NCBI GenBank assembly: GCA_016195665.1
Contig: JACPZD010000001.1
Coordinates: 1-64,000, forward strand
DNA length: 64,000 bases
From: Gammaproteobacteria bacterium
GTDB taxonomy: Bacteria; Pseudomonadota; Gammaproteobacteria; SURF-13
Direction of reading: 5' to 3'
A program made the translations under genes and the position numbers. The notes beneath the pieces were generated by a model, which saw only the letters and a list, made by a program, of their open reading frames with translations, ran no database searches and was not told the origin of the DNA. Position 1 is the first letter of the stretch. Every line of letters begins with the position of its first letter. Of the stretch, positions 1-64,000 are shown piece after piece.

Positions 1-475
<475 letters not shown>

Positions 476-624
476 AAACTTCTCGGCTGCTTGAGGCAAC
501 CAATCTTTTTGCGATGAAAAGCGACCCTTTGAATCAACTCAATTGACTCTAAGGTTGCTTACATCGACAGTCTTTGGTGAAACCGACCATCAACGCAAGC
601 ACCCACACAAATTACTTGATCTAT

Positions 625-638
625 ATTGTTAAAGAGCG
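625..638 (-). promoter_or_regulatory. rrn boxA antitermination site
   Basis: The minus strand reads CGCTCTTTAACAAT, one base from the classical rrn boxA core TGCTCTTTAACA bound by NusB-NusE. It lies about 150 nt upstream of the mature 16S end, as expected. nusB itself is at 15138-15563 in this window. Confidence 0.85.
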
Positions 639-758
639 AACCGAGGACTTAAGTCTCGGCGAGAGGGTCATTATTACAGAGTCGGCGAGCAGCGTCAACT
701 CCTACCCTCTTGGACATCTTCTAAACCCGCCCCGGCAACTCACCCGGGCAGGCGGCGC

Positions 759-786
759 ATTATACGCGGCGTTGGGAAGGCGTCAA
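759..786 (-). promoter_or_regulatory. rrn promoter (-35 TTGACG, -10 TATAAT)
   Basis: On the minus strand TTGACG (781-786) is followed after 16 bases by a perfect TATAAT (759-764) and then a GC-rich discriminator (GCGCCGCC), the type linked to stringent control of rRNA promoters. The -35 box lies only 10 bases past the tyrS stop codon. Confidence 0.85.
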
Positions 787-795
787 TAGGGCTCG

Positions 796-1995
796 TCAGC
801 GCACGGTTACCCGGACGAATTTACGTTTGCCGACCTGCACCACTACCGGCTCACCGGGTGAGAGTGTCAAAGTCTTATCACTCACCCTCTCGCCATTCAA
901 GCGCACCCCGCCCTGCTCAATCATGCGGAGGGCCTCGGAGGTGCTGGCGGTCAGGCCGGCCTGTTTGAGCAGTTGGGCGATGGGGAGCGGGGTGACGCCT
1001 GCCTGGAGTTGTACTTCCGGCATTTCATCGGGGATGGCGTGCTGCTTAAAGCGCATCTCAAAGTCGTCGAGGGCTGCGTCGGCAGCCTGTTGGCTATGAA
1101 AGCGCGCGACGATCTCCTTGGCAAACTGCACCTTGATGTCACGCGGGTTGCGCCCTTGCGCGGCCTCTTCCTTCCAGTGCGCGATCATGGCGCCGGATTC
1201 GAACGAGAGCAGATCAATATAGCTCCACATCAGTTCGTCGGAAGCGGACATGAGCTTACCGAACATGTCGTTGGGCGGCTCGGCGATGCCGATGGCGTTG
1301 CCGAGCGACTTGGACATCTTGTTTATGCCGTCGAGACCCACTAACAGCGGCATGGTGATGACCACCTGCGGCGGCTGGCCGTAGTGCTTTTGCAGTTCGC
1401 GGCCGACCAGCAGGTTGAATTTCTGATCGGTGCCGCCGAGTTCGACATCGGCCTTGAGGGCGACCGAGTCATAGCCCTGCACCAAGGGATACAAGAATTC
1501 GTGGATGGCGATAGGCTGGCCGCCGGTGTAGCGCTTATGGAAGTCGTCACGTTCCAGCATGCGGGCGACGGTGTGTTTGGCGGCGAGGCCGATGAGATCG
1601 GCCGCGGACATCTCGCCCATCCAACTGGAATTGAACATGACCAGGGTCTTTTCCGGGTCGAGTATCTTGAAGATCTGCTGTTCATACGTGCGGGCGTTTT
1701 CGATTACTTCATCGCGCGACAAGGGCTTGCGCGTCACGTTTTTGCCGGTAGGGTCACCTATCATGCCGGTGAAGTCGCCGATCAGAAACAGAACTTCGTG
1801 ACCCAAGTCCTGGAATTGACGCAGTTTGTTGATGAGCACGGTGTGGCCGAGGTGCAGGTCGGGCGCGGTGGGGTCGAAACCGGCCTTGATGCGCAGAGGC
1901 CGGCCTGACCGGAGGCGTTCGCGCAATTCACTTTCTACTAATATGTCCTGGGCCCCGCGCTTGATGATCTCCAGGGTCTCGGCGGCGGATGTCAT
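796..1995 (-). CDS. tyrS: Tyrosyl-tRNA synthetase
   Basis: Class I aminoacyl-tRNA synthetase that charges tRNA-Tyr in the cytoplasm; 399 aa, about the family length. The HIGH signature appears as HLGH at residues 48-51, the KMSKS loop at 226-230, and a C-terminal S4 RNA-binding domain covers about 335-395. The start MTSAAET follows AAGGAAACACC. It sits immediately upstream of the rrn promoter and is divergent from the M23 peptidase gene across about 200 bases. Confidence 0.97.
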
Positions 1996-2194
1996 GGTGT
2001 TTCCTTAGAAATTTGCGACAAGATTAGCATATTTTGGGGCTCTCTCCGGCCTGACAGCCGAGCAATCCGCCGGAACAATGAAGATTGTGGCACGAAATTT
2101 GAGAACGGCAGTAGATTAAGTCTGGGTAAAGAGCATTGACCGGAGCGGCCAATCCGATTATGGTAGCGGTTGTTTTTTATTAAGGGGGTTGCCC

Positions 2195-3607
2195 ATGCAC
2201 TACATGACCTTTCTGAAGCGTCTATTAGAGTTGCCCATGCTCCCGGAACCCCAGAAACCCGCATTTTCACACCTGCATTGGGCGGTGCTGCTGGCCAGCC
2301 TGGTCATCATAAGCAGCTTCTTGGTACTGATATCCGGTAAGGCCGAGGCGACCCGTGACGAGGGATCGGTACTGGCCAAGCGAGCGGCCGATCCCGGCCT
2401 CGCCAACAAAGCCACCGGAACCGTCACTCTTCCCCTCACTCTCCCTCCCTCGCCGCAAACTACTCAGATACCTCCACCGCAATCCATTGCTCCTCAACAG
2501 GCATGGCAGACCCTTACGGTAGGGCGCGGCGACAATCTTTCGGTTCTGTTCAACCGGCTGGGACTAAGCGGGCAACAGGTGCAGGACGTCATGGACCTTG
2601 GGGACGTAACCAAGCCGTTGACCCGCCTCAATCCCGGTCAACATATCAAGCTCCGGCTGGATGATAACAAGCAGCTTCAAGAGCTGGTGTACGAGGTGCA
2701 GGAGAAATCGCTGCGCGTGTTCCGCGAGCAAGGCAAGCTTCAGGCCAGCAGTATGAGCCAGGAGGTAGAGAAGCGGGTACGTTATGCCACGGGCGTGATC
2801 AAAAGCTCGCTGTTCGAGGCCGCTCAGTTGGCGGGGATGAAGGACACCTTGACCTTGCAGATGGCCAAGATCTTCGGCTGGGATATAGATTTTGCGCAAG
2901 ACCTGCGTGAGGGCGACAGCTTCACGGTGGTCTACGAGGAGCACTACATGAACGGCGAGCGGCTACGCGATGGCGACGTCCTTTCCGCCGAGTTTACCAA
3001 TCAGGGTAAGACCTATAGCGCGCTACGCTTCAAGGACGGCGACAGGAGCCCCGGTTATTTCACCCCCGAGGGCCTGAGCATGCGCAAGGCCTTTTTGCGC
3101 ACGCCGGTGGACTTCACCCGGATCAGTTCCGGCTTTTCGGTGGCCCGCTATCACCCTATTTTGCACCGGATGCGCGCTCACATGGGGGTGGATTACGCCG
3201 CGCCCAACGGCACGCCGATCCGTGCGGCGAGTAATGGTAAGGTGGCGTTCAAGGGCGTGAAGGGCGGGTATGGCAATACCCTCATCCTGCAACACGCCGG
3301 CACGTACAGCACCCTCTATGGACACATGTCGGGGTTCGCACGCGGGATTCGTCAGGGCAGCCCGGTGCAGCAGGACCAGGTGATCGGCTATGTGGGGCAC
3401 AGCGGCCTCGCCACCGGCCCGCACCTGCATTACGAGTTCCGCATTGCCGGCGCGCACCGTGATCCCTTAAAAGTCGCGCTACCCAAGGCTGAGCCGATTC
3501 AGCCCAAATACAAGGCCGAGTTTTCCAAGCAGGCGCGCAGCCTGGTTGCGCAGATGGATCTGTTCAAGAACGGTTCGAGAATCGCAGCCGCCGCCAACTC
3601 GCCGTGA
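2195..3607 (+). CDS. M23 murein DD-endopeptidase, MepM/YebA type
   Basis: Membrane-anchored peptidoglycan endopeptidase. From the chosen ATG (470 aa): one transmembrane segment at about 30-48, a proline-rich linker to about 100, a LysM/OapA-like region at about 106-135, a second N-terminal domain at about 200-280, then the LytM/M23 domain at about 325-425. The zinc ligands are visible as HMGVD (329-333) and HLH (410-412), with GHSG before them. ATG 2195 is preferred over TTG 2189 because AAGGGGG at 2182-2188 is spaced correctly for it. The neighbouring anmK recycles murein, which fits a cell-wall role. Confidence 0.9.
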   Translation: MHYMTFLKRLLELPMLPEPQKPAFSHLHWAVLLASLVIISSFLVLISGKAEATRDEGSVLAKRAADPGLANKATGTVTLPLTLPPSPQTTQIPPPQSIAPQQAWQTLTVGRGDNLSVLFNRLGLSGQQVQDVMDLGDVTKPLTRLNPGQHIKLRLDDNKQLQELVYEVQEKSLRVFREQGKLQASSMSQEVEKRVRYATGVIKSSLFEAAQLAGMKDTLTLQMAKIFGWDIDFAQDLREGDSFTVVYEEHYMNGERLRDGDVLSAEFTNQGKTYSALRFKDGDRSPGYFTPEGLSMRKAFLRTPVDFTRISSGFSVARYHPILHRMRAHMGVDYAAPNGTPIRAASNGKVAFKGVKGGYGNTLILQHAGTYSTLYGHMSGFARGIRQGSPVQQDQVIGYVGHSGLATGPHLHYEFRIAGAHRDPLKVALPKAEPIQPKYKAEFSKQARSLVAQMDLFKNGSRIAAAANSP

Positions 3608-3628
3608 CGGCCTTGGCCGGATGAGGTT

Positions 3629-3650
3629 GGCCGAATGAATTCGGCCCTAC
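3629..3650 (-). repeat. REP unit (family B)
   Basis: The minus strand reads GTAGG followed by the palindrome GCCGAATTCATTCGGC. It is one of about eleven units in this window, the densest group flanking the RAYT gene at 47362. It lies between the M23 gene and anmK and ends 12 bases before the anmK start codon. Confidence 0.85.
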
Positions 3651-3662
3651 AGTCTTCAATGC

Positions 3663-4784
3663 ATGTCTAGCCTTTTTATCGGGCTGATGTCCGGCACCAG
3701 CATGGACGCGGCGGATGCCGCGCTGGTGGATTTCAGCGCCGGCGAACCCAAGCTCATCGCCACCCACCGCACTCCGCTCACAGCGGAGCTGCGCGCCGCC
3801 CTGCTCGCGCTGTGCATCCCCGGCCCGAACGAGATCGAGCGCATGGCGGAACTCGATGCGCGGCTGGGCGAACTCTTTGCCGAGGCCGCGCTTGCGCTGT
3901 TAAAAAAATCCGGCGTTAACGCCACTGAGGTACTGGCCATCGGCAGCCACGGCCAGACCGTCCGTCATCAACCCACCGGCCCCTATCCGTTCAGTCTGCA
4001 GATCGGCAATCCCGCATTGATCGCACAACGCACCGGCATCACCACCATCGCCGATTTCCGCCGCGCGGACATCGCGGCGGGCGGCCAAGGCGCGCCGCTG
4101 GCGCCCGCGTTTCACAACGCGGTGTTGCGCTCCTCCGGGCATGATCGCGTCATCGTCAACATCGGCGGCATGGCCAACATCACTATCCTTCCCAAGGACG
4201 CAAAGCAACCCGTCACGGGTTTTGATACCGGGCCGGGCAACGTGTTGCTCGATGCGTGGGCCGAACGCCACCTCGGAAAATGCATGGACGAAGACGGCCG
4301 TTTTGCGGCGACTGGCAAGATGCACGAGGGATTACTTGCCGGCCTTTTGAGCGACAGCTATTTTGCACTCGCCCCGCCCAAGAGCACGGGGCGCGAGCAT
4401 TTCAATAACGCGTGGCTCGATGCCGCGCTGAAAAGTTACAGCAAGGTCTCAGCACAAGACGTGCAAGCGACACTGTGTGAACTGACCGCCGCCTCAATTG
4501 CTGTCGCCATTCAAAAACATGCTCCCGCAACTAAAGAAGTGTTGATCTGCGGCGGCGGCACGCATAACGTGCATTTGATGCAGCGCTTACGCGCGCGCTT
4601 AAGCCGGTGTTCAGTCGAATCTATTGAGAAATACGACATCAGCCCGGACTGGGTCGAGGCGATGGCCTTCGCCTGGCTGGCGAAGCAAACGCTGGAAGGA
4701 AAACCGGGGAATCTGCCGAGCGTCACCGGCGCGAGGCGTGCGGTAGTGTTAGGCGCGATTTACTCAAGCAAGATAGAAGTGTAG
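3663..4784 (+). CDS. anmK: Anhydro-N-acetylmuramic acid kinase
   Basis: Phosphorylates 1,6-anhydro-MurNAc to MurNAc-6-phosphate during peptidoglycan recycling; cytoplasmic. 373 aa, full family length. The N-terminus has the phosphate-binding GLMSGTSMD (residues 7-15), followed by GSHGQT, the TGFDTGPGN motif and CGGGTHN near the C-terminus. No clear Shine-Dalgarno sequence is visible before ATG 3663 because a REP palindrome ends 12 bases upstream. The TAG stop lies inside the GTAG head of a second REP-like repeat. Confidence 0.95.
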   Translation: MSSLFIGLMSGTSMDAADAALVDFSAGEPKLIATHRTPLTAELRAALLALCIPGPNEIERMAELDARLGELFAEAALALLKKSGVNATEVLAIGSHGQTVRHQPTGPYPFSLQIGNPALIAQRTGITTIADFRRADIAAGGQGAPLAPAFHNAVLRSSGHDRVIVNIGGMANITILPKDAKQPVTGFDTGPGNVLLDAWAERHLGKCMDEDGRFAATGKMHEGLLAGLLSDSYFALAPPKSTGREHFNNAWLDAALKSYSKVSAQDVQATLCELTAASIAVAIQKHAPATKEVLICGGGTHNVHLMQRLRARLSRCSVESIEKYDISPDWVEAMAFAWLAKQTLEGKPGNLPSVTGARRAVVLGAIYSSKIEV

Positions 4785-4812
4785 GGTGGGTTAGCGAAGC
4801 GTAGCCCACCGG
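4781..4812 (+). repeat. REP-like repeat with GTAG head (family F)
   Basis: GTAGGGTGGG, a short loop, then CCCACC: a GTAG tetranucleotide head and a GGTGGG/CCCACC hairpin. The anmK stop codon TAG (4782-4784) is part of the head. Only one copy is seen in this window. Confidence 0.6.
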
Positions 4813-4854
4813 AACAGGAACCAGCCCACAGAGTGGGTACGGCTTACCCCCCGC

Positions 4855-4890
4855 CCTGACCCTCTCCCAGAGGGAGAGGGAAGGCTCTCG
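4855..4890. repeat. Palindromic CCCTCTCCC/GGGAGAGGG repeat (family G)
   Basis: CCCTCTCCCAGAGGGAGAGGG-type palindrome between the convergent anmK and citrate synthase genes. Related sequences occur at 33080-33125 and 55530-55575. It could act as a bidirectional terminator, but this is inference. Confidence 0.5.
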
Positions 4891-4921
4891 TTTTTATCTT
4901 GTATCTTTTCTCTTGTATCTT

Positions 4922-6082
4922 TTATCTGTCTTTAAGAGACACATACTCCCGCAGCGCTTCGCCGGTATAGACCTGCGTCGGTCTAAAAATGCGGTTGTCG
5001 GCGATCTGTTCGCTCCAATGCGCGAGCCAGCCGGCGGTGCGGGCGACGGCGAAGATGGCGGTGAACTGGTCGGCGGGGATGCCGAGTTCGGTGTAGAGGA
5101 TGCCGGAGTAGAAATCCACGTTGGGATATACGCCCTTGGCGGCCAGGCGGTCTTTCGCCGCTTCTTCGAGCGCGTGGGCTATGGCGTAATAATGGCTGAC
5201 TTCACCGCCGCGGTGCTGTACCAGTTTTTCGATCAGGTCATGCAGCACCACGGCGCGAGGGTCTTTGACCTTGTATTCGCGGTGGCCCATGCCCCAGATG
5301 ATTTCCTTCTGGCTGAGTTTTTTATCCAGCCAGCCTTCCACCTTGGCGGGCGAGCCGATCTCATCCAGCATGTGCAGCACGCGCTGGTTGGCGCCGCCGT
5401 GCAGCGGGCCTGAGAGCGCACCGATAGCCGCGGAGATCACGCTGTAGGGGTTGGCGAGCGTCGAGCCGGTGACCATGGCGGCGAAAGTCGAAGCGTTGAT
5501 GGTGTGCTCGGCATGCAGGATGAGGCAGGCATCCATCAGCCGCGCTATGAACGGTTCGGGCTCCTTCCCGGTAAACATATAAAGGAAATTGGCGGCGAAG
5601 CCGAGATCGGCGCGCGGCTCGATCAGCTTTTCGTCGCGGCGCAGGCGCTCCCAATAGGCGACCAGCAGCGACATGCGCGCGGCGATCTTGACCGACATGG
5701 TGCGCACATAGTCCGGATCGGCGTAGGAACGCGCGCTGGCAGGCTGCGATATTTCGTCGGGATAGAACATGCCGAGGCTCGCCACAACGCTCTGCAGCAT
5801 GTGCATAGGGTGGCCTTTACGCGGCAGGTGGCGCATCATGCCGATCACTTCGGGCTTGAGCACACGCTGGTTGCGCAGCTCGGTGTCGAACGCCTTGAGC
5901 CGTGCGGCATCCGGCAGCGCGCCGTCCAGCAACAGCAGCGCGGTTTCTTCGTAGCGGCTGTGCTCGGTGAGCACATCTATCGGGTAGCCGCGGTAGGCGA
6001 GTATCCCCTGCTCGCCGTCTATGGAGGAAATGCTGGACTGCGTGGCGGGGACGCCCGCAAGCCCGCGTGCGTGAGCACTCAT
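4922..6082 (-). CDS. Citrate synthase (short dimeric type)
   Basis: Condenses oxaloacetate and acetyl-CoA to citrate. 386 aa, the length of the dimeric type rather than the ~430 aa NADH-sensitive hexameric enzyme. Catalytic residues visible: His in LHAEHTINAS (about residue 190), His in SGPLHGGAN, and Asp in YPNVDFYSG. Methylcitrate synthase (PrpC) belongs to the same family and cannot be excluded, but no prpB or acnD neighbour is present. A terminator separates it from erpA upstream. Confidence 0.9.
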   Translation of the reverse strand: MSAHARGLAGVPATQSSISSIDGEQGILAYRGYPIDVLTEHSRYEETALLLLDGALPDAARLKAFDTELRNQRVLKPEVIGMMRHLPRKGHPMHMLQSVVASLGMFYPDEISQPASARSYADPDYVRTMSVKIAARMSLLVAYWERLRRDEKLIEPRADLGFAANFLYMFTGKEPEPFIARLMDACLILHAEHTINASTFAAMVTGSTLANPYSVISAAIGALSGPLHGGANQRVLHMLDEIGSPAKVEGWLDKKLSQKEIIWGMGHREYKVKDPRAVVLHDLIEKLVQHRGGEVSHYYAIAHALEEAAKDRLAAKGVYPNVDFYSGILYTELGIPADQFTAIFAVARTAGWLAHWSEQIADNRIFRPTQVYTGEALREYVSLKDR

Positions 6083-6100
6083 CGTTTGATTCCTGACCTA

Positions 6101-6134
6101 TCTAAAAAAGCTAAAAGGAGGCCTCGGCCTCCTT
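6101..6134 (-). terminator. Rho-independent terminator after erpA
   Basis: On the minus strand an 8-bp perfect stem AAGGAGGC/GCCTCCTT with a 4-base loop (6115-6134) is followed by TTTAGCTTTTTT. It lies 29 bases past the erpA stop and before the citrate synthase start. Confidence 0.8.
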
Positions 6135-6162
6135 CTTAGGGTAACCTCAAAGCAGGCCGATT

Positions 6163-6531
6163 TCACACGGAGAAGGAGGAACCGCAGCCGCAGGTGGTGG
6201 TGGCGTTGGGGTTGCGGATCACAAACTGGGCGCCCTCTACGCCCTCGGTGTAGTCAATCTCGGCGCCGACCAGGTATTGGTAGCTCATCGGATCTATCAA
6301 CAGGGCGACATCGTGATTGACGATCTTGGTGTCGTCCTCGTTGATCTTTTCGTCAAAGGTAAAGCCGTACTGGAAGCCGCTGCAGCCGCCGCCGGTGATG
6401 AACACACGCAGTTTGAGGGCGTCATTGCCTTCTTCGGCGATCAGTTCGCGCACCTTGGCCGCGGCGCTGTCGGTAAAGACCAGCGGGCTCGGCATTTCGT
6501 TGGACAATACGTTTGCGGTTGTGCTCATCAT
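6163..6531 (-). CDS. erpA: A-type iron-sulfur carrier ErpA
   Basis: Carrier that delivers Fe-S clusters to apoproteins, including enzymes of isoprenoid synthesis (IspG/IspH). 122 aa, full length, with the three conserved cysteines in GGGCSGFQY (about residue 50) and CGCGSSF at the C-terminus. It follows argC on the same strand after 110 bases. ispH, a potential client, is at 47869. Confidence 0.95.
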
Positions 6532-6641
6532 TCATCTCCACTGCCGGATACTATTCACTGGTAAAAAACCATTATCCCCTCTCCACCGGGGGCCGTCAAT
6601 GAGACGGAAAGCCGCATTGCAGCCGTATTTCCAGCAGGCTG

Positions 6642-7685
6642 TTAAGGCATCAGCGCGGCGCCGCCAAGACCCGCACGTTCATCCAACCCGAACTGGATAT
6701 TCATGTTCTGCACGGCTTGTCCCGCCGCGCCCTTCACCAGGTTGTCTATCACGGACAGCACGACCGCCGTGTCGCCGCCTTGCGGGCGGTGGACGGCGAT
6801 GCGGCAGACGTTGGCGCCGCGCACGCTCTTGGTCTCCGGGTGGGCGCCTTGGGGAAGCACGTCTACAAACGGTTCGTCACGGTAGCGCCGTTCATAAAGC
6901 GCCTGTAGATCGGTCTTGGCGTCCTTGAGCTTCGCGTAGAGCGTTGCATGGATGCCGCGTATCATCGGCGCCAGATGCGGCACGAAGGTGAGCGCGACCG
7001 GCTGGCCGGCGGCCTGCGCGAGACTTTGCACGATCTCCGGCAAGTGGCGATGGCCGGGCACGGCATAGGCCTTGAAATTCTCACCCGCCTCGCCGAGCAT
7101 GAGATTCATTTCCGCCTTGCGGCCGGCCCCGCTGACGCCGGATTTGGCGTCGGCGATGAGCTGTTGTATGTCCACCAAGCCTTGTTCAACGAGCGGCAAT
7201 AAACCGAGCGTTACCGAGGTGGGATAGCAGCCTGGGTTGGCGACCAGCCGCGCCGTTTTAATGGCCGCGCGGTTCAATTCCGGCAGGCCGTACACGGCCT
7301 CGCTCAAGAGCTCAGGACAGGCGTGCGGCATACCGTACCAATGCTGCCAGAGCCTGGCGTCCTTGAGTCTGAAGTCGGCGGCCAAATCAATGACCCGCAC
7401 GCCCGCGTGCAGCAATTCCGGCACCTGGGTCATGGCGGTGCCGTTGGGGGTGGCGAAAAATACGACGTCACACTGCGCGAGCGTCTTGGGATCGGGCGCT
7501 GAAAATTTCAGCGCGACGTGGCCGCGGAGGTTGGGAAAGATGTCCGCGACCGCAGTGCCCGCCTCGGCGCGCGAGGTGATGACCGTAAGTTCAACGTTCG
7601 GATGTTGACTGAGCAGGCGCAGCAGTTCGACGCCGGTATACCCGGTGCCGCCTACAATGCCTGCCTTGATTAAATCCTGTGCCAT
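6642..7685 (-). CDS. argC: N-acetyl-gamma-glutamyl-phosphate reductase
   Basis: NADPH-dependent third step of arginine synthesis. 347 aa from the chosen ATG (MAQDLIKAG), which follows AAAGGGA; an ATG 24 bases further upstream is less well placed. The N-terminal GGTGYTG nucleotide-binding loop (about residues 11-17) and the catalytic cysteine in NPGCYPT (about 147) are visible. It precedes erpA, a linkage seen in Pseudomonas. Confidence 0.96.
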
Positions 7686-7801
7686 GCCGTTCCCTTTACG
7701 CTCTAGCATTCATTATCAACACGCTTATTATACAACTACTTATGGACGCAATCCGGCCCGAGTTTTGCACTTTTTTTGATTTTGGGCTATTTTGAAGGAC
7801 T

Positions 7802-8419
7802 ATGAAGAACAACAGTATCAAGCGATCGGTGTTGGCGGGCGTGACTTTATGTTGCGCATGGGCGACCGCCGAGGCCGATATTTACAAATTCGTGGATGAG
7901 AATAACGTGGTGCACTTCAGCAACGTGCCGGACGACCCGCGGTATACCGTGTTCATGAAGGAGCCCCGCTACAAGACACGGATTAATGGAGCACAGAGCG
8001 CGGCGGCCGCAGCCGCCAACCGCGAGCGCTTCAGCCCGCTGATCGCCGGCATGGCGAAGTATTACAAGGTGGATGAGGCGTTGCTGCATGCGCTGATCCT
8101 GGCGGAGTCCGGCTATAACCCGAACGCGGTTTCTCCCAAGGGGGCGACGGGCTTGATGCAACTGATGCCTGACACCGCTAAACGCTACGGCGTCACGAAT
8201 ATCGCCGACCCCACCGCCAATCTGCATGGCGGCACGCGCTATCTGCGCGATCTGCTGCTGATGTTCAAGAATAACGTCCACCTGGCGCTGGCGGCCTACA
8301 ACGCCGGTGAAAATGCGGTCATCAATAACGGCAACCAGATCCCGCCCTACGCAGAGACGCAAAACTACGTCACCAAGGTCATCGGGTCATACTACAGCTC
8401 TAAAGTCAGTACGCAGTAA
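7802..8419 (+). CDS. Lytic transglycosylase with DUF4124-like N-terminus
   Basis: Periplasmic murein-cleaving enzyme. 205 aa: a signal peptide ending near ATAEA (residue 25), a short DUF4124-like segment with IYKFVDENNVVHFSN (27-41), then an SLT/goose-lysozyme domain at about 80-195. The catalytic Glu is in AESGYNP (E102), followed by GLMQLMP and AYNAGE. It is divergent from argC and convergent with the ABC permease gene. Confidence 0.92.
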   Translation: MKNNSIKRSVLAGVTLCCAWATAEADIYKFVDENNVVHFSNVPDDPRYTVFMKEPRYKTRINGAQSAAAAAANRERFSPLIAGMAKYYKVDEALLHALILAESGYNPNAVSPKGATGLMQLMPDTAKRYGVTNIADPTANLHGGTRYLRDLLLMFKNNVHLALAAYNAGENAVINNGNQIPPYAETQNYVTKVIGSYYSSKVSTQ

Positions 8420-8453
8420 TCACGGGTCAGTAAGTAAGATACACTTCCCACTG

Positions 8454-8565
8454 CGTTCCCGCCCCCTATGTAGGGGGCGGGATAGGGTGGGGGTAGGTAA
8501 AACAGGGTATTTACTCAGGAGTCACATCATAAGCAGTGTTGCCTTACTTTGTGACTCCTGAGTAA
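8454..8565. repeat. Intergenic hairpins between convergent genes
   Basis: Two inverted repeats fill the gap. CCCGCCCCCT/AGGGGGCGGG (8458-8467 and 8472-8481) has a 4-base loop. A perfect 16-bp repeat TTACTCAGGAGTCACA/TGTGACTCCTGAGTAA (8511-8526 and 8550-8565) has a 23-base spacer, and its right arm ends next to the stop codon of the permease gene. They probably terminate transcription from both sides; there is no gene here. Confidence 0.6.
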
Positions 8566-11055
8566 TCACGCCTCACGCAAGCTGTGCAAGGGTGGATGCC
8601 GAAGGACGGACAGCAGCCCCAATGTGCCGGCGATTCCTACACCGATTCCACCAGCGGTGATCCCCATCAGCCACACCCCAGGATTGAATATGTAGGGCAG
8701 GTGTAAAACATACTGCGCCAGCACGTACCCCAGGACGCTCGCTGCCAGCGCGGCCACCAGACCGGCCAACACACCCAGAGTAATAAATTCAGCGAGTAGA
8801 CCCGACACGATCTGGCGGCGGCTGGCGCCCAATGTCCGCAGCATGGCGCTATCGTGCAGGCGTTCGTCCTGAGTCGCTTGAATCGCGGCATACAAGACCG
8901 TCAGGCCCGCCAGCAGGGTAAAAGCGAAAACGTACTCCACGGCAAGCGTGACCCGCTCGATGATATTGCGCACCTGCGCCATGATCGCGGCGACATCAAT
9001 CACGGTAATATTGGGGAAGGTTTTGACCAGCCTGTTCAATACCTCATAGCGCTCCGCGGACAAATAAAAGCTGGTGATATAGCTGGTCGGATACGGACTC
9101 AAAGAACCGGGCGTTGCGATAACGAAAAAGTTGACGCGAAAGCTGTCCCAATCCACCTTGCGCAGACTCGCCACCTTGCCGGCAAACTCTTCCCCGGCGA
9201 TGAGGTAAGTGAGGCGATCGCCCAACTTGATGCCCAGGGTTTCGGCGATGCCCTGTTCCACCGAGTAAAGATTTTTCCCACTATCATCAGGCCGCCACCA
9301 GCGTCCGGAAGTGATTTGATTGTCATCGGGCAACGCCTCGATCGAGGATAAATTGAATTCACGCTCGACCAAACTTGCCGCGCGTTGATCCTGATAATCG
9401 TTTGGGGAGATGGCCTTGTCATTGATCTTCACGAGCCGCCCCCGCACCATCGGGTAAAGTTGGATTGCAGGCATGCCTTCGTCCGCAAAAAACCTGCGCA
9501 ATGCGGAGAGCTGTTCCGGTTGAATGTTGATAATGAAACGATTGGGCGCATCGCGCGGCAAACTCCCCTGCCAGCTCGCCAGCAGATCCGCGCGCACTAG
9601 GGTAAGCAGCAGCAAGGCCATCAGGCCGATGCCGAAGGCGAGGATTTGCGTCACGCTGTTTGCAGGACGCCGGGCGATGTTGGCGAGGCCGAAGCGCCAT
9701 GCCACGCCCACCCTCTCCCGCAGTTGGCCAAGCAGCCGCACCAGCAGCCAGGCCACGGCGCCCAGGAACGCGAGCGTGGCGACGGTGCCCAGCACGAGAT
9801 AGAGACCCAGCTTCACGTCGCCCGCCTGCCACACCATGAGCGCCGCGAACACGACCCACCCGATGCCATATACCGACGCACCGCGGACAGGCAGGCCGAT
9901 TTCACGACGCAGCACACGGAGGGTGGGGACGTTTTTTAATGCCAGCAACGGCGGCGCGGCGAAACCCAACAGTGCGACCATCCCTGTCAGCAGGCCGAAT
10001 CCCACGGGACGCCAGGACGGCGGCGGCAATTCCGCGGCAACTATGCCGCCTAACAGATCGGTCAGCGCGCTGTGCGCGGCGTACCCTGCGGCACACCCTA
10101 CACTGCCGGCGACCAGGCCCAGGGTGAGGAGTTGGGTCAAATAGATCCAGGTAATGAATGACTGACGCGCGCCGAGGCAGCGCAATAGTGCGCAGGCGTC
10201 CAAGTGGCGCTGACTGAAACGGCGCGCAGCGGTGGCGATGGCCGCGCCCGCCAGCAACACGCTGACCAGCGCCGCCAGGCCCAAAAAGCGCTTGGCGCGC
10301 TCCAACGCCGCGCGTACCTCGGGCCGTGCGTCACTAACCCCTTCCAATTTCTCTCCGGGAGCGAGGCTAGGACTTATTCTTTCGCGATAGCGGGTTATGC
10401 CGTCCACCTCGCCGGACAGTAACAGACGATAGCGCACCCGGCTGCCGGTTTGTATGAGCTTGGTCGCCGGGACATCGTGGAGATTCATCAGCAGGCGCGG
10501 CGCGATGCTGAACAAATCGCCGCCCCGGTCGGGTTCGTGAACCAGCAGCGCGCTGATTTTTAATTGAGATTCGCCCAGCTTGATCGTGTCGCCGGGCTTG
10601 ACCGCAAGTTGCGAGAGCAGCCTGCTATCCCCCCATGCCGTACCGGGCGCCGGAATGCCGGTGACCGGCGCCTCCGGGCCGAACTGTTGTTCAGCAATCC
10701 GCAGTTGGCCGCGCAGCGGATAACCCGCGCTCACCGCCTTGACCTCGGCAAGCTGGTTTTTATCGCCAGCCAGCAACATGCTCACGAAGCTCGTGGTCTC
10801 GGCGCTGCGCAATTTATATTCATCGGCAAGCTGTCTGAATTGATGATCGACGGGATGATCCGAGACGATCAGCAAATCAGCGCCCAGCAGTTCATTGGCC
10901 TGATACTGAAGGGCCAGCTCCACGCGGTCTGTGGCGAAACCGACGGCGCTGATGCTCGCCACCGCAATGACCAGCGCAAGACCCAACACGCGCAGCTCCC
11001 CCGCCCGCCATTCCCGGCGCAGCAAGCGGAACGAAAACAAGAATATTTGCCTCAC
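8566..11055 (-). CDS. ABC exporter permease, YbbP/FtsX type
   Basis: Large inner-membrane permease (829 aa) of the FtsX/MacB superfamily. The N-terminal transmembrane segment is at about 20-40, a large periplasmic domain follows to about 255, then clusters of transmembrane helices at about 260-460 and, after a second periplasmic domain, at about 705-825 with the FtsX motif region LRTLGASRRQI. Its partner ATPase gene overlaps its start by 4 bases. The pair matches the conserved ybbAP arrangement divergent from tesA; the substrate is unknown. Confidence 0.9.
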   Translation of the reverse strand: MRQIFLFSFRLLRREWRAGELRVLGLALVIAVASISAVGFATDRVELALQYQANELLGADLLIVSDHPVDHQFRQLADEYKLRSAETTSFVSMLLAGDKNQLAEVKAVSAGYPLRGQLRIAEQQFGPEAPVTGIPAPGTAWGDSRLLSQLAVKPGDTIKLGESQLKISALLVHEPDRGGDLFSIAPRLLMNLHDVPATKLIQTGSRVRYRLLLSGEVDGITRYRERISPSLAPGEKLEGVSDARPEVRAALERAKRFLGLAALVSVLLAGAAIATAARRFSQRHLDACALLRCLGARQSFITWIYLTQLLTLGLVAGSVGCAAGYAAHSALTDLLGGIVAAELPPPSWRPVGFGLLTGMVALLGFAAPPLLALKNVPTLRVLRREIGLPVRGASVYGIGWVVFAALMVWQAGDVKLGLYLVLGTVATLAFLGAVAWLLVRLLGQLRERVGVAWRFGLANIARRPANSVTQILAFGIGLMALLLLTLVRADLLASWQGSLPRDAPNRFIINIQPEQLSALRRFFADEGMPAIQLYPMVRGRLVKINDKAISPNDYQDQRAASLVEREFNLSSIEALPDDNQITSGRWWRPDDSGKNLYSVEQGIAETLGIKLGDRLTYLIAGEEFAGKVASLRKVDWDSFRVNFFVIATPGSLSPYPTSYITSFYLSAERYEVLNRLVKTFPNITVIDVAAIMAQVRNIIERVTLAVEYVFAFTLLAGLTVLYAAIQATQDERLHDSAMLRTLGASRRQIVSGLLAEFITLGVLAGLVAALAASVLGYVLAQYVLHLPYIFNPGVWLMGITAGGIGVGIAGTLGLLSVLRHPPLHSLREA

Positions 11056-11738
11056 GCGACGAGTCTCCCCGCCTCGAGTTTGAGACGCCGGTGGCAGCGT
11101 TGCGCAAGCGCCTCATCGTGGGTGACCAGGATCAGTGTCGAGCCCTGCTCTCGATTGAGATCAAACAGCAGATTGATAATGCGCTCGCCGGTCGCCTGAT
11201 CGAGATTTCCGGTCGGTTCGTCGGCGAATAATAACTTGGGCCTAGGCGCAAATGCGCGGGCGATGGCAACCCGCTGCTGTTCGCCGCCGGAGAGTTGTTT
11301 CGGATAGTGATGCAGGCGATGAGAGAGGTCAACGCGCGCCAGCACCTCGCTTGCCGCGATGCGCGCCTCACGGCCGCGACCGGCAAGTTCGAGGGGCAGC
11401 ATGACGTTCTCCAGCGCGGTGAGGCTGGGTAATAACTGAAAGGCTTGAAAGACGAAGCCCGTCAACCGGCCTCGCAACTCGGCGCGGCCGTCTTCGTCCA
11501 GCGCGAAAAGATCGCGTCCGTTGAGCGTCACTCGTCCAGCGGTAGGCGTATCGAGCCCCGCAAGCAGGCCGAGCAGCGTGGTCTTGCCCGATCCGGAGGC
11601 GCCGAGGATGGCCACCGCTTCTCCTACCGCCACCTGGAGATTGATATCTTCCAGTATAACGAGCATGCCCTCAGGGCCGGCGACTTGCTTCCCCAGGCCT
11701 TCTGTCTGCACAATGGGCGGCGATGAAACGTCTGGCAC
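11052..11738 (-). CDS. ABC exporter ATPase, YbbA/LolD type
   Basis: ATPase of the adjacent FtsX-type exporter; 228 aa from the chosen GTG, which follows AAAGGA. Walker [10 protein letters not shown], signature [14 protein letters not shown] and Walker [11 protein letters not shown] are present in order. The frame is open further upstream, but those residues run antisense into tesA and look non-coding. With this start the gene overlaps the divergent tesA start by 16 bases. Confidence 0.92.
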
Positions 11739-12352
11739 TACACTATTTCCTTTTTGTCTTTGCTCTTGTATTGCCCGCGGCGACCAACGCCGGCAATGCA
11801 ACGATTCTGGTGTTTGGCGACAGTTTAAGCGCGGCCTACGGCATCGAGCAAAACGCCGGTTGGGTGAATCTGTTACAACGCCGTTTACAGCTAACCGCGC
11901 CACGTTATCAAGTCATCAATGCCAGCATCAGCGGGGACACCACCAGCGGAGGGCTTGCCCGTCTCTCGCGCGCACTCGATAAACATCAACCGGAGATTGT
12001 GATCGTCGAGCTGGGCGCTAACGATGGTTTGCGCGGCCTCTCGCTCGAGGAGACCCAAAAAAATCTGGCTGCCATCATCGAACAAATCCTGAGCCGCAAG
12101 GCGCGGGTGCTGCTCGTCGGGCTACGCCTGCCTCCCAACTATGGCCCCGATTACACGCGAAAGTTCCACGAGATCTATTCCAGCCTCGCCAAGCGTTACC
12201 GCGTACCGCTGGCGCCCTTTTTGTTAGAAGGCGTGGCCGGCAACCCGGAATTGATGCAGCAGGATGGGCTACATCCGCGCGCCGTGGCGCAACCCAAAGT
12301 GCTGGAGAATGTCTGGCCCGTACTGAAACCGATGCTAACCGAACGGCGTTGA
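11723..12352 (+). CDS. tesA: Arylesterase / acyl-CoA thioesterase I, GDSL type
   Basis: Periplasmic SGNH-hydrolase active on acyl thioesters and esters. 209 aa with a signal peptide ending near ATNAGN (residues 20-25). Blocks: I FGDSLSAAYG with the catalytic Ser, III GANDG, V DGLHP with the catalytic Asp and His. It is divergent from the ybbA-type ATPase, whose start it overlaps, a linkage known from E. coli. Confidence 0.93.
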   Translation: MKRLALHYFLFVFALVLPAATNAGNATILVFGDSLSAAYGIEQNAGWVNLLQRRLQLTAPRYQVINASISGDTTSGGLARLSRALDKHQPEIVIVELGANDGLRGLSLEETQKNLAAIIEQILSRKARVLLVGLRLPPNYGPDYTRKFHEIYSSLAKRYRVPLAPFLLEGVAGNPELMQQDGLHPRAVAQPKVLENVWPVLKPMLTERR

Positions 12353-12859
12353 TTCGTGGAGTTGCAGGCCGTATTGTTCCGGCGCGGCCAGCCCTACGAC
12401 ATCGCCCAAGCGTATCTCGCCATCGCGCAATACTCGCGCCGTGATACCCCCGTGGCCGCGCATCGCGTGATGGCCTCCCGCACCGAGAGTATCCTCCATG
12501 CGGCTGCACGGTTCGCACAAACCTGTTCCCTCCAGGAGTGCGTCGCCGATATAAAACTGCTGAGTCTTGAGCGCCAGGAGATTGATGCCCGAGATCACCA
12601 GGTTGCGGCGTAATAATTCGGGTTGCACCGTCTCGCAGCCGCACAGCGCACCAATGACGGCCAGGTGTTCAAATTGGATCAGGGTGACTTGGCGATTGCC
12701 GCCCTGTTTGGAGTAATGATCACCGGACAGGCCCGACGCTCTTTCCAGCTTCGCCGACGACACGGCGACGAGCGGCCCGCGGTGAGCGGGTCTCAGGCCT
12801 ATCCACTCGACACGGCCGATTTGCGGGTAGACGTTCAGCAATTCAGAGAAATTCCGCAT
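12335..12859 (-). CDS. MOSC domain protein (YiiM-like)
   Basis: 174 aa, essentially one MOSC domain, the fold used by molybdenum-cofactor sulfurases and by YiiM/YuaD-type proteins. Diagnostic stretches are RRNLVISGINL (about 84-94), GTGLCEPCSRM with the conserved Cys (about 110-120), and GHGGITARVL. Residues 1-80 carry the usual N-terminal LRP..GP segment. Its 3' end overlaps the tesA 3' end by 18 bases (convergent). The substrate is not known. Confidence 0.85.
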   Translation of the reverse strand: MRNFSELLNVYPQIGRVEWIGLRPAHRGPLVAVSSAKLERASGLSGDHYSKQGGNRQVTLIQFEHLAVIGALCGCETVQPELLRRNLVISGINLLALKTQQFYIGDALLEGTGLCEPCSRMEDTLGAGGHHAMRGHGGITARVLRDGEIRLGDVVGLAAPEQYGLQLHESTPFG

Positions 12860-12921
12860 GCGTCTTGACAGAATGTGCAGCGATTGGCAAGGTTAGGTAC
12901 TTTGAACTCAAGGGGAACACT

Positions 12922-13815
12922 GTGACTCATCATATCCTGCGCTCGCCCGCTTTATCTGTAAAGGTCGCCGACCAGGGCGCTGAACTGCAATCGCTCAAAC
13001 TGACCGACGGCCTGGAACTGTTGTGGCAGGCCGATCCCAGGGTATGGCCACGCCATGCGCCACACCTGTTTCCCATCGTTGGACGTTTGCCCAATGATAC
13101 CCTGCGCCATAAGGGCAAGGCCTACACTCTAACTCAACACGGCTTCGCCCGCGATCTGGAATTTATCTGCGAAAATAAATCGGATCGCCATTGCACGCAT
13201 CTGCTCACCGACTCTGAACAAACCCGCGTCCGCTACCCGTTTGCCTTCGAGCTGCGCATTACCCATGCGCTGGAAGGCAATACCCTGACCATTAGCTATG
13301 CGCTGCGCAATCCGGCGAATACTGAACTGCTGGCCAGTGTCGGCACCCATCCGGCGTTTAGCTGGCCGCTCAAGCCCGGCATCGAGCGTACCGCGCACAG
13401 CATGACCTTCGAGCGCGACGAACCCGCGGCCATCCGCCGTGTGGCGGGCGGCTTGTTGAAAACAGAGACCTATCCCACGCCGGTGAAAAATCGCGTACTA
13501 CATCTCGCGGACGATCTGTTCGTGGATGATGTAGTGATCTTCGATAAACTGAACAGCCGCGCGCTCACCTGCACAGCACCGGGCGCGCCCAAGATTCAGG
13601 TCAAATTTCCTGACTTTCCACATCTCGGCATCTGGACCAAACCCGGCGCTGGATTTGTCTGCATTGAGCCTTGGCAGGGGCATGCGACGCCGGGAGACTT
13701 CGACGGTGAGTTCCGCGACAAGCCGGGGGTGGTTGACGTCGCCCCCCAGTCTGAACGCACATGGCAATACACGATAGCGGTCATTGAAGGAGAACAGGAA
13801 GCGAGGAGGCGATAG
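12922..13815 (+). CDS. Aldose 1-epimerase family protein (LacX-like)
   Basis: 297 aa beta-sandwich sugar epimerase family. The GTG start follows AAGGGGA; the frame is open further upstream but without a better start. HGFARDLEF (about residues 72-80, with the conserved catalytic-type His), GTHPAFSWPL (with the second His), and KPGAGFVCIEPWQG near the C-terminus fit the LacX/YeaD branch. The exact sugar is unknown. It is divergent from the MOSC gene. Confidence 0.85.
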   Translation: MTHHILRSPALSVKVADQGAELQSLKLTDGLELLWQADPRVWPRHAPHLFPIVGRLPNDTLRHKGKAYTLTQHGFARDLEFICENKSDRHCTHLLTDSEQTRVRYPFAFELRITHALEGNTLTISYALRNPANTELLASVGTHPAFSWPLKPGIERTAHSMTFERDEPAAIRRVAGGLLKTETYPTPVKNRVLHLADDLFVDDVVIFDKLNSRALTCTAPGAPKIQVKFPDFPHLGIWTKPGAGFVCIEPWQGHATPGDFDGEFRDKPGVVDVAPQSERTWQYTIAVIEGEQEARRR

Positions 13816-14164
13816 CGGACGAGCGGTGTGCGACGCCCCCCGCGTAGCCGTAGGACCGGATGTTTTGTCGGAGTCCGCGCGGTAGCGCGGGTGGAGACAA
13901 AAAGGGTTATCTGTTCTCAAGACCGGCGCCAGCCGAGGAGTTCGAGAGGTTGCTGGACAGACAATCCAGGTGAGACCGTTATTTCCCAGTGCCTGGATTT
14001 ATCCTCCGGGCGCACCAGTTCTTGAAGAAGCGCCATACTCGGCCCTCGATCTCCAGATAGATGCGCGTGTCCGAGCAGGACAGATGCGCACTCGCCACCG
14101 GGGACGGGTCGTACCACCCCGATTGCTCCCTACTTTGAGATAGCTTCTAGTAATCTCACGCCCT
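13816..14164. other. Intergenic region, no gene assigned
   Basis: About 350 bases between the convergent epimerase and thiL genes. On the minus strand a 56-codon open frame (about 13990-14155) without ATG encodes a tryptophan- and tyrosine-containing peptide with IYLEIEGRVWRFF; it has no clear start and I do not recognise it. pgpA, the usual follower of thiL, is absent. It may be a gene remnant. Confidence 0.4.
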
Positions 14165-15133
14165 TTAGACGAAGTGCTGATAGCCAGTGCGTATAGGCTC
14201 GAATAGTTCGCCATTGACCAACCGGCAACGCAGGCCCAGTGTTTCCTCTATCATACCGATGCAGGTGCAACGGCACGGGAACTGTTCCATCGCCTCCAAT
14301 AATTTAGCCTGATTTTCCCGTGGCACGGTAAAACAAAGCTCATAGTCATCGCCTGCGCTGAGCGGCAAATTCCAGCCGCCTGCTTTGTCTAGCACAGAGG
14401 ACACCGCAGGCGAGAGCGGCAAGCTTTCTAAGTGCAGCGTGGCACCCACTCCGCTGGCATCGAGGATATGACCAAGATCGGCGGTGAGACCATCGGAGAG
14501 GTCAATTGCCGCATGGGCGATGCCGCGCAAGGCAAGGCCTTCCTTGACGCGCGGCTCAGGCCGGTTGAGTCGCGCCATGACGCGTGCGGCCTGTTCAGCG
14601 GATAAGCTGATCTTTTCCTGCAGCAGTAACAACGCAAGGCCCGCATCACCCAACTCGCCGGTGACATAGATCAAATCGCCGGAGCGCGCCGCAGAGCGGC
14701 GGAGGGCGGTACCTGCGGGCACTAAACCGTGAATCTGTACAGTGATGGCGAGCGGCCCGCGCGTGGTGTCACCGCCAATCAGTTGCACGCCGTAACGTTC
14801 GGCGAGATTAAAAAACCCTTTACTAAAGCTTTCCAGCCAGGGCTCATCTGACTCCGGCAGTGTGAGCGCCAGCGTCGTCCAACGCGGTTCTGCGCCCATC
14901 GCCGCCATGTCGCTGAGACTGACCGCAAGTGCTTTATAGCCGATATCGGCGGGATGCGTCGCGGCGGGAAAATGCACGCCCTTGACCAGTGTGTCCACCG
15001 AGACCGCCAGTTCCATGCCCTCAGGCACATGAAGTATAGCGGCATCGTCGCCAATGCCGAGAACTATCGCAGGATCTGTCTTTTGCTGGCGGGTAAAGTA
15101 TTGCTCAATGATGTCGAACTCGGAGAGCGCCAT
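14165..15133 (-). CDS. thiL: Thiamine-monophosphate kinase
   Basis: Phosphorylates thiamine monophosphate to the active cofactor thiamine diphosphate. 322 aa, AIR-synthase/ThiL fold. N-terminal FDIIEQYF, GIGDDAA (about 26-32), SVDTLVKGVHFP (about 45-56), GGDTTRG and DLSDGL motifs are all present. It follows nusB after 4 bases in the classical rib-nus-thiL operon order. Confidence 0.95.
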   Translation of the reverse strand: MALSEFDIIEQYFTRQQKTDPAIVLGIGDDAAILHVPEGMELAVSVDTLVKGVHFPAATHPADIGYKALAVSLSDMAAMGAEPRWTTLALTLPESDEPWLESFSKGFFNLAERYGVQLIGGDTTRGPLAITVQIHGLVPAGTALRRSAARSGDLIYVTGELGDAGLALLLLQEKISLSAEQAARVMARLNRPEPRVKEGLALRGIAHAAIDLSDGLTADLGHILDASGVGATLHLESLPLSPAVSSVLDKAGGWNLPLSAGDDYELCFTVPRENQAKLLEAMEQFPCRCTCIGMIEETLGLRCRLVNGELFEPIRTGYQHFV

Positions 15134-15137
15134 CAGG

Positions 15138-15563
15138 CTAGGTTGCCTTCATTTCAGTTACGCGCAAATTGCGCGCAACTTTGTCGAGCACGCTGTTGAC
15201 ATATTTATAACCCTGCTCGCCGCCAAACACCTTGGCCAACTCCACGGCCTCGTTGATGACCACGCGATAAGGAACGTCAGGGCGGAACTGCAACTCATAG
15301 GCACCGATGCGTAAGATAGCACGCTCGACCGGGTCCACCTCGGCCAAGGGGCGATCGAGGGCGGGGGCGATCTGAGCATCGAGTTCCTCGAGGCGCTTGG
15401 GGACCTGGCGCAACAATTCCTGGAAGTAGGCGATGTCCACCTTACGCATGTCCTGCTCTTCAGAGAATTGCGCGTCAATTTCGTTCATGTCTTGCCGCGA
15501 TACCTGCCACTGATAAAGCGCCTGCACGGCCTTGTGCCGCGCCAGGCTGCGCGCCCTGCTCAC
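15138..15563 (-). CDS. nusB: Transcription antitermination factor NusB
   Basis: All-helical RNA-binding protein that binds boxA of rrn transcripts with NusE. 141 aa, full length. It starts SRARSLARHKAVQALYQW, ends with the conserved NEAVELAKVFGGEQGYKYVN block, and overlaps ribH by an ATGA junction. Confidence 0.95.
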   Translation of the reverse strand: MSRARSLARHKAVQALYQWQVSRQDMNEIDAQFSEEQDMRKVDIAYFQELLRQVPKRLEELDAQIAPALDRPLAEVDPVERAILRIGAYELQFRPDVPYRVVINEAVELAKVFGGEQGYKYVNSVLDKVARNLRVTEMKAT

Positions 15564-16093
15564 GTGCCCGCCTCTTGTTTTGATTGCGCTGCGCCGGATG
15601 TTGCGGCGTGCTCGTGCTCCTGCTCAAGATCGCGCAGGAGTTGCACCATCTGCAACATGGCCAACGCTGCCTCAACGCCCTTGTTTCCTGCATCGGGTCC
15701 GGAACGTTCGATGGCCTGTTGCTCGGTGTTGACGGTCAGCACGCCAAAGCCGATGGGGGTATTGTACTCGAGACCTAGCTGCGCAATGCCTTGTGCGCAG
15801 CTCCCCGCCACATAGTCGAAGTGGGGGGTTTCACCGCGGATGACAACTCCGAGCGCGATGAGTCCTGCATAGTGCCCCGTCGCGGCAAGTTGCTGGGCGG
15901 CGAGCGGAATTTCAAAAGCGCCCGGCACCTGAACGATTTTTACCTGATCGCGCATGACGCCATGGCGCTCAAGCGCATCCAGCGCACCGCGCAGCAGACC
16001 GCCTACGATGGCATTGTTATAACGCGCGGCGATGATGCCGAAGCGCAGACCCGTGAGGGTGAATTGAATGTGCGTGGAGTGATTAGGCTTCAT
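15560..16093 (-). CDS. ribH: 6,7-dimethyl-8-ribityllumazine synthase
   Basis: Penultimate step of riboflavin synthesis. 177 aa from the chosen ATG (MKPNHST); the frame is open 36 codons further upstream but that part is encoded by a repeat (16102-16303). FGIIAARYN, VPGAFEIP, GVVIRGETPHFDYV and FGVLTVNTEQQA are family signatures. The stop overlaps the nusB start (ATGA). Confidence 0.95.
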   Translation of the reverse strand: MKPNHSTHIQFTLTGLRFGIIAARYNNAIVGGLLRGALDALERHGVMRDQVKIVQVPGAFEIPLAAQQLAATGHYAGLIALGVVIRGETPHFDYVAGSCAQGIAQLGLEYNTPIGFGVLTVNTEQQAIERSGPDAGNKGVEAALAMLQMVQLLRDLEQEHEHAATSGAAQSKQEAGT

Positions 16094-16101
16094 ATCTATT
16101 A

Positions 16102-16303
16102 GGGAAACTCTGAAAAATTCATCTCTGAATTTTTCAGAGACGGCCGCTCCTGCGCATCCCTGCGCCCGCGGTATTGGGGCTTCCTGCCCGGCAAAAAGCA
16201 AAAATGTGATTTTTTCTTTTCTTCATTTTTCAATCACTCATTGTGATTGAAAAATGGCGGCACGTCCATATGCCGCGGAACCCCTGAATAAATCAGGGAT
16301 TCC
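16102..16303. mobile_element. MITE-like element, family D, copy 1
   Basis: About 202 bp with imperfect terminal inverted repeats: GGGAAACTCTGAAAAATTCA on the left and, inverted on the right, GGAATCCCTGATTTATTCA. It is flanked by TTA on both sides (16099-16101 and 16304-16306). Inside are two perfect 14-bp inverted repeats, 16109-16122/16126-16139 and 16224-16237/16243-16256. A related element interrupts the receiver-EAL remnant at 26856-26996. No transposase is encoded. Confidence 0.6.
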
Positions 16304-16439
16304 TTAGAACTTATCCATAAATAATTTACCGCAGAGGGCGCAGAGGAATCAAGAAGGATTTGTTTCTCCTCCGCGTCCTCCGCGGTGAAGCTTTTTCACC
16401 GCAAGGGACACAGGGGAACTATTTATGGATATGCTCTTA
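16304..16439. mobile_element. MITE-like element, family A, copy 1 (with flanking TTA)
   Basis: A 130-bp element (16307-16436) between two TTA trinucleotides. The ends GAACTTATCC and, inverted, GAGCATATCC are terminal inverted repeats, and the interior contains CCGCAGAGGGCGCAGAGG. The whole 137-bp stretch from 16303 to 16439 is identical to 27231-27367. The right TTA (16437-16439) is the ribBA stop codon TAA read on the minus strand. The left TTA is shared with the neighbouring family D element. Confidence 0.75.
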
Positions 16440-17543
16440 GTCTTTCGTGACGTATTCCACAACCTCAAGATCAAAACCGGATAGGGCATGGATCTTCATG
16501 GGCGTGCCGAGTACGCGCATCTTGCACACGCCCAGATCTTTGAGAATTTGCGCGCCGATGCCGTAGGTGCGCAGATCGCCGGCTTCCGGCCGCACCCAGT
16601 GTAACCCTTTCTGCTGCGACTGATACTGTCCAATTTCCTGAAGCAGGGATTGATCGCTGTCGGGCCGGCGCAGGATGACCACCACACCGCTTTCTTGAGC
16701 GGCAATATAGCGCAGTGCGCGCGCGAGCGACCACCCGCCTTCTTCGCGCAGCAGGGCGAGGGAGTCCAGGCCTTGCTGTAGATGCACGCGCACCGGCGTG
16801 GCTGTATCAGGCCGCAGCGCGCCACGTACCAAGGCGAGGTGTACGTGATTGGACAGGGTGTCGCGAAATACTACCAATCGGAATTCGCCATACTCGGTTT
16901 TCACGGGCTGCTCGCTGAGTTGCTCCACTGTCTTTTCATATTGGATGCGATAGTGAATGAGATCGGCGATGGTGCCTATCTTGAGATGATGTTGTTCCGC
17001 AAACATCTCCAGATCGGGACGGCGCGCCATGCTGCCGTCTTCGTTGAGTATCTCGACGATCACCCCGGCGGGCTCCAATCCGGCGAGGCGTGCGAGATCG
17101 CAGCCGGCCTCGGTGTGTCCGGCGCGCGTGAGCACCCCGCCCTGTTGAGCCATGAGGGGAAAGACGTGTCCCGGCTGCACGAGGTCGCTAGGTTCGGCAT
17201 GTGGAGCGACGGCAGTGCGTATGGTGTGGGCGCGGTCGGCGGCGGAGATGCCGGTGGTAACGCCTCGGGCAGCCTCGATGGAGATGGTGAAATTGGTACC
17301 GTGCTGAGTAAAGTTGTCGGTGACCATCAGCGGCAGACGCAATTGCTCGCAACGCTCCCGTGTAACGGTAAGACAAATCAACCCGCGCCCGTAACGCGCC
17401 ATGAAATTGATGTCTTCCTGCCGCACCTCTGCCGCGGCCATGATCAGATCGCCTTCGTTCTCACGGCCTTCGTCATCCATGAGGATGACCATCCTGCCGC
17501 TGCGGATGTCGGCGATGATGTCTTCGATGCTACTGAGCGCCAT
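16437..17543 (-). CDS. ribBA: 3,4-DHBP synthase with GTP cyclohydrolase II-like domain
   Basis: Makes 3,4-dihydroxy-2-butanone 4-phosphate from ribulose 5-phosphate for riboflavin. 368 aa: RibB domain at about 1-200 with [11 protein letters not shown] (23-33), GLICLTV and [12 protein letters not shown] cyclohydrolase II-like domain at about 205-365. That second domain lacks the zinc-cysteine block of active RibA (no GD..GS.RCDC), so it is probably inactive as a cyclohydrolase, a situation known in Gammaproteobacteria. It sits 3 bases after ribE. Confidence 0.93.
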
Positions 17544-17546
17544 GCG

Positions 17547-18194
17547 TTATGACCTTTCCGACGCACCAGGATGTGCTAGTGTCGCGGGAGGCAGGATGCC
17601 GGAAGCGACCGATATCAAGCGCTCGAGGTATCGGGCAATCATGTCCACCTCCAGGTTGACGGCGTCACCGGCTTGCAGCGCGCCTAGCGTGGTCTCTTGC
17701 AGGGTGTGCGGCACGAGATTGACCTCGAATCCCGGCCCATTAACGGCGTTTACGGTAAGGCTCACGCCATCCGCACAGATCGCGCCTTTGGCGGCGATAT
17801 ATTTGGCCAGTTCGCGTGGGGCTTCGATGTGCAAACGTACCGAGCGGCCCTCTTCAGTGCGCGCCACAACCCGGCCTACGCCGTCCACATGACCACTGAC
17901 CAGATGCCCCCCCAGCCGAGTCGCAGGGGTAACCGAACGTTCCAAATTTACCGGACTGCCCGCTTTGAGCAGATCCAGCGCGGTGCAGCGCAAGGTCTCG
18001 GCGGAAACGTCCGCATAAAAATGACGGCCGTCGAGTTCCGCCACCGTGAGACAGACTCCTTGCACCGCGATGCTGTCGCCCAGGCGAATCTCCGCCAAGT
18101 CTAATTTGCCGGGATGAATGCCGAGACGCACATCAGAATCCTTGTTTTCAAAAAGCGCGATCTTGCCTATAGCCTCGATGATACCGGTAAACAT
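17547..18194 (-). CDS. ribE: Riboflavin synthase, alpha chain
   Basis: Dismutates two lumazine molecules to riboflavin. 215 aa, two repeated lumazine-binding barrels (about 1-97 and 98-200), starting MFTGIIEAIG, with LVSGHVDGVG and HTLQETTLG. The last ~20 codons are encoded by a repeat also found at the 3' end of lipB (62258-62297) in another frame. Symbol note: called ribC in some species. Confidence 0.95.
   Translation of the reverse strand: MFTGIIEAIGKIALFENKDSDVRLGIHPGKLDLAEIRLGDSIAVQGVCLTVAELDGRHFYADVSAETLRCTALDLLKAGSPVNLERSVTPATRLGGHLVSGHVDGVGRVVARTEEGRSVRLHIEAPRELAKYIAAKGAICADGVSLTVNAVNGPGFEVNLVPHTLQETTLGALQAGDAVNLEVDMIARYLERLISVASGILPPATLAHPGASERS
17571..17610. repeat. 40-bp repeat (family E) in the 3' end of ribE
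   Basis: Identical at 34 of 40 positions to 62258-62297 in the 3' end of lipB, same strand relation, including an identical GATGCCGGAAGCGACC. The reading frame differs by one base between the two genes, so this is DNA-level similarity and not a shared protein motif. Confidence 0.75.
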
Positions 18195-18279
18195 GTGGGA
18201 GTATGGAACTGCTCAAAAGGGGTTTTTCAATCACTAAGGAGAGTACCAGTTGCGGAGCGCGCCCACAACCGGGGAGAGA

Positions 18280-18318
18280 TGAAAATCTCCCAAGCCCGAA
18301 ACGTATCGGACTTGGGAG
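18280..18318 (-). terminator. Hairpin terminator between signalling block and ribE
   Basis: Minus strand: CTCCCAAG ... CTTGGGAG (18287-18318) with inner CCGA/TCGG pairing, followed by ATTTTC. It lies directly after the 118-aa gene and before ribE, so the signalling operon probably stops here. Confidence 0.65.
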
Positions 18319-18326
18319 CACTAGCG

Positions 18327-18683
18327 CTACATTTTGCTTGCGGTGACCTTTAGCTGGTCAATTGCGTCGCCCCTGACTCCAATGGACGGCGCTGGCGGTG
18401 GGATATGAAAGGCCGCTGCCCGGGATTCCACATAATCTTGGATTTGCTCGTCCGTGACATTGAGTAGCCTGTCTCTCTGGTCCAACCAGTCGCCCCGTAC
18501 CTGGCCCATAATCTTATCGTAGAGATCGGGATCCCAATGCGGCTCCGTCCCCATGATGAGGACCGGGCAGATGCGCAGATCCAGTGCATGATAAATACGA
18601 TTGAGGTTATCTGCAGCCAGCTGGTCTTGGCCATCCCAATTACATACAGTACTGGCGTTCACGAGATATCTATTCAGGTCCAT
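18327..18683 (-). CDS. Hypothetical protein, 118 aa
   Basis: I do not recognise a family. Soluble and acidic, without signal peptide or membrane segment; begins MDLNRYLVNASTVCNWDG and contains GTEPHWDPDLYDKIMG (about 46-61), proline-rich near 94-99. It is probably real because AGGAGG sits 8 bases before the ATG and a hairpin terminator follows the stop. It is the last gene of the signalling cluster but is separated from it by about 230 bases that hold a possible structured leader, so it may be transcribed on its own. Confidence 0.65.
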   Translation of the reverse strand: MDLNRYLVNASTVCNWDGQDQLAADNLNRIYHALDLRICPVLIMGTEPHWDPDLYDKIMGQVRGDWLDQRDRLLNVTDEQIQDYVESRAAAFHIPPPAPSIGVRGDAIDQLKVTASKM

Positions 18684-18686
18684 AGT

Positions 18687-18815
18687 TGGCCTCCTAACGA
18701 TGATGGAGCTAGGGACCCCGACGGTAAGCCCCTAGCCGGTTGGATTACCACTCTATCCGGATGAGTGACCGGGTATCTACAGTATTAGACTACGCCCCAG
18801 GAGAGTTCGTTGCAA
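18687..18815 (-). promoter_or_regulatory. Possible promoter and structured leader of the 118-aa gene
   Basis: On the minus strand TTGCAA (18810-18815), 17 bases, TAGTCT (18787-18792) could be a weak promoter. The leader then holds a 5-bp hairpin CACTC/GAGTG (18749-18767) and a 7-bp hairpin GCTAGGG/CCCTAGC (18708-18736), ending in AGGAGG. It matches no riboswitch I recognise. Confidence 0.3.
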
Positions 18816-18915
18816 GCGCTTGGACGGGCAGCAAGAAAAATATCTAACTATTTGAAAAATAAATAAAAAATATATTGGCTCACAGTGCCCCATGTTGCTT
18901 TCGGCCAGCCAGCCT

Positions 18916-19446
18916 TTATTCATCATCATCTTCCAAGATGATGACGCCGTCCGCGCTGCGCCGCACGTGGGTGATACCCGGATGCTGCACCTCCAGCTCT
19001 TGGATAAGCCGGTTTTGACGCTGGATCTTATCTTCCTGGGCGCGCACCTGATCGGCCAAACGGCGGTTCTCGGCCAGTGTGGCGCGATGCGCCAGCGCAT
19101 GCGCCACCGTCGCGCGCAAATCATAGTCACTCCAGGGTTTGGCGATGAAATGGAAGATCTGTGCCTCATTGATGGCGCCTAACAAGGCATCGAGATCGGT
19201 ATAGCCGCTCACAAGCAGGCGCATTGCGTGCGGCTGGATTTGCTTAAGCGCCATGAGGAAAAAGACGCCGTCCATGCCGGGCATACGGTAATCCGACATC
19301 ACCAGATCGAATTCGGCGGCGCGAGCCCGCTTGAGCGCCTCCGTGGCGTTGGTGTAGCTTTCGACCTCATAGCCGTCGCTCTTGAACAGGCGCTGCAAGG
19401 CGTGCAGGATATTTTCTTCGTCGTCTACCAGCAGGATATGTGGCAT
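18916..19446 (-). CDS. Response regulator: receiver plus coiled-coil tail
   Basis: 176 aa. Receiver domain 1-120 with acidic pocket DDEEN (8-12), phospho-acceptor D52 in SDYRMPGMDG, and the switch Lys in KPW (about 107). Residues ~125-155 are charged and helical (probable coiled coil); the last residues are acidic. The receiver closely resembles that of the neighbouring HD-GYP protein, but the output domain is missing. It begins 11 bases after the HD-GYP stop, so it is in the same operon. It may be a phosphate sink or a truncated HD-GYP regulator. Confidence 0.88.
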   Translation of the reverse strand: MPHILLVDDEENILHALQRLFKSDGYEVESYTNATEALKRARAAEFDLVMSDYRMPGMDGVFFLMALKQIQPHAMRLLVSGYTDLDALLGAINEAQIFHFIAKPWSDYDLRATVAHALAHRATLAENRRLADQVRAQEDKIQRQNRLIQELEVQHPGITHVRRSADGVIILEDDDE

Positions 19447-19457
19447 AGACTATCCCT

Positions 19458-20798
19458 CTACGGGTGGTTTTGAACGTAGATCGTGAACCCGCGATCCGCC
19501 TCCCGTTCGAAGGCCTTGATCTTTTTGATCAGGTCGGCATTGAGTGCACGGGCCTTGGTCAATAACAGCCTTCCTTCCGGATCAATCAGGTCGCGGGACA
19601 GTATCTGTCCCTCGCACACGTCCTCCGACGACAACGGAACCTCTCTCTGCGGCAGCAAGCCATAGGATTGAGTCTCAATGGTCTTAAGAAAGGTATCCAC
19701 CACGACGGAGTCGTAGCGCGTGCCGCGATTGCCGACCAGAAAGGCGCGCGCCTCGGCCGGGCTCAATTTGACGTCCAGCAGGGAGCCGATCTGCAGGGCA
19801 TCGTAATCGTTAACCACGGCGAGGATGCGGGCGCCCATCGGTATGTGTGATCTCGCGAGCCCATCGGGAAAACCCTTGCCGTCGTAGCGCTCATGATGCC
19901 CGCGGATAAATACCGCCGCCTTCTGCAACTGATCCAGCCCTGTCAGGGCGGCCTGCCCGACCTCGCAATGCCGCTCGATGCGTTCACGATCCTGGCGGGA
20001 AAGGGCGATGTAGGGCTTATGAATGAGATGATCGGGCAAGCCGATCTTGCCGACATCATGCAACAGCGCGGCAAAATAGACGTCCTGGATCTCTTCGTCC
20101 ATCAACTGCAACTGTTGCGCGGTCACACGTGCATGCTCCGCCACCCGCCGCGCATGGCCGGCGGTGGCGCCGTCGCGCAGTTCGACGAGATTGGCGAACA
20201 CGGAGATGGTTGCGATGTAGCCCTTTTTTAATTCGTTAAAGGCCAGATCCAGCATATCGGCGGTCTGTTTTATTTCCTGGGTCCTCGCCTCCACCCTTTT
20301 TTCGAGGTTGGCGTTAAGCTCCTGCAACTCCTCATTTTGCGTGAGTACGATCTGCTCCAGACGTTTCTTCTCGCGCTCCAGGTGCTGGCCCTGCAAGGCA
20401 TGTTGAACCACCAGGCGGATGTCGTTATCTTCCCAGGGTTTGCTGATGTAGCGGTAAATTTTGCCCTTGTTGATCGCGTTGATGGTGGAAGTAATATCGG
20501 CGTAGCCCGTCAATAAAATGCGTAACGTATCCGGCCATCTCTTTTCAACCTGTTCCAAAAACGCGGCGCCATCCATATTCGGCATGCGCATGTCCGAAAT
20601 GATGAGGTCAACCGCCTCCTTCTCCATGATTGCCAAGCCTTCGGCGCCGCTCAATGCCGTCAGGATACGGTAACCCACCGGCCGGAACAGCCTTTGCAAG
20701 GACGACAGAATATTCGCCTCATCATCCACGAACAGCAAAGTGACAAGATCCTTGGCCTCCGCCGCCGAACCATTTTGCGTTGCTTGCGCTGTACTCAT
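19458..20798 (-). CDS. Response regulator with HD-GYP c-di-GMP phosphodiesterase output
   Basis: 446 aa. Receiver at about 20-140 with D69 in SDMRMPNMDG and KPWED; coiled-coil linker 145-185; HD-GYP domain at about 190-370 with HD at 247-248 (LLHDVGKIG) and HHERYDGKGFP at 301-311, the metal and substrate motifs of active c-di-GMP phosphodiesterases (GFP in place of GYP). A C-terminal extension of ~75 aa follows. It lies 19 bases after the receiver-kinase gene. Role: phosphorylation-controlled lowering of c-di-GMP. Confidence 0.93.
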   Translation of the reverse strand: MSTAQATQNGSAAEAKDLVTLLFVDDEANILSSLQRLFRPVGYRILTALSGAEGLAIMEKEAVDLIISDMRMPNMDGAAFLEQVEKRWPDTLRILLTGYADITSTINAINKGKIYRYISKPWEDNDIRLVVQHALQGQHLEREKKRLEQIVLTQNEELQELNANLEKRVEARTQEIKQTADMLDLAFNELKKGYIATISVFANLVELRDGATAGHARRVAEHARVTAQQLQLMDEEIQDVYFAALLHDVGKIGLPDHLIHKPYIALSRQDRERIERHCEVGQAALTGLDQLQKAAVFIRGHHERYDGKGFPDGLARSHIPMGARILAVVNDYDALQIGSLLDVKLSPAEARAFLVGNRGTRYDSVVVDTFLKTIETQSYGLLPQREVPLSSEDVCEGQILSRDLIDPEGRLLLTKARALNADLIKKIKAFEREADRGFTIYVQNHP

Positions 20799-20817
20799 CT
20801 CATACCTCTCTTAAACT

Positions 20818-22155
20818 TCAAGCGCTCGCCGCAGCGAGCGGCTGCTCGACCCTAGCCACCTCTTGGCGTACCGGTAACCATATCTTGAAACAAGTACCCT
20901 TACCCACTTCGCTTGCCACCTCGATTCTGCCCTTGTGCTTATTCACTATGCCGTAGGCCAAGGACAGTCCCAGGCCCGTGCCTTTTCCCACCGGTTTGGT
21001 GGTGAAGAACGGATCGAAGATGCGTTTCAGGTTTTCCGGCGCGATGCCCTTGCCGCTATCGGCCACCTCAACGCATACCCAATCATCCTGGGTAAGGGTA
21101 CGCAGTGTAATTTTGCCGCGTTCCTCGATGGCGTGCGCGGAATTGACCAGCAGATTCATAAACACCTGGTTGATCTGCGAATACAGACATTCCACCAGCG
21201 GAATGTCGCCATATTCCTTAACGACATCGGCCTTGTACTTGATCTCGTTGTTCACGATATTCAAGGTGCTGTCCAGGCCCTTGTGCAGATCGGCCCACTG
21301 CCACTCGGCCTTATCCACGTGCGAGAAGTCCTTCAGGTCCTGAACGATTTGCTTGACGCGATTGATGCCCTCCCTGGATTCGCTCATCAGGTTGGCGACA
21401 TCCTTGCGCAAAAAATCCACGTCAATACGTTTCTTCAGCGCGGCGATGTCGGCGATAACCTGGGCGCCGCCAGGTTGCCGGCTGAATAAAGGCTCGGCCT
21501 GCTCGTAGCTATCCAGCACCTTCAGCAAATCGGCAAGATACGTTTGCAAGGCGCCTATATTGGAAGAAATGTAGCCGACGGGGTTGTTGATCTCATGCGC
21601 GACACCCGCCGCCAGCTGTCCCACCGAGGCCATCTTTTCCGATTGCAATAATTGATTATGCGCCTCTTCCAGCTTGTAGTTCATCTTCTGCATTTGCTCG
21701 TTCATCGCGGATAGTTCCTCGATGCGTTGTTGCTGCTCCTCGCGCAACTGCGTCTCATATTGGGCCAGCCGCTTCTTGTTATTGACCTGGCCGAGCACGC
21801 GATTCACCGCCTCGGGCAGATAGCCGATGGATTCGGTCGATTTGATGATGAAGTCATGCACGCCGGCGCGTAACGCCGCAATCACCGTGCTCTCGTCGCT
21901 CAAACCCGTGGCCATAATCACGGGCATATCGTAACCTTCGGCCTTGAGTTGTTCGAGAAATTCGAGGCCGGTCACCCCGCCCGGCAACATGTAATCCAGC
22001 ACCATCAGATCCACATCGCCCTGTTTGACGACCGGGTAGGCATCCTCGGCGCCGGCGGCCACAACAACCTTGTAGCCCGCCTTTTCCAGACTGCGCCGCT
22101 CCAGCGTGGCGATGCCGAGATCGTCTTCAACGACCAGTATCTTGCCAGTTTCCAT
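20818..22155 (-). CDS. Hybrid receiver-histidine kinase (cytoplasmic)
   Basis: 445 aa, no membrane segment. N-terminal receiver with D54 in VLDYMLPGG; coiled coil at about 130-175; HisKA-type dimerisation helix with H187 in [12 protein letters not shown]; HATPase with [20 protein letters not shown] and GTGLGLSL. A receiver in front of a kinase suggests it is itself switched by an upstream kinase. The [18 protein letters not shown] pattern belongs to the ZraS/NtrB-like group. Confidence 0.93.
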
Positions 22156-22182
22156 ACATCTCGCTCCTGATGCTTAAAATTT

Positions 22183-22287
22183 ATTCCCCGCGGTCTTGCA
22201 GCGGGCTCCTCGGCGATGGGGTTTCCAAAAGGGAGAGGCCCTTTGGGTCGCCTACGCGATTTCACATCACGCTGTGCGAAATGAAAT
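22183..22287. repeat. Family C repeat, copy 1
   Basis: Shares ATGGGGTTTCCAAA, a GGGAGAG...CCCTTTGG hairpin, GTCGCCT.CGCG and GTGCGAAAT with 63824-63935. The right end runs into the coding sequence of the CheY-like gene at 22262 and encodes its last few residues. Confidence 0.6.
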
Positions 22288-22735
22288 TACTGTTATTGGT
22301 TTCGGGTACGCGTACAATTTGCAAGAACAGTCCGAGCCGCCGTATCACCTCGCAGAAGGCGTCATATTCAACCGGCTTGGTAATGTACAAGCTGCATCCC
22401 GCCTCATAGCAACGTTCGATCTCGCGTGGATCATCCGTGGTGGTGAGTATCACAATGGGGATAGATTGGCTATGCTTATCCGCCTTGATATGCTGCAACG
22501 CCTGTATGCCGTCCATGCGCGGCATATTGATATCGAGCAGCATAAATAATGTACTGGGGCGGGGCCGTCCCGTATAAGCGCCCTGCGACAGCACATACTC
22601 CACAGCCTCTTGCCCATCTTTGACCCTGACGATTTCGTTCATGATGCCGGCGCGGCGTAGATTGCGCTGCACCAGCGTCGCGTGGCCGTCGTCATCTTCT
22701 GCCAACAGTACGGTCGCCGCGTGTGCCTCTGTCAT
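22262..22735 (-). CDS. Single-domain response regulator, Rcp1-like
   Basis: 157 aa, receiver only. Acidic pocket EDDD (13-16), D68 in LLDINMPRMDG, TTTDD and KPVEY. The LLDINMPRMDG wording and the insert around GAYTGR are typical of Rcp1-type receivers paired with phytochrome- or DAHL-type kinases. It is a paralogue of the next receiver (22859), so the pair is a tandem duplication. The C-terminal SNFISHSVM is encoded by the end of a family C repeat. Confidence 0.92.
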   Translation of the reverse strand: MTEAHAATVLLAEDDDGHATLVQRNLRRAGIMNEIVRVKDGQEAVEYVLSQGAYTGRPRPSTLFMLLDINMPRMDGIQALQHIKADKHSQSIPIVILTTTDDPREIERCYEAGCSLYITKPVEYDAFCEVIRRLGLFLQIVRVPETNNSNFISHSVM

Positions 22736-22858
22736 ACTATTTTCCTTCTTGCTTTCTCAACATACTCTTATAATTAGCGGATAGCGCGCGCTGTGCGCAA
22801 GCTGTAGCTACCTGACATTTATGTCGATACCGCTGACGCCAGTGTTCATATCTTTCCT

Positions 22859-23305
22859 CTAGGCTAAATGCTCAGCGGGTACTTTTACGACTTGTAAAAA
22901 CAATCCCAGCCGGCCCACGGCTTCGGAAAATTTTTCGCTATCAATCGGTTTGGTGATATAGATGCCGCAACCCAGCTGGTAACAATGTGCGATCTCGTTC
23001 GGGTCATCCGTAGTGGTCAACATCACCACCGGTATGGTTCGGGTCGCCTCTTTCGCCTTGATCTGGCGCAGTGCCTCGACGCCGTCCATGCGCGGCATGT
23101 TAATGTCCAACAAAATCAGCAGGCGATTCATGTGGATACGACCGGTATATGTGCCTTGCGCGTGCACAAAATCCAGGGCCTCCTGACCGTCCTTCACGCG
23201 CACGATCTCGTTAACGAAGCCTGCCCGCTTCAGGCTGCGCTGTATCAACATGGCATGCCCGTCGTCATCTTCCGCCAAGACGATGGTGATTGGTTGTATT
23301 GTCAT
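22859..23305 (-). CDS. Single-domain response regulator, Rcp1-like
   Basis: 148 aa, receiver only: EDDD (12-15), D67 in LLDINMPRMDG, TTTDD, KPIDS. Closely similar to the receiver at 22262-22735 over the full domain, with an identical NEIVRVKDGQEA stretch. It lies 137 bases after the membrane kinase and is the likely first phosphate acceptor of that kinase (inference from position). Confidence 0.92.
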   Translation of the reverse strand: MTIQPITIVLAEDDDGHAMLIQRSLKRAGFVNEIVRVKDGQEALDFVHAQGTYTGRIHMNRLLILLDINMPRMDGVEALRQIKAKEATRTIPVVMLTTTDDPNEIAHCYQLGCGIYITKPIDSEKFSEAVGRLGLFLQVVKVPAEHLA

Positions 23306-23345
23306 TTCGCTTTATCCTTATCTCTAACCGTGATAAGCCATTGCT

Positions 23346-23410
23346 GTGGAGCACGCGGAGGAGAAACAAAAATATTTTGATCTTATTACTCTGCGCCCTC
23401 TGCGGTTTTA
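23346..23410. repeat. Partial family A repeat (interior only)
   Basis: Carries the CGCGGAGGAGAAACAAA and CTCTGCGCCCTCTGCGG interior words of family A without the terminal repeats. It lies between the membrane kinase and the first receiver gene. Confidence 0.5.
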
Positions 23411-23442
23411 CTGCCTATCCCCTGGGAAGCCCCTCACGCGTC

Positions 23443-25275
23443 TCAGGAAAACAGAACGTCTTCCGCTGCCGGGGTATCACTAAAAATAGGCGCCTGCTTT
23501 ATTTCTTGTGAAGGCAGCGCCACGAAAAAGGTCGTGCCCGCACCCTCGGTGGATTCCACCGTGATCCTGCCGCCATGCCGCTCCACCATGCGCCGCACAA
23601 TGGCGAGCCCAATACCCTCACCCTTCGCCGAATCGGGGTGAAAGCGCTGAAAAATCCGGAACAACTTGGTCTTCGCCTGTTCAGATATCCCCAAGCCGTT
23701 GTCCTTCACGTAATAGATATTCAATACCGCGTTGTGCGTGGTTTCCTTATCGGCGCAACAACCCACTTCTATAAGGCCTGGCTGCTTTGGATCCAAATAA
23801 TTGAGCGCATTGCCAATCAGGTTGGCGAAGATTTGCTCGACCGCGCCGGAGTCTACCCACGCGGCGGGCAGCTTATGCACCGTCACCGTGGCACAGCGTT
23901 GGCTGATGATGGTTTGCATAGAGTCAATAATGCGCTTTACGATAGAATTCAGATCCACATGCTGCATTTGATACTCCACCCGCCCAACGCGCGATAGCTG
24001 TAGCAGGCCATCCATGATGTTGGACAGGCGCACCACGCCGGCCTGGATGAAGTGCAGCGAACTCGACATGTCCTCGTCAATCAATGCCATGCCGCGTTTT
24101 TGCGCCTCCGGCGTGCAGTTACCTTCGACCAATACTGCGCGCAGGTCCTGGGCCACCATCTCCAGCTCGCGACTAAAACCTTGCAGATTGACCAGCGGCG
24201 AGCGCAAATCATGCGAGACGCTGTATACGAACATGTCGTTTTCTTCATTCTTGCGTGTTAAATCAGTGAGGTAGTACTCAAGCTGTTTCTGGTTGGACTC
24301 CAGGTCGGCGGTACGATCCTGCACACGGCTTTCGAGCTCATGATTAAAGGTGGCGAGTTTTTCATAACTTTCGTCGAGCGCCCGTTTCTGCTGCTTGAGA
24401 TCGGCTACCGCCCCTCTTAAGGTGATCGCATTACGCTGCAGTTTGATGAGCACATAGGCGATGTAGCCCAGAAGCAGCATGGGCAGCACATACAAGCCAA
24501 TGCGATATCTGTTCGATTCCTCTATCCTTGCGGTGTAGTGGGCGTCGTACGCCCCATCAAGGGCCTGGTAATTTTGCGGGCTGGGCAGCCCCATTAGCTC
24601 GGTAACCAGGGCGTCTACGGCGGGTTTTTGTTGCAGTATGATGTTGGCGTGAACAAGAATCAGTCTGATATTATCACGCACCCCTTCAGGGACGCTATCC
24701 AGCCTCTTCGCAACCGCATCGCTGTGCTCATTGATATGCGCCTTGACCTCTTCATTTCCGGTTACCGTATAATTCAGTACATCCACGGCCAAATCGCTAA
24801 GCTCATGTTTCATCTCTTCATCCAGCTTATCCAGATCTTTCGCCTCATCGCCGACCGTGATGACGACCTGCGTTGGAAAGTAACGTAGCGAGTTTTGCAG
24901 GATGGCGTTTTTTGACTTGAACAACTCCAGCAGACGGTCTTTCCTCAAGAATAATTGCAAGGCCTGATCGGTGAATCCGTCTATGTCTTTATGGCCTTTA
25001 TGGTAGAGCGTGGCAGGGTCTTTCTTGAGACTCGTCTGTAACAACCTGGATTTTTCAACGGCGCTTACAAGGGGATCGTAGTTGGCGAGCCTGCCGTAGC
25101 GCGACATCAAGACATTGCTGTTCACCGCCGCGTCCAGTTGCGCAAGATCATGAAGGGTGTCAATCATGCCGTCATGCCCCTTGCTGTCCACTGCTTGCGT
25201 CTTTACGTATAAAAATAAGAACATCGCAACGCATACCGATCCCAGCAGAACGTGTTGTAGCCAAGCTCGCTTCAT
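23443..25275 (-). CDS. Membrane histidine kinase with DAHL-type sensor
   Basis: 610 aa. Transmembrane helices at about 9-25 and 259-277 bracket a ~230-residue helical periplasmic sensor whose start (LAQLDAAVN..VL..RYG.L.NYDPLV) resembles DAHL domains. A coiled coil follows (285-345), then HisKA with H355 in YSVSHDLRSPL and a HATPase with NALNYL, DNGLGI and GEGIGLAIV. It has no receiver of its own. The start codon overlaps the stop of the di-haem peroxidase gene by 4 bases, which suggests coupled translation and a shared function. Confidence 0.9.
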   Translation of the reverse strand: MKRAWLQHVLLGSVCVAMFLFLYVKTQAVDSKGHDGMIDTLHDLAQLDAAVNSNVLMSRYGRLANYDPLVSAVEKSRLLQTSLKKDPATLYHKGHKDIDGFTDQALQLFLRKDRLLELFKSKNAILQNSLRYFPTQVVITVGDEAKDLDKLDEEMKHELSDLAVDVLNYTVTGNEEVKAHINEHSDAVAKRLDSVPEGVRDNIRLILVHANIILQQKPAVDALVTELMGLPSPQNYQALDGAYDAHYTARIEESNRYRIGLYVLPMLLLGYIAYVLIKLQRNAITLRGAVADLKQQKRALDESYEKLATFNHELESRVQDRTADLESNQKQLEYYLTDLTRKNEENDMFVYSVSHDLRSPLVNLQGFSRELEMVAQDLRAVLVEGNCTPEAQKRGMALIDEDMSSSLHFIQAGVVRLSNIMDGLLQLSRVGRVEYQMQHVDLNSIVKRIIDSMQTIISQRCATVTVHKLPAAWVDSGAVEQIFANLIGNALNYLDPKQPGLIEVGCCADKETTHNAVLNIYYVKDNGLGISEQAKTKLFRIFQRFHPDSAKGEGIGLAIVRRMVERHGGRITVESTEGAGTTFFVALPSQEIKQAPIFSDTPAAEDVLFS

Positions 25276-26315
25276 AACAACGGCTTTCCTTTATATTCGC
25301 CGGGCAGGGTGTGTAAAAATTTAATAATCAGTTGCTTGTGCTCGGGGGTAATGTGCCTGCCCAACTGATACCTGGCCATATAATCAATGGCGGTGCTTAA
25401 ATCCGCTACCCGGCCATCGTGAAAATAGGGCGGCGTAAGCACCACCAGCCTGAGGCTGGGTACTCGAAACTTGTGCAGATCCTCCTTGTCTTTAGTGACG
25501 TTGTAGCGCCCCAGATCGGCCTGGACCTCGTCGCCGCGGTCCTTGAAATAGTCGGCCATGATTCCCAGGGTCTGGAACATGTTTCCCCCCACATTTGTCC
25601 CCTGGTGACAGGCCACGCAGCCATAGGTCTTGAATAACACATAGCCCGCCCGCTCTTCAGCGGTTATGGCGTTTTTGTCGCCGCGCAGGTATTTATCGAA
25701 GCGCGAATTAGGCGTGCTGAGGGAACATTCAAAGGTCGCGATGGCGTCCTTGATGCTGCGTTCGTGTATGCCGAGACCCGGGTATAGCTTGGAAAAGGCC
25801 AGCACATAGTCCGGGTCCTTGTTCAGCTTGCCCAGCAACTCCGGCCAGTCGGACGCCATCTCTTTGGGGTGATGTACAGGGCCGTCTATCTGATCTTCCA
25901 GCGTAGCGGCGCGACCGTCCCAGAACTGCTTATAGTTGAGGCCGCTGTTAAATACCGTCGGCGAGTTGACGTCACCGGAGCTGCCGCCGCTACCCAGTGA
26001 ATGCACCTTCCGATCGGTACCGCCCAAGCTTAAGTCGTGACAATAGGCGCACGAAATGGTGTCATCGTGTGACAGCCTGGGCTCGTTAAACAGTTTTTCG
26101 CCCAGCGCCACCTTTTCCTTATTCAGCGGCAGTGACAATGGAATGGGGCGAATAGGCTCATTGGCGTAGTCTGGCCCGCTTAAACCCGTCAGACATTGGG
26201 TCAACTCCGGCGTCATCGTCAACGCTTCGGCGGGTTTATGCAATGCCATGAATACAGCGCCGACGCCTGCTGCACCAAGTAGTATGGCTAACGGCAAAAC
26301 AACCTTCGGATTCAT
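25272..26315 (-). CDS. Di-haem cytochrome c peroxidase family protein
   Basis: 347 aa periplasmic protein with an N-terminal signal anchor (about 6-23) and two haem c sites, CAYCH (89-93) and CVACH (233-237), spaced as in the CcpA/MauG family. Conserved LGEKLFNEPRLSHD, SPTVFNSGLN, FWDGRA and YFHDGR are present. Such enzymes reduce peroxide or oxidise protein substrates. As the first gene of a signalling operon, overlapping the kinase gene, it may generate or sense a redox signal for that kinase (inference). Confidence 0.92.
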   Translation of the reverse strand: MNPKVVLPLAILLGAAGVGAVFMALHKPAEALTMTPELTQCLTGLSGPDYANEPIRPIPLSLPLNKEKVALGEKLFNEPRLSHDDTISCAYCHDLSLGGTDRKVHSLGSGGSSGDVNSPTVFNSGLNYKQFWDGRAATLEDQIDGPVHHPKEMASDWPELLGKLNKDPDYVLAFSKLYPGLGIHERSIKDAIATFECSLSTPNSRFDKYLRGDKNAITAEERAGYVLFKTYGCVACHQGTNVGGNMFQTLGIMADYFKDRGDEVQADLGRYNVTKDKEDLHKFRVPSLRLVVLTPPYFHDGRVADLSTAIDYMARYQLGRHITPEHKQLIIKFLHTLPGEYKGKPLL

Positions 26316-26422
26316 GATGGCCTTCCCTACTATAGGGGTATCAACCCTACGAAGTGCAAGTTGTATGCCACTAATGGAGATGATGCCGGGAGGCTCATGA
26401 TCTCTTGGGATGTAAAAACACC

Positions 26423-26485
26423 ACTGCGGAGGGCGCGGGGGAGAAAGACGAACCGTTTCGATTCATCTGCGTCCTCCGCGGTAAA
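26423..26485. repeat. Partial family A repeat (interior only)
   Basis: CTGCGGAGGGCGCGGGGGAG and CTGCGTCCTCCGCGGTAAA match the interior of family A; both terminal repeats are lacking. It lies upstream of the di-haem peroxidase gene. Confidence 0.5.
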
Positions 26486-26565
26486 TCGTATCTATCTTTA
26501 TACGTCTCTGTGGTCAAAAAACCTTTGACCCCGATGGGCGCAGTCACGATTATTCAGTTATGAAT

Positions 26566-26866
26566 CTACCCCTGCGAATGCAAGCGCCTGCCGTCGCGCA
26601 ACAGGGCTGCGACGTCCGCCGCCGGCATGGGCGGGCTGAACAAATAGCCCTGCATTTCGTCACATTTTAGCTCTCTCAAAAATTTTAGCTGCTCCAGGGT
26701 TTCCACACCTTCGGCAATGACGTTCAGCTTCAGGCTGTGACCTAACGCGATAATGGCGGCGACTATCGCGGCGTCTTCCGGATTGATCGAGAGGTCACAC
26801 ACGAACGATTGATCTATCTTCAAACCGTATAACGGAAAGTGCTTGAGATAATTTAAGGGATCTCTG
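26566..26866 (-). pseudogene. EAL-domain remnant (C-terminal part)
   Basis: Encodes only the last ~100 residues of an EAL c-di-GMP phosphodiesterase: NYLKHFPLYGLKIDQSFV, then AIVAAIIALGH, VIAEGVET and the QGYLFSPP ending. The residues before NYLKHF are missing, and a family D element lies directly upstream. Together with the receiver remnant at 26997-27123 it looks like one former receiver-EAL regulator that has lost its middle. The ATG at 26823 is internal to the domain. Confidence 0.8.
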
Positions 26867-26996
26867 ATTTATTCATACTGAACCGCCAAGATGCCAAGAA
26901 CGCCAAGATTTTTCCTTACAATTCAAGCTCTTTTCTTGGCGGCCTTGGCGCCTTGGCGGTTGGCGATATATTTTTCAGAGCTTCCTTTATTATTCG
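26856..26996. mobile_element. MITE-like element, family D, copy 2
   Basis: 141 bp flanked by TTA (26853-26855 and 26997-26999). Ends AGGGATCTCTGATTTATTCAT and, inverted, AGGAAGCTCTG. The interior is an inverted repeat of AACCGCCAAGATGCCAAG against CTTGGCGCCTTGGCGGTT. It lies exactly between the receiver and EAL remnants. Confidence 0.6.
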
Positions 26997-27123
26997 CCAA
27001 TAGCGCCAGCGCTGCAGCAGCGCTGTTCGCCGTCAGCACCCGGTAACCGTCCTGATGGAGCAGTCGCACCAACGACGCAGTGATGTTTTCCTCGTCATCG
27101 ACAAGCAGAATTGTTTTATTCAT
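26997..27123 (-). pseudogene. Receiver-domain remnant (N-terminal part)
   Basis: Starts MNKTILLVDDEENITASLV and keeps about 42 receiver residues up to LALLANN. It then runs into the family D element, so the phospho-acceptor Asp is absent. The frame continues through the element to a stop at 26923. It resembles the receivers of the HD-GYP and coiled-coil regulators next door. Confidence 0.75.
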
Positions 27124-27231
27124 AGATGTACGTGACTCACTCAACCCAACATTAAGCAGCATATGGCATGCCAATGTATGGGCAGGCTTTTCACCATGGA
27201 GGACGCAGGGGAAAACAAACTATATTTAATC

Positions 27232-27367
27232 TTAGAACTTATCCATAAATAATTTACCGCAGAGGGCGCAGAGGAATCAAGAAGGATTTGTTTCTCCTCC
27301 GCGTCCTCCGCGGTGAAGCTTTTTCACCGCAAGGGACACAGGGGAACTATTTATGGATATGCTCTTA
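27232..27367. mobile_element. MITE-like element, family A, copy 2 (with flanking TTA)
   Basis: Identical over 137 bp (27231-27367) to copy 1 at 16303-16439, 11 kb away. Element 27235-27364 is bounded by TTA at 27232-27234 and 27365-27367. Degenerate family A words also lie on both sides (about 27196-27215 and 27372-27388), so this spot has taken repeats more than once. Confidence 0.75.
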
Positions 27368-27417
27368 TTCTTCTGCGCCCTCTGCGTTGACAGTTTTATC
27401 GGGCTCTAACGCGTACA

Positions 27418-28533
27418 TCAGGCACGCGGCGCAGCGCTCTTGGCGGTGATACGCCAATCACGGCCTACCGCGCGGATTTCTGTAATCTCGAGCTCGATAC
27501 GCTCCATCAACTTCTCGATGTCAGGTTGCAAATGAACAAGCCCGCGCGCGCTGTCGCCGAGCAGCGTGGGCGCCATGTAAATGACGATCTCATCAATCAG
27601 GCCGGCTTGGAGCAGGGCGCCGCTTAGGATGGGACCGGCTTCGACCAAAACCTCATTGATCTCGCGCTGCGCCGCTAAGTAGCTCAATACCGCAGCCAAG
27701 TCCACGTGGCTGCCCGCAGCGGGCAAGGTTACGAGCTTTGCACCCGCTTGCTGCAAGGGTTCCATTAGTTCGCGTTCCCGGCTGGCGGTAAACACCAAGG
27801 TCTCTCCGGGCTCCTTAAACAAACGAGCCTTAGGCGTGATGCGCAGGCGCGAGTCCAGCACTACGCGCAAGGGGTGGGTGGGGATCTCGACACCTAGCAC
27901 TTCCGGTCTTACCGTAAGACGTGGATCGTCGGCCAGCACGGTGTTAATCCCCGTCATGATCGCGCCGCTCCGTGCGCGCCAACGCTGTACGTCGGCGCGC
28001 GCGGCCTCACCCGTGATCCACCTGCTTTCGCCTGTGGCGGTGGCGGTGCGGCCATCGAGCGTCATCGCAAGTTTGCAGCGCACATAAGGACGCTGTTTCC
28101 GCATGCGCATGATAAAACCGGGGTTTAATTTTTCGGCCTCGGATTCGAGCATGCCGGTTTCTACCCGTATTCCCGCACGCTTAAGTTGCTCCAAGCCCAG
28201 GCCCGCGATCCTGGGATTGGGATCTATCATCGCCACTACCACGCGGGCGACGCCGGCCTGAACCAGGGCATCCGTGCAGGGCGGCGTACGGCCGTGATGA
28301 CAGCAAGGCTCCAGTGTCACATAAGCAGTCGCGCCGCGGGCGCCTTCACCGGCTTGTTGCAGAGCGTGGATCTCGGCGTGCGGTTCCCCGGCGCGCTCGT
28401 GCCAACCTTCGCCGACGATTTTGCCGTCACGCACCAGCACGCAACCGACACGCGGGTTGGGGTGAGTAGTATAAAGGCCGCGCGCCGCGAGTTGTAAGGC
28501 ACGAGCCATGTACTCGTAATCCGCGCGGCTCAT
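27418..28533 (-). CDS. ribD: Bifunctional riboflavin deaminase-reductase
   Basis: Second and third steps of riboflavin synthesis from GTP. 371 aa: zinc deaminase domain 1-145 with HAE (52-54) and [12 protein letters not shown] (zinc ligands C77 and C86); reductase domain ~148-365 with [20 protein letters not shown] and VEAGP. It overlaps nrdR by ATGA. The next rib gene, ribE, lies about 9 kb downstream behind the signalling genes. Confidence 0.96.
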
Positions 28534-29042
28534 GCGTCCTTCTTGGGGGGGTCTACAGGCAGGGTCAGTTGTTTCTTGGCCTCGGGCGAGGGCTCACGCT
28601 CCAAGCGTTCGATCTCCTCGCGGAAGGCGTGCACATCTTCAAAGCTGCGGTACACCGAGGCGAAGCGCACATAGGCGACGTGATCGAGGGCGCGCAGCTC
28701 CTCCATCACCCACTCCCCCAGCAAGCGCGAAGGAATCTCCCGTTCCCCGCTGGCGCGCAGTTTGTGTTCGATGTGCTGAATAGCGGCTTCGATCTTGGCC
28801 ATCGGCACCGGCCGCTTTTGCAAGGCGAGCAGCATACCTGCACGCAGTTTCTCCTCATCGAACGCCACCCGTTCACCGCCGCGCTTGATGATGTGTGGCA
28901 TCGTCAATTGCGCGGACTCGAAGGTAGTGAAGCGCTCCCCGCAACTCAGACACTCGCGCCGTCTGCGTACCTGCTCGCCCTCATTAGCGAGGCGGGAATC
29001 TATGACCTTGGTGTCTTCAGCCCCGCAGAATGGACAGCGCAT
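28530..29042 (-). CDS. nrdR: Transcriptional repressor NrdR
   Basis: Zinc-ribbon/ATP-cone repressor of ribonucleotide reductase genes that senses ATP/dATP. 170 aa, slightly longer than usual because of a charged C-terminal tail. Zinc cysteines C3, C6, C31 and C34 (MRCPFCG and [10 protein letters not shown]); the ATP-cone at about 49-139 begins [13 protein letters not shown]. It lies between glyA and ribD, the conserved position. Confidence 0.96.
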
Positions 29043-29114
29043 GACTTTCTCAGGGATTAGGGGCTAGGAGTTAAGGGTAGGGGCTAGGGAAAAGAAAAGC
29101 CTGCCCCCCAGTCC

Positions 29115-30371
29115 CTAGTTAGCATAAACAGGCAAGCGCCGGCAGATATCCAGTGCCTTTTGCTTCACCGCGGCAATGGTGGCGGCATTGTTCAGATCAT
29201 CCAACACATCGCAAATCCAGCCCGCCAGGTTACGCGCGTCGTCTTCGTTGAAGCCGCGTGTAGTCATCGCCGGCGTGCCGATGCGGATGCCGCTGGTGAC
29301 AAACGGCGATTGCGGATCATTCGGCACGGCGTTTTTATTGACCGTGATGTTGGCGGAACCCAGTGCCGCCTCGGCGTCTTTGCCGGTGAGACCCTTGTTC
29401 ACCAGATCCACCAGGAACAGGTGATTGTCGGTGCCGCCGGAGACGACGTTATATCCGCGCTGCATCATCACCGCCGCCATGGCACGGGCGTTGGTCAGCA
29501 CCTGTTGCTGATAGGTCTTGAACTCCGGGTCTAGCGCCTCCTTGAAGGCCACCGCCTTGGCGGCGATCACGTGCATCAGCGGTCCGCCCTGGATGCCGGG
29601 GAACACGATGGAGTTGAGCTTTTTTTCGATCTCGGGGTTGGCGCGCGCGAGGATCACGCCGCCGCGCGGCCCGCGCAGGGTTTTATGCGTCGTGGAGGTC
29701 GTCACATCCGCGATATTGACCGGGCTTGGGTAAATGCCCGCGGCAATCAAGCCTGCCGGATGCGCGATGTCTACAAATAGATACGCGCCGATCTTGTCGG
29801 CGATGGCGCGAAAACGCTGCCAGTCCACCACGCGCGAGTAGGCGCTGAACCCGGCCACCACCATTTTAGGCTTGTGTTCGAGCGCGAGCCTTTCGACCTG
29901 TTCGTAATCAATTTCGCCGGTTGCCGGATCAAGGCCGTATTGCACGGCGTTATAAATCTTGCCGGAAAAATTCACCTTGGCGCCGTGGGTGAGGTGGCCG
30001 CCGTGCGCGAGGCTCATACCGAGTATCGTGTCGCCGGGCTGGAGCAGCGCCATGTAGACCGCGGCGTTGGCCTGCGAGCCCGAGTGCGGCTGCACGTTGG
30101 CGTAATCCGCGCCGAACAATTGCTTGACGCGCTCGATCGCCAGACGCTCGGCCACATCCACATACTCGCAACCGCCGTAATAACGCTTGCCGGGGTAACC
30201 TTCGGCATATTTATTAGTCAATACCGAGCCCTGCGCCTCCAGCACCCGGGGGCTGGCGTAATTCTCCGAGGCGATCAGTTCGATGTGGTCTTCCTGACGC
30301 TTACTCTCCGCCTGCATCGCCGTCCATAACTCGTCATCGAAACCGGCGATCTTCATACTTTTTGCAAACAT
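29115..30371 (-). CDS. glyA: Serine hydroxymethyltransferase
   Basis: PLP enzyme that interconverts serine and glycine and supplies one-carbon folate units. 418 aa from ATG 30371 ([11 protein letters not shown]), preceded by AGGGAGAA. PLP-lysine region [14 protein letters not shown] (about 225-238), HSGSQAN and ASENYASP are present. The frame is open 36 codons upstream without homology. Confidence 0.97.
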
Positions 30372-30467
30372 TTTTTCTCCCTGGACTGCGTGAATGGGCG
30401 TAGTGTATAAAAGGAGTGGTATTTTACACTGTATTGTTGCGCTTGACCGTGATACCCGGAGGACGCC

Positions 30468-30674
30468 ATGAAAAAGCATCTAACTGATTGTTTTAACAAC
30501 AGGATCCCTCTTTGGATATACACTACCATCATCATCCTGATACTCACCTGGTTTACCATGAGTCCCGAGATCATGCTGATGGCGGCGGTGGTCTGGTCGG
30601 TGTTGTATTGGCTGGTCGCCTATACCTGGTGCTTCCTCACGGCCAAACCGCCGGCCGATCAGCAACCAGACTAA
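30468..30674 (+). CDS. Small two-helix membrane protein, 68 aa
   Basis: Unknown function. Two hydrophobic segments (about 15-31 and 36-57) and a short polar C-terminus ending QQPD. GGAGG sits 5 bases before the ATG, and the gene is divergent from glyA. Its TAA stop (30672-30674) is also the left flanking trinucleotide of a family A element. Confidence 0.65.
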
Positions 30675-30812
30675 GATATCCATAAATAATTTACCGCAGA
30701 GGACGCAGAGAAATACTCTTCTCAAGAAGAGTTTATTTCTCCTCCCCGCCCTCCGTGGTGAAGCCTTTTTATAGCAAGGGACACAGGGGAACTATTTATG
30801 GATATGTTATAA
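30672..30812. mobile_element. MITE-like element, family A, copy 3 (with flanking TAA)
   Basis: Element about 30675-30809 between TAA at 30672-30674 and 30810-30812. It keeps ATATCCATAAATAATTTACC on the left, AACTATTTATGGATATG on the right and the family interior. Its left part holds the stop of the small membrane gene. Its interior supplies the stop and the last ~29 codons of dsbD on the other strand. Confidence 0.75.
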
Positions 30813-33205
30813 GAGAGAGCCCGGCGTATATGGGCCAGAAATTTTTCCGCATTGAGAAAACCGATTAGCCGGTATTCCGCGCGTTCCTTGCCGTCGGCGC
30901 CAAAAAACAAAATGGAGGGCGGGCCGATCAGGCCGAGCTGTTTAAGCAGCGCCTTATCTTGCTCGTCGTTGGCGGTCACATCGGCCCGCAGCAATGCCAC
31001 GCCGCTCAGGGCCTGCTGCACCGCCGGGTCGGAGAAGGTAAATTTCTCCATTTCCTTACAGGCGACGCACCAGTCCGCGTAGAAATCGAGCATCACCGAG
31101 CGGCCCTGCTCGCCCGCGAGCGTAATCTCCCGTTGCAGTTGCTCCACCCCCTTAACGGGCTTGAAGGCCAGGGAGGCGTGCGGAGCGGCCTCTCCACTGC
31201 GCGCGGCCGTGAGGCCCTCCAGGGGCTGGAAGACATCCTTGCCGCCGCTCGCCGCGCCCACAATCAGCGCCGCACCATACACCAATAGCACAAACCCTGC
31301 GCCCTTCCACAGCCTGCGCCAGCCGGTGGCGTCGGGCGACATTCTGTCGAGCGCGCCCATAAAGATCGCACTCACGGTAAGCAAGCCACCCCATAACAAC
31401 AAGGTCACGGCGGCGGGCAGAATGCGCTCCAGCATCCAGATCGCGACCGCCAGCAGCAGTACGCCGAACACGGCCTTGATGGTATTCATCCAGCCGCCCG
31501 CGGCGGGCAGCCACCGGCCGAGCGAGGTGCCGATCACTAACAGCGGGACACCCATACCCAGGCTCATGCTAAACAGCGCCATGCCGCCCAGCAGGGCGTC
31601 GCCCGATTGGCCAATGACAATCAGGGCGGCGGCAAGCGGCGCGGCCACGCACGGTCCCACAATCAACGCCGACAACAGACCCATCACCGCGACACCGATA
31701 AGCGTGCCGCCCTGCTGCCGGTTGCTGTGATGGCTAAGCCAGGTCTGCCAGCTCGCGGGAATCTGTATGTGATAAAGGCCGAACATCGAGAACGCCAGCA
31801 CCACGAACACCGCGCTGAAGCTGCCCAGAATCCACGGATTTTGCGAGGCGGCCTGAAGGTTTTCTCCGAACCGCCCCGCGATCACGCCGAGCACGGTGTA
31901 GGTGAACGCCATCGCCAGCACATAGACCAGCGACAACACAAAGGCCTTGCGCGGGCTCTGCTCCGCGTGCTGACCGACGATGATGCCGGAGAGGATAGGA
32001 ATCATCGGAAATACGCACGGCGTGAAGGCCAGCAAAAGGCCCAGCCCAAAGAAGGTGAGTAACGCCCACCCGATATGACCGCTCGTCAGCACCCGCGCCA
32101 GCCGGTCCTGCTCGGCCACGGCGGGCGGAGCGGCGGACGATAGCGCGGCAGCCGCAGCGGCGGGCAGATCCAGGGACACGGTCTTGGTCATGGGCGGATA
32201 ACAAAAACCGGTCTCGGCGCAACCTTGATATTTGGCCTCGAGATGAATCTCCGCCGATGCTCCGGTGGTGCGCTGCAACGGAATAGCCACGGCCACCTGG
32301 TCGTGATACACCCAGGTCTTGCCCATAGTCTCATCGGTCTTGGGCTCGGCGGCCGGAAACTGCGGCGCGCCCAACTGCACATCGCCCATGTCGTTCACCA
32401 AACGAAAGGCGAATTTGTCGCGGTAGAGATAATAATCCTTGGCGATCTGCCAGCGTGCGACCAGCGTGTGGCCGTCCACCGCCTCGACGGTGAGCGCATA
32501 GGCCCGGTCGGGTTCGAGGAATGTATTTGCCGGGTTATTGAACCCGAGGCCCGCGCCGAGCTTGGCGCCGAGATTGTTCAGAAATTGGGATACCGGATGA
32601 GCGTCCGCAGCACCTTGCGACTGCACCGCCGGCAAGGTCAGCGTGAGCTTTTGCGTCTGCGGCGGATAACATACGCCCACATCGGCGCAGCCCTGCGAGA
32701 CCGTCGCCAGCGCAATCTCCGTGACACCCGGATCGCTGCGGGTGATGGGAATATCCACGCTCACTTGATGACGGTAGATTTCCATCTCGCCGAAGAACTC
32801 ATCGGTCTTTTTCTTGCCACGCGGAAAATTCGGCGCCCCCAGCGTCACGCCGGGTGTATCGGTCGTAAATTTGAAACGTTCACGGTAGAGGTAATAGCCG
32901 TCGGCGATGTCCCACTGCACGCGCAGCATCTGCGCGTCTTTCGTCTCGGCGCTGAGCTTAAAGGCCTGCTCAACAGGCAGCAACTCATCGGGATTCACGG
33001 CCGCTGCCAGACCGCCCCAGCCTGCAAGCACCACCCACAGCATGCCTATCCATGAACCTGCGGCCGAAGGCCGCACCGACTTCCCCTCTCCCCTTGGGAG
33101 AGGGTGGCCCGAAGGGCCGGGTGAAGAAGAGATCGCCCGGTTCATGGGCTCAATTCGCGGCAGCAGCATGGCCGGGCGGTCTTTCACTTTACGACTGAGT
33201 TTCAC
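30722..33205 (-). CDS. dsbD: Thiol:disulfide interchange protein DsbD
   Basis: Inner-membrane electron conduit from thioredoxin to periplasmic thiol reductases. Open frame 827 aa; the mature protein probably starts near M55 (33043), where the signal peptide begins. Two tandem nDsbD (alpha) domains, about 70-200 and 225-350, each with QGCA..G.CYPP; eight-helix beta domain ~380-660; C-terminal thioredoxin domain with WCVAC. Both ends carry repeat-derived sequence: the first ~54 codons overlap a CCCTCTCCC-type palindrome and the last ~29 lie in a family A element. cutA is directly upstream. Confidence 0.92.
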   Translation of the reverse strand: MKLSRKVKDRPAMLLPRIEPMNRAISSSPGPSGHPLPRGEGKSVRPSAAGSWIGMLWVVLAGWGGLAAAVNPDELLPVEQAFKLSAETKDAQMLRVQWDIADGYYLYRERFKFTTDTPGVTLGAPNFPRGKKKTDEFFGEMEIYRHQVSVDIPITRSDPGVTEIALATVSQGCADVGVCYPPQTQKLTLTLPAVQSQGAADAHPVSQFLNNLGAKLGAGLGFNNPANTFLEPDRAYALTVEAVDGHTLVARWQIAKDYYLYRDKFAFRLVNDMGDVQLGAPQFPAAEPKTDETMGKTWVYHDQVAVAIPLQRTTGASAEIHLEAKYQGCAETGFCYPPMTKTVSLDLPAAAAAALSSAAPPAVAEQDRLARVLTSGHIGWALLTFFGLGLLLAFTPCVFPMIPILSGIIVGQHAEQSPRKAFVLSLVYVLAMAFTYTVLGVIAGRFGENLQAASQNPWILGSFSAVFVVLAFSMFGLYHIQIPASWQTWLSHHSNRQQGGTLIGVAVMGLLSALIVGPCVAAPLAAALIVIGQSGDALLGGMALFSMSLGMGVPLLVIGTSLGRWLPAAGGWMNTIKAVFGVLLLAVAIWMLERILPAAVTLLLWGGLLTVSAIFMGALDRMSPDATGWRRLWKGAGFVLLVYGAALIVGAASGGKDVFQPLEGLTAARSGEAAPHASLAFKPVKGVEQLQREITLAGEQGRSVMLDFYADWCVACKEMEKFTFSDPAVQQALSGVALLRADVTANDEQDKALLKQLGLIGPPSILFFGADGKERAEYRLIGFLNAEKFLAHIRRALSYNISINSSPVSLAIKRLHHGGRGGEINSS
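33065..33140. repeat. Palindromic CCCTCTCCC repeat (family G) at the dsbD 5' end
   Basis: CCCCTCTCCCCTTGGGAGAGGG followed by GGCCCGAAGGGCC, two hairpins in the gap between cutA and the likely dsbD start. It is translated in frame only if dsbD starts upstream of 33043. Confidence 0.55.
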
Positions 33206-33506
33206 TACCGATCCACTCCAGGTAAGCAGTCAATCCGGCGCTGATAGGCACAGCGATAATTTCCGGCAGTTCATACGGGTGCATACCGCGCAGCACGGTT
33301 TCCAGCTCCGCATAGACCGCCACCGGCGATTTAATCATCAGCAACACTTCCGTGCCGTTCTCGCGCTTTCCCTTCCAATTATAAATCGACCGCAGACCGG
33401 GGACGATGTTGATGCAGGCGGCCAGGCGCTGGTCCAGCAGCGCATTGGCGATACGCTCCGCCGTCTCTTCATCCGGGCAGGTATTGAGCACGATGTGATA
33501 GGTCAT
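33189..33506 (-). CDS. cutA: Divalent-cation tolerance protein CutA
   Basis: Small trimeric PII-like protein, 105 aa, full length. NTCPDEETAERIA, CINIVPGLRSIYNWKGK and YELPEIIAVPI are family hallmarks. Linkage of cutA to dsbD is classical in Gammaproteobacteria. Its start overlaps the hydrolase gene by 4 bases. Confidence 0.94.
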   Translation of the reverse strand: MTYHIVLNTCPDEETAERIANALLDQRLAACINIVPGLRSIYNWKGKRENGTEVLLMIKSPVAVYAELETVLRGMHPYELPEIIAVPISAGLTAYLEWIGSETQS

Positions 33507-34318
33507 TGGGTTTTTTCAGGGCGCCCTTCAAACCTTTCCAGCCACTTCGCCACCCGTTCCACCAGCGCCTGGTCGTGATTCATGAAATAGTGATTGGCCT
33601 CCGGGATTTGTTCCTGTTCATAATCCTTGTTGCCCGCCTTCTCCGCCGCCGCCAGCCGCTCGGGCGCCGAACCGGTCACGGTCTTTGCGTCCTGGCCGCC
33701 GTAAATATCCAATATCGGCAAGGTTAATTTGGCCAGCGCATTAGGCGTATACAGGCGCGGGTCGAGGGTATTGAGGGTGCCGCTCAACACCGGCGCATTC
33801 ATGGCGATGCCGACAAAACCCGCGACGCCGTGCTTAGGCTCGCTCGCCAGGAAGACCGTGCCCATCGCGGCGCCCATGTCGTGACCGATCAGCACGATGC
33901 GACGGATGCCCTTGCCGCGCAAAAACTCGATACCGGCGCGGATGCGCTGCGGCGTTTCATCCATGATGGGACCGAAGGCCGTGAGCGGCGCATTCTGCGG
34001 CAGCAGCGGCATCTGCAACGAGAGCGTCGTCCAGCCGTGTTCGGGCAACACCCGTCGCAGCGGCGAGATCACATCCGGCCAGTCGGGATTGAGGCCCGCG
34101 TCGTGCATGAGTATCACACCGCCTTTGGGTTTCGCCGCCGGATTGTAGAGCGCGAGAAACTTGTCCGCTTTCACCTTCAGCCACACCGCCTCGCCTATCA
34201 TCTGGCTATCGAGAATTTGATTCGCCCAGCGTTGTTCGCGCTGTTTGAAACTTGCTGCGCTATACGCCGCATACGCGAGCAGCGTGGCCGTCAAAGCGAT
34301 CTGTACGATTCTATTCAC
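33503..34318 (-). CDS. DUF3530-like alpha/beta hydrolase fold protein
   Basis: 271 aa with an N-terminal signal peptide or anchor (about 1-22). Hydrolase core with ILMHDAGLNPDW (about 69-80) and nucleophile-elbow sequence GHDMGAA, in which Asp replaces the usual Ser, then DIYGGQDAKTV and a final NHYFM with the catalytic-type His. It could be a DUF3530 member with altered chemistry or a non-enzymatic protein. It overlaps cutA by ATGA. Confidence 0.75.
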   Translation of the reverse strand: MNRIVQIALTATLLAYAAYSAASFKQREQRWANQILDSQMIGEAVWLKVKADKFLALYNPAAKPKGGVILMHDAGLNPDWPDVISPLRRVLPEHGWTTLSLQMPLLPQNAPLTAFGPIMDETPQRIRAGIEFLRGKGIRRIVLIGHDMGAAMGTVFLASEPKHGVAGFVGIAMNAPVLSGTLNTLDPRLYTPNALAKLTLPILDIYGGQDAKTVTGSAPERLAAAEKAGNKDYEQEQIPEANHYFMNHDQALVERVAKWLERFEGRPEKTQ

Positions 34319-34336
34319 GGGGCATATTCCTGTTAA

Positions 34337-35590
34337 TCATCCCTTCGGATAGTGACTGGGATAAGGCGCTCGGGAGGCGCCCGAAGCGATGGCGGCGCGG
34401 GCTATGGCGGGAGGAAGCTGGGCAATCAGACGCATATCCAGAGGTTTCGGAATAATGTACTCGGGCCCGAACTCGAGCTTGTCGAGACGATAAGCGGCCA
34501 GCACCTCGGCGGGCGCCGGTGCGTGCGCAAGCGCCGCAAGCGCATGCACCGCCGCGATTTCCATCTCTTGGGTGATGCGCCGCGCCCGCACATCGAGCGC
34601 ACCGCGGAAGATAAAGGGAAAACCCAACACGTTATTCACCTGATTGGGATAATCCGAGCGCCCGGTCGCCATGATTAAATCCGCGCGGGTTTTATGCGCC
34701 AACGCGGGGCTGATTTCCGGGTCGGGATTGGAAAGCGCGAACACGATGGGCCTCGGCGCCATCGCGGCGAGCATTTCCGGACTCACCAGATCAGGGCCGG
34801 AGACGCCGATAAACACATCCGCGCCGCGCATCGCATCGGCGAGCGAGCGTTCCGGGCAGACGCGTGCGAACTCGCGTTTATAGGGATTGAGATCACCGCG
34901 CCCGGCATGGATCACACCCTGACGATCCACCAGCAGCATCCGCGCAGGGTCAGCGCCCAGCGCCTGCAACAGGCGCATGGAAGAAATCCCCGCCGCACCC
35001 GCGCCGAGGCACACGATACGCGACTCGCCGAGAGTCTTGCCTTGCAACTCCAGGGCGTTCAGTAAACCCGCTGCGACGATGATGGCGGTGCCGTGCTGAT
35101 CGTCGTGAAATACCGGAATGGCCAGGCGTTCGATCAGCGCCCGCTCGATCTCGAAACACTGCGGCGCCGCAATGTCTTCGAGATTGATCCCGCCGAACCC
35201 CGGCGCGATGCGTGTCACGGTGTCAATAAATTCTTGCGCTGTGGCCGCGTCCACCTCGATATCGAAGACATCAATATCGGCGAACTTTTTGAACAGCACC
35301 GCCTTGCCCTCCATCACCGGCTTACCGGCCAGGGCGCCGACCTTGCCGAGACCCAACACGGCGCTGCCGTCGGTGATCACCGCGACCAGATTACCCTTGG
35401 CGGTGTAACGGTAGGCGGCCTCGGGGTCGCGCGCGATCTCGCGCACCGGCTCGGCCACACCCGGCGTGTAGGCCAGCGCCAGATCATCCTGCGTGGCGCA
35501 AGGTTTGGTGATGGCGAGCGCGATTTTGCCGGGCGTCGGCCCGGCGTGATAATCCAACGCGGCTTTTTTTAAATCCAAAGACATGCTCAA
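34337..35590 (-). CDS. NADP-type malic enzyme (short, without PTA domain)
   Basis: Oxidative decarboxylation of malate to pyruvate. 417 aa: N-terminal malic domain with [38 protein letters not shown] and [12 protein letters not shown]-binding domain with GAGAAGISS. The ~330-residue phosphotransacetylase-like tail of MaeB is absent, so it resembles the short bacterial/archaeal form. Confidence 0.93.
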
Positions 35591-35604
35591 TCCTTAAAAA
35601 TCCT

Positions 35605-35665
35605 CTCCGCAGAGGGCGCAGAGAATTCAAAGAACTTGATTCTCCTCCGCGTCCTCTGCGGTGAA
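35605..35665. repeat. Partial family A repeat (interior only)
   Basis: CCGCAGAGGGCGCAGAGAAT and CTCCGCGTCCTCTGCGGTGA match the family A interior; no TTA-flanked ends. It lies between the M48 peptidase and the malic enzyme. Confidence 0.5.
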
Positions 35666-35694
35666 TTGTTTTTGTTATGACCCGCTAGTTTATC

Positions 35695-37116
35695 CTATTC
35701 CACTATCTTAATCAGGTCGCCGGATTGAGGTTCGCCGTCGGGATAGAGATGGTTGAGAAGTTGCAATTGTTCCAGGGCATGGCTGGGAATACGGCTGCGC
35801 TCGGAAAGATTCAGCAGCGGGAGATCGCCGTGCGCGCGGATCACCTTGAGGTGCAGCGGCTCGGCCAGGCGGCGCTCCTTGTCCGTCAAGGCGCGAAAGC
35901 TTTGCGCGGTCTTGATAAATTCTCCGTCGTAACGGTAGGGATCATTGGCGTCCTTGGTCACACCCGCGAACACATAGGCCTTGTCGCGGAAATACAGCAC
36001 CGTGAAGCGCGCCAATCGCGGCCCCACTTGGGTGCGCGTCGTGGCGAGCGCGGTATAGCCCTCACCCCAGGGATACTCGAAGGTCTCGCCTTGTTGCAGG
36101 CGGCCGAGCTTGAGTTTGCGGAGCATGAATTGCCGCGGCGAGAGATCCTGGATAAGTTCCTCCGTCCCCATTTGCAGCACGGCATCGCCGCCCGGCGGCT
36201 GCGCGACCAACTGATTGGGCAGATTCTCCACCCTCCAACCCTCGGGGAAGGTGAGCGCAAAACCCAGTTCGCCGTGATAAAACTCATTGCCGCGGCGCAC
36301 CCCTTCGCGGGCACTGTCGCCGAAGGTCAGTCCGTCCAAGTGCCGGATAAACTCCGCGCGATTGACGGTGCGGTCGCCTGAATTCTCCAGTTCGCCGGCC
36401 TGAGCGACCACCTGTTGCAAACGGGTGTCGTTATCGGGGTGGCTGGCGAACAGGCCGTGATACACGCGCGGTTGACGCCCCTGTTCCTGCGCCAACTGTC
36501 TTTCAAAAGTCTCCTGATTCTTGAGCACCGTCAGCACATCAATCACAGCCTGCGGATCATAACCGCTGCGCGCGATAAACCGCGCGCCCAACCGATCGGC
36601 CTCCAATTCGTGTTCGCGCCCGTAGCCGCTCAACACCGCGCCGCCCACTACATTAAAGAGCTGTTGCGCACCCTGGTTGCGCAACTGCGGGACAAAGATC
36701 GAACCCAGCAGATAGCCGAGGTTGGCCGCGGCCGATGCGGTTTGCTGGCGGGAGATATGGCGCGCGGTGACGTGGCCGATCTCATGACCCAGCACACCGG
36801 CGAGCTCCGCCTCGGAGTTGAGATAGGCGAGCAGACCGCGGGTGATAAAGATGTCGCCGCTCGGCAGGGTAAAGGCATTGACATCAGCCGAATCGAGTAC
36901 GGTGAAACGGTAATCACGATTCGGCTCATCGCTGTGCTGCGCCACCCGCTCACCCACCTTCTGCACATAGGCTTGCAGTTGGCTGTCGTCGTAGTAGCCG
37001 AAGTGCTTGATGACCTCATCGGTGTCGTCGGCGCGGGCTGTGCCGGCGACGACACTGGCCAAGCCTATCATCAGCCATATCAGCAACAGGCGGGGAGAAT
37101 GAGAGATTCGTGTCAT
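35695..37116 (-). CDS. M48 family periplasmic metallopeptidase (BepA/YfgC-like)
   Basis: 473 aa from ATG 37116; the frame is open further upstream without signal. Signal peptide ends near ARA (29). Zinc motif HEIGH at 111-115, third ligand region ELEADRLG. The C-terminal half (~230-470) has a family-specific region with PPGGDAVLQMG. BepA-type proteases help assemble or degrade outer-membrane proteins; a C-terminal TPR set as in E. coli BepA is not obvious here. Confidence 0.9.
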   Translation of the reverse strand: MTRISHSPRLLLIWLMIGLASVVAGTARADDTDEVIKHFGYYDDSQLQAYVQKVGERVAQHSDEPNRDYRFTVLDSADVNAFTLPSGDIFITRGLLAYLNSEAELAGVLGHEIGHVTARHISRQQTASAAANLGYLLGSIFVPQLRNQGAQQLFNVVGGAVLSGYGREHELEADRLGARFIARSGYDPQAVIDVLTVLKNQETFERQLAQEQGRQPRVYHGLFASHPDNDTRLQQVVAQAGELENSGDRTVNRAEFIRHLDGLTFGDSAREGVRRGNEFYHGELGFALTFPEGWRVENLPNQLVAQPPGGDAVLQMGTEELIQDLSPRQFMLRKLKLGRLQQGETFEYPWGEGYTALATTRTQVGPRLARFTVLYFRDKAYVFAGVTKDANDPYRYDGEFIKTAQSFRALTDKERRLAEPLHLKVIRAHGDLPLLNLSERSRIPSHALEQLQLLNHLYPDGEPQSGDLIKIVE

Positions 37117-37236
37117 AGTGCGTTGGACACTGGCCTCATAGAATAGTGCGGCGAAGAGGTTAAGAGTGAGGGGTAAGGAGTGAGGGGAAACAGTTTTTCC
37201 GCCCTCCTTACACCTCACGCCTCACAGCCTCAGCCC

Positions 37237-37998
37237 CTAATCCCCAGGCAGTCGTTGCAGGGCTACAGGGTGACGCACATGCAGCATCCAGCCGGACGAC
37301 CTAGCCACCAGCCGCCCGCGCACCAGTACCTGTCCATGAAGCAAACTGCGGGGATCGCTTGCTCCGAAGTAAACAAGGTCGCGCCGGTCCACACGCACGC
37401 TGACATTACCGGCAAGCTTGAGCCATAGCGACTTGGCGCTCTCTTCCACCTCGATCACGCGGCCCCTGACGAGACGCACCCCTTCGGCGCCGGGCACGAG
37501 TTCCGTCGTGTCAGTCACCCGGTATTCGGCCCGCGCCCACAACCCGCGGCCCGCGTCACGCGCGTGTTGCTCCGCCGCGATGTAGCAACTCATGTTCCAC
37601 ACATTGGGAGGCACAATAAACAGCGTCGCCAAGCCGCGTTCCAACAACCAAACCTCCACGCTGCGGCCGTCTTGCAAAAAGAGATGGGCGAGCGAGCGTT
37701 GATAATGATCCCGGGGTTCCGCGTCGAGGCGCAAACCGATGGTTGTCTGATCGGCAAGCAGTTTACGCAGAGCCGCCGCCGCCTCTTCGGCGAGCGGCTC
37801 GGCGGGCCGGCCATCGCGGCTGAGTTCAGGGGTGTCTATGCCGATCAGCCGGAGTTTACGCCCGTCACTGAGCATGACGGTGTCGCCGTCATGGACATGC
37901 GCGACGTGGACGCGCTCATTGATCCGGTCGGCGCTACAGCTTGCCGCCTGCGCGAGCAGCGGCAGGACAGCGAGCAGGGCGGCGAAAAGCCACCGCAA
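37237..37998 (-). CDS. Secreted thermonuclease-family protein
   Basis: SNase-like nuclease: signal peptide LRWLFAALLAVLPLLAQA, then DGDTVMLSDG, IGIDTPE, and DHYQRSLAHLF with the catalytic Arg/Glu region, followed by an extra ~80-residue OB-like domain with VRGRVIEVEES. The start is uncertain: no ATG or GTG lies between the rpmE stop and the signal peptide, and TTG 37998 is the best candidate. Confidence 0.8.
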   Translation of the reverse strand: MRWLFAALLAVLPLLAQAASCSADRINERVHVAHVHDGDTVMLSDGRKLRLIGIDTPELSRDGRPAEPLAEEAAAALRKLLADQTTIGLRLDAEPRDHYQRSLAHLFLQDGRSVEVWLLERGLATLFIVPPNVWNMSCYIAAEQHARDAGRGLWARAEYRVTDTTELVPGAEGVRLVRGRVIEVEESAKSLWLKLAGNVSVRVDRRDLVYFGASDPRSLLHGQVLVRGRLVARSSGWMLHVRHPVALQRLPGD

Positions 37999-38027
37999 CG
38001 TGGAAAAAAAGTGTGTGCTGTTGGAAA

Positions 38028-38234
38028 CTATTTTTTGAGGCCGTACTTCTGGCGGAACTTGTCCACCCGGCCACCGGTATCCAGGGTTTTGTGCTTGCCG
38101 GTATAAAAAGGATGACAACTGGAGCACACGTCGAGGTGCAGGTCTTTCTCGGCCGTAGAATGAGTTTTAAAGGTATTTCCGCAGCTACACGTGACGGTGA
38201 TCTCGTTATAGGCGGGGTGAATGTCCGGCTTCAT
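38028..38234 (-). CDS. rpmE: 50S ribosomal protein L31
   Basis: 68 aa, zinc-binding type. [20 protein letters not shown] and [13 protein letters not shown] contribute the four zinc ligands (C16, C18, C37, C40), so this is the zinc-replete form. The start is 38234; longer open frame upstream overlaps a repeat. Confidence 0.96.
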
Positions 38235-38304
38235 GATGAACCTCTCGACTAGCAAATCATATATTTTACCGGAGTGCGGGGGTTGCCCGCAAGCAAGAAA
38301 CGGC

Positions 38305-38455
38305 TTAGAGCATATCCCATAAATGGTTCCCCTGTGTCCCTTGCGGTGAAAAGGCTTCACCGCAGAGGGCGCGGAGGGCGCGGAGGAGAAACAAACCCTT
38401 TTTGAGGGTATTCCTCTGCGTCCTCTGCGGTAACTTATTTATGGATAAATTCTTA
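38305..38455. mobile_element. MITE-like element, family A, copy 4 (with flanking TTA)
   Basis: Element 38308-38452 (145 bp), opposite orientation to copies 1 and 2, ends GAGCATATCC and, inverted, GAATTTATCC, between TTA at 38305-38307 and 38453-38455. The right TTA is the TAA stop codon of the DUF3135 gene. The terminal repeat is longer here than in the other copies (CCGCAGAGG occurs on both sides). Confidence 0.75.
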
Positions 38456-38818
38456 TCTACCTACGGACGGGCCGCGAAACTGGAGCACCGTGGCCTTGCG
38501 ACGCAGATCCGCCTTTGGCTTGGCGTAGCGCAAGGTTTGGAGCGCCTCATGCAGGCCGCCTTCGCCCATCACCGAGTCCCACATCATGCTGGACAAACGG
38601 ATACATGCCGCCAATGGGGTGGGCGCCCGTTCCCGCACCTGGTCTATGCGCCACTGCAAGCGGCGCAGCCTAGGTTGACGCTCTTTAATAGAGCACTCGA
38701 TCACCCTGTCCACCAAATCGGAGCGTTGCCTTTCAAAGGCATGCGGGTCGGTATTGGCCAACTCGGACCAGGCGTCGAAATCAATGTCCCAATCGAATGC
38801 GGATTGCATAGAGTGCAC
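38453..38818 (-). CDS. DUF3135 family protein
   Basis: 121 aa cytoplasmic helical protein of unknown function. FDAWSELANTDPHAFERQR, LRRLQWRIDQVRERA and ACIRLSSMMWDSV match DUF3135 as I remember it. It is divergent from glgP. The stop codon lies in the flank of family A copy 4. Confidence 0.8.
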   Translation of the reverse strand: MHSMQSAFDWDIDFDAWSELANTDPHAFERQRSDLVDRVIECSIKERQPRLRRLQWRIDQVRERAPTPLAACIRLSSMMWDSVMGEGGLHEALQTLRYAKPKADLRRKATVLQFRGPSVGR

Positions 38819-38961
38819 GCTTATGTAGATGTACTATAATGCATACGATACTAGAAGAAGCGGCGCGTAGCCATTGTACTTTTGTCCAATATTTGCGGAA
38901 GATACTCCCTGGCACGATTGCTGCCAGTAAACCGCTATATATTTATCCCTTGGGAATTTCT

Positions 38962-41445
38962 ATGGCAGTAAAACCCCCTATCCGCTCATTCAAGTACGAC
39001 ACGCTGGACATGGACGTCGAGTCCATAAAGCGTTCGCTCGCCAACCGGCTGGAATACTCCGCCGGCAAGGACCTCTACACCGCGACCCAGCGTGACTGGT
39101 TCAACGTGCTGGCCTATGCGGTGCGCGACCGCCTCATCGAACGCTGGATGGCGACCATGCGCACCTACTATGGCAAGGACGCCAAGCGCGTGTATTACCT
39201 GTCTCTGGAATTTCTCACCGGCCGCATGCTGGTCAACAGTCTGCTCAACCTGGGGATACTCGAAGAGTGTGAGCAGGCCCTGCACGATGTCGGCCTTAAC
39301 CTGCACGACATCATTGATCTCGAACCGGAGCCCGCGCTCGGCAACGGCGGCCTCGGCCGTCTCGCCGCCTGCTTTCTCGATTCCATGGCGACGCTGGGTT
39401 TGCCGGGTTACGGCTACGGCATCCGTTATGAATACGGCATGTTCACCCAGCGCATCGAGAACGGCCAGCAGGTGGAGCACCCGGACAACTGGCTGCGTTA
39501 CGGCAACCCCTGGGAGTTCGCCCGGCCGGAGATTCTCTATCCGGTCAACTTTTACGGACGGGTGATCGAATACGCCGACGACCACGGCCGCCTGCACCAC
39601 CACTGGGTGGACGCCGAAGAGGTGCTGGCGATGGCCTACGACATGCCGGTGCCGGGCTATGGCGTCAACACCGTGAATAACCTACGCCTGTGGGCCAGCA
39701 AGGCTTCGCGCGACTTCGACCTCAAGTATTTCAACGACGGCAACTACATCAAGGCGGTCGAGGACAAAAACGCCTCGGAGATGCTCTCCAAGGTCCTCTA
39801 TCCGGACGACACCACCTCGATGGGCCGCGAGCTGCGCCTCAAACAGGAATACTTTTTTGTATCCGCCGCATTGCAGGACATCGTATCGCGCTTCCACAAG
39901 ACCCACGAGTCCATTGAAGATTTACCGGACCATGTAGCCATTCAGCTCAACGACACGCACCCCGCCATCGCCATTCCCGAATTGATGCGGCTGTTGATGG
40001 ACAAGCACCACCTGGAGTGGAAACCCGCCTGGGACATCACGCAGCGCGTTTTCTCTTACACCAACCACACCCTGCTGCCGGAGGCGATGGAAAGCTGGCC
40101 GGTGCGCTTGATCGGAGCGGTGCTGCCGCGCCACCTGCAGATCATCTACGAGATCAACCAGCGCTTCATGAAGGACGTCGTACACCAATATCCCGGCGAC
40201 TTCGATCTCATGCGGCGCATGTCCATCATTGATGAAGACAACGGCAGGCGCGTGCGCATGGCGCATCTCGCCATCGTCGGCAGCCACAAGGTCAACGGCG
40301 TGGCGGCCTTGCACACGCATCTGCTCAAGACCACGACCTTCGCCGATTTCGAGCGCTTTTTCCCCGGGCGCATCGTGAACAAGACCAACGGCATCACCCC
40401 GCGCCTGTGGCTTAATCAGGCCAATCGCGGGCTGGCGAGCCTGATTTCATCGCGCATCGGCAGCGGCTGGATCACCCGGCTTGATGAGCTGAAAAAACTG
40501 CAGCCGCTGGCGGAGGATGAGGACTTTAAAAATCAATTTCTGGCGGTAAAACGCACCAACAAACTGCATCTCATCGAGATCGTCAAGCATTACATGGGCA
40601 TTAATCTCAACGTGGACTCGCTGTTCGACGTGCAGGTCAAACGCATCCATGAATATAAACGCCAGTTGCTCAACGTCCTGCATGTGGTGACGCTTTACAA
40701 CCGCATCCGCAGCGGCGCCCACCCCGACGCCGTGCCGCGTACGGTTATGTTCGGCGGCAAGGCGGCGCCCGCCTATTTGACGGCCAAGCTCATTATCAAA
40801 CTTATCAACGACGTGGCCGACGTCATCAACAACGACCCCACCGTGGAAGGCCGGCTCAAGGTGGTGTTCATCCCCAACTACAATGTCTCCACCGCGATGG
40901 ACATCTTTCCCGCCGCGGAACTCTCACAGCAGATCTCCACGGCGGGCACCGAGGCCTCCGGCACCGGCAACATGAAATTCGCCCTCAACGGAGCGATCAT
41001 CCTCGGCACCCTGGACGGCGCCAACGTGGAGATCCGCGAAGAGGTCGGGGAAAACAACATCTTTATCTTCGGCCACACCGCCGATGAAGTGAGAACAATC
41101 CGTTCCGAGGGTTACCGTCCGCGCGATTACTACGAAGCCAATGAAGAATTACGGCAGGTGCTGGATATGATCGGCTCGGGCTTTTTCTCGCCCGACCACG
41201 CCGATCTGTATAAGCCCATTATTGATAACCTGCTGCAGTACGATCACTATTTACTGCTGGCCGATTACGCCTCTTATATCGCCTGTCAGGGACGGGTGGA
41301 TGCACTCTATCGGGATCAAGCGGAGTGGACGCGGCGGGCGATTCTCAATGTCGCGGGGATGGGAAAATTTTCCAGCGACCGCACCATCCGCGAATACGCC
41401 GAGGAGATCTGGGATGTGCAGCCGGTGGAAGTGAAGATAGAATAA
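38962..41445 (+). CDS. glgP: Glycogen/starch/alpha-glucan phosphorylase
   Basis: Releases glucose 1-phosphate from alpha-1,4-glucans. 827 aa from ATG 38962 (MAVKPPIRSF); an in-frame ATG 41 codons upstream has no homology after it. LGNGGLGRLAACFLDS, GYGIRYEYGMF and the PLP-binding EASGTGNMKFALNGA are present. It stands alone without other glycogen genes in the window. A REP pair follows and probably terminates it. Confidence 0.97.
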   Translation: MAVKPPIRSFKYDTLDMDVESIKRSLANRLEYSAGKDLYTATQRDWFNVLAYAVRDRLIERWMATMRTYYGKDAKRVYYLSLEFLTGRMLVNSLLNLGILEECEQALHDVGLNLHDIIDLEPEPALGNGGLGRLAACFLDSMATLGLPGYGYGIRYEYGMFTQRIENGQQVEHPDNWLRYGNPWEFARPEILYPVNFYGRVIEYADDHGRLHHHWVDAEEVLAMAYDMPVPGYGVNTVNNLRLWASKASRDFDLKYFNDGNYIKAVEDKNASEMLSKVLYPDDTTSMGRELRLKQEYFFVSAALQDIVSRFHKTHESIEDLPDHVAIQLNDTHPAIAIPELMRLLMDKHHLEWKPAWDITQRVFSYTNHTLLPEAMESWPVRLIGAVLPRHLQIIYEINQRFMKDVVHQYPGDFDLMRRMSIIDEDNGRRVRMAHLAIVGSHKVNGVAALHTHLLKTTTFADFERFFPGRIVNKTNGITPRLWLNQANRGLASLISSRIGSGWITRLDELKKLQPLAEDEDFKNQFLAVKRTNKLHLIEIVKHYMGINLNVDSLFDVQVKRIHEYKRQLLNVLHVVTLYNRIRSGAHPDAVPRTVMFGGKAAPAYLTAKLIIKLINDVADVINNDPTVEGRLKVVFIPNYNVSTAMDIFPAAELSQQISTAGTEASGTGNMKFALNGAIILGTLDGANVEIREEVGENNIFIFGHTADEVRTIRSEGYRPRDYYEANEELRQVLDMIGSGFFSPDHADLYKPIIDNLLQYDHYLLLADYASYIACQGRVDALYRDQAEWTRRAILNVAGMGKFSSDRTIREYAEEIWDVQPVEVKIE

Positions 41446-41451
41446 AAAATG

Positions 41452-41497
41452 CAGGGCCGAATTCATTCGGCCTGCGTGCGAATGAATTCGCACCTAC
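41452..41497. repeat. REP pair (family B), two units in opposite orientation
   Basis: CAGGGCCGAATTCATTCGG (41452-) then GTGCGAATGAATTCGCAC plus CTAC (41476-41497). It lies between the convergent glgP and rho genes. Confidence 0.85.
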
Positions 41498-41508
41498 AGC
41501 GGATTTTT

Positions 41509-42765
41509 TTAACGCTTCATCGAATCGAAAAATTCGGCATTGGTCTTGGTCGCCTTCAGCCGTTCCAGCAGAAACTCCATCGCCGCGAGCTCGTCCATCG
41601 GATGCAGCAGCTTGCGGATGATCCACATCTTCTGCAACTCATCGGGTTTGGTAAGCAACTCCTCGCGGCGCGTGCCGGAGCGGTTGATGTTGATGGCGGG
41701 GTAGATACGTTTCTCGGCGATCTTGCGGTCGAGATGAACCTCCATATTGCCGGTGCCCTTGAATTCTTCATAGATCACGTCGTCCATGCGTGAACCGGTG
41801 TCAATCAGCGCGGTGGCGATGATGGTGAGCGAGCCGCCCTCCTCGATGTTGCGCGCCGCGCCGAAGAAGCGTTTGGGCCGCTGCAGGGCGTTGGCGTCCA
41901 CACCGCCGGTCAACACCTTGCCGGAGGCCGGCACCACGGTATTGTAGGCGCGCGCCAGGCGGGTGACGGAATCGAGCAGAATGACAACGTCACGCTTGTG
42001 CTCCACCAGCCGCTTGGCCTTTTCGATCACCATCTCGGCGACCTGCACGTGACGGGTGGCGGGTTCATCGAAGGTGCTGGATACGACCTCGGCACGTACC
42101 GAACGCTGCATCTCGGTTACCTCTTCCGGCCGCTCGTCTATCAGCAGTACAATCAAATAGCACTCTGGATGGCTCGCGGCGATGGACTGGGCGATGTTTT
42201 GCAGCATCATGGTCTTGCCCGCCTTGGGGGGGGACACTACCAGTCCGCGCTGGCCTTTGCCGATGGGGGCGATCAGATCGATAACGCGCGCGGTGATATC
42301 CTCGGTGCTGCCGTTACCCTGCTCCAGGGTGAGGCGTTCATTGGCGAACAACGGGGTGAGATTTTCGAACAGTACCTTGTTCTTGGCGTTTTCCGGCGCC
42401 TCGAAATTGATCTCGCTCACCTTGAGCAGGGCGAAGTAGCGCTCCCCTTCCTTCGGCGGACGTATCTTGCCGGACACGGTGTCGCCGGTGCGCAGGTTGA
42501 AGCGCCGCACCTGGCTCGGGGAGACGTAGATGTCATCGGGTCCGGCGAGATAGGAGCTGTCGGCGGAGCGCAGGAAACCAAAACCGTCTTGCAGAATTTC
42601 CAGTACCCCATCGCCGAAAATATCCTCGCCCTTTTGGGCGTGGGCCTTGAGGACGGCGAAGATGACATCTTGCTTGCGCGAGCGGGCCATGCCCTCGACG
42701 CCCATGGACAGTGCGAGGTCTATGAGGTCGGCGGCGCTTTTTTGTTTGAGTTCAGTCAGGTTCAT
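41509..42765 (-). CDS. rho: Transcription termination factor Rho
   Basis: Hexameric RNA helicase that ends transcription. 418 aa from ATG 42765 ([10 protein letters not shown]). N-terminal Rho-N helices, cold-shock RNA-binding domain at about 50-115 with GFGFLRS, Walker [10 protein letters not shown] (about 178), and Q/R-loop [16 protein letters not shown]. It follows trxA, as in many Gammaproteobacteria. Confidence 0.97.
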
Positions 42766-42987
42766 GTATGTGCAGTTTCCGAAGGTGAAGAAGTTGCTGT
42801 GTAAGGTAGGATTGTCCAGGCGGCTGCCTGGGATGAAGCGTATGCGTATCGGGGGAGCTGCCGACAAGGGCAGGATGTCACTTACGTTTTCGTATTATTG
42901 CCGTTACTTTATCACTCGCCGATTAAGGGGTCTAGTCTTTTGCTCACCTCAAAACCTATTTTGTGCATCGGCCAAAGACATATCATC

Positions 42988-43314
42988 TTACAAATTGGTA
43001 TCAATAAAAGCAGTCAACTGGGATTTGGATAAGGCGCCCACCTTGGTCGCCTCGACGTTGCCGTCCTTAAACAGCATGAGGGTGGGTATGCCGCGAATAC
43101 CGTAGCGCGGAGGGGTAGTCGGATTCTGGTCTATGTTGAGCTTGGCGACCTTGATTTTGCCCGCATATTCATCGGCGATCTCGTCCAATATCGGAGCAAT
43201 CATCTTGCACGGCGCGCACCAATCCGCCCAGTAATCCACCAGCACCGGCTGGGGGGACTTCAACACGTCCGTCTCGAAGGTGGCATCGCTCACATGCAGG
43301 ATGTTTTCACTCAC
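42988..43314 (-). CDS. trxA: Thioredoxin 1
   Basis: 108 aa redox protein with active site WCAPC (about 32-36), KLNIDQNP and [15 protein letters not shown] start at 43314 ([10 protein letters not shown]) is chosen because homology begins there. Note that the sequence has TPPRYG where TAxxYG is usual. Divergent from rhlB. Confidence 0.96.
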
Positions 43315-43458
43315 ACTATCTGCCTCAGTAGGGGTATTTGGATCTGTACTATGGAGGTTGCCGGGCTGTAATTCAAGTTTTGGACAGCACCCAGCAGTTA
43401 CATTGTGACCTGATTTGACTACGTTTTTCAAGCCTATTTCTGTTATCCTGTTTATTCG

Positions 43459-44760
43459 ATGAGCGAAACACATCTCACAGATATCGCCTTCAGCACCTTC
43501 GATTTGCCTCATTCCATAGCGCAAGGCATTGAAGACGCAGGCTTTTTGTACTGTACGCCGATCCAGGCCCAGACCCTGCCTTTGCTGCTTGCAGGCAAGG
43601 ACGTCGCGGGGCGGGCGCAGACCGGCACCGGCAAGACCGCGGCCTTTTTAGTGGCCTTGCTCAATCACCTGCTTAAACACCCCGCCCATCCGCAACGTAA
43701 ACCGAATCAGCCGCGCGCCCTGATTCTGGCGCCGACCCGGGAACTCGCCATCCAGATTCACAAAGACGCGCAAGTCCTGGTCTCTCACACGGGGCTCAGT
43801 CTGGGACTGATCTACGGCGGCACCGGCTACGAGACACAGCGCGCCTCGCTGGAACAAGGCGTAGACATCCTGATCGGAACGCCCGGCCGCATCATTGATT
43901 ATTTCAAGCAGGGCGTGTTTGATCTCAAGGCCATCCAGGTCATGATACTGGACGAAGCGGACCGCATGTTCGATCTCGGCTTTATCAAGGACATACGCTT
44001 TCTGCTGCGCCGCATGCCGCCGCCTTCGAGCCGCCTGAGCATGCTGTTCTCGGCCACCTTGTCGCATCGCGTGAACGAGCTGGCTTATGAGCACATGAAC
44101 AACCCGCAACTGGTCGAGGTCGAGACGGACACCGTCACCGCGGACAAGGTTACCCAGACAATTTATCACGTCGGCAAGGACGAGAAGATCGCCCTGCTGA
44201 TCGGCCTGCTGCGCCACATGGACCCGAAACGCACCATCCTGTTCGTCAACACCAAGGCCGTCGCCCAGCGGGTGTGGAGTTATCTGGAGGGCAACGGCTT
44301 CAGCGCTGCGGTGTTGTCCGGCGACGTGCCGCAGAGCAAACGTCAGCGGCTGCTCGCAGACTTTCAACGCGGCGACCTGGCGATTCTGGTCGCCACCGAT
44401 GTGGCGGCGCGCGGCTTGCACATCCCGGCGGTCAGCCATGTATTTAACTACGATCTGCCGCAGGACGGCGAAGACTACGTGCACCGCATCGGGCGCACCG
44501 CCCGCGCCGGGGCGAGCGGCGATGCGATCAGCTTCGCCTGCGAGGAGTACGCCTTTTCCCTGCCCGACATCGAGGAATACACCGGCCACAAGATCCGCGT
44601 CGCCCGCGTGACCGACGAGATGCTCGCCAAGCCCCTGCCGCCGGTCAAAATCGAGCGCAGCGAGTTTGTCCAGAACAGAAAGCCGACTAAACCCTCACGC
44701 CCGCGGCGCGGCGCAGGCGACCAAAAAGGCCGCAGTCACGGTTCCAGCCGCGGACGGTGA
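43459..44760 (+). CDS. rhlB: DEAD-box RNA helicase, RhlB type
   Basis: 433 aa ATP-dependent RNA helicase, likely degradosome component. Q motif [11 protein letters not shown], Walker [19 protein letters not shown] ([10 protein letters not shown]), SAT, and [10 protein letters not shown]. Basic arginine/serine-rich C-terminal tail for RNA binding. Divergent from trxA-rho, the conserved setting for rhlB. Confidence 0.94.
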
Positions 44761-44775
44761 TAAAATACCGTAGCG

Positions 44776-44880
44776 CTTTGTCCCCTGGGGTGAAAAAGCT
44801 TCACCGCAGAGGAGTAACAAATCTTTTTAAGAGTACCACTCTGCGCCCTCTGCGGTAAATTATTTGCGGATAAGTCCTTA
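44776..44880. mobile_element. Family A element, copy 5 (left end degenerate)
   Basis: TTCACCGCAGAGG, CTCTGCGCCCTCTGCGGTAA and the right end GGATAAGTCC followed by TTA (44878-44880) match family A; the left terminal repeat is decayed. It lies between rhlB and mtnD. Confidence 0.6.
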
Positions 44881-44931
44881 GTAACTATAATACTCGCTAC
44901 TCGCAACCAGCCACTCGTTACTGGAGTCAGT

Positions 44932-45474
44932 ATGGCCTGCATCATTTCCCCCGACGGTAAAGAAACGCGCGAGCTTCCCGCCATACAAGCACGCCTGTCT
45001 GACATCGGCATCACCCTGAGAAGCTGGCCGGCGCCCGCCGACGCACGCGCGCAGTCCCTGTTGAACAAGCCCGCGCTCGATGACGCCGAAAAGGAAGAGC
45101 TGCTCGCCGCCGTGGATCATCGCTTTCAGGAACTGAAACGGGAAGCCGGCTATACCACGCGTGACATGATTGTGCTGCACGAGGACATTCCGGGTCTCGC
45201 CGAGATGCTCGGCAAGTTCGACAAGGTGCATTATCACACCGATGATGAGGTGCGCTACATCCTGGCAGGCAAGGGTTATTTCGGATTCGTGGACAGCGAC
45301 GGCGGACAATTCATGCTGGAGGTCAGCGCCGGCGACTACATCGCCGTCCCGGCCAACACCGAACACTGGTTCACCCTGGGCGATTCACCGCGCATCAAGG
45401 CAGTACGCTACTTCATAGACACCAGCGGCTGGACACCGGTGTATACGCAAAGACCCGTAGCAAGTTTCGAGTAG
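44932..45474 (+). CDS. mtnD: Acireductone dioxygenase
   Basis: Last oxidative step of methionine salvage: opens the acireductone to the keto-acid precursor of methionine. 180 aa cupin with metal ligands H100, H102, E106 (VHYHTDDEV) and H145 (NTEHWF). First gene of a three-gene set with the RuBisCO-like protein and mtnB. Stop TAG is immediately followed by a REP unit. Confidence 0.94.
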   Translation: MACIISPDGKETRELPAIQARLSDIGITLRSWPAPADARAQSLLNKPALDDAEKEELLAAVDHRFQELKREAGYTTRDMIVLHEDIPGLAEMLGKFDKVHYHTDDEVRYILAGKGYFGFVDSDGGQFMLEVSAGDYIAVPANTEHWFTLGDSPRIKAVRYFIDTSGWTPVYTQRPVASFE

Positions 45475-45495
45475 CAGGGCCGAATTCATTCGGCC
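45475..45495 (+). repeat. REP unit (family B)
   Basis: CAGGGCCGAATTCATTCGG-type unit in the 38-base gap between mtnD and the RuBisCO-like gene. It leaves no clear Shine-Dalgarno sequence for the latter. Confidence 0.8.
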
Positions 45496-45512
45496 TTGTG
45501 TACTTTTTGTAA

Positions 45513-46631
45513 ATGATCCAGGTCACCTACCGTTTCCCTGCCTCTGTGGACGCCGCCAAGCAGGCGCAGGTCATCGCCATCGGCCAGACCGTGGGGACAT
45601 GGGGTGCGTCATTCTCCCACCGTGAGCAACAACTGCACAGTCACCTCGCCGAAGTGGTCGAGGTCATCGCGCAGACCGACGGTTCATCGCTCGCGCGCAT
45701 CGCCTTCCCGGCCGCCAACACCGAAGGCGACATCGGCACCCTGCTCACCATGATCTTCGGCAAATACAGTTTGAGCGGCCCCGCGCGCGTCGTGCATGTA
45801 AAATTACCCAATGACTATGGCACACGCCCGAAATTCGGCCTACAGGGTTTACGCAAGCGCACTCAAATCTTTGACCGCCCGCTGGTCATGGCCATCTTCA
45901 AACCCGCGTTAGGACTTACCGCAGGAGATCATGCCGCATTGCTGCGTGAAGTCGCATTGGCCGGTCTCGATCTCATCAAGGACGATGAAATATTGGGCAA
46001 CCTTCCCGGCTGTCCTACTCTCGAACGGGTGCGCGCATGCCGCGCCGTGATAGATGAGGTAAAACAAACCACCGGCCGTGAAATTCTTTACGCCGTCAAC
46101 GTCACCGGCCGCGCAGATCGGCTCAACGGGTTCGCCCGGCAACTCGTGCAGCAAGGCGCCAACGCCTTGCTGTTTAACGTCCTGAGTTACGGTTATTCCT
46201 CGCTGGAGGCGCTTGCTGCGGACCCCGAACTCAACGTGCCGATCTTCGCCCACCCCGCGCTGTCCGGCGCCCTGGGCGGACCTAGCGACGGCAGCGGCGA
46301 TTACGGTATAGACTACAGCGTCACGCTGGGCACGCTGATGCGCCACGCCGGCGCCGATGCAGTATTGTATCCCGCGCATTACGGTTCTCTGCCCTTCAGC
46401 GCTGCCGCCGAATTCCGTATCCGCGATATTTTACGCAGCGAAGCTGGCCGTCCTGCCCTGATGCCCGTGCCCTCGGCGGGTGTCAACGCGAACGTCGTGC
46501 CGCGCATCCTGCAAGACTACGGCAACGACGTGGTGCTCAACGCCGGTTCGGCCATCTTCGATCATCCGCAAGGTCCGGCGGAGGGGGTGCGTGCGATGTT
46601 CGCGGCCATGCACAGCGCAGGTTATGGCTAG
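45513..46631 (+). CDS. RuBisCO-like protein (form IV), probable methionine-salvage enolase
   Basis: 372 aa with the RuBisCO large-subunit fold. The carbamylated-Lys/metal motif is kept as LIKDDE (K156, D158, E159), and the first active-site Lys is in FKPALGL (K130), but the second Lys of KPK is Ala and the loop-6 Lys is absent (YPAHYGSLPF), so carboxylation is not expected. Between mtnD and mtnB it most likely enolises 2,3-diketo-5-methylthiopentyl 1-phosphate, like MtnW. MtnW normally works with the phosphatase MtnX, which is not in the window. Confidence 0.88.
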   Translation: MIQVTYRFPASVDAAKQAQVIAIGQTVGTWGASFSHREQQLHSHLAEVVEVIAQTDGSSLARIAFPAANTEGDIGTLLTMIFGKYSLSGPARVVHVKLPNDYGTRPKFGLQGLRKRTQIFDRPLVMAIFKPALGLTAGDHAALLREVALAGLDLIKDDEILGNLPGCPTLERVRACRAVIDEVKQTTGREILYAVNVTGRADRLNGFARQLVQQGANALLFNVLSYGYSSLEALAADPELNVPIFAHPALSGALGGPSDGSGDYGIDYSVTLGTLMRHAGADAVLYPAHYGSLPFSAAAEFRIRDILRSEAGRPALMPVPSAGVNANVVPRILQDYGNDVVLNAGSAIFDHPQGPAEGVRAMFAAMHSAGYG

Positions 46632-47247
46632 TACACTGGATGACCTCACCCCGCGCGCGGCGCTCATCGAGATCGCACGCGACTTTCATGCGCGCGGCTG
46701 GATGGCGGGCACCGCGGGCAACCTCAGCGCACGCGAAGACGATGGCGGCTTTTGGATCACCGCCAGCGGCAAACCCAAAGGCCGCTTGGAGGAAAACGAC
46801 TTCCTGTTAGTGAGTATCGCCGACGGCAAGGTCATCGAGCACAGCGGCAACGTCAAACCGTCCGCGGAGACCGCCATACACCGCAGCCTGTATCAGTGTT
46901 TTCCGGAGGCGCGCGTCTGTCTGCATGTCCACAGCGTGGACGCCTGTCTCGCTGCAGCGCGTTCTCCCGCCAATGCCGACTCATTGCCCTTGCCGCCCCT
47001 GGAAATGCTCAAGGGTCTGGGTGTTTGGGACGAGCATCCGCAGGTGAGTCTGCCGCTGTTTGAAAATTTTCTCGATGTCGGCAGGATCGCCGATGCGATA
47101 ACGGCGCGCTTCCAGCAATCGTCGCCGCAATTACCCGCCCTGATGGTGCGCGGCCACGGCATCACCGTGTGGGGCGGCAACTTGCAGGAGGCGTACAATA
47201 AGGTCGAGGTCATGGAATTCATCATGAGTTATCTGGCACGAGGTTAA
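46624..47247 (+). CDS. mtnB: Methylthioribulose-1-phosphate dehydratase
   Basis: 207 aa, class II aldolase/adducin fold with zinc. GTAGNLSAR (about 25-33), HVHS (about 101-104), PPLEMLKGLG and MVRGHGITVWG fit MtnB. The ATG at 46624 overlaps the end of the RuBisCO-like gene by 8 bases, so the two are co-translated. Followed by a REP cluster. Confidence 0.92.
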   Translation: MASTLDDLTPRAALIEIARDFHARGWMAGTAGNLSAREDDGGFWITASGKPKGRLEENDFLLVSIADGKVIEHSGNVKPSAETAIHRSLYQCFPEARVCLHVHSVDACLAAARSPANADSLPLPPLEMLKGLGVWDEHPQVSLPLFENFLDVGRIADAITARFQQSSPQLPALMVRGHGITVWGGNLQEAYNKVEVMEFIMSYLARG

Positions 47248-47249
47248 CC

Positions 47250-47351
47250 GTGCGAATGAATTCGCACCTACAACAGAATATATTCGCCCGCATTCTTGTA
47301 GGGCCGAATTCATTCGGCCGTTTTTGCGGGTGCGCCGAATTTATTCGGCGC
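47250..47351. repeat. REP cluster upstream of the RAYT gene (three units)
   Basis: GTGCGAATGAATTCGCAC unit (47250-47271), GTAGG/GCCGAATTCATTCGGC unit (47298-47319), and a third palindrome GCGCCGAATTTATTCGGCGC (47332-47351). The first two are in opposite orientation. Differences between units are matched on both stem arms (GCC/GGC against GTGC/GCAC). Confidence 0.85.
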
Positions 47352-47361
47352 GATCATAAAT

Positions 47362-47811
47362 ATGCCCTATGACGATTTGCGTAAAGGCCGGTTTTCCGGT
47401 GCGGGTTTGGCCTATTGCATCACCACCGTAACAATGGACCGCGCCAAGCTGTTCAGCGATATGCCATGCGGCAGACTCGTAGTAACTGAAATGCGACGCT
47501 TGCACGATGACGGTCTTCTGCAATCTCTTGCATGGGTGCTCATGCCAGACCATCTACATTGGCTATTTCAATTGGGAGATGTTGCAGACCTCTCAGCCGC
47601 CATGAAACTGTTTAAGGCACGCTCGGCCCGGTCACTAAACCACCATTTGCACAGAACGGCCTCGATTTGGCAGAAAGCGTATTATGATCATGCACTGCGC
47701 CGCGATGAAGACTTGCCTAAGCTTGCACGTTATATTATCGAGAACCCTTTACGCGCCGGTCTAGTTTCAGATATCGGTGAATATTCGCTTTGGGACACGG
47801 CTTGGCTGTAG
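47362..47811 (+). CDS. REP-associated tyrosine transposase (RAYT, Y1/HUH family)
   Basis: 149 aa single-strand DNA transposase of the TnpA-REP family. HUH motif HLH at 64-66 in MPDHLHWLF; candidate nucleophile Tyr at 107 or 108 in QKAYYDHALR; helix LARYIIENPLRAGLV typical of RAYTs. It begins 10 bases after a REP palindrome, and its TAG stop lies in the GTAG head of the next REP, so gene and REPs form one unit. It is the likely enzyme behind the REP units in this window. Confidence 0.92.
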   Translation: MPYDDLRKGRFSGAGLAYCITTVTMDRAKLFSDMPCGRLVVTEMRRLHDDGLLQSLAWVLMPDHLHWLFQLGDVADLSAAMKLFKARSARSLNHHLHRTASIWQKAYYDHALRRDEDLPKLARYIIENPLRAGLVSDIGEYSLWDTAWL

Positions 47812-47864
47812 GGCTGAATTCAGCCGGTCGTGTTTGGGAATAATGCGAATGAATTCGCACCTAC
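47808..47864. repeat. REP pair downstream of the RAYT gene
   Basis: GTAGGGCTGAATTCAGCC (47808-) and TGCGAATGAATTCGCACCTA (47844-47864), opposite orientations. The second unit ends 4 bases before the ispH start codon. Confidence 0.85.
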
Positions 47865-47868
47865 TATT

Positions 47869-48810
47869 ATGAACATCCTACTCGCCAACCCCAGAGGCTT
47901 CTGCGCCGGCGTCAGCCGCGCGATAGACATCGTCGAGCGCGCCCTTGATATATTCGGTGCGCCGATCTATGTGCGCCATGAAGTCGTGCACAACAAATTC
48001 GTGGTCGAGGGGCTGCGCGCGCGCGGCGCGGTTTTTGTGGATGAACTGCACGAGGTCCCCGACGACGGCCGAGTCATCTTCAGCGCCCACGGCATCTCGC
48101 GCGCGGTGCGTGAAGAGGCGACGCGGCGCGGCCTCAAGGTGTTCGACGCCACCTGCCCGCTGGTCACCAAGGTGCACATGGAGGTGCTGGGCCATTACCG
48201 CGAAGGGCGCGAATGTATTTTAATCGGCCACGCCGGCCATCCCGAAGTGGAAGGCACGCTCGGACAATACAACAAGCCCGAAGAATTGGGCCGGATGCAC
48301 CTGGTGGAGACGGTTGAGGATGTCGAAAAACTTCAGGTCAAAAACCCCGATGCGCTCGCCTTCGTCACCCAGACCACACTCTCCATGGACGACACCGCGC
48401 GGGTAATAGACGCCCTGCGTGCACGCTTCCCCACTATCCTCGGCCCCAAGAAAGACGACATCTGCTACGCCACCCAAAACCGCCAGGACGCGGTCAAGGA
48501 ACTCGCCCAACGCTGCGACGTGGTGCTGGTGGTCGGCTCGCCCAACAGCTCCAACTCCAACCGCCTCAAGGAACTCTCCGACAAACTCGGCACACCCGCC
48601 TATCTGATAGACAGCGCGGACGACATCCGCCGCGAGTGGTTAAATGGTAAAACGTCGGTAGGTGTAACGGCAGGCGCCTCGGCGCCGGAAGAACTGGTCG
48701 CCGAGGTCATCACCCGGCTTAAAGAATGGGGCGGCTCAACCGCCGAAGAGATGTCGGGCAGGCGCGAGAACGTGGTGTTTCCGTTGCCGAAGGAATTACA
48801 GAGTTACTGA
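47869..48810 (+). CDS. ispH: 4-hydroxy-3-methylbut-2-enyl diphosphate reductase
   Basis: Last step of the MEP isoprenoid pathway; 4Fe-4S enzyme, 313 aa. Cluster cysteines in PRGFCAGV (C12), DATCPLV and DICYAT; SPNSSNS binding motif is present. ATG 47869 is chosen by homology ([10 protein letters not shown]); no Shine-Dalgarno sequence is visible because a REP palindrome abuts the start. Confidence 0.96.
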
Positions 48811-48965
48811 GGAACGGCGACGGTGCGTTCCTTGCCCATGCCGTTGTCCTTAATCACCGTTCCCTGAAACTTGGCGAGTGACATCAAGCCCATGCCCAGC
48901 ACAATGAGGGTGATAAGCACCTCGATCAGGCTGACTCCTCTTTGATAGTTTTTTGAAAGGCGCAT
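48804..48965 (-). pseudogene. Truncated PilV-like minor pilin (53 codons)
   Basis: N-terminal fragment only: starts MRLSKNYQRG, cleavage and helix GVSLIEVLITLIVLGMGL, then LAKFQGTVIKD, stopping at ERTVAVPQ. It aligns closely with the intact PilV at 49387-49959 over ~40 residues but lacks everything after the helix. It overlaps the 3' end of ispH by 7 bases. Confidence 0.75.
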
Positions 48966-48970
48966 GACGA

Positions 48971-49237
48971 TCACTTTAGCTGGTCTATCCAGCCTCCCGA
49001 CAAACGACTGAAACCGCCGGTCTGCTGACCAGCCCTTAACAGGACATCGGCGTCATAGACCGAGTTGAAAGTTCCGTTGACCTGCTCGATGTTATGGTCC
49101 GAAATCAACGATCCCAAAGACAGGGGTGGGCTTGGTCTGCCCGCCATTAGGGTTACGGGTGGTGCTAAAGTCCGTATCAGTGTATGACACGCCTTGCGGG
49201 GGAGGTGGGTTGTCATAACCAGCCTCTGAAAAACGGC
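48971..49237 (-). pseudogene. PilX-like C-terminal remnant (frameshifted)
   Basis: The last ~45 codons (SVYDADVL....QTGGFSRLSGGWIDQLK) match the C-terminus of the intact PilX (AIYDANVL..QTGGFGKLGNGWLDSLD). Upstream, another frame reads GYDNPPPPQGVSYTDTDFS, so a frameshift lies near 49105. It ends 5 bases before the PilV remnant, repeating the intact pilX-pilV order. Confidence 0.65.
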
Positions 49238-49386
49238 ATATCGCTGGTTATGTTATCGGGCTGGCAGGAGCGGCCTGAATGCCGTTCGTCGGCGATAAGC
49301 TACCGCCAGTCGGGTGGTGAAACGGCCGATGAAAGCCACTGGGAAGGGGGTAACAGGCCGCCGGGGAGGCGCCCGTGGCGTGTGTA

Positions 49387-49959
49387 TTAGCGACTAGGGT
49401 CGGATGCGCTGATGAAGGTTGTGAGGCAGACTCGTGTGTCATATGTTGATGATGTTAAGGGTAGGGTACAGTCTGGAGGGGTAATGCCATCCCGGTCGGG
49501 CCAGGTGACGCTAACGACGACCTCCTTAAGGTCTGGAATTGGCGACGGGAAGCCCGGCGGTGTCGATGGGGCTGTTGTTGTAGGTAAGGAATTGTGGGTC
49601 AGGGGATAATACAAATTCCTGACACCCCAACTCCGAGTGTATTGCACGTTGGAATTAAGTACAGCAACCGTTCCTGTTACCGTTCGTGCTACTAGTCCGC
49701 CCTGATTGTTCCCTATCGCCGTATAGTCAACAAGTGAAAGCGGGTTCGGGCTAGGCGGCTCAAGCGCGGCGTAGTTGCGCAAATCTTCAATCTTTTGTTG
49801 AGCCAAATAAACGGCTATAGAGCGCTCTTTGGCCAGGCTGCTGTCCTTTGTAACGGCGCCTTGAAACATGGCCAGGGAAATAAGACCCATACCCAAAACG
49901 ATTAAGGTGATGAGCACTTCCAGCAGGCTGAATCCCTTATTTTTGCGCAGGCCAGGCAT
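49387..49959 (-). CDS. pilV: Type IV pilus minor pilin PilV
   Basis: 190 aa. Prepilin-peptidase site and hydrophobic helix KGFSLLEVLITLIVLGMGL (about 8-26), followed by LAKERSIAVYLAQQKIEDLRN. ATG 49959 is chosen since the leader peptide is then short (~8 aa). It starts 10 bases after the pilX stop. Confidence 0.87.
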   Translation of the reverse strand: MPGLRKNKGFSLLEVLITLIVLGMGLISLAMFQGAVTKDSSLAKERSIAVYLAQQKIEDLRNYAALEPPSPNPLSLVDYTAIGNNQGGLVARTVTGTVAVLNSNVQYTRSWGVRNLYYPLTHNSLPTTTAPSTPPGFPSPIPDLKEVVVSVTWPDRDGITPPDCTLPLTSSTYDTRVCLTTFISASDPSR

Positions 49960-49969
49960 AATCTCTTGG

Positions 49970-51742
49970 CTAGTCGAGACTGTCGAGCCAGCCATTGCCA
50001 AGCTTGCCGAAGCCGCCGGTTTGATGACTTACATTATTGAGTACGTTGGCGTCATAGATCGCCTGGAAGTTTCCGGTGATATTCAAAGTACCCCCATCAG
50101 CGACTAATGCCCCAAACAGGGTGTTACTACCATTCAGCGATATGCTCCCTCCTCTGACATAGATCAGGCCATAAAACTCAGCGCCGCCATTCATCTGCAA
50201 GGTATTGCCGTCCACCACGACCAGATAAGGGCTAGTGGGACTGCCAACCACCGTGTTTGAGTTGATCGTGCATCCCCCTGTTACCCAATACAGCCCGGGC
50301 GGATTCGCGGGCGTCCCAAGATCCCCACAATTGGAGACAATGTTGGCCCTGCGTCTGATTGTATTGAACTGGTTATCCGGCATGCCAAAAACATAGTCAA
50401 ACATGTCATCATCTGGGTCTGTATGGGAGCTACAGAGACCTGTAGGTGAACCGGGATAGCTGGGGGGGTTCCCGGTGGACGTCGTACCGGGGAAGGGCGT
50501 GCAGACGGTTGTGGCAGTGTAGACAGTTGTGCCAGTGGGAGAGGTGTAAGTTGATACGTTGTAGCTCGACACACGCGAGCCAACCAGGACGTCACGCCAC
50601 GTCATGTTACGATTATTGTAGGAATAAGAATACGGGGGCGGTCTTACTGTGTTACTTAAAGTTGTTGGAAAGTTACTTGAAGTAGACAACTCATAACCGC
50701 TACAGGCATTGTTGGGCACGTGAGGGATGTTCCGACAAGTTGCGGCGCTACCTCCCATCGGCACTTCGTCAGGTAGTCCACCAGCGGTATTTTCACGCAC
50801 CCAAATAGATAATGGCGTACCGGTCGTAACTGTGGTAGTGGTGGTGTTGCCCGTAGTAAGCCGTTGTGTGACTGTGGCCGTGAAAGATGCCGTAGTGGTA
50901 CCAGCAGGGTAGTTATTTCCACTATTCCGAGTGGCATTAAAAGCCGTGCCCGGTGGCGTGAGGGTGAAGCCTTCCGGTAAGCTTGGATCATAGGTGCCAA
51001 TAGCCACTAAGGGATTGTTGGGGGGTGTTGGTAGTGCTGGAAGGCTTAGAACCCCAACCGGGTTTCCCCATATATTCATACTGCCAGTGTTCCCAATTGT
51101 ACCCGCCGTCGTGATAGTCGCATCTGGTATATGTGCCAACACTGGATAAGATCGCACGATTTGACGTGCCACGGCCCGTCCCGCGAAGGGGTCAGCGGCG
51201 CCGCCTGGCGGGACAACGGGAGTGGCTTGCGCGACCACAATTACAGTAGGGTTCACGGCCGGCGCCGGCGTGGCGGTTGTGCACCCGCCAAAACAGGGCG
51301 TCAAATAGTGGAGCGTATAGGTATAGGCAGAGTTGGTTTGTTGAATCAGGTTAGCGGGGGGCACGGTGTATCTTAACCAACTGCCGGGGGCTGGTGCTGT
51401 TGCATTGTAGATATTAGTGCCATTTCCACAAGGCAACATCGTATCGGCGGGGGTACAAGCTGTCCATATGGCTGGGGAACCTGCATTCACCCAGCCGCCA
51501 GGGGCTGTCGAAATGATCTCGGAAATATTGGACTCCAGATAACTAATCCCATACTCCACCCCGGCTTGGGCCACCTCAAATGCGGTATTAGAGCGCATGT
51601 GGTTCGCCGAAGTCCTTTGCTCATCAACGCCTATCCGGGCGGCGCTGAAAACCGTAATGGTGATGGCCAACAATAGAATGATCGCTACAATTAAGGTAGC
51701 GGCTCCCGTTTGTTTGAACAACTTTTTATTACTAGAATACAT
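49970..51742 (-). CDS. pilX: PilX-like pilus assembly protein, unusually large
   Basis: 590 aa against ~170-200 for Pseudomonas PilX. N-terminus TGAATLIVAIILLLAITITVFSAARIG is the PilX-type pilin helix without the Glu5; EQRTSANHMRSNTAFEVAQAGVEYG is the PilX_N motif. The rest is Thr/Pro/Asn-rich, with a repeat-like C-terminal region (GGSISLNGSNTLFGALVADGG) that could form a beta-helix. Likely exposed at the pilus tip or base. It overlaps no neighbour; pilW ends 19 bases upstream. Confidence 0.83.
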   Translation of the reverse strand: MYSSNKKLFKQTGAATLIVAIILLLAITITVFSAARIGVDEQRTSANHMRSNTAFEVAQAGVEYGISYLESNISEIISTAPGGWVNAGSPAIWTACTPADTMLPCGNGTNIYNATAPAPGSWLRYTVPPANLIQQTNSAYTYTLHYLTPCFGGCTTATPAPAVNPTVIVVAQATPVVPPGGAADPFAGRAVARQIVRSYPVLAHIPDATITTAGTIGNTGSMNIWGNPVGVLSLPALPTPPNNPLVAIGTYDPSLPEGFTLTPPGTAFNATRNSGNNYPAGTTTASFTATVTQRLTTGNTTTTTVTTGTPLSIWVRENTAGGLPDEVPMGGSAATCRNIPHVPNNACSGYELSTSSNFPTTLSNTVRPPPYSYSYNNRNMTWRDVLVGSRVSSYNVSTYTSPTGTTVYTATTVCTPFPGTTSTGNPPSYPGSPTGLCSSHTDPDDDMFDYVFGMPDNQFNTIRRRANIVSNCGDLGTPANPPGLYWVTGGCTINSNTVVGSPTSPYLVVVDGNTLQMNGGAEFYGLIYVRGGSISLNGSNTLFGALVADGGTLNITGNFQAIYDANVLNNVSHQTGGFGKLGNGWLDSLD

Positions 51743-51761
51743 TGCGTTCAATACAGGGCTT

Positions 51762-52487
51762 CTATGGGAAATAATAAGCGTCATTCTGCACCCTTACCAT
51801 TTCTGTAATCGTGCGTTTAATGTTCGGATCGTTTACCAACTCACCAGTAAGGGTAATCGTCACGCCACGTATATAACGAAAGGCACCGGATATGGTTGTG
51901 TTCCGGATCCCTGGAGGGGGATAGGGCACGAAGCTAAAGTTAAGGGCAGTAATATTTACTGTGTTTCCATCTGTGATTGATTTCCAGTTACCAGTGGTGG
52001 AAGAACATACAGTAGATGGGCTACTAGCACCGTAGCGCCACTGGATAGCACCAGACAGTAGCCGGAAACCAGACCTGTCCTCAGTTTCCACGAGTGCTAC
52101 TTTACCTGGGGGGGGAGGACTAGCACTAGAGTAGTTGCCATTTTTATCATAGGAGAAGGTAATGCAGCTCCCAGTAATAGACAGATTATCTTGATCCTGA
52201 GGAGACTGCTTTGAAGCATAGGGATTCTGGTCTGAGGCAGATATCAACGCCACGTTGGCGTCCCCTCTATATCCCGCCCGGCGAATATCACGCACCATGA
52301 GATCCATCGCTACGCGCAACTCCTGGTTGAGGCGAGTCATCCTTAAATTGTCGGTGTAACTTTTAATGGTGCTGGAAAATATGCTGATGACACCCGCTAC
52401 AACTATCAGCCCGACCACGATCGAGATCATCAACTCGACGAGGCTAAAACCGGTGAGCTTGCCAAATCTTCCTGGTAGGCGCTTCAT
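51762..52487 (-). CDS. pilW: Type IV pilus minor pilin PilW
   Basis: 241 aa from ATG 52487, which overlaps the fimT stop (ATGA). Cleavage site and helix TGFSLVELMISIVVGLIVVAG, then RLNQELRVAMDLMVRDIRRAGYRG, the PilW signature. C-terminus has two beta-rich stretches ending GVTITLTGELVND. Confidence 0.9.
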   Translation of the reverse strand: MKRLPGRFGKLTGFSLVELMISIVVGLIVVAGVISIFSSTIKSYTDNLRMTRLNQELRVAMDLMVRDIRRAGYRGDANVALISASDQNPYASKQSPQDQDNLSITGSCITFSYDKNGNYSSASPPPPGKVALVETEDRSGFRLLSGAIQWRYGASSPSTVCSSTTGNWKSITDGNTVNITALNFSFVPYPPPGIRNTTISGAFRYIRGVTITLTGELVNDPNIKRTITEMVRVQNDAYYFP

Positions 52488-53062
52488 GGTGGGCATGCGG
52501 GATAACCTGATAAAGGAGGTGAGCTTGGGGAACACAATATGATGCGCCCTTGCGGGCTGAGCTTTACGTCAATCCCGCCACTTGTTGAACTAAAGCTGAC
52601 AGTGCCTCCTGCCAACGTGCTCCCAATTGCCCTCATAGGCAGACCGCGACGTGGCTCAAAGCCTGTTTCATTCGCTGGGCCTGTTCCTCCAAAGCCGAGA
52701 GGACTAGCTAAACTAACCCCCCGAAATCCGTCACTTTTGAACGCCTTCTCAACCGTGTTGACCGTACAGTTAGTTACAGTTGCGGTGCAATTGCAAGCGC
52801 TAGTCGTATCATCATCTATCCCGTAACACCAACTAGTAGTGCCAAAACTAAAATACACCCCTACCCGTTGATCTCCATTAATCGCCTCCGAGCGAGCATA
52901 CTGCAAATCGCCGTAGAGCTGTTCGGCGGCGCCGATGAGGCGGCGTTTATCAATCGTGCTTTGGAAGGAAGGAACCGCTATCGCCGCCAGGATGGCGAGC
53001 ACGGCGACCGTGATGACCATTTCTGGTAGCGTGAAGCCGTGCTGGGGGGTGACTATCCGCAT
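52484..53062 (-). CDS. Minor pilin FimT/GspH family
   Basis: 192 aa. HGFTLPEMVITVAVLAILAAIAVPSF (8-33) is the type IV pilin leader and helix; LYGDLQYARSEAI is the GspH/FimT signature; four or more cysteines in the middle. First gene of the minor-pilin operon fimT-pilW-pilX-pilV. FimU is an equally possible name. Confidence 0.88.
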   Translation of the reverse strand: MRIVTPQHGFTLPEMVITVAVLAILAAIAVPSFQSTIDKRRLIGAAEQLYGDLQYARSEAINGDQRVGVYFSFGTTSWCYGIDDDTTSACNCTATVTNCTVNTVEKAFKSDGFRGVSLASPLGFGGTGPANETGFEPRRGLPMRAIGSTLAGGTVSFSSTSGGIDVKLSPQGRIILCSPSSPPLSGYPACPP

Positions 53063-53137
53063 GGCGCCTCGGTTTGGGGCTTACAATCAGGGTAAGACCA
53101 GTTTATCTATTTACTGCCGGGTATTATAGTAAGCGTA

Positions 53138-53172
53138 CTACCGTTCGTCGGCCGGATGCTACCGTTCGTCGG
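53138..53172. repeat. Direct repeat CTACCGTTCGTCGG upstream of pilE
   Basis: Two copies, 53138-53151 and 53159-53172, between the divergent fimT and pilE genes. CCGTTCGTCGG occurs again at about 49278-49288 beside the pilV stop. It could be an operator or a small repeat family; a -10-like TATTAT lies just before. Confidence 0.45.
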
Positions 53173-53237
53173 AACCGGCTCAAGATGAGCGGTTGTTGGC
53201 CGATAATGGTACGCTAACCTTATAACGAGGACATCCT

Positions 53238-53666
53238 ATGCGTCAACGTAAAACAGGTTTCACGCTGATCGAACTGATGATCACCGTCGCCGTGGTCGGC
53301 ATCCTGGCGGCGATTGCTTATCCGTCTTATATGGACTCAGTGCGCAAGAGCCGGCGTTCGGACGCTATTAACGATCTCAGCGCTATTGCCCTGGCCCAGG
53401 AAAAGTGGCGAGCGAATTATCCTACCTACGCGACTAACTTGACCGCAGCTCCGCCGACAGGTTTAGGATTTAACTCGACTACTAGCGGTGGTTATTACAA
53501 TCTATCCTTTGTAGGAACTCCCAACGCGATTACTTTTACTATAAAAGCGGATGCGGTTACCACTAAAAGCCAGTACAACGATACTACTTGTAGAGATCTC
53601 CAGATCAACCAAAATGGACCTGTCATTGATGGAACCCATCCCGCCGAGTGCTGGAAGCGCAACTGA
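53238..53666 (+). CDS. pilE: Type IV pilin, PilE-like
   Basis: 142 aa. TGFTLIELMITVAVVGILAAIAYPSY (7-32) with Glu5 after the cleavage site; SRRSDAINDL..IALAQEKWR is the PilE-type continuation; a C-terminal cysteine pair encloses the D-loop (TTCRDL...AECW). Preceded by CGAGGA. Divergent from the minor-pilin operon and without a pilY1 next to it. Confidence 0.9.
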   Translation: MRQRKTGFTLIELMITVAVVGILAAIAYPSYMDSVRKSRRSDAINDLSAIALAQEKWRANYPTYATNLTAAPPTGLGFNSTTSGGYYNLSFVGTPNAITFTIKADAVTTKSQYNDTTCRDLQINQNGPVIDGTHPAECWKRN

Positions 53667-53729
53667 TTTTTCCTTCACCCAGACTTCTTCTTCCCCTCCC
53701 TAAGGGTCATTGGCTTATAATTCCCTTTC

Positions 53730-53777
53730 GTGCGAATGAATTCGCACCTACACGTGTAGGGCCGAATTCATTCGGCC
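53730..53777. repeat. REP pair (family B)
   Basis: GTGCGAATGAATTCGCAC unit (53730-53751) and GTAGG/GCCGAATTCATTCGGC unit (53756-53777), opposite orientation, 4 bases apart. Likely transcription end of pilE. Confidence 0.85.
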
Positions 53778-53835
53778 TTTAGCGCGTCAGACAGCTTGCG
53801 CAGCCTGACCTACTACAGCACCACCGCTCCACATG

Positions 53836-53870
53836 TTACAGTCCCCTAGCCCCTAATCCCTAGCCCCTGC
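53836..53870. repeat. CCCTAGCCCCTAATCCCTAGCCCCT repeat
   Basis: Tandem-like CCTAGCCCCTAATCC words ending just before the thiO start. The complementary words GGGATTAGGGGCTAGG occur at 29053-29095 after glyA's operon neighbour nrdR. It has no obvious function. Confidence 0.45.
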
Positions 53871-53876
53871 TTCTAA

Positions 53877-54962
53877 ATGTCCGACTGTCTCATCATCGGC
53901 GGCGGCGTCATCGGTCTGATGACCGCCCGCGAACTGGCCCAGGCTGGCCTGAAGGTCACCCTGCTGGAGCGCGGCAAGACAGGCCGGGAGGCGTCTTGGG
54001 CGGCGGGGGGGATTCTTTCCCCTTTGTATCCCTGGCACTACCCCGAGGCGGTCAACACGCTGGCCTTCTGGGGTCAACGGCGTTACGCCGCGCTCGCACG
54101 CGAACTGCTGGACGAAACCGGGATAGACCCGGAATATATCCGCAGCGGCCTGTTGATTCTGGACGAAACGGAACAATCCGCCGCTCAGGATTGGGCCGGT
54201 GAGCACAACGCCTCCCTGGAGATCCTCGACACCGGCACCCTGCGTACACTCGAGCCGGAACTGGCTCCGCGTCCAGGTTCTGCGCTGCTGTTTCCCGAGG
54301 TGGCCCAAATCCGCAATCCGCGCCTGTTGCAGGCCTTGAAACAGAGCGTGTTGCAGCAGGGTGTGGTGATTGAGGAAAACACCGAGGTCGGGCGTTTGCT
54401 GGTTCAAGCGGGGCATATAAACGGGGTCGAGACGGGACGCGGGCATTATCAGGCCAGCCGGGTCATCATTGCGGGCGGGGCATGGAGCGGGACGTTGCTC
54501 GCGGGCCTGGGGCTGGGAGTACAAGTCACCCCCATGCGCGGCCAGATGCTGCTGATGCAGGCGCCGGTGGGGCTGGTCAGGCACATCCTGTCTTCCCAAC
54601 AGCGTTATGTCATCCCGCGCCGCGATGGGCGCTTGCTGATAGGAAGTACTCTGGAACAGGCGGGCTTTGATAAATCCGTCACGGAAGAGGGCCTGCTTCA
54701 GCTCAAACAATTCGCCGCTATGCTCGTGCCCAGCCTGAAGGATTACCGGGTTGAGCGGCACTGGGCAGGCCTACGCCCCGGGTCCCCTAACGGCGTGCCT
54801 TATATCGGGGAGCATCCGCGAATCAAGGGCTTATACATCTCCACCGGGCACTTCCGCAACGGCATCGTCATGGCCCCCGGTTCGGCGCACCTGCTTGCGG
54901 ATATCTTATTGAACAGACAGCCTATTGTTGATCCTTCCCCCTACCGGCCGATGATGCAGTAA
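53877..54962 (+). CDS. thiO: Glycine oxidase ThiO
   Basis: FAD enzyme that makes dehydroglycine for the thiazole ring of thiamine. 361 aa: dinucleotide-binding IIGGGVIG (6-13), LLERGKTGREASWAAGGILSP (about 29-49), GGAWSG, MRGQMLL, and HWAGLRPGSPNGVPYIG. It stands apart from other thi genes; thiL is at 14165. Confidence 0.92.
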   Translation: MSDCLIIGGGVIGLMTARELAQAGLKVTLLERGKTGREASWAAGGILSPLYPWHYPEAVNTLAFWGQRRYAALARELLDETGIDPEYIRSGLLILDETEQSAAQDWAGEHNASLEILDTGTLRTLEPELAPRPGSALLFPEVAQIRNPRLLQALKQSVLQQGVVIEENTEVGRLLVQAGHINGVETGRGHYQASRVIIAGGAWSGTLLAGLGLGVQVTPMRGQMLLMQAPVGLVRHILSSQQRYVIPRRDGRLLIGSTLEQAGFDKSVTEEGLLQLKQFAAMLVPSLKDYRVERHWAGLRPGSPNGVPYIGEHPRIKGLYISTGHFRNGIVMAPGSAHLLADILLNRQPIVDPSPYRPMMQ

Positions 54963-55017
54963 CAAATCCGTCATGGGGGATAGACTACTGTTTAGCCCAT
55001 GCTTATACTGTGACCCT

Positions 55018-55449
55018 ATGTTGGATTACTCCGCCCCCCAAACGATAAGTCCCGACAGGGTGACCGAACTGCTGCGCAGCCACGGCGTCAGCCTTACCCA
55101 GCAGCGCGTGGAGATTGCCCAGCAGTTGTTCGCCCAGCCGCAGCACCTCTCGGCCGAGCAGATCCTGACCCTGGTGAACCGCAAGCATAAGCGGGTCTCC
55201 AAGGCGACGGTCTATAACACCCTGGCGCTATTTGTGGAGCACGGCCTGCTGCGCGAAGTCATCGTGGATCCCTCCAGGATTGTTTACGACTCGAACCTCA
55301 GCGCCCATCATCACTTTTATAATATGGATACGGGCCTGTTGCAGGACATCCCCTCCGAGCAAGTCACCGTCACAAACCTGCCGACCCTGCCTGAGGGAAC
55401 GGCCGCGGCGGGCGTAGAGGTCATCATCCGCGTGCGGAACAACGCTTAA
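55018..55449 (+). CDS. Fur-family transcriptional regulator (Irr/PerR-like)
   Basis: 143 aa from ATG 55018 (MLDYSAPQTIS). Winged-helix DNA-binding part 10-90 with LTQQRVEIAQQLF and VSKATVYNTLALFVEHGLL; dimerisation part with HHHFYNMDTG, as in Irr-like proteins. The structural-zinc cysteine pairs are absent. Metal or haem ligand cannot be told from sequence. The gene is 55 bases after thiO. Confidence 0.85.
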   Translation: MLDYSAPQTISPDRVTELLRSHGVSLTQQRVEIAQQLFAQPQHLSAEQILTLVNRKHKRVSKATVYNTLALFVEHGLLREVIVDPSRIVYDSNLSAHHHFYNMDTGLLQDIPSEQVTVTNLPTLPEGTAAAGVEVIIRVRNNA

Positions 55450-55529
55450 CCCCCTCCAAGTCTCAAAAACTCCTTACTTTTAACCTGCACAACCTGACGT
55501 CCCGCGTTGTTTCACGTTAGAATGCACAG

Positions 55530-55580
55530 CCCTCACCCTCATCCCCTCACCCGAAGGGAGAGGGAAGAGCGGAGCGAAGG
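55530..55580. repeat. CCCTCACC/GGGAGAGGG repeat (family G)
   Basis: CCCTCACCCTCATCCCCTCA then CCGAAGGGAGAGGGAAGAG upstream of tRNA-Thr; related to 4855 and 33065. Confidence 0.45.
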
Positions 55581-55619
55581 GTGTCGAGCCGAAGCGCTGT
55601 GCGTGTTTTATATGAATTG

Positions 55620-55695
<76 letters not shown>

Positions 55696-55768
55696 TAAAA
55701 CCAACGACTTACAAGCCTCACTGAAATCACGCGGTGTACGCCCGTCGGGCCGGACTTTGGCAGAAGGA

Positions 55769-56146
55769 TTAAGCGGCTATGCGGCGCAGCGGGTACTTCT
55801 GTATCAGCACGTCGGATGGAATGCTCAACCCTTCCGACAGGCGGCGCACCATCTCCAGGGTAAGCGGGCGGGTGCGATTCAGTATTTCCGCGACCCGTCC
55901 ACGGCTACCGATGTAGGGCTCCAGGTCTTTGCGGGTCAGTCCCCGCGTTTCTATCACGTAGTGCAGGAAGTCAATCGGATCGGGGTCTGAGATCGGATAG
56001 TGTTTGGCTTCGTAATCAGCAATCAGCAGCGTCAGTACTTCCAGCCGGTCGGCTTGTGAAGTGCCAGTCTTCGCCGCCCACAGCGCTTCGGCTTCTTCGA
56101 GAGCGGCCTTATAGTCACGTTTGCTTTTAATCGGTTTCAGTTCCAT
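55769..56146 (-). CDS. higA: Antitoxin HigA
   Basis: 125 aa. C-terminal helix-turn-helix (about 60-115) with LTRKDLEPYIGSRGRVAEILN and LSEGLSIPSDVLI; N-terminal part binds the toxin. It follows higB by 11 bases in the reverse (toxin-first) order typical of HigBA. It probably represses its own operon. Confidence 0.93.
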   Translation of the reverse strand: MELKPIKSKRDYKAALEEAEALWAAKTGTSQADRLEVLTLLIADYEAKHYPISDPDPIDFLHYVIETRGLTRKDLEPYIGSRGRVAEILNRTRPLTLEMVRRLSEGLSIPSDVLIQKYPLRRIAA

Positions 56147-56157
56147 TTTGCACCTCG

Positions 56158-56451
56158 TTAAATCGTAGTGGCATCTATCCTTGCATACTGCTGGTGTGTG
56201 CCGACAAAGCGGATAAACATCAAGCCGCGGTTGTAATGCACGGCCATCACCAACCGGTAGTCGTTACCCTTAATGTTGAATACCACCCGGTTATCGGCCA
56301 GGAAACTTGCATTGCGATAGGCGGCTTTAATATCGGCCGGACTTTTCCAATGGGCACGACTCGCATCGGCATACCAGCTACGCAAGGGGATTTCCGCCTG
56401 CGGGTGCTTTTCCCAGAACTCGCGCAACCTCGACAAGGCGATAATCCGCAT
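56158..56451 (-). CDS. higB: mRNA interferase toxin HigB
   Basis: 97 aa RelE-fold ribosome-dependent RNase: LREFWEKHP, ADIKAAYRNASFLADNRVVFNIKGNDYRL and FVGTHQQYARID are HigB hallmarks. Full length with no visible damage. Located between tRNA-Thr and the ArfB-like gene. Confidence 0.93.
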   Translation of the reverse strand: MRIIALSRLREFWEKHPQAEIPLRSWYADASRAHWKSPADIKAAYRNASFLADNRVVFNIKGNDYRLVMAVHYNRGLMFIRFVGTHQQYARIDATTI

Positions 56452-56511
56452 AGGTTAATTTACCATGTTCCCGCAATGGGAGCAATAGGCCTGATTATTG
56501 TTACACCCCGG

Positions 56512-56874
56512 TCAATCCAGTTCTTCTACCCTGCCCCGCATACCCTTGGTCTTGGAACGCACCTTTTTGCTTGCCACCCGGCGATTTTTTGAGGCCTGAG
56601 TCGGCTTGGTGGGCCGGCGTTTTTTCGGCACGGTGTTGAGTGCGCGCAGCCTCTTGATGAGACGCTCGAAGGCCAGGGTGCGATTGCGAAGCTGTGACGG
56701 AGAATCCTGTGCGATCACGACTACGCCGGAAGGAAGATGGGTAATCCGCACCGCGGAGCTGGTTTTTTGCACGTGCTGACCGCCGGGCCCGCTGGCGCGA
56801 AAGGTATCAATCCGCACCTCGCGTTGCAGGGTAGCGCGATCCAGCGCATAGGGAGGTTGTGTTCTGCCGGACAT
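56512..56874 (-). CDS. ArfB-like peptidyl-tRNA hydrolase (ribosome rescue)
   Basis: 120 aa with GGQ motif ([16 protein letters not shown], about 26-41) that hydrolyses peptidyl-tRNA, and the basic C-terminal tail [14 protein letters not shown]...MRGRV that enters the empty mRNA channel in ArfB/ICT1. Shorter than E. coli ArfB (140 aa) because the segment after GGQ is compact. A release-factor-like protein of another subgroup is possible. Confidence 0.85.
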
Positions 56875-56975
56875 GCCGGTAGTTTACTGTCTCACCAGTG
56901 TGGGGGGAACACCTTTAGCTTAACGCCATTTGGGTTGGTTTCTTTCTCATCGCCTTCGGCTTCGGGATTTTCAAG

Positions 56976-58145
56976 ATGGTGTTTCTCGGCCAGGCCGAGA
57001 TCTTCGTCGGGATGATGAGGGCGGTATTTGATACCTCCAAGACGGCCTTTGAAATCGCGTTAGGGCTCACCGGGGTGATGACCTTGTGGCTTGGCGTCAT
57101 GCGCATTGGAGAAAAGGGCGGATTTTTGCGGCTCTTGACCCGCCTCATGACGCCGTTGTTCCGCCGCCTGTTTCCCGAGATTCCGCCGCAGCATCCCGCG
57201 TTGGGCTCCATCCTCATGAACATGTCGGCCAACATGATGGGGCTGGACAACGCCGCGACGCCGATGGGCCTCAAGGCGATGCGCGAGCTGCAGGAGTTGA
57301 ACCCTGCAAAGGATACCGCCAGCAACGCACAGATCCTGTTTCTGGTCATCAACGCCTCGTCGGTGACGATATTCCCCGTTACGATTTTCACCTATCGCGC
57401 GCAGCAAGGCGCGGCCGACCCCACCGATGTGTTCATTCCCATACTGATTGCCACTTATGCCTCGACGATGGCGGGCTTGTTCGCAACGGCGCTGGTACAG
57501 AAAATAAATCTCCTGGATCGCGTGGTGCTGGGCTATTTGGGGGCGATCACGGTATGCGTGGCGGGTCTAGTATTTTATTTCACGCAGTTGCCGGCCGAGG
57601 CGATGGTGCACCAGTCGGCGGTTGCCAGTAATTTTTTGCTGTTTACCCTCATCATCGTTTTTTTACTCGGTGCAATGCGTAACAAGGTTAACGTCTATGA
57701 CGCCTTCATCGAGGGCGCGAAGGACGGCTTCCATATCGCCGTCGGCATCATTCCTTATCTCGTCGCCATGCTGGTCGCCATCGCCGTGTTCCGCGCCAGC
57801 GGCGCACTGGACCTGCTGCTCGGCGCGGTGCGCTGGCTGGTGAATGCGCTGGGTATGGATAATCGTTTTGTGGAGGGTTTGCCGACTGCGCTGATGAAGC
57901 CGCTCTCCGGCAGCGGTGCGCGTGCGGTGATGGTGGAGACGATGCAGACCTATGGCGCTGATTCCTTCGCGGGACGGCTCGCCTCGGTAATCCAGGGGAG
58001 TACGGAGACGACGTTTTATGTGCTGGCGGTGTACTTTGGTTCAGTGGGCATCCGCTATGCCCGCCACGCCGTAGCATGCGCGCTGCTCGCCGATCTCGGC
58101 GGAATTGTTACCGCGATCTTGGTCAGCTATGTGTTCTTTGGCTAA
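56976..58145 (+). CDS. SpmA-SpmB fusion membrane protein
   Basis: 389 aa from the first ATG; two Gate (nucleoside-recognition) domains, SpmA-like at about 10-190 and SpmB-like at 215-389, about nine membrane segments. MNMSANMMGLDNAATPMGLKAM is the SpmA hallmark, MKPLSGSGARAVM and QGSTETTFYV the SpmB hallmark. Homology appears to extend 15-19 codons upstream (NAIWVGFFLIAFGFGIFK), where no ATG/GTG/TTG exists, so an ATT start at 56928 or loss of the start codon is possible. Stop codon abuts the convergent permease gene. Confidence 0.82.
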   Translation: MVFLGQAEIFVGMMRAVFDTSKTAFEIALGLTGVMTLWLGVMRIGEKGGFLRLLTRLMTPLFRRLFPEIPPQHPALGSILMNMSANMMGLDNAATPMGLKAMRELQELNPAKDTASNAQILFLVINASSVTIFPVTIFTYRAQQGAADPTDVFIPILIATYASTMAGLFATALVQKINLLDRVVLGYLGAITVCVAGLVFYFTQLPAEAMVHQSAVASNFLLFTLIIVFLLGAMRNKVNVYDAFIEGAKDGFHIAVGIIPYLVAMLVAIAVFRASGALDLLLGAVRWLVNALGMDNRFVEGLPTALMKPLSGSGARAVMVETMQTYGADSFAGRLASVIQGSTETTFYVLAVYFGSVGIRYARHAVACALLADLGGIVTAILVSYVFFG

Positions 58146-59294
58146 TCAATCCAGTGTGGCGCGGTAGCGGCTGACGCCCACCAGCGCCACTACGAACATG
58201 AATAAGGCTACCGGCCAGAGGTGAGGAACGGTTTCAAAGAGACCATTGCCCTTCAGCAATATACCGCGCACCGCGCGTAGGAAGTGCGTAAGCGGCAAGG
58301 CGCTGCCGATGGTTTGCGCCCATCCCGGCATGCCGCGAAACGGAAACATAAACCCTGATAACAGAATCGAGGGCAGAAAAAAGAAAAACGTCATCTGCAC
58401 CGCCTGCAATTGATTCTTGGCGAGTGTGGAGAAGGTGATGCCCAGCATCAGATTGGCAGCAATGAATAACAGCACCATGCCGTACAACAACCACAGACTG
58501 CCGAGCAGCGGCACCTCGAACAGAAAGCGCGCCACCCCCAGAATTAGCGTGACCTGAATCAGCCCAACCAGGATATAGGGCACAATTTTGCCTACCATGA
58601 CCTCGATGGGACGCACCGGCGTGGCAAGCAGATTTTCCATGGTGCCGCGTTCGTTTTCGCGCGTCACAGCGAGCGCGGTCATCATCACCAGGGTCATGGT
58701 GAGCACCACACCCATCAGCCCCGGCACAATGTTGTATTGCGTGACGCCCTCGGGGTTGTAGCGGCGTTGCACGCGCATCTCAAACGGGCCGCTGCGCCCT
58801 TGCAGGCCTTGCAACACGCCTTGCAGCTCTCGATTCAACACCGTGGCGCCGAGGGTGGTGAGCGCGGCAAGAGCGTTGCTGGTCGCGGCGGGATCGCTCG
58901 CATCGGCCTCCAGCAGCAACACAGGGCGTTCGCCGCGTTGCAGCTTGCGTGAAAAATTTTCCGGGATGGTCAGCACAAACTGGACCTCGCCCCGGTCGAG
59001 TAACACGCCGGCCTCCTGCTCGCTTTGGATGTGCGCGACGAAGCGGAAATAGCCGCTGTTTTCCATGCCGCGTACGAAGCTGCGCGCAAACACGCTGTTG
59101 TCGGCCGACAACAGCGCGCTCGGCAGGTGCTTCGGATCGGAGTTGATCGCGTAACCGAACAGGATGAGCTGCAGCAGAGGAATACACACCATCATGCCGA
59201 AGGTGACCCGGTCGCGGCGCATCTGAATAAATTCCTTGTAGACCATCGCCCAGAAACGCGCCCAGGAAAAATAGCGGGCCGTCATGGCCGTCAT
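58146..59294 (-). CDS. ABC-2 type exporter permease
   Basis: 382 aa, YhhJ/YbhR-like: transmembrane helix near residue 30-50, long periplasmic domain ~55-185, then five helices (about 190-375) with ERGTMENLLATPVRP, the ABC-2 signature. It overlaps the ATPase gene by 4 bases. Only one permease is present, so it probably works as a homodimer. Confidence 0.9.
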   Translation of the reverse strand: MTAMTARYFSWARFWAMVYKEFIQMRRDRVTFGMMVCIPLLQLILFGYAINSDPKHLPSALLSADNSVFARSFVRGMENSGYFRFVAHIQSEQEAGVLLDRGEVQFVLTIPENFSRKLQRGERPVLLLEADASDPAATSNALAALTTLGATVLNRELQGVLQGLQGRSGPFEMRVQRRYNPEGVTQYNIVPGLMGVVLTMTLVMMTALAVTRENERGTMENLLATPVRPIEVMVGKIVPYILVGLIQVTLILGVARFLFEVPLLGSLWLLYGMVLLFIAANLMLGITFSTLAKNQLQAVQMTFFFFLPSILLSGFMFPFRGMPGWAQTIGSALPLTHFLRAVRGILLKGNGLFETVPHLWPVALFMFVVALVGVSRYRATLD

Positions 59295-60220
59295 GAAAAT
59301 CTATCCTGGGTAGCGCCCATCAGGCCGATGAACACGTCTTCCAGACTGGGCTTAGCCAGCGTCCAGTTATACCCCGGCGACACCCGGAGCGGAGTGAGGC
59401 TGTTTTGCAACTGCTCCGCATCGGTCCCCGAAACATGCAAGGTATTGCCGAATGCCACGACCTGCTCGACACCGGGCAGGCCATGTAATTGCCGGGCAAG
59501 CTCCGCCACCCCAGCGCCACTGACCACCCAGGTGGTGAGCCGCGCGCCCTCCATGACTTCGCTGACGGTGCCGTGCGTGAGCAGTTTGCCATAGGCAATA
59601 TAGGCCAGCTTGTGACAACGCTCGGCCTCATCCATGTAATGGGTGCTGACGAGGGTGGCGATGCCCTGCGCGGCGAGCTGGTGGATCTCTTCCCAAAACG
59701 CGCGGCGCGCCTTGGGATCCACGCCCGCGGTCGGCTCATCCAGCAACAGCAACCGGGGCTCATGCAGCATGCACGCGGCGAGCGCCAGGCGTTGCTTCCA
59801 GCCGCCCGACAAAGCGCCGGCAAGCTGCTTGCGCCGTTCGGTGAGCTTGAGACGCTCCAGACTTCCGGAGACAGCGGCCTTGCGGTTTTTCAGGCCGTAC
59901 ATGCGCGCAATGAAGTCGAGGTTTTCCTCTATGCTGAGGTCTTCGTAGAGACTGAAACGCTGGGTCATGTAACCGACGTGACGTTTGATCTCCAAGGTCT
60001 CGCGGATGATGTCATAACCGAGACAGGCGCCGCTGCCACCATCCGGCGTCAACAGGCCGCACAGCATGCGCATGGCCGTGGTCTTGCCGCTCCCGTTGGG
60101 GCCGAGGAAACCGAAGATTTCACCTGCCTGCACGCGTAGATCGAAGTCCTTAACGGCGACCTTGTCGCCGAAACGTTTCGATAAACCCCGAACGTCAATA
60201 ACATTTGCGCTGGCGTCCAT
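59291..60220 (-). CDS. ABC exporter ATPase
   Basis: 309 aa from ATG 60220 (MDASANVIDVRG), 2 bases after the HlyD-like gene. Walker A GPNGSGKTT, signature LSGGWKQRLALA, Walker B LLLLDEPTAG. The C-terminal ~90 residues form the extra domain usual in ABC-2 drug/antibiotic exporters. Confidence 0.92.
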   Translation of the reverse strand: MDASANVIDVRGLSKRFGDKVAVKDFDLRVQAGEIFGFLGPNGSGKTTAMRMLCGLLTPDGGSGACLGYDIIRETLEIKRHVGYMTQRFSLYEDLSIEENLDFIARMYGLKNRKAAVSGSLERLKLTERRKQLAGALSGGWKQRLALAACMLHEPRLLLLDEPTAGVDPKARRAFWEEIHQLAAQGIATLVSTHYMDEAERCHKLAYIAYGKLLTHGTVSEVMEGARLTTWVVSGAGVAELARQLHGLPGVEQVVAFGNTLHVSGTDAEQLQNSLTPLRVSPGYNWTLAKPSLEDVFIGLMGATQDRFS

Positions 60221-60222
60221 AA

Positions 60223-61209
60223 TCAATGCAGGCGGACGTCGAGCGGCTGCCCGGGATGCAGCTTGGCGGCGTCTTGCGCACCAGGCCTGGCCTCCACCAG
60301 AAACACCAGCTTCGCGCGACTCTCCTTGCTGTAGATGACCGGCGGTGTGTACTCGGCCTGTGAGGAGATGAAACTTATCTGCGCGCCGAGACCCGCGCCG
60401 CAGGCGTCGCAGTTCACGTGTATCGTTTGACCGATGCGCAGCGTGGCGAGTTGAGGTTCCGGCACAAAGAAACGTATCTTGATATTCTGCGGCGGAAGCA
60501 ACGATACGACCGGGCTGCCTGCCGGCACCCATTCGCCCTGAGTGTAGAGTGTGTCATCCACGCGACCGGAGAGCGGTGCGCTGACGGTCTTCTGTGCAAG
60601 TCTCCACTCCGCCTGAGCCAGCGTCGCCTGCGCTGCGGCTGCTTCCGCGCGTGCGGCGCTGATTTCGTCCTCGCGCGCGGCGAGCCGCGCCGTGGTGATC
60701 TGCGCGGTCAGTTCCTGCACCCTCGCCTTGTCGCGCTGGCGCGCGGCGCTGGTCTGGTCAAGTTGTTCCTTGCCGGCTGCGCCGGATTTGAAGAGCTGTT
60801 CAAAACGCTTGAGTTGCACCTCGGAGAGCTTGAGCGCCGCCTCGGCCTGGGCGAGTTGGGCATTCAAGGCATCAATCTCGGAGGGACGTTTGCCCTTCTT
60901 CAGGTTTTCCAATTGCGCCTCGGCGCGCCGCAAACGCTCCTCCGCCTCACGGCGCGCCGCCGCTTCGTTGGCTTGTTCGAGGCCGAACAGGAGAGTGTTA
61001 GCGTCAACCTCTGCGCCGCGCTGCACATGGAGCTTGTCCAGCGTACCCGCAAAAGGGGAGGCAACCCGCACATACTCGCCTTCGGCGTAGCCCTGTAGTG
61101 TATCTTGGGAACTTTCTACACAACCGTACAGCATGAGGGTGCACACGGCGGTTACGAACAATGACACCGAATGATGGAGAGACCTGAACATCACAGCCAC
61201 CTCATGCAA
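60223..61209 (-). CDS. HlyD-family periplasmic adaptor, lipoprotein
   Basis: 328 aa. Lipobox LMLYGC (about residues 25-30) anchors it to a membrane; ASPFAGTLDKLHVQRGAEV and SAPLSGRVDDTLYTQGEW are the two lipoyl halves, with a long Ala-rich coiled-coil hairpin (about 80-205) between them. Together with the ABC genes it should form a YbhG/YhiI-type exporter; an outer-membrane factor is not encoded here. Confidence 0.9.
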   Translation of the reverse strand: MHEVAVMFRSLHHSVSLFVTAVCTLMLYGCVESSQDTLQGYAEGEYVRVASPFAGTLDKLHVQRGAEVDANTLLFGLEQANEAAARREAEERLRRAEAQLENLKKGKRPSEIDALNAQLAQAEAALKLSEVQLKRFEQLFKSGAAGKEQLDQTSAARQRDKARVQELTAQITTARLAAREDEISAARAEAAAAQATLAQAEWRLAQKTVSAPLSGRVDDTLYTQGEWVPAGSPVVSLLPPQNIKIRFFVPEPQLATLRIGQTIHVNCDACGAGLGAQISFISSQAEYTPPVIYSKESRAKLVFLVEARPGAQDAAKLHPGQPLDVRLH

Positions 61210-61256
61210 CGCCGCTTGAGAACACGCCGCGACTGGGGATAGCGGCGAAGGAATTG

Positions 61257-62216
61257 TTACAGCGCCGTTGCCCGAGCGGCTTGCTGATCGGCGTGATACG
61301 AGGAGCGCACCATCGGGCCGCTCGCGACATTGCTGAAGCCCATCGCGACGCCGATCGCGGCGAGCCGGTCGAATTCGTCGGGATGAACGAAGCGCGCCAC
61401 CGGCAGGTGATGGCGGCTGGGCTGCAAATACTGGCCGAGGGTCAGCATCTCACAGTCGTGTGCGCGAAGGTCGCGCATCACCTGTTCGATCTCGCTGATC
61501 TCTTCGCCCAAACCCAGCATGAGACCCGATTTTGCTGGAATATGCGGGTGCAGCGCCTTGAAGCGTTTAATCAAGGTGAGCGACCACTGATAATCCGAAC
61601 CCGGGCGCGCTTGCTTGTAGAGTCGCGGCACGGTCTCCAGATTGTGATTGAAGACATCGGGCGGGGCTTGCGTAAGGATTTCCAGAGCGACGTCCATGCG
61701 GCCGCGGAAATCGGGGGTGAGGATTTCGATCCGGGTCTGCGGTGAGTGTTGCCGCACGGCCTTTATACACTCGATAAAATGCCGCGCGCCGCCGTCGCGC
61801 AGGTCGTCACGGTCCACCGAGGTGATGACGACGTAATTCAATCGCATGTCCTTGATCACGCGCGCCAGATGCTCCGGCTCGTTGACATCGAGCGGATCGG
61901 GTTTCCCGTGGGCGACGTCGCAAAACGGGCAGCGCCGCGTGCAGATCGCCCCCATAATCATGAACGTGGCCGTGCCGTGCCCGAAACACTCGCCGAGATT
62001 GGGACAAGAGGCCTCTTCGCATACGGTGTGCAGGTTGTTTTCGCGCAAGATTCCCTTGAGGCGCATCACCTCCGGAGTGTTGGGCGATTTGGCGCGTATC
62101 CAGGCCGGTTTGCGCAGCAGCTCTGTCGTCGGTGCGATTTTGATGGGTATGCGCGCCATCTTGGCGGCGCCTTTCAGTGCGCTCAGGTCTTTGCTTTGGT
62201 TGTTTTTCATATCCAT
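61257..62216 (-). CDS. lipA: Lipoyl synthase
   Basis: Radical SAM enzyme that inserts two sulfurs into octanoyl groups. 319 aa: auxiliary cluster [12 protein letters not shown] (about 66-77), radical-SAM CTRRCPFC (about 92-99), C-terminal SS in VRSSYHAD. It lies 9 bases after lipB. Confidence 0.97.
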
Positions 62217-62225
62217 ATCAAACTC

Positions 62226-62942
62226 TCAAGCGCAGGCGACACTCTTGACGTATAGAGATGTACTAATGTCGTGGGACGTAAGATGCCGGAAGCGACCTTC
62301 CGTCAGTAATTGTGCATCCACAATAGTGGATTCCAGTTGTTGCGCGATCAGTGCAGCCAACATCTGTTCCAACTCGGCCGTCCCGGCAACAATGCCGAGA
62401 CTACGCAGGTCGGTGACCGGCATATCCGGGTAGCCGCAGGGGTTGATCCTGCTGAACGGCGCCAGGTCCATCGCCACGTTGAGACTGATCCCATGATAAC
62501 TACAGCCGCGTCGCACACGCAGGCCGAGCGCTGCGATCTTGGCGCCCGCGACATAGACACCCGGCGCATCACGCCGGGTGCCGGCGTTGACGCCGTGCTC
62601 GTTCAACAACGCGATCACCGCCTGCTCCAGCGCCGTCACCAACTGCCGCACGCCCCAACCGCGCCGGCGCAAATCAAACAACACATACGCGACCATCTGG
62701 CCGGGGCCGTGATACGTCACCTGTCCGCCGCGATCGGTGTGAATCACGGGGATAGCGCCGGGCGCAATGAGATGTTGCGTCTTACCGTTATAGCCCAGCG
62801 TAAACACCGGCGGGTGTTCCACCAGCCATAGCTCATCCGGAGTAGCATCATTGCGCGCATCGGTAAAACCACGCATCGCCTCCCACAGAGGCCTGTATTC
62901 ACGAAGCCCAAGCCGGCGTACCCTGAGCACGTTGTCAGGCAC
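62226..62942 (-). CDS. lipB: Octanoyl-ACP:protein N-octanoyltransferase
   Basis: First step of lipoate synthesis. 238 aa: [16 protein letters not shown], catalytic Lys in GAKIAALG, catalytic Cys in NPCGYPD. The last ~20 residues are encoded by the family E repeat shared with ribE, making a longer C-terminus than usual. Overlaps the dat stop by 8 bases. Confidence 0.95.
62258..62297. repeat. 40-bp repeat (family E) in the 3' end of lipB
   Basis: 34 of 40 positions match 17571-17610 in the 3' end of ribE; the frame differs. Confidence 0.75.
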
Positions 62943-63813
62943 GGTCTACATCCCGCAAGGCGCGCTTGTAGTCCTGATAAAGCGAGATCACGCGCGCCCA
63001 CAACTGCCCCGGCTTGCCGCCGCTCACGGCCTTTCCGTCCAGGCGGGTCACCGGCAGGATCTCCTTGGCCGAGCTGGTGAGCCACACCTCATCGGCTTCG
63101 CGCAGTTCGTTCTCGCGGATGGCGCCCTCACGGCAGGCGATGCCGTGCGTCTCCGCCAGTTCGAGTATCAAATCGCGGGTGATCCCCGGCAGCAAACGCG
63201 GCCCCTTGGGTGGGGTGATAAGGATATTGTCCTTTACGATAAACAGATTGCTCGCCGCGCCCTCGGTCACCTCGCCGTTGCTGATGAGTATCGCCTCGGC
63301 GGCGTTCGCATCGAGGGCCTGTTGGCGCAGCAGAATATTCGGCAGCAAGGTGATCGCCTTGATATTGCAATAACGCCAGCGGATGTCGTCCAGCGTGATG
63401 GCGGCGACGCCTTCCGACGCCAGACTTGCAGGCAACGGCGCCAACGGATTGCTCATCGCAAACACCGTGGGCGCTACCCCCTTGGGAAAGGCATGATCGC
63501 GCTTGGCGACCCCGCGTGTCACCTGCAGGTAAACAGATTGATCGCCGTATACCTCGGTGGCGTTACGCTCAACCAGCTCCTCCAGAATACTGTTCCATTG
63601 GTCATACGCAAGTGGATTGTCGAGTCGTATCCCGGCAAGGCTGTGGTCCAGGCGCTGCAGGTGCTGATTCAAGCGAAACAACTGACCCCCATAGACGGGA
63701 ATCACTTCGTAGACTCCGTCGCCGAAGATAAATCCGCGATCCAGGACGGAAACCTTGGCCTGATCCAGGGGCAGAAATTCTCCATTAAGGTAAACAGTAG
63801 GCTGAGCCGTCAT
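62935..63813 (-). CDS. dat: D-amino-acid aminotransferase
   Basis: 292 aa fold-type IV PLP enzyme that makes D-glutamate/D-alanine for the cell wall. [29 protein letters not shown] at the start, PLP lysine in [11 protein letters not shown] (about 148), [15 protein letters not shown] 63813 is used; the open frame upstream is repeat sequence. Its place between dacA and lipB is a known linkage. Confidence 0.92.
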
Positions 63814-63823
63814 CGTAATCCTT

Positions 63824-63935
63824 ACCCCGCAGCTTGCTGCGGACGCAATGCAATGGGGTTTCCAAAGGGAGAGAGATGCAATTCTCCCCTTTGGTCGCCT
63901 GCGCGGGTTCACCCCGCGGAGTGCGAAATCAAATT
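63824..63935. repeat. Family C repeat, copy 2
   Basis: Same words as 22183-22287: ATGGGGTTTCCAAAGGGAGAG, CCCTTTGGTCGCCTGCGCG, GTGCGAAAT. It fills the gap between the dacA stop and the dat start. Confidence 0.6.
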
Positions 63936-64000
63936 GGCTTAGCAAACCAAAGTTTCACGGTATCCACCCAACGGCGCCACCAACCACCCTGCGCGATATC
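63929..64000 (-). CDS. dacA: D-alanyl-D-alanine carboxypeptidase, C-terminal end only
   Basis: Only the last 23 codons are in the window (…GGWWRRWVDTVKLWFAKPI): an amphipathic helix like the membrane anchor of PBP5/6. The identification rests on this helix plus the conserved dacA-dat-lipB-lipA order. The usual ybeD between dat and lipB is absent. Confidence 0.65.
   Translation of the reverse strand, partial: DIAQGGWWRRWVDTVKLWFAKPI

Follow-up and report, generated by a model that had tools for sequence, protein, structure and literature searches.

The window, which is the whole 64,000-nucleotide stretch of DNA that was analysed, carries a REPtron between mtnB and ispH, in which a single-copy REP-associated tyrosine transposase (RAYT) very probably spreads heterotypic REPINs. 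These are inverted pairs of two REP types, A and B, whose stems would be kept different for two-hairpin folding. Few bacterial transposases persist for long as single-copy genes, and RAYTs belong to these few.

A RAYT gene framed by REPs between mtnB and ispH

Judged by its profile matches and structure alignment, the gene at 47362-47811 is a RAYT. Its product matched NCBIfam NF047646 (REP_Tyr_transpos) with 141 bits (cutoff 80) and Pfam Y1_Tnp as a second profile, and aligned to E. coli TnpAREP (PDB 4er8) with E 8e-8. In this alignment, W94, Q95, R104, Y115 and N119 of TnpAREP correspond to W103, Q104, R113, Y124 and N128, so that the catalytic Tyr124 is aligned to Y115; the HUH motif is HLH (residues 64-66). 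PMC6006769 describes what these TnpAREP residues do: the HUH motif and the Tyr form the catalytic part, and W, Q and R read GTAG. The sequence family, the HUH motif with the catalytic Tyr and GTAG-reading residues, and the abundant inverted REPs on its flanks are those of a RAYT family member. The neighbouring genes, mtnB (stop ends at 47247) and ispH (start at 47869), were both confirmed by NCBIfam. The nearest relatives of the RAYT share 57-63% identity with it (Methylobacter, Methylomonas, Acidiferrobacteraceae and others), and plasmids yielded distant matches only (at most 52% identity). The features of the locus and of the rest of the window are as follows.

47248..47868, no strand: whole REPtron interval, from the mtnB stop to the ispH start
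47250..47271, minus strand: REP type B (GTAG-GTGCGAA-TTCA-TTCGCAC), directly past the mtnB stop
47298..47319, plus strand: REP type A (GTAG-GGCCGAA-TTCA-TTCGGCC)
47332..47351, plus strand: headless A-like hairpin (GCGCCGAA-TTTA-TTCGGCGC), ending 10 nt 5' of the RAYT start codon
47362..47811, plus strand: RAYT gene, 149 aa, intact, assigned by profile and structure alignment
47808..47829, plus strand: damaged A unit (GTAGGGCTGAATTCAGCCGGTC), with the RAYT TAG stop codon in its GTAG head
47843..47864, minus strand: REP type B, separated from the ispH start codon by 4 nt
41451..41497, no strand: REPIN A(+)/B(-), heads-out, 3-nt spacer, between convergent glgP and rho
53730..53777, no strand: REP pair B(-)/A(+), heads-in, 4-nt spacer (CCTAC-ACGT-GTAGG)
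3629..3650, minus strand: single REP type A
45474..45495, plus strand: single REP type A whose head is GCAG, placed where the ORF 44932-45474 has its stop codon

The order around the RAYT is thus B(-), A(+), headless A-like hairpin, RAYT, damaged A(+) and B(-). An earlier note on this DNA had read the locus as a REPtron with three REPs upstream and two downstream of the gene. The REPtron reading is borne out by the RAYT family match, the conserved TnpAREP residues and the framing by a genome-wide REP family. All five hairpins were found as well, but the third upstream one lacks a GTAG head, and mutations have altered the first one downstream. The further pairs and single units that the note had placed elsewhere in the window are real (41451-41497, 53730-53777, 3629-3650 on the minus strand and 45474-45495 on the plus strand). 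An Rfam search of the REPtron interval gave no match. The position of the TAG stop within a GTAG head was considered as a special feature and set aside: GTAG ends 22 of 89 RAYT homologues, an intact hairpin follows in only 5, and the overlap has already been published.

Several other observations concern the REPs of the window. The A/B REPIN fills the gap between glgP and rho (41445-41509), with A6 on one side and T7 on the other, and may serve as a two-way terminator for these convergent genes. Five relatives of the same family carry different sequences between glgP and rho; as they hold other, unrelated intergenic sequence with no readable junction, no clean empty site for this REPIN was found among them. 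At 45513-46631, between the 44932 ORF and mtnB, lies a gene for a Rubisco-like protein, whose best match, DK-MTP-1-P enolase, scored below cutoff, and a lone A REP is found at its upstream edge; in relatives the ORF and mtnB are adjacent, without the Rubisco-like gene between them. At 4781-4810 there is a single GTAGGGTGGGTTAGCG-type hairpin that resembles enterobacterial REPs and has no second copy in the genome.

The A and B units form a genome-wide REP family

The repeat unit is 22 nt long: GTAG is followed by a hairpin with a 7-bp stem, whose two arms are joined by the loop TTCA or TTTA. Two stems occur, GGCCGAA in type A and GTGCGAA in type B, which differ at stem positions 2 and 3 with both arms changed (G-C to T-A and C-G to G-C). 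The repeat is not due to chance, because GTAGGNNCGAATTCATTCG has 58 exact matches in the 2.38-Mb genome and the pattern read backwards has none; with up to 3 mismatches, the count was 90, and 2 for the reversed-pattern control. After reading the stretches around the matches, about 87 units were retained (65 A and 22 B), and 60 of 86 lie outside crude ORFs, compared with 16% expected. By the definition in PMC6006769, a REP has a hairpin with 7 or more paired bases, preceded at a distance of 0-2 nt by a GTAG head, and occurs in many copies that are mostly intergenic; the A and B units have all these properties of the GTAG superfamily.

REPs occur as heterotypic inverted pairs

Close pairs (at most 60 nt apart) number 23 genome-wide. 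Twenty of these are inverted and 3 are tandem A/A, so that two inverted REPs form a recurrent unit, as in a REPIN or BIME. All but one of the inverted pairs are heterotypic A/B (19/20), compared with a mean of 10.2 after label shuffling (P about 5e-5, a value that overstates independence because the pairs are copies). Thirteen inverted pairs are heads-out, with spacers of 2-8 nt in 12 and of 13 nt in one, and 7 are heads-in, with spacers of mostly 2-4 nt (for example CCTAC-AT-GTAGG). The two types had been expected to occur mainly as convergent pairs; the pairing of unlike types stands, but both geometries exist and one third of the pairs are heads-in, leaving "mainly convergent" two-thirds right. 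Lone units comprise 38 A and 3 B, and one lone B (L162) adjoins a degraded A; type B therefore hardly exists unpaired with A.

Homotypic pairs are common around related RAYTs, where they make up 15 of 66 inverted pairs (the other 51 have different stems), and also in genome G043, so a two-stem design is no general requirement. Among the heads-out pairs around RAYT relatives, those with spacers below 13 nt were heterotypic in 10/10 cases, and 0/6 homotypic ones had such a short spacer (Fisher P 0.06, cases not independent).

The same genome holds a second RAYT (C40:36602-37015, or L200:1503-1916; NF047646, 175 bits) with a REP of its own, GTAGGGTGGGCACG..GTGCCCAC. The 23 units of this REP are different from A and B, and occur mostly in homotypic heads-out pairs with a spacing of about 23 nt. 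With the two-stem design beside a homotypic, wider-spaced REPtron in one genome, the question of why heterodimers exist becomes directly testable. Seven further RAYT-like proteins or fragments match NF047646 (L178 and L203-L208), three of them above cutoff (L178, L205 and L207), and most have no clear GTAG hairpins nearby.

Stem differences and the folding of pairs

According to the earlier note, both arms of the stem change together wherever bases differ. This is true between the two types, at stem positions 2 and 3, and across species, but not within a type, where 26 of 27 deviating stem pairs are one-sided and only 1 is two-sided. Of the one-sided changes, 14 break pairing; such deviations look like decay. 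Among 27 distinct units of the genome, 13 two-sided cells were counted versus 3.6 in shuffles, all at the positions that separate A from B. Alignments showed compensatory pairs at 2/7 stem positions in the genome's own units and at 6/7 in RAYT-flanking REPs of other species; the latter units were chosen for pairing, so that only the diversity of pair types counts in this figure.

When folded with DNA parameters, each A/B heads-out pair yields two hairpins that stay apart, at a mean of -15.5 kcal/mol. Versions converted in silico to A/A or B/B form one long hairpin of -27.9 or -26.6 kcal/mol, which is about 12 kcal/mol more stable. On folding, the A/B pairs thus do not adopt the one long hairpin that characterizes an SBW25-type REPIN. 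The heterotypy of short-spacer pairs and the homotypic second REPtron fit the two-hairpin idea, without proving it.

How REPs would be cut and copied, and why there would be two stems, we infer as follows. The RAYT would recognise the GTAG head, 7-bp stem and TTCA loop in single-stranded DNA, and its HUH/Tyr centre would cut near REPs; of a TnpAREP, a cut close to a CT dinucleotide of the single-stranded REP is expected. Non-autonomous REP pairs (REPINs) could thereby spread through the chromosome, mostly into intergenic gaps; the mobile unit would be the heterotypic A/B inverted pair, and lone A units would mostly be remnants. The differing stems would favour two separate REP hairpins over one long perfect hairpin, and this fold may keep each GTAG-hairpin readable by the RAYT and avoid a deletion-prone long palindrome.

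REPs vary with the RAYT across genomes

The distances between RAYTs and between their REPs are correlated (Mantel Spearman rho 0.41, 0/5000 permutations, 42 dereplicated loci with 22-nt REPs), and around the nearest relatives of the RAYT, most REPs have a stem that is identical or almost identical. Copy number also depended on the RAYT in the few genomes compared. Five genomes of the same family have only remote RAYT-like proteins or none, and carry 0, 3, 3, 4 and 5 copies of the unit, some with decayed GCAG or GTGG heads, compared with 81 by the same pattern in the window genome; the closest copy-poor genomes are draft assemblies, in which RAYT absence could be an assembly gap. Outside the family, a close RAYT was present in 8 of 50 genomes of the class, and 4 of these 8 carry the unit (1, 11, 32 and 36 copies). 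A close RAYT was present in each of the three outside-family genomes with at least 11 copies, and the unit was absent from all 42 outside-family genomes without one. The same tendency of copy number with RAYT has been described in E. coli (PMC8049555). The window genome, with its RAYT and about 87 REPs, and the sister genera, which lack a close RAYT and have 5 copies or fewer, offer a natural comparison.

History of the site and alternative explanations

In three genomes of the same family from two genera (G003, G004 and G005), the stop codon of mtnB and the start codon of ispH overlap within ATGA (AATGAAAGT), with no REP and no RAYT between. Because of this overlap, the REPtron at mtnB-ispH is probably a local gain; loss from the site in the other genera could also have occurred. 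Outside the family, the mtnB-ispH order was kept in 0/25 loci examined, so that gain and loss are not polarised. A REPIN of the window genome (G000, C36, L191) aligns end to end with one of G005 (C58, L216), with an unusual TTGA loop in common, and the REP family therefore predates the genus split. This alignment and the gene overlap together suggest that the RAYT unit reached its present site after the family had REPs, by relocation, REP-REP recombination or re-acquisition. In another genome (G001, L209), the mtnB-ispH junction holds an unrelated GC-rich repeat of ~80 bp (CCCTCTCCCTCTGGGGAGGG...).

One account of this history is that the RAYT and its REPs are a mobile unit, which would have moved into the mtnB-ispH junction in the window lineage by RAYT action or by REP-REP recombination. 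The gene overlap in three genomes of two genera speaks for such a move, as does the orthologous REPIN, since REPs were then older than the split and the RAYT presumably resided elsewhere. On the other hand, neither a donor site nor an older RAYT copy was found, exact junctions are unreadable at about 75% identity, the 25 loci from other families provided no outgroup with mtnB-ispH adjacency, and horizontal regain of the RAYT, or loss in other genera, would serve as well. We regard such a move as rather unlikely. The broader notion that a whole REPtron, RAYT and REPs together, can move, based on its place inside an ancestrally overlapping gene pair and on a REP family older than the genus split, appears unlikely to a slightly greater degree.

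The A/B rule might also reflect a founder effect, in which one ancestral A/B REPIN was copied without selection on the stem difference. The A and B sequences are nearly identical across all pairs, and the two types stay constant while spacers vary (2-8 nt in 12/13 heads-out pairs), both of which favour a founder. However, stems differ independently in heterotypic pairs around most related RAYTs (51/66 pairs), and heads-out pairs with spacers below 13 nt are all heterotypic, in the relatives (10/10; Fisher P 0.06) and here; we consider a founder effect possible but somewhat doubtful. Quite improbable is a reading of the REPs as host-maintained RNA or DNA elements, such as terminators or mRNA stabilisers, with the RAYT either uninvolved or domesticated for some other task. 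The clustering of units outside genes and at gene ends would agree with it, and so would the 41451 pair between convergent glgP and rho, with its A-run and T-run, but copy number tracks the presence of the RAYT, REPs and RAYTs vary together in sequence from species to species, and terminators would not need a kept GTAG head. The preferred explanation remains a RAYT that spreads heterotypic REPINs.

Comparison with known systems

The system is a GTAG-type REPtron, and heterodimers, REP-flanked RAYTs and the TAG-stop overlap have already been published. RAYTs flanked by inverted REPs were described by Nunvar et al. 2010 (PMC2817692), and REP hairpins were shown to be cleaved by Corneloup et al. 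2021 (PMC8266576). Di Nocera et al. 2013 (PMC3733652) described, in the parts consulted, homodimers and heterodimers of GTAG-tagged REPs, the heterodimers as HH and TT, and TAG stops from GTAG heads, and proposed that heterodimers escape the clearance of long hairpins. The pairs here resemble the dimers of those parts in their heads-out and heads-in arrangements, different stems, GTAG-supplied TAG stops and intergenic placement, but have unusually short spacers (mostly 2-8 nt) and are, when inverted, nearly all heterotypic. The A/B REPs are not among the examples named in the same parts of that paper.

The likeness to E. coli TnpAREP with its Y and Z REPs lies in an IS200-like HUH/Tyr1 protein with GTAG-reading residues, encoded by a single-copy gene, in inverted GTAG-hairpin REPs on its flanks, and in one set of REP types per RAYT. 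Unlike the E. coli REPs, the stems here are shorter, perfect 7-bp helices without the E. coli bulge; in further contrast to the E. coli system, there are two stem versions in the window genome, and the RAYT is apparently missing, at mtnB-ispH and elsewhere, in genomes of the same family. In P. fluorescens SBW25, as Bertels and Rainey are said to have reported in 2011, inverted REP pairs are the mobile unit, lone REPs are remnants and the system depends on a RAYT; the SBW25 REPINs are reportedly mostly homotypic and able to form one long hairpin. The inverted pair as a mobile unit, the lone remnants and the RAYT dependence would be shared with SBW25, whereas the pairs here are heterotypic and fold as two hairpins. 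To these systems, the present REPtron adds inverted pairs that are almost always heterotypic and very closely spaced, in a genome whose second REPtron is by contrast homotypic. It also adds a comparison within the family, where the mtnB-ispH site of other genomes is likely empty.
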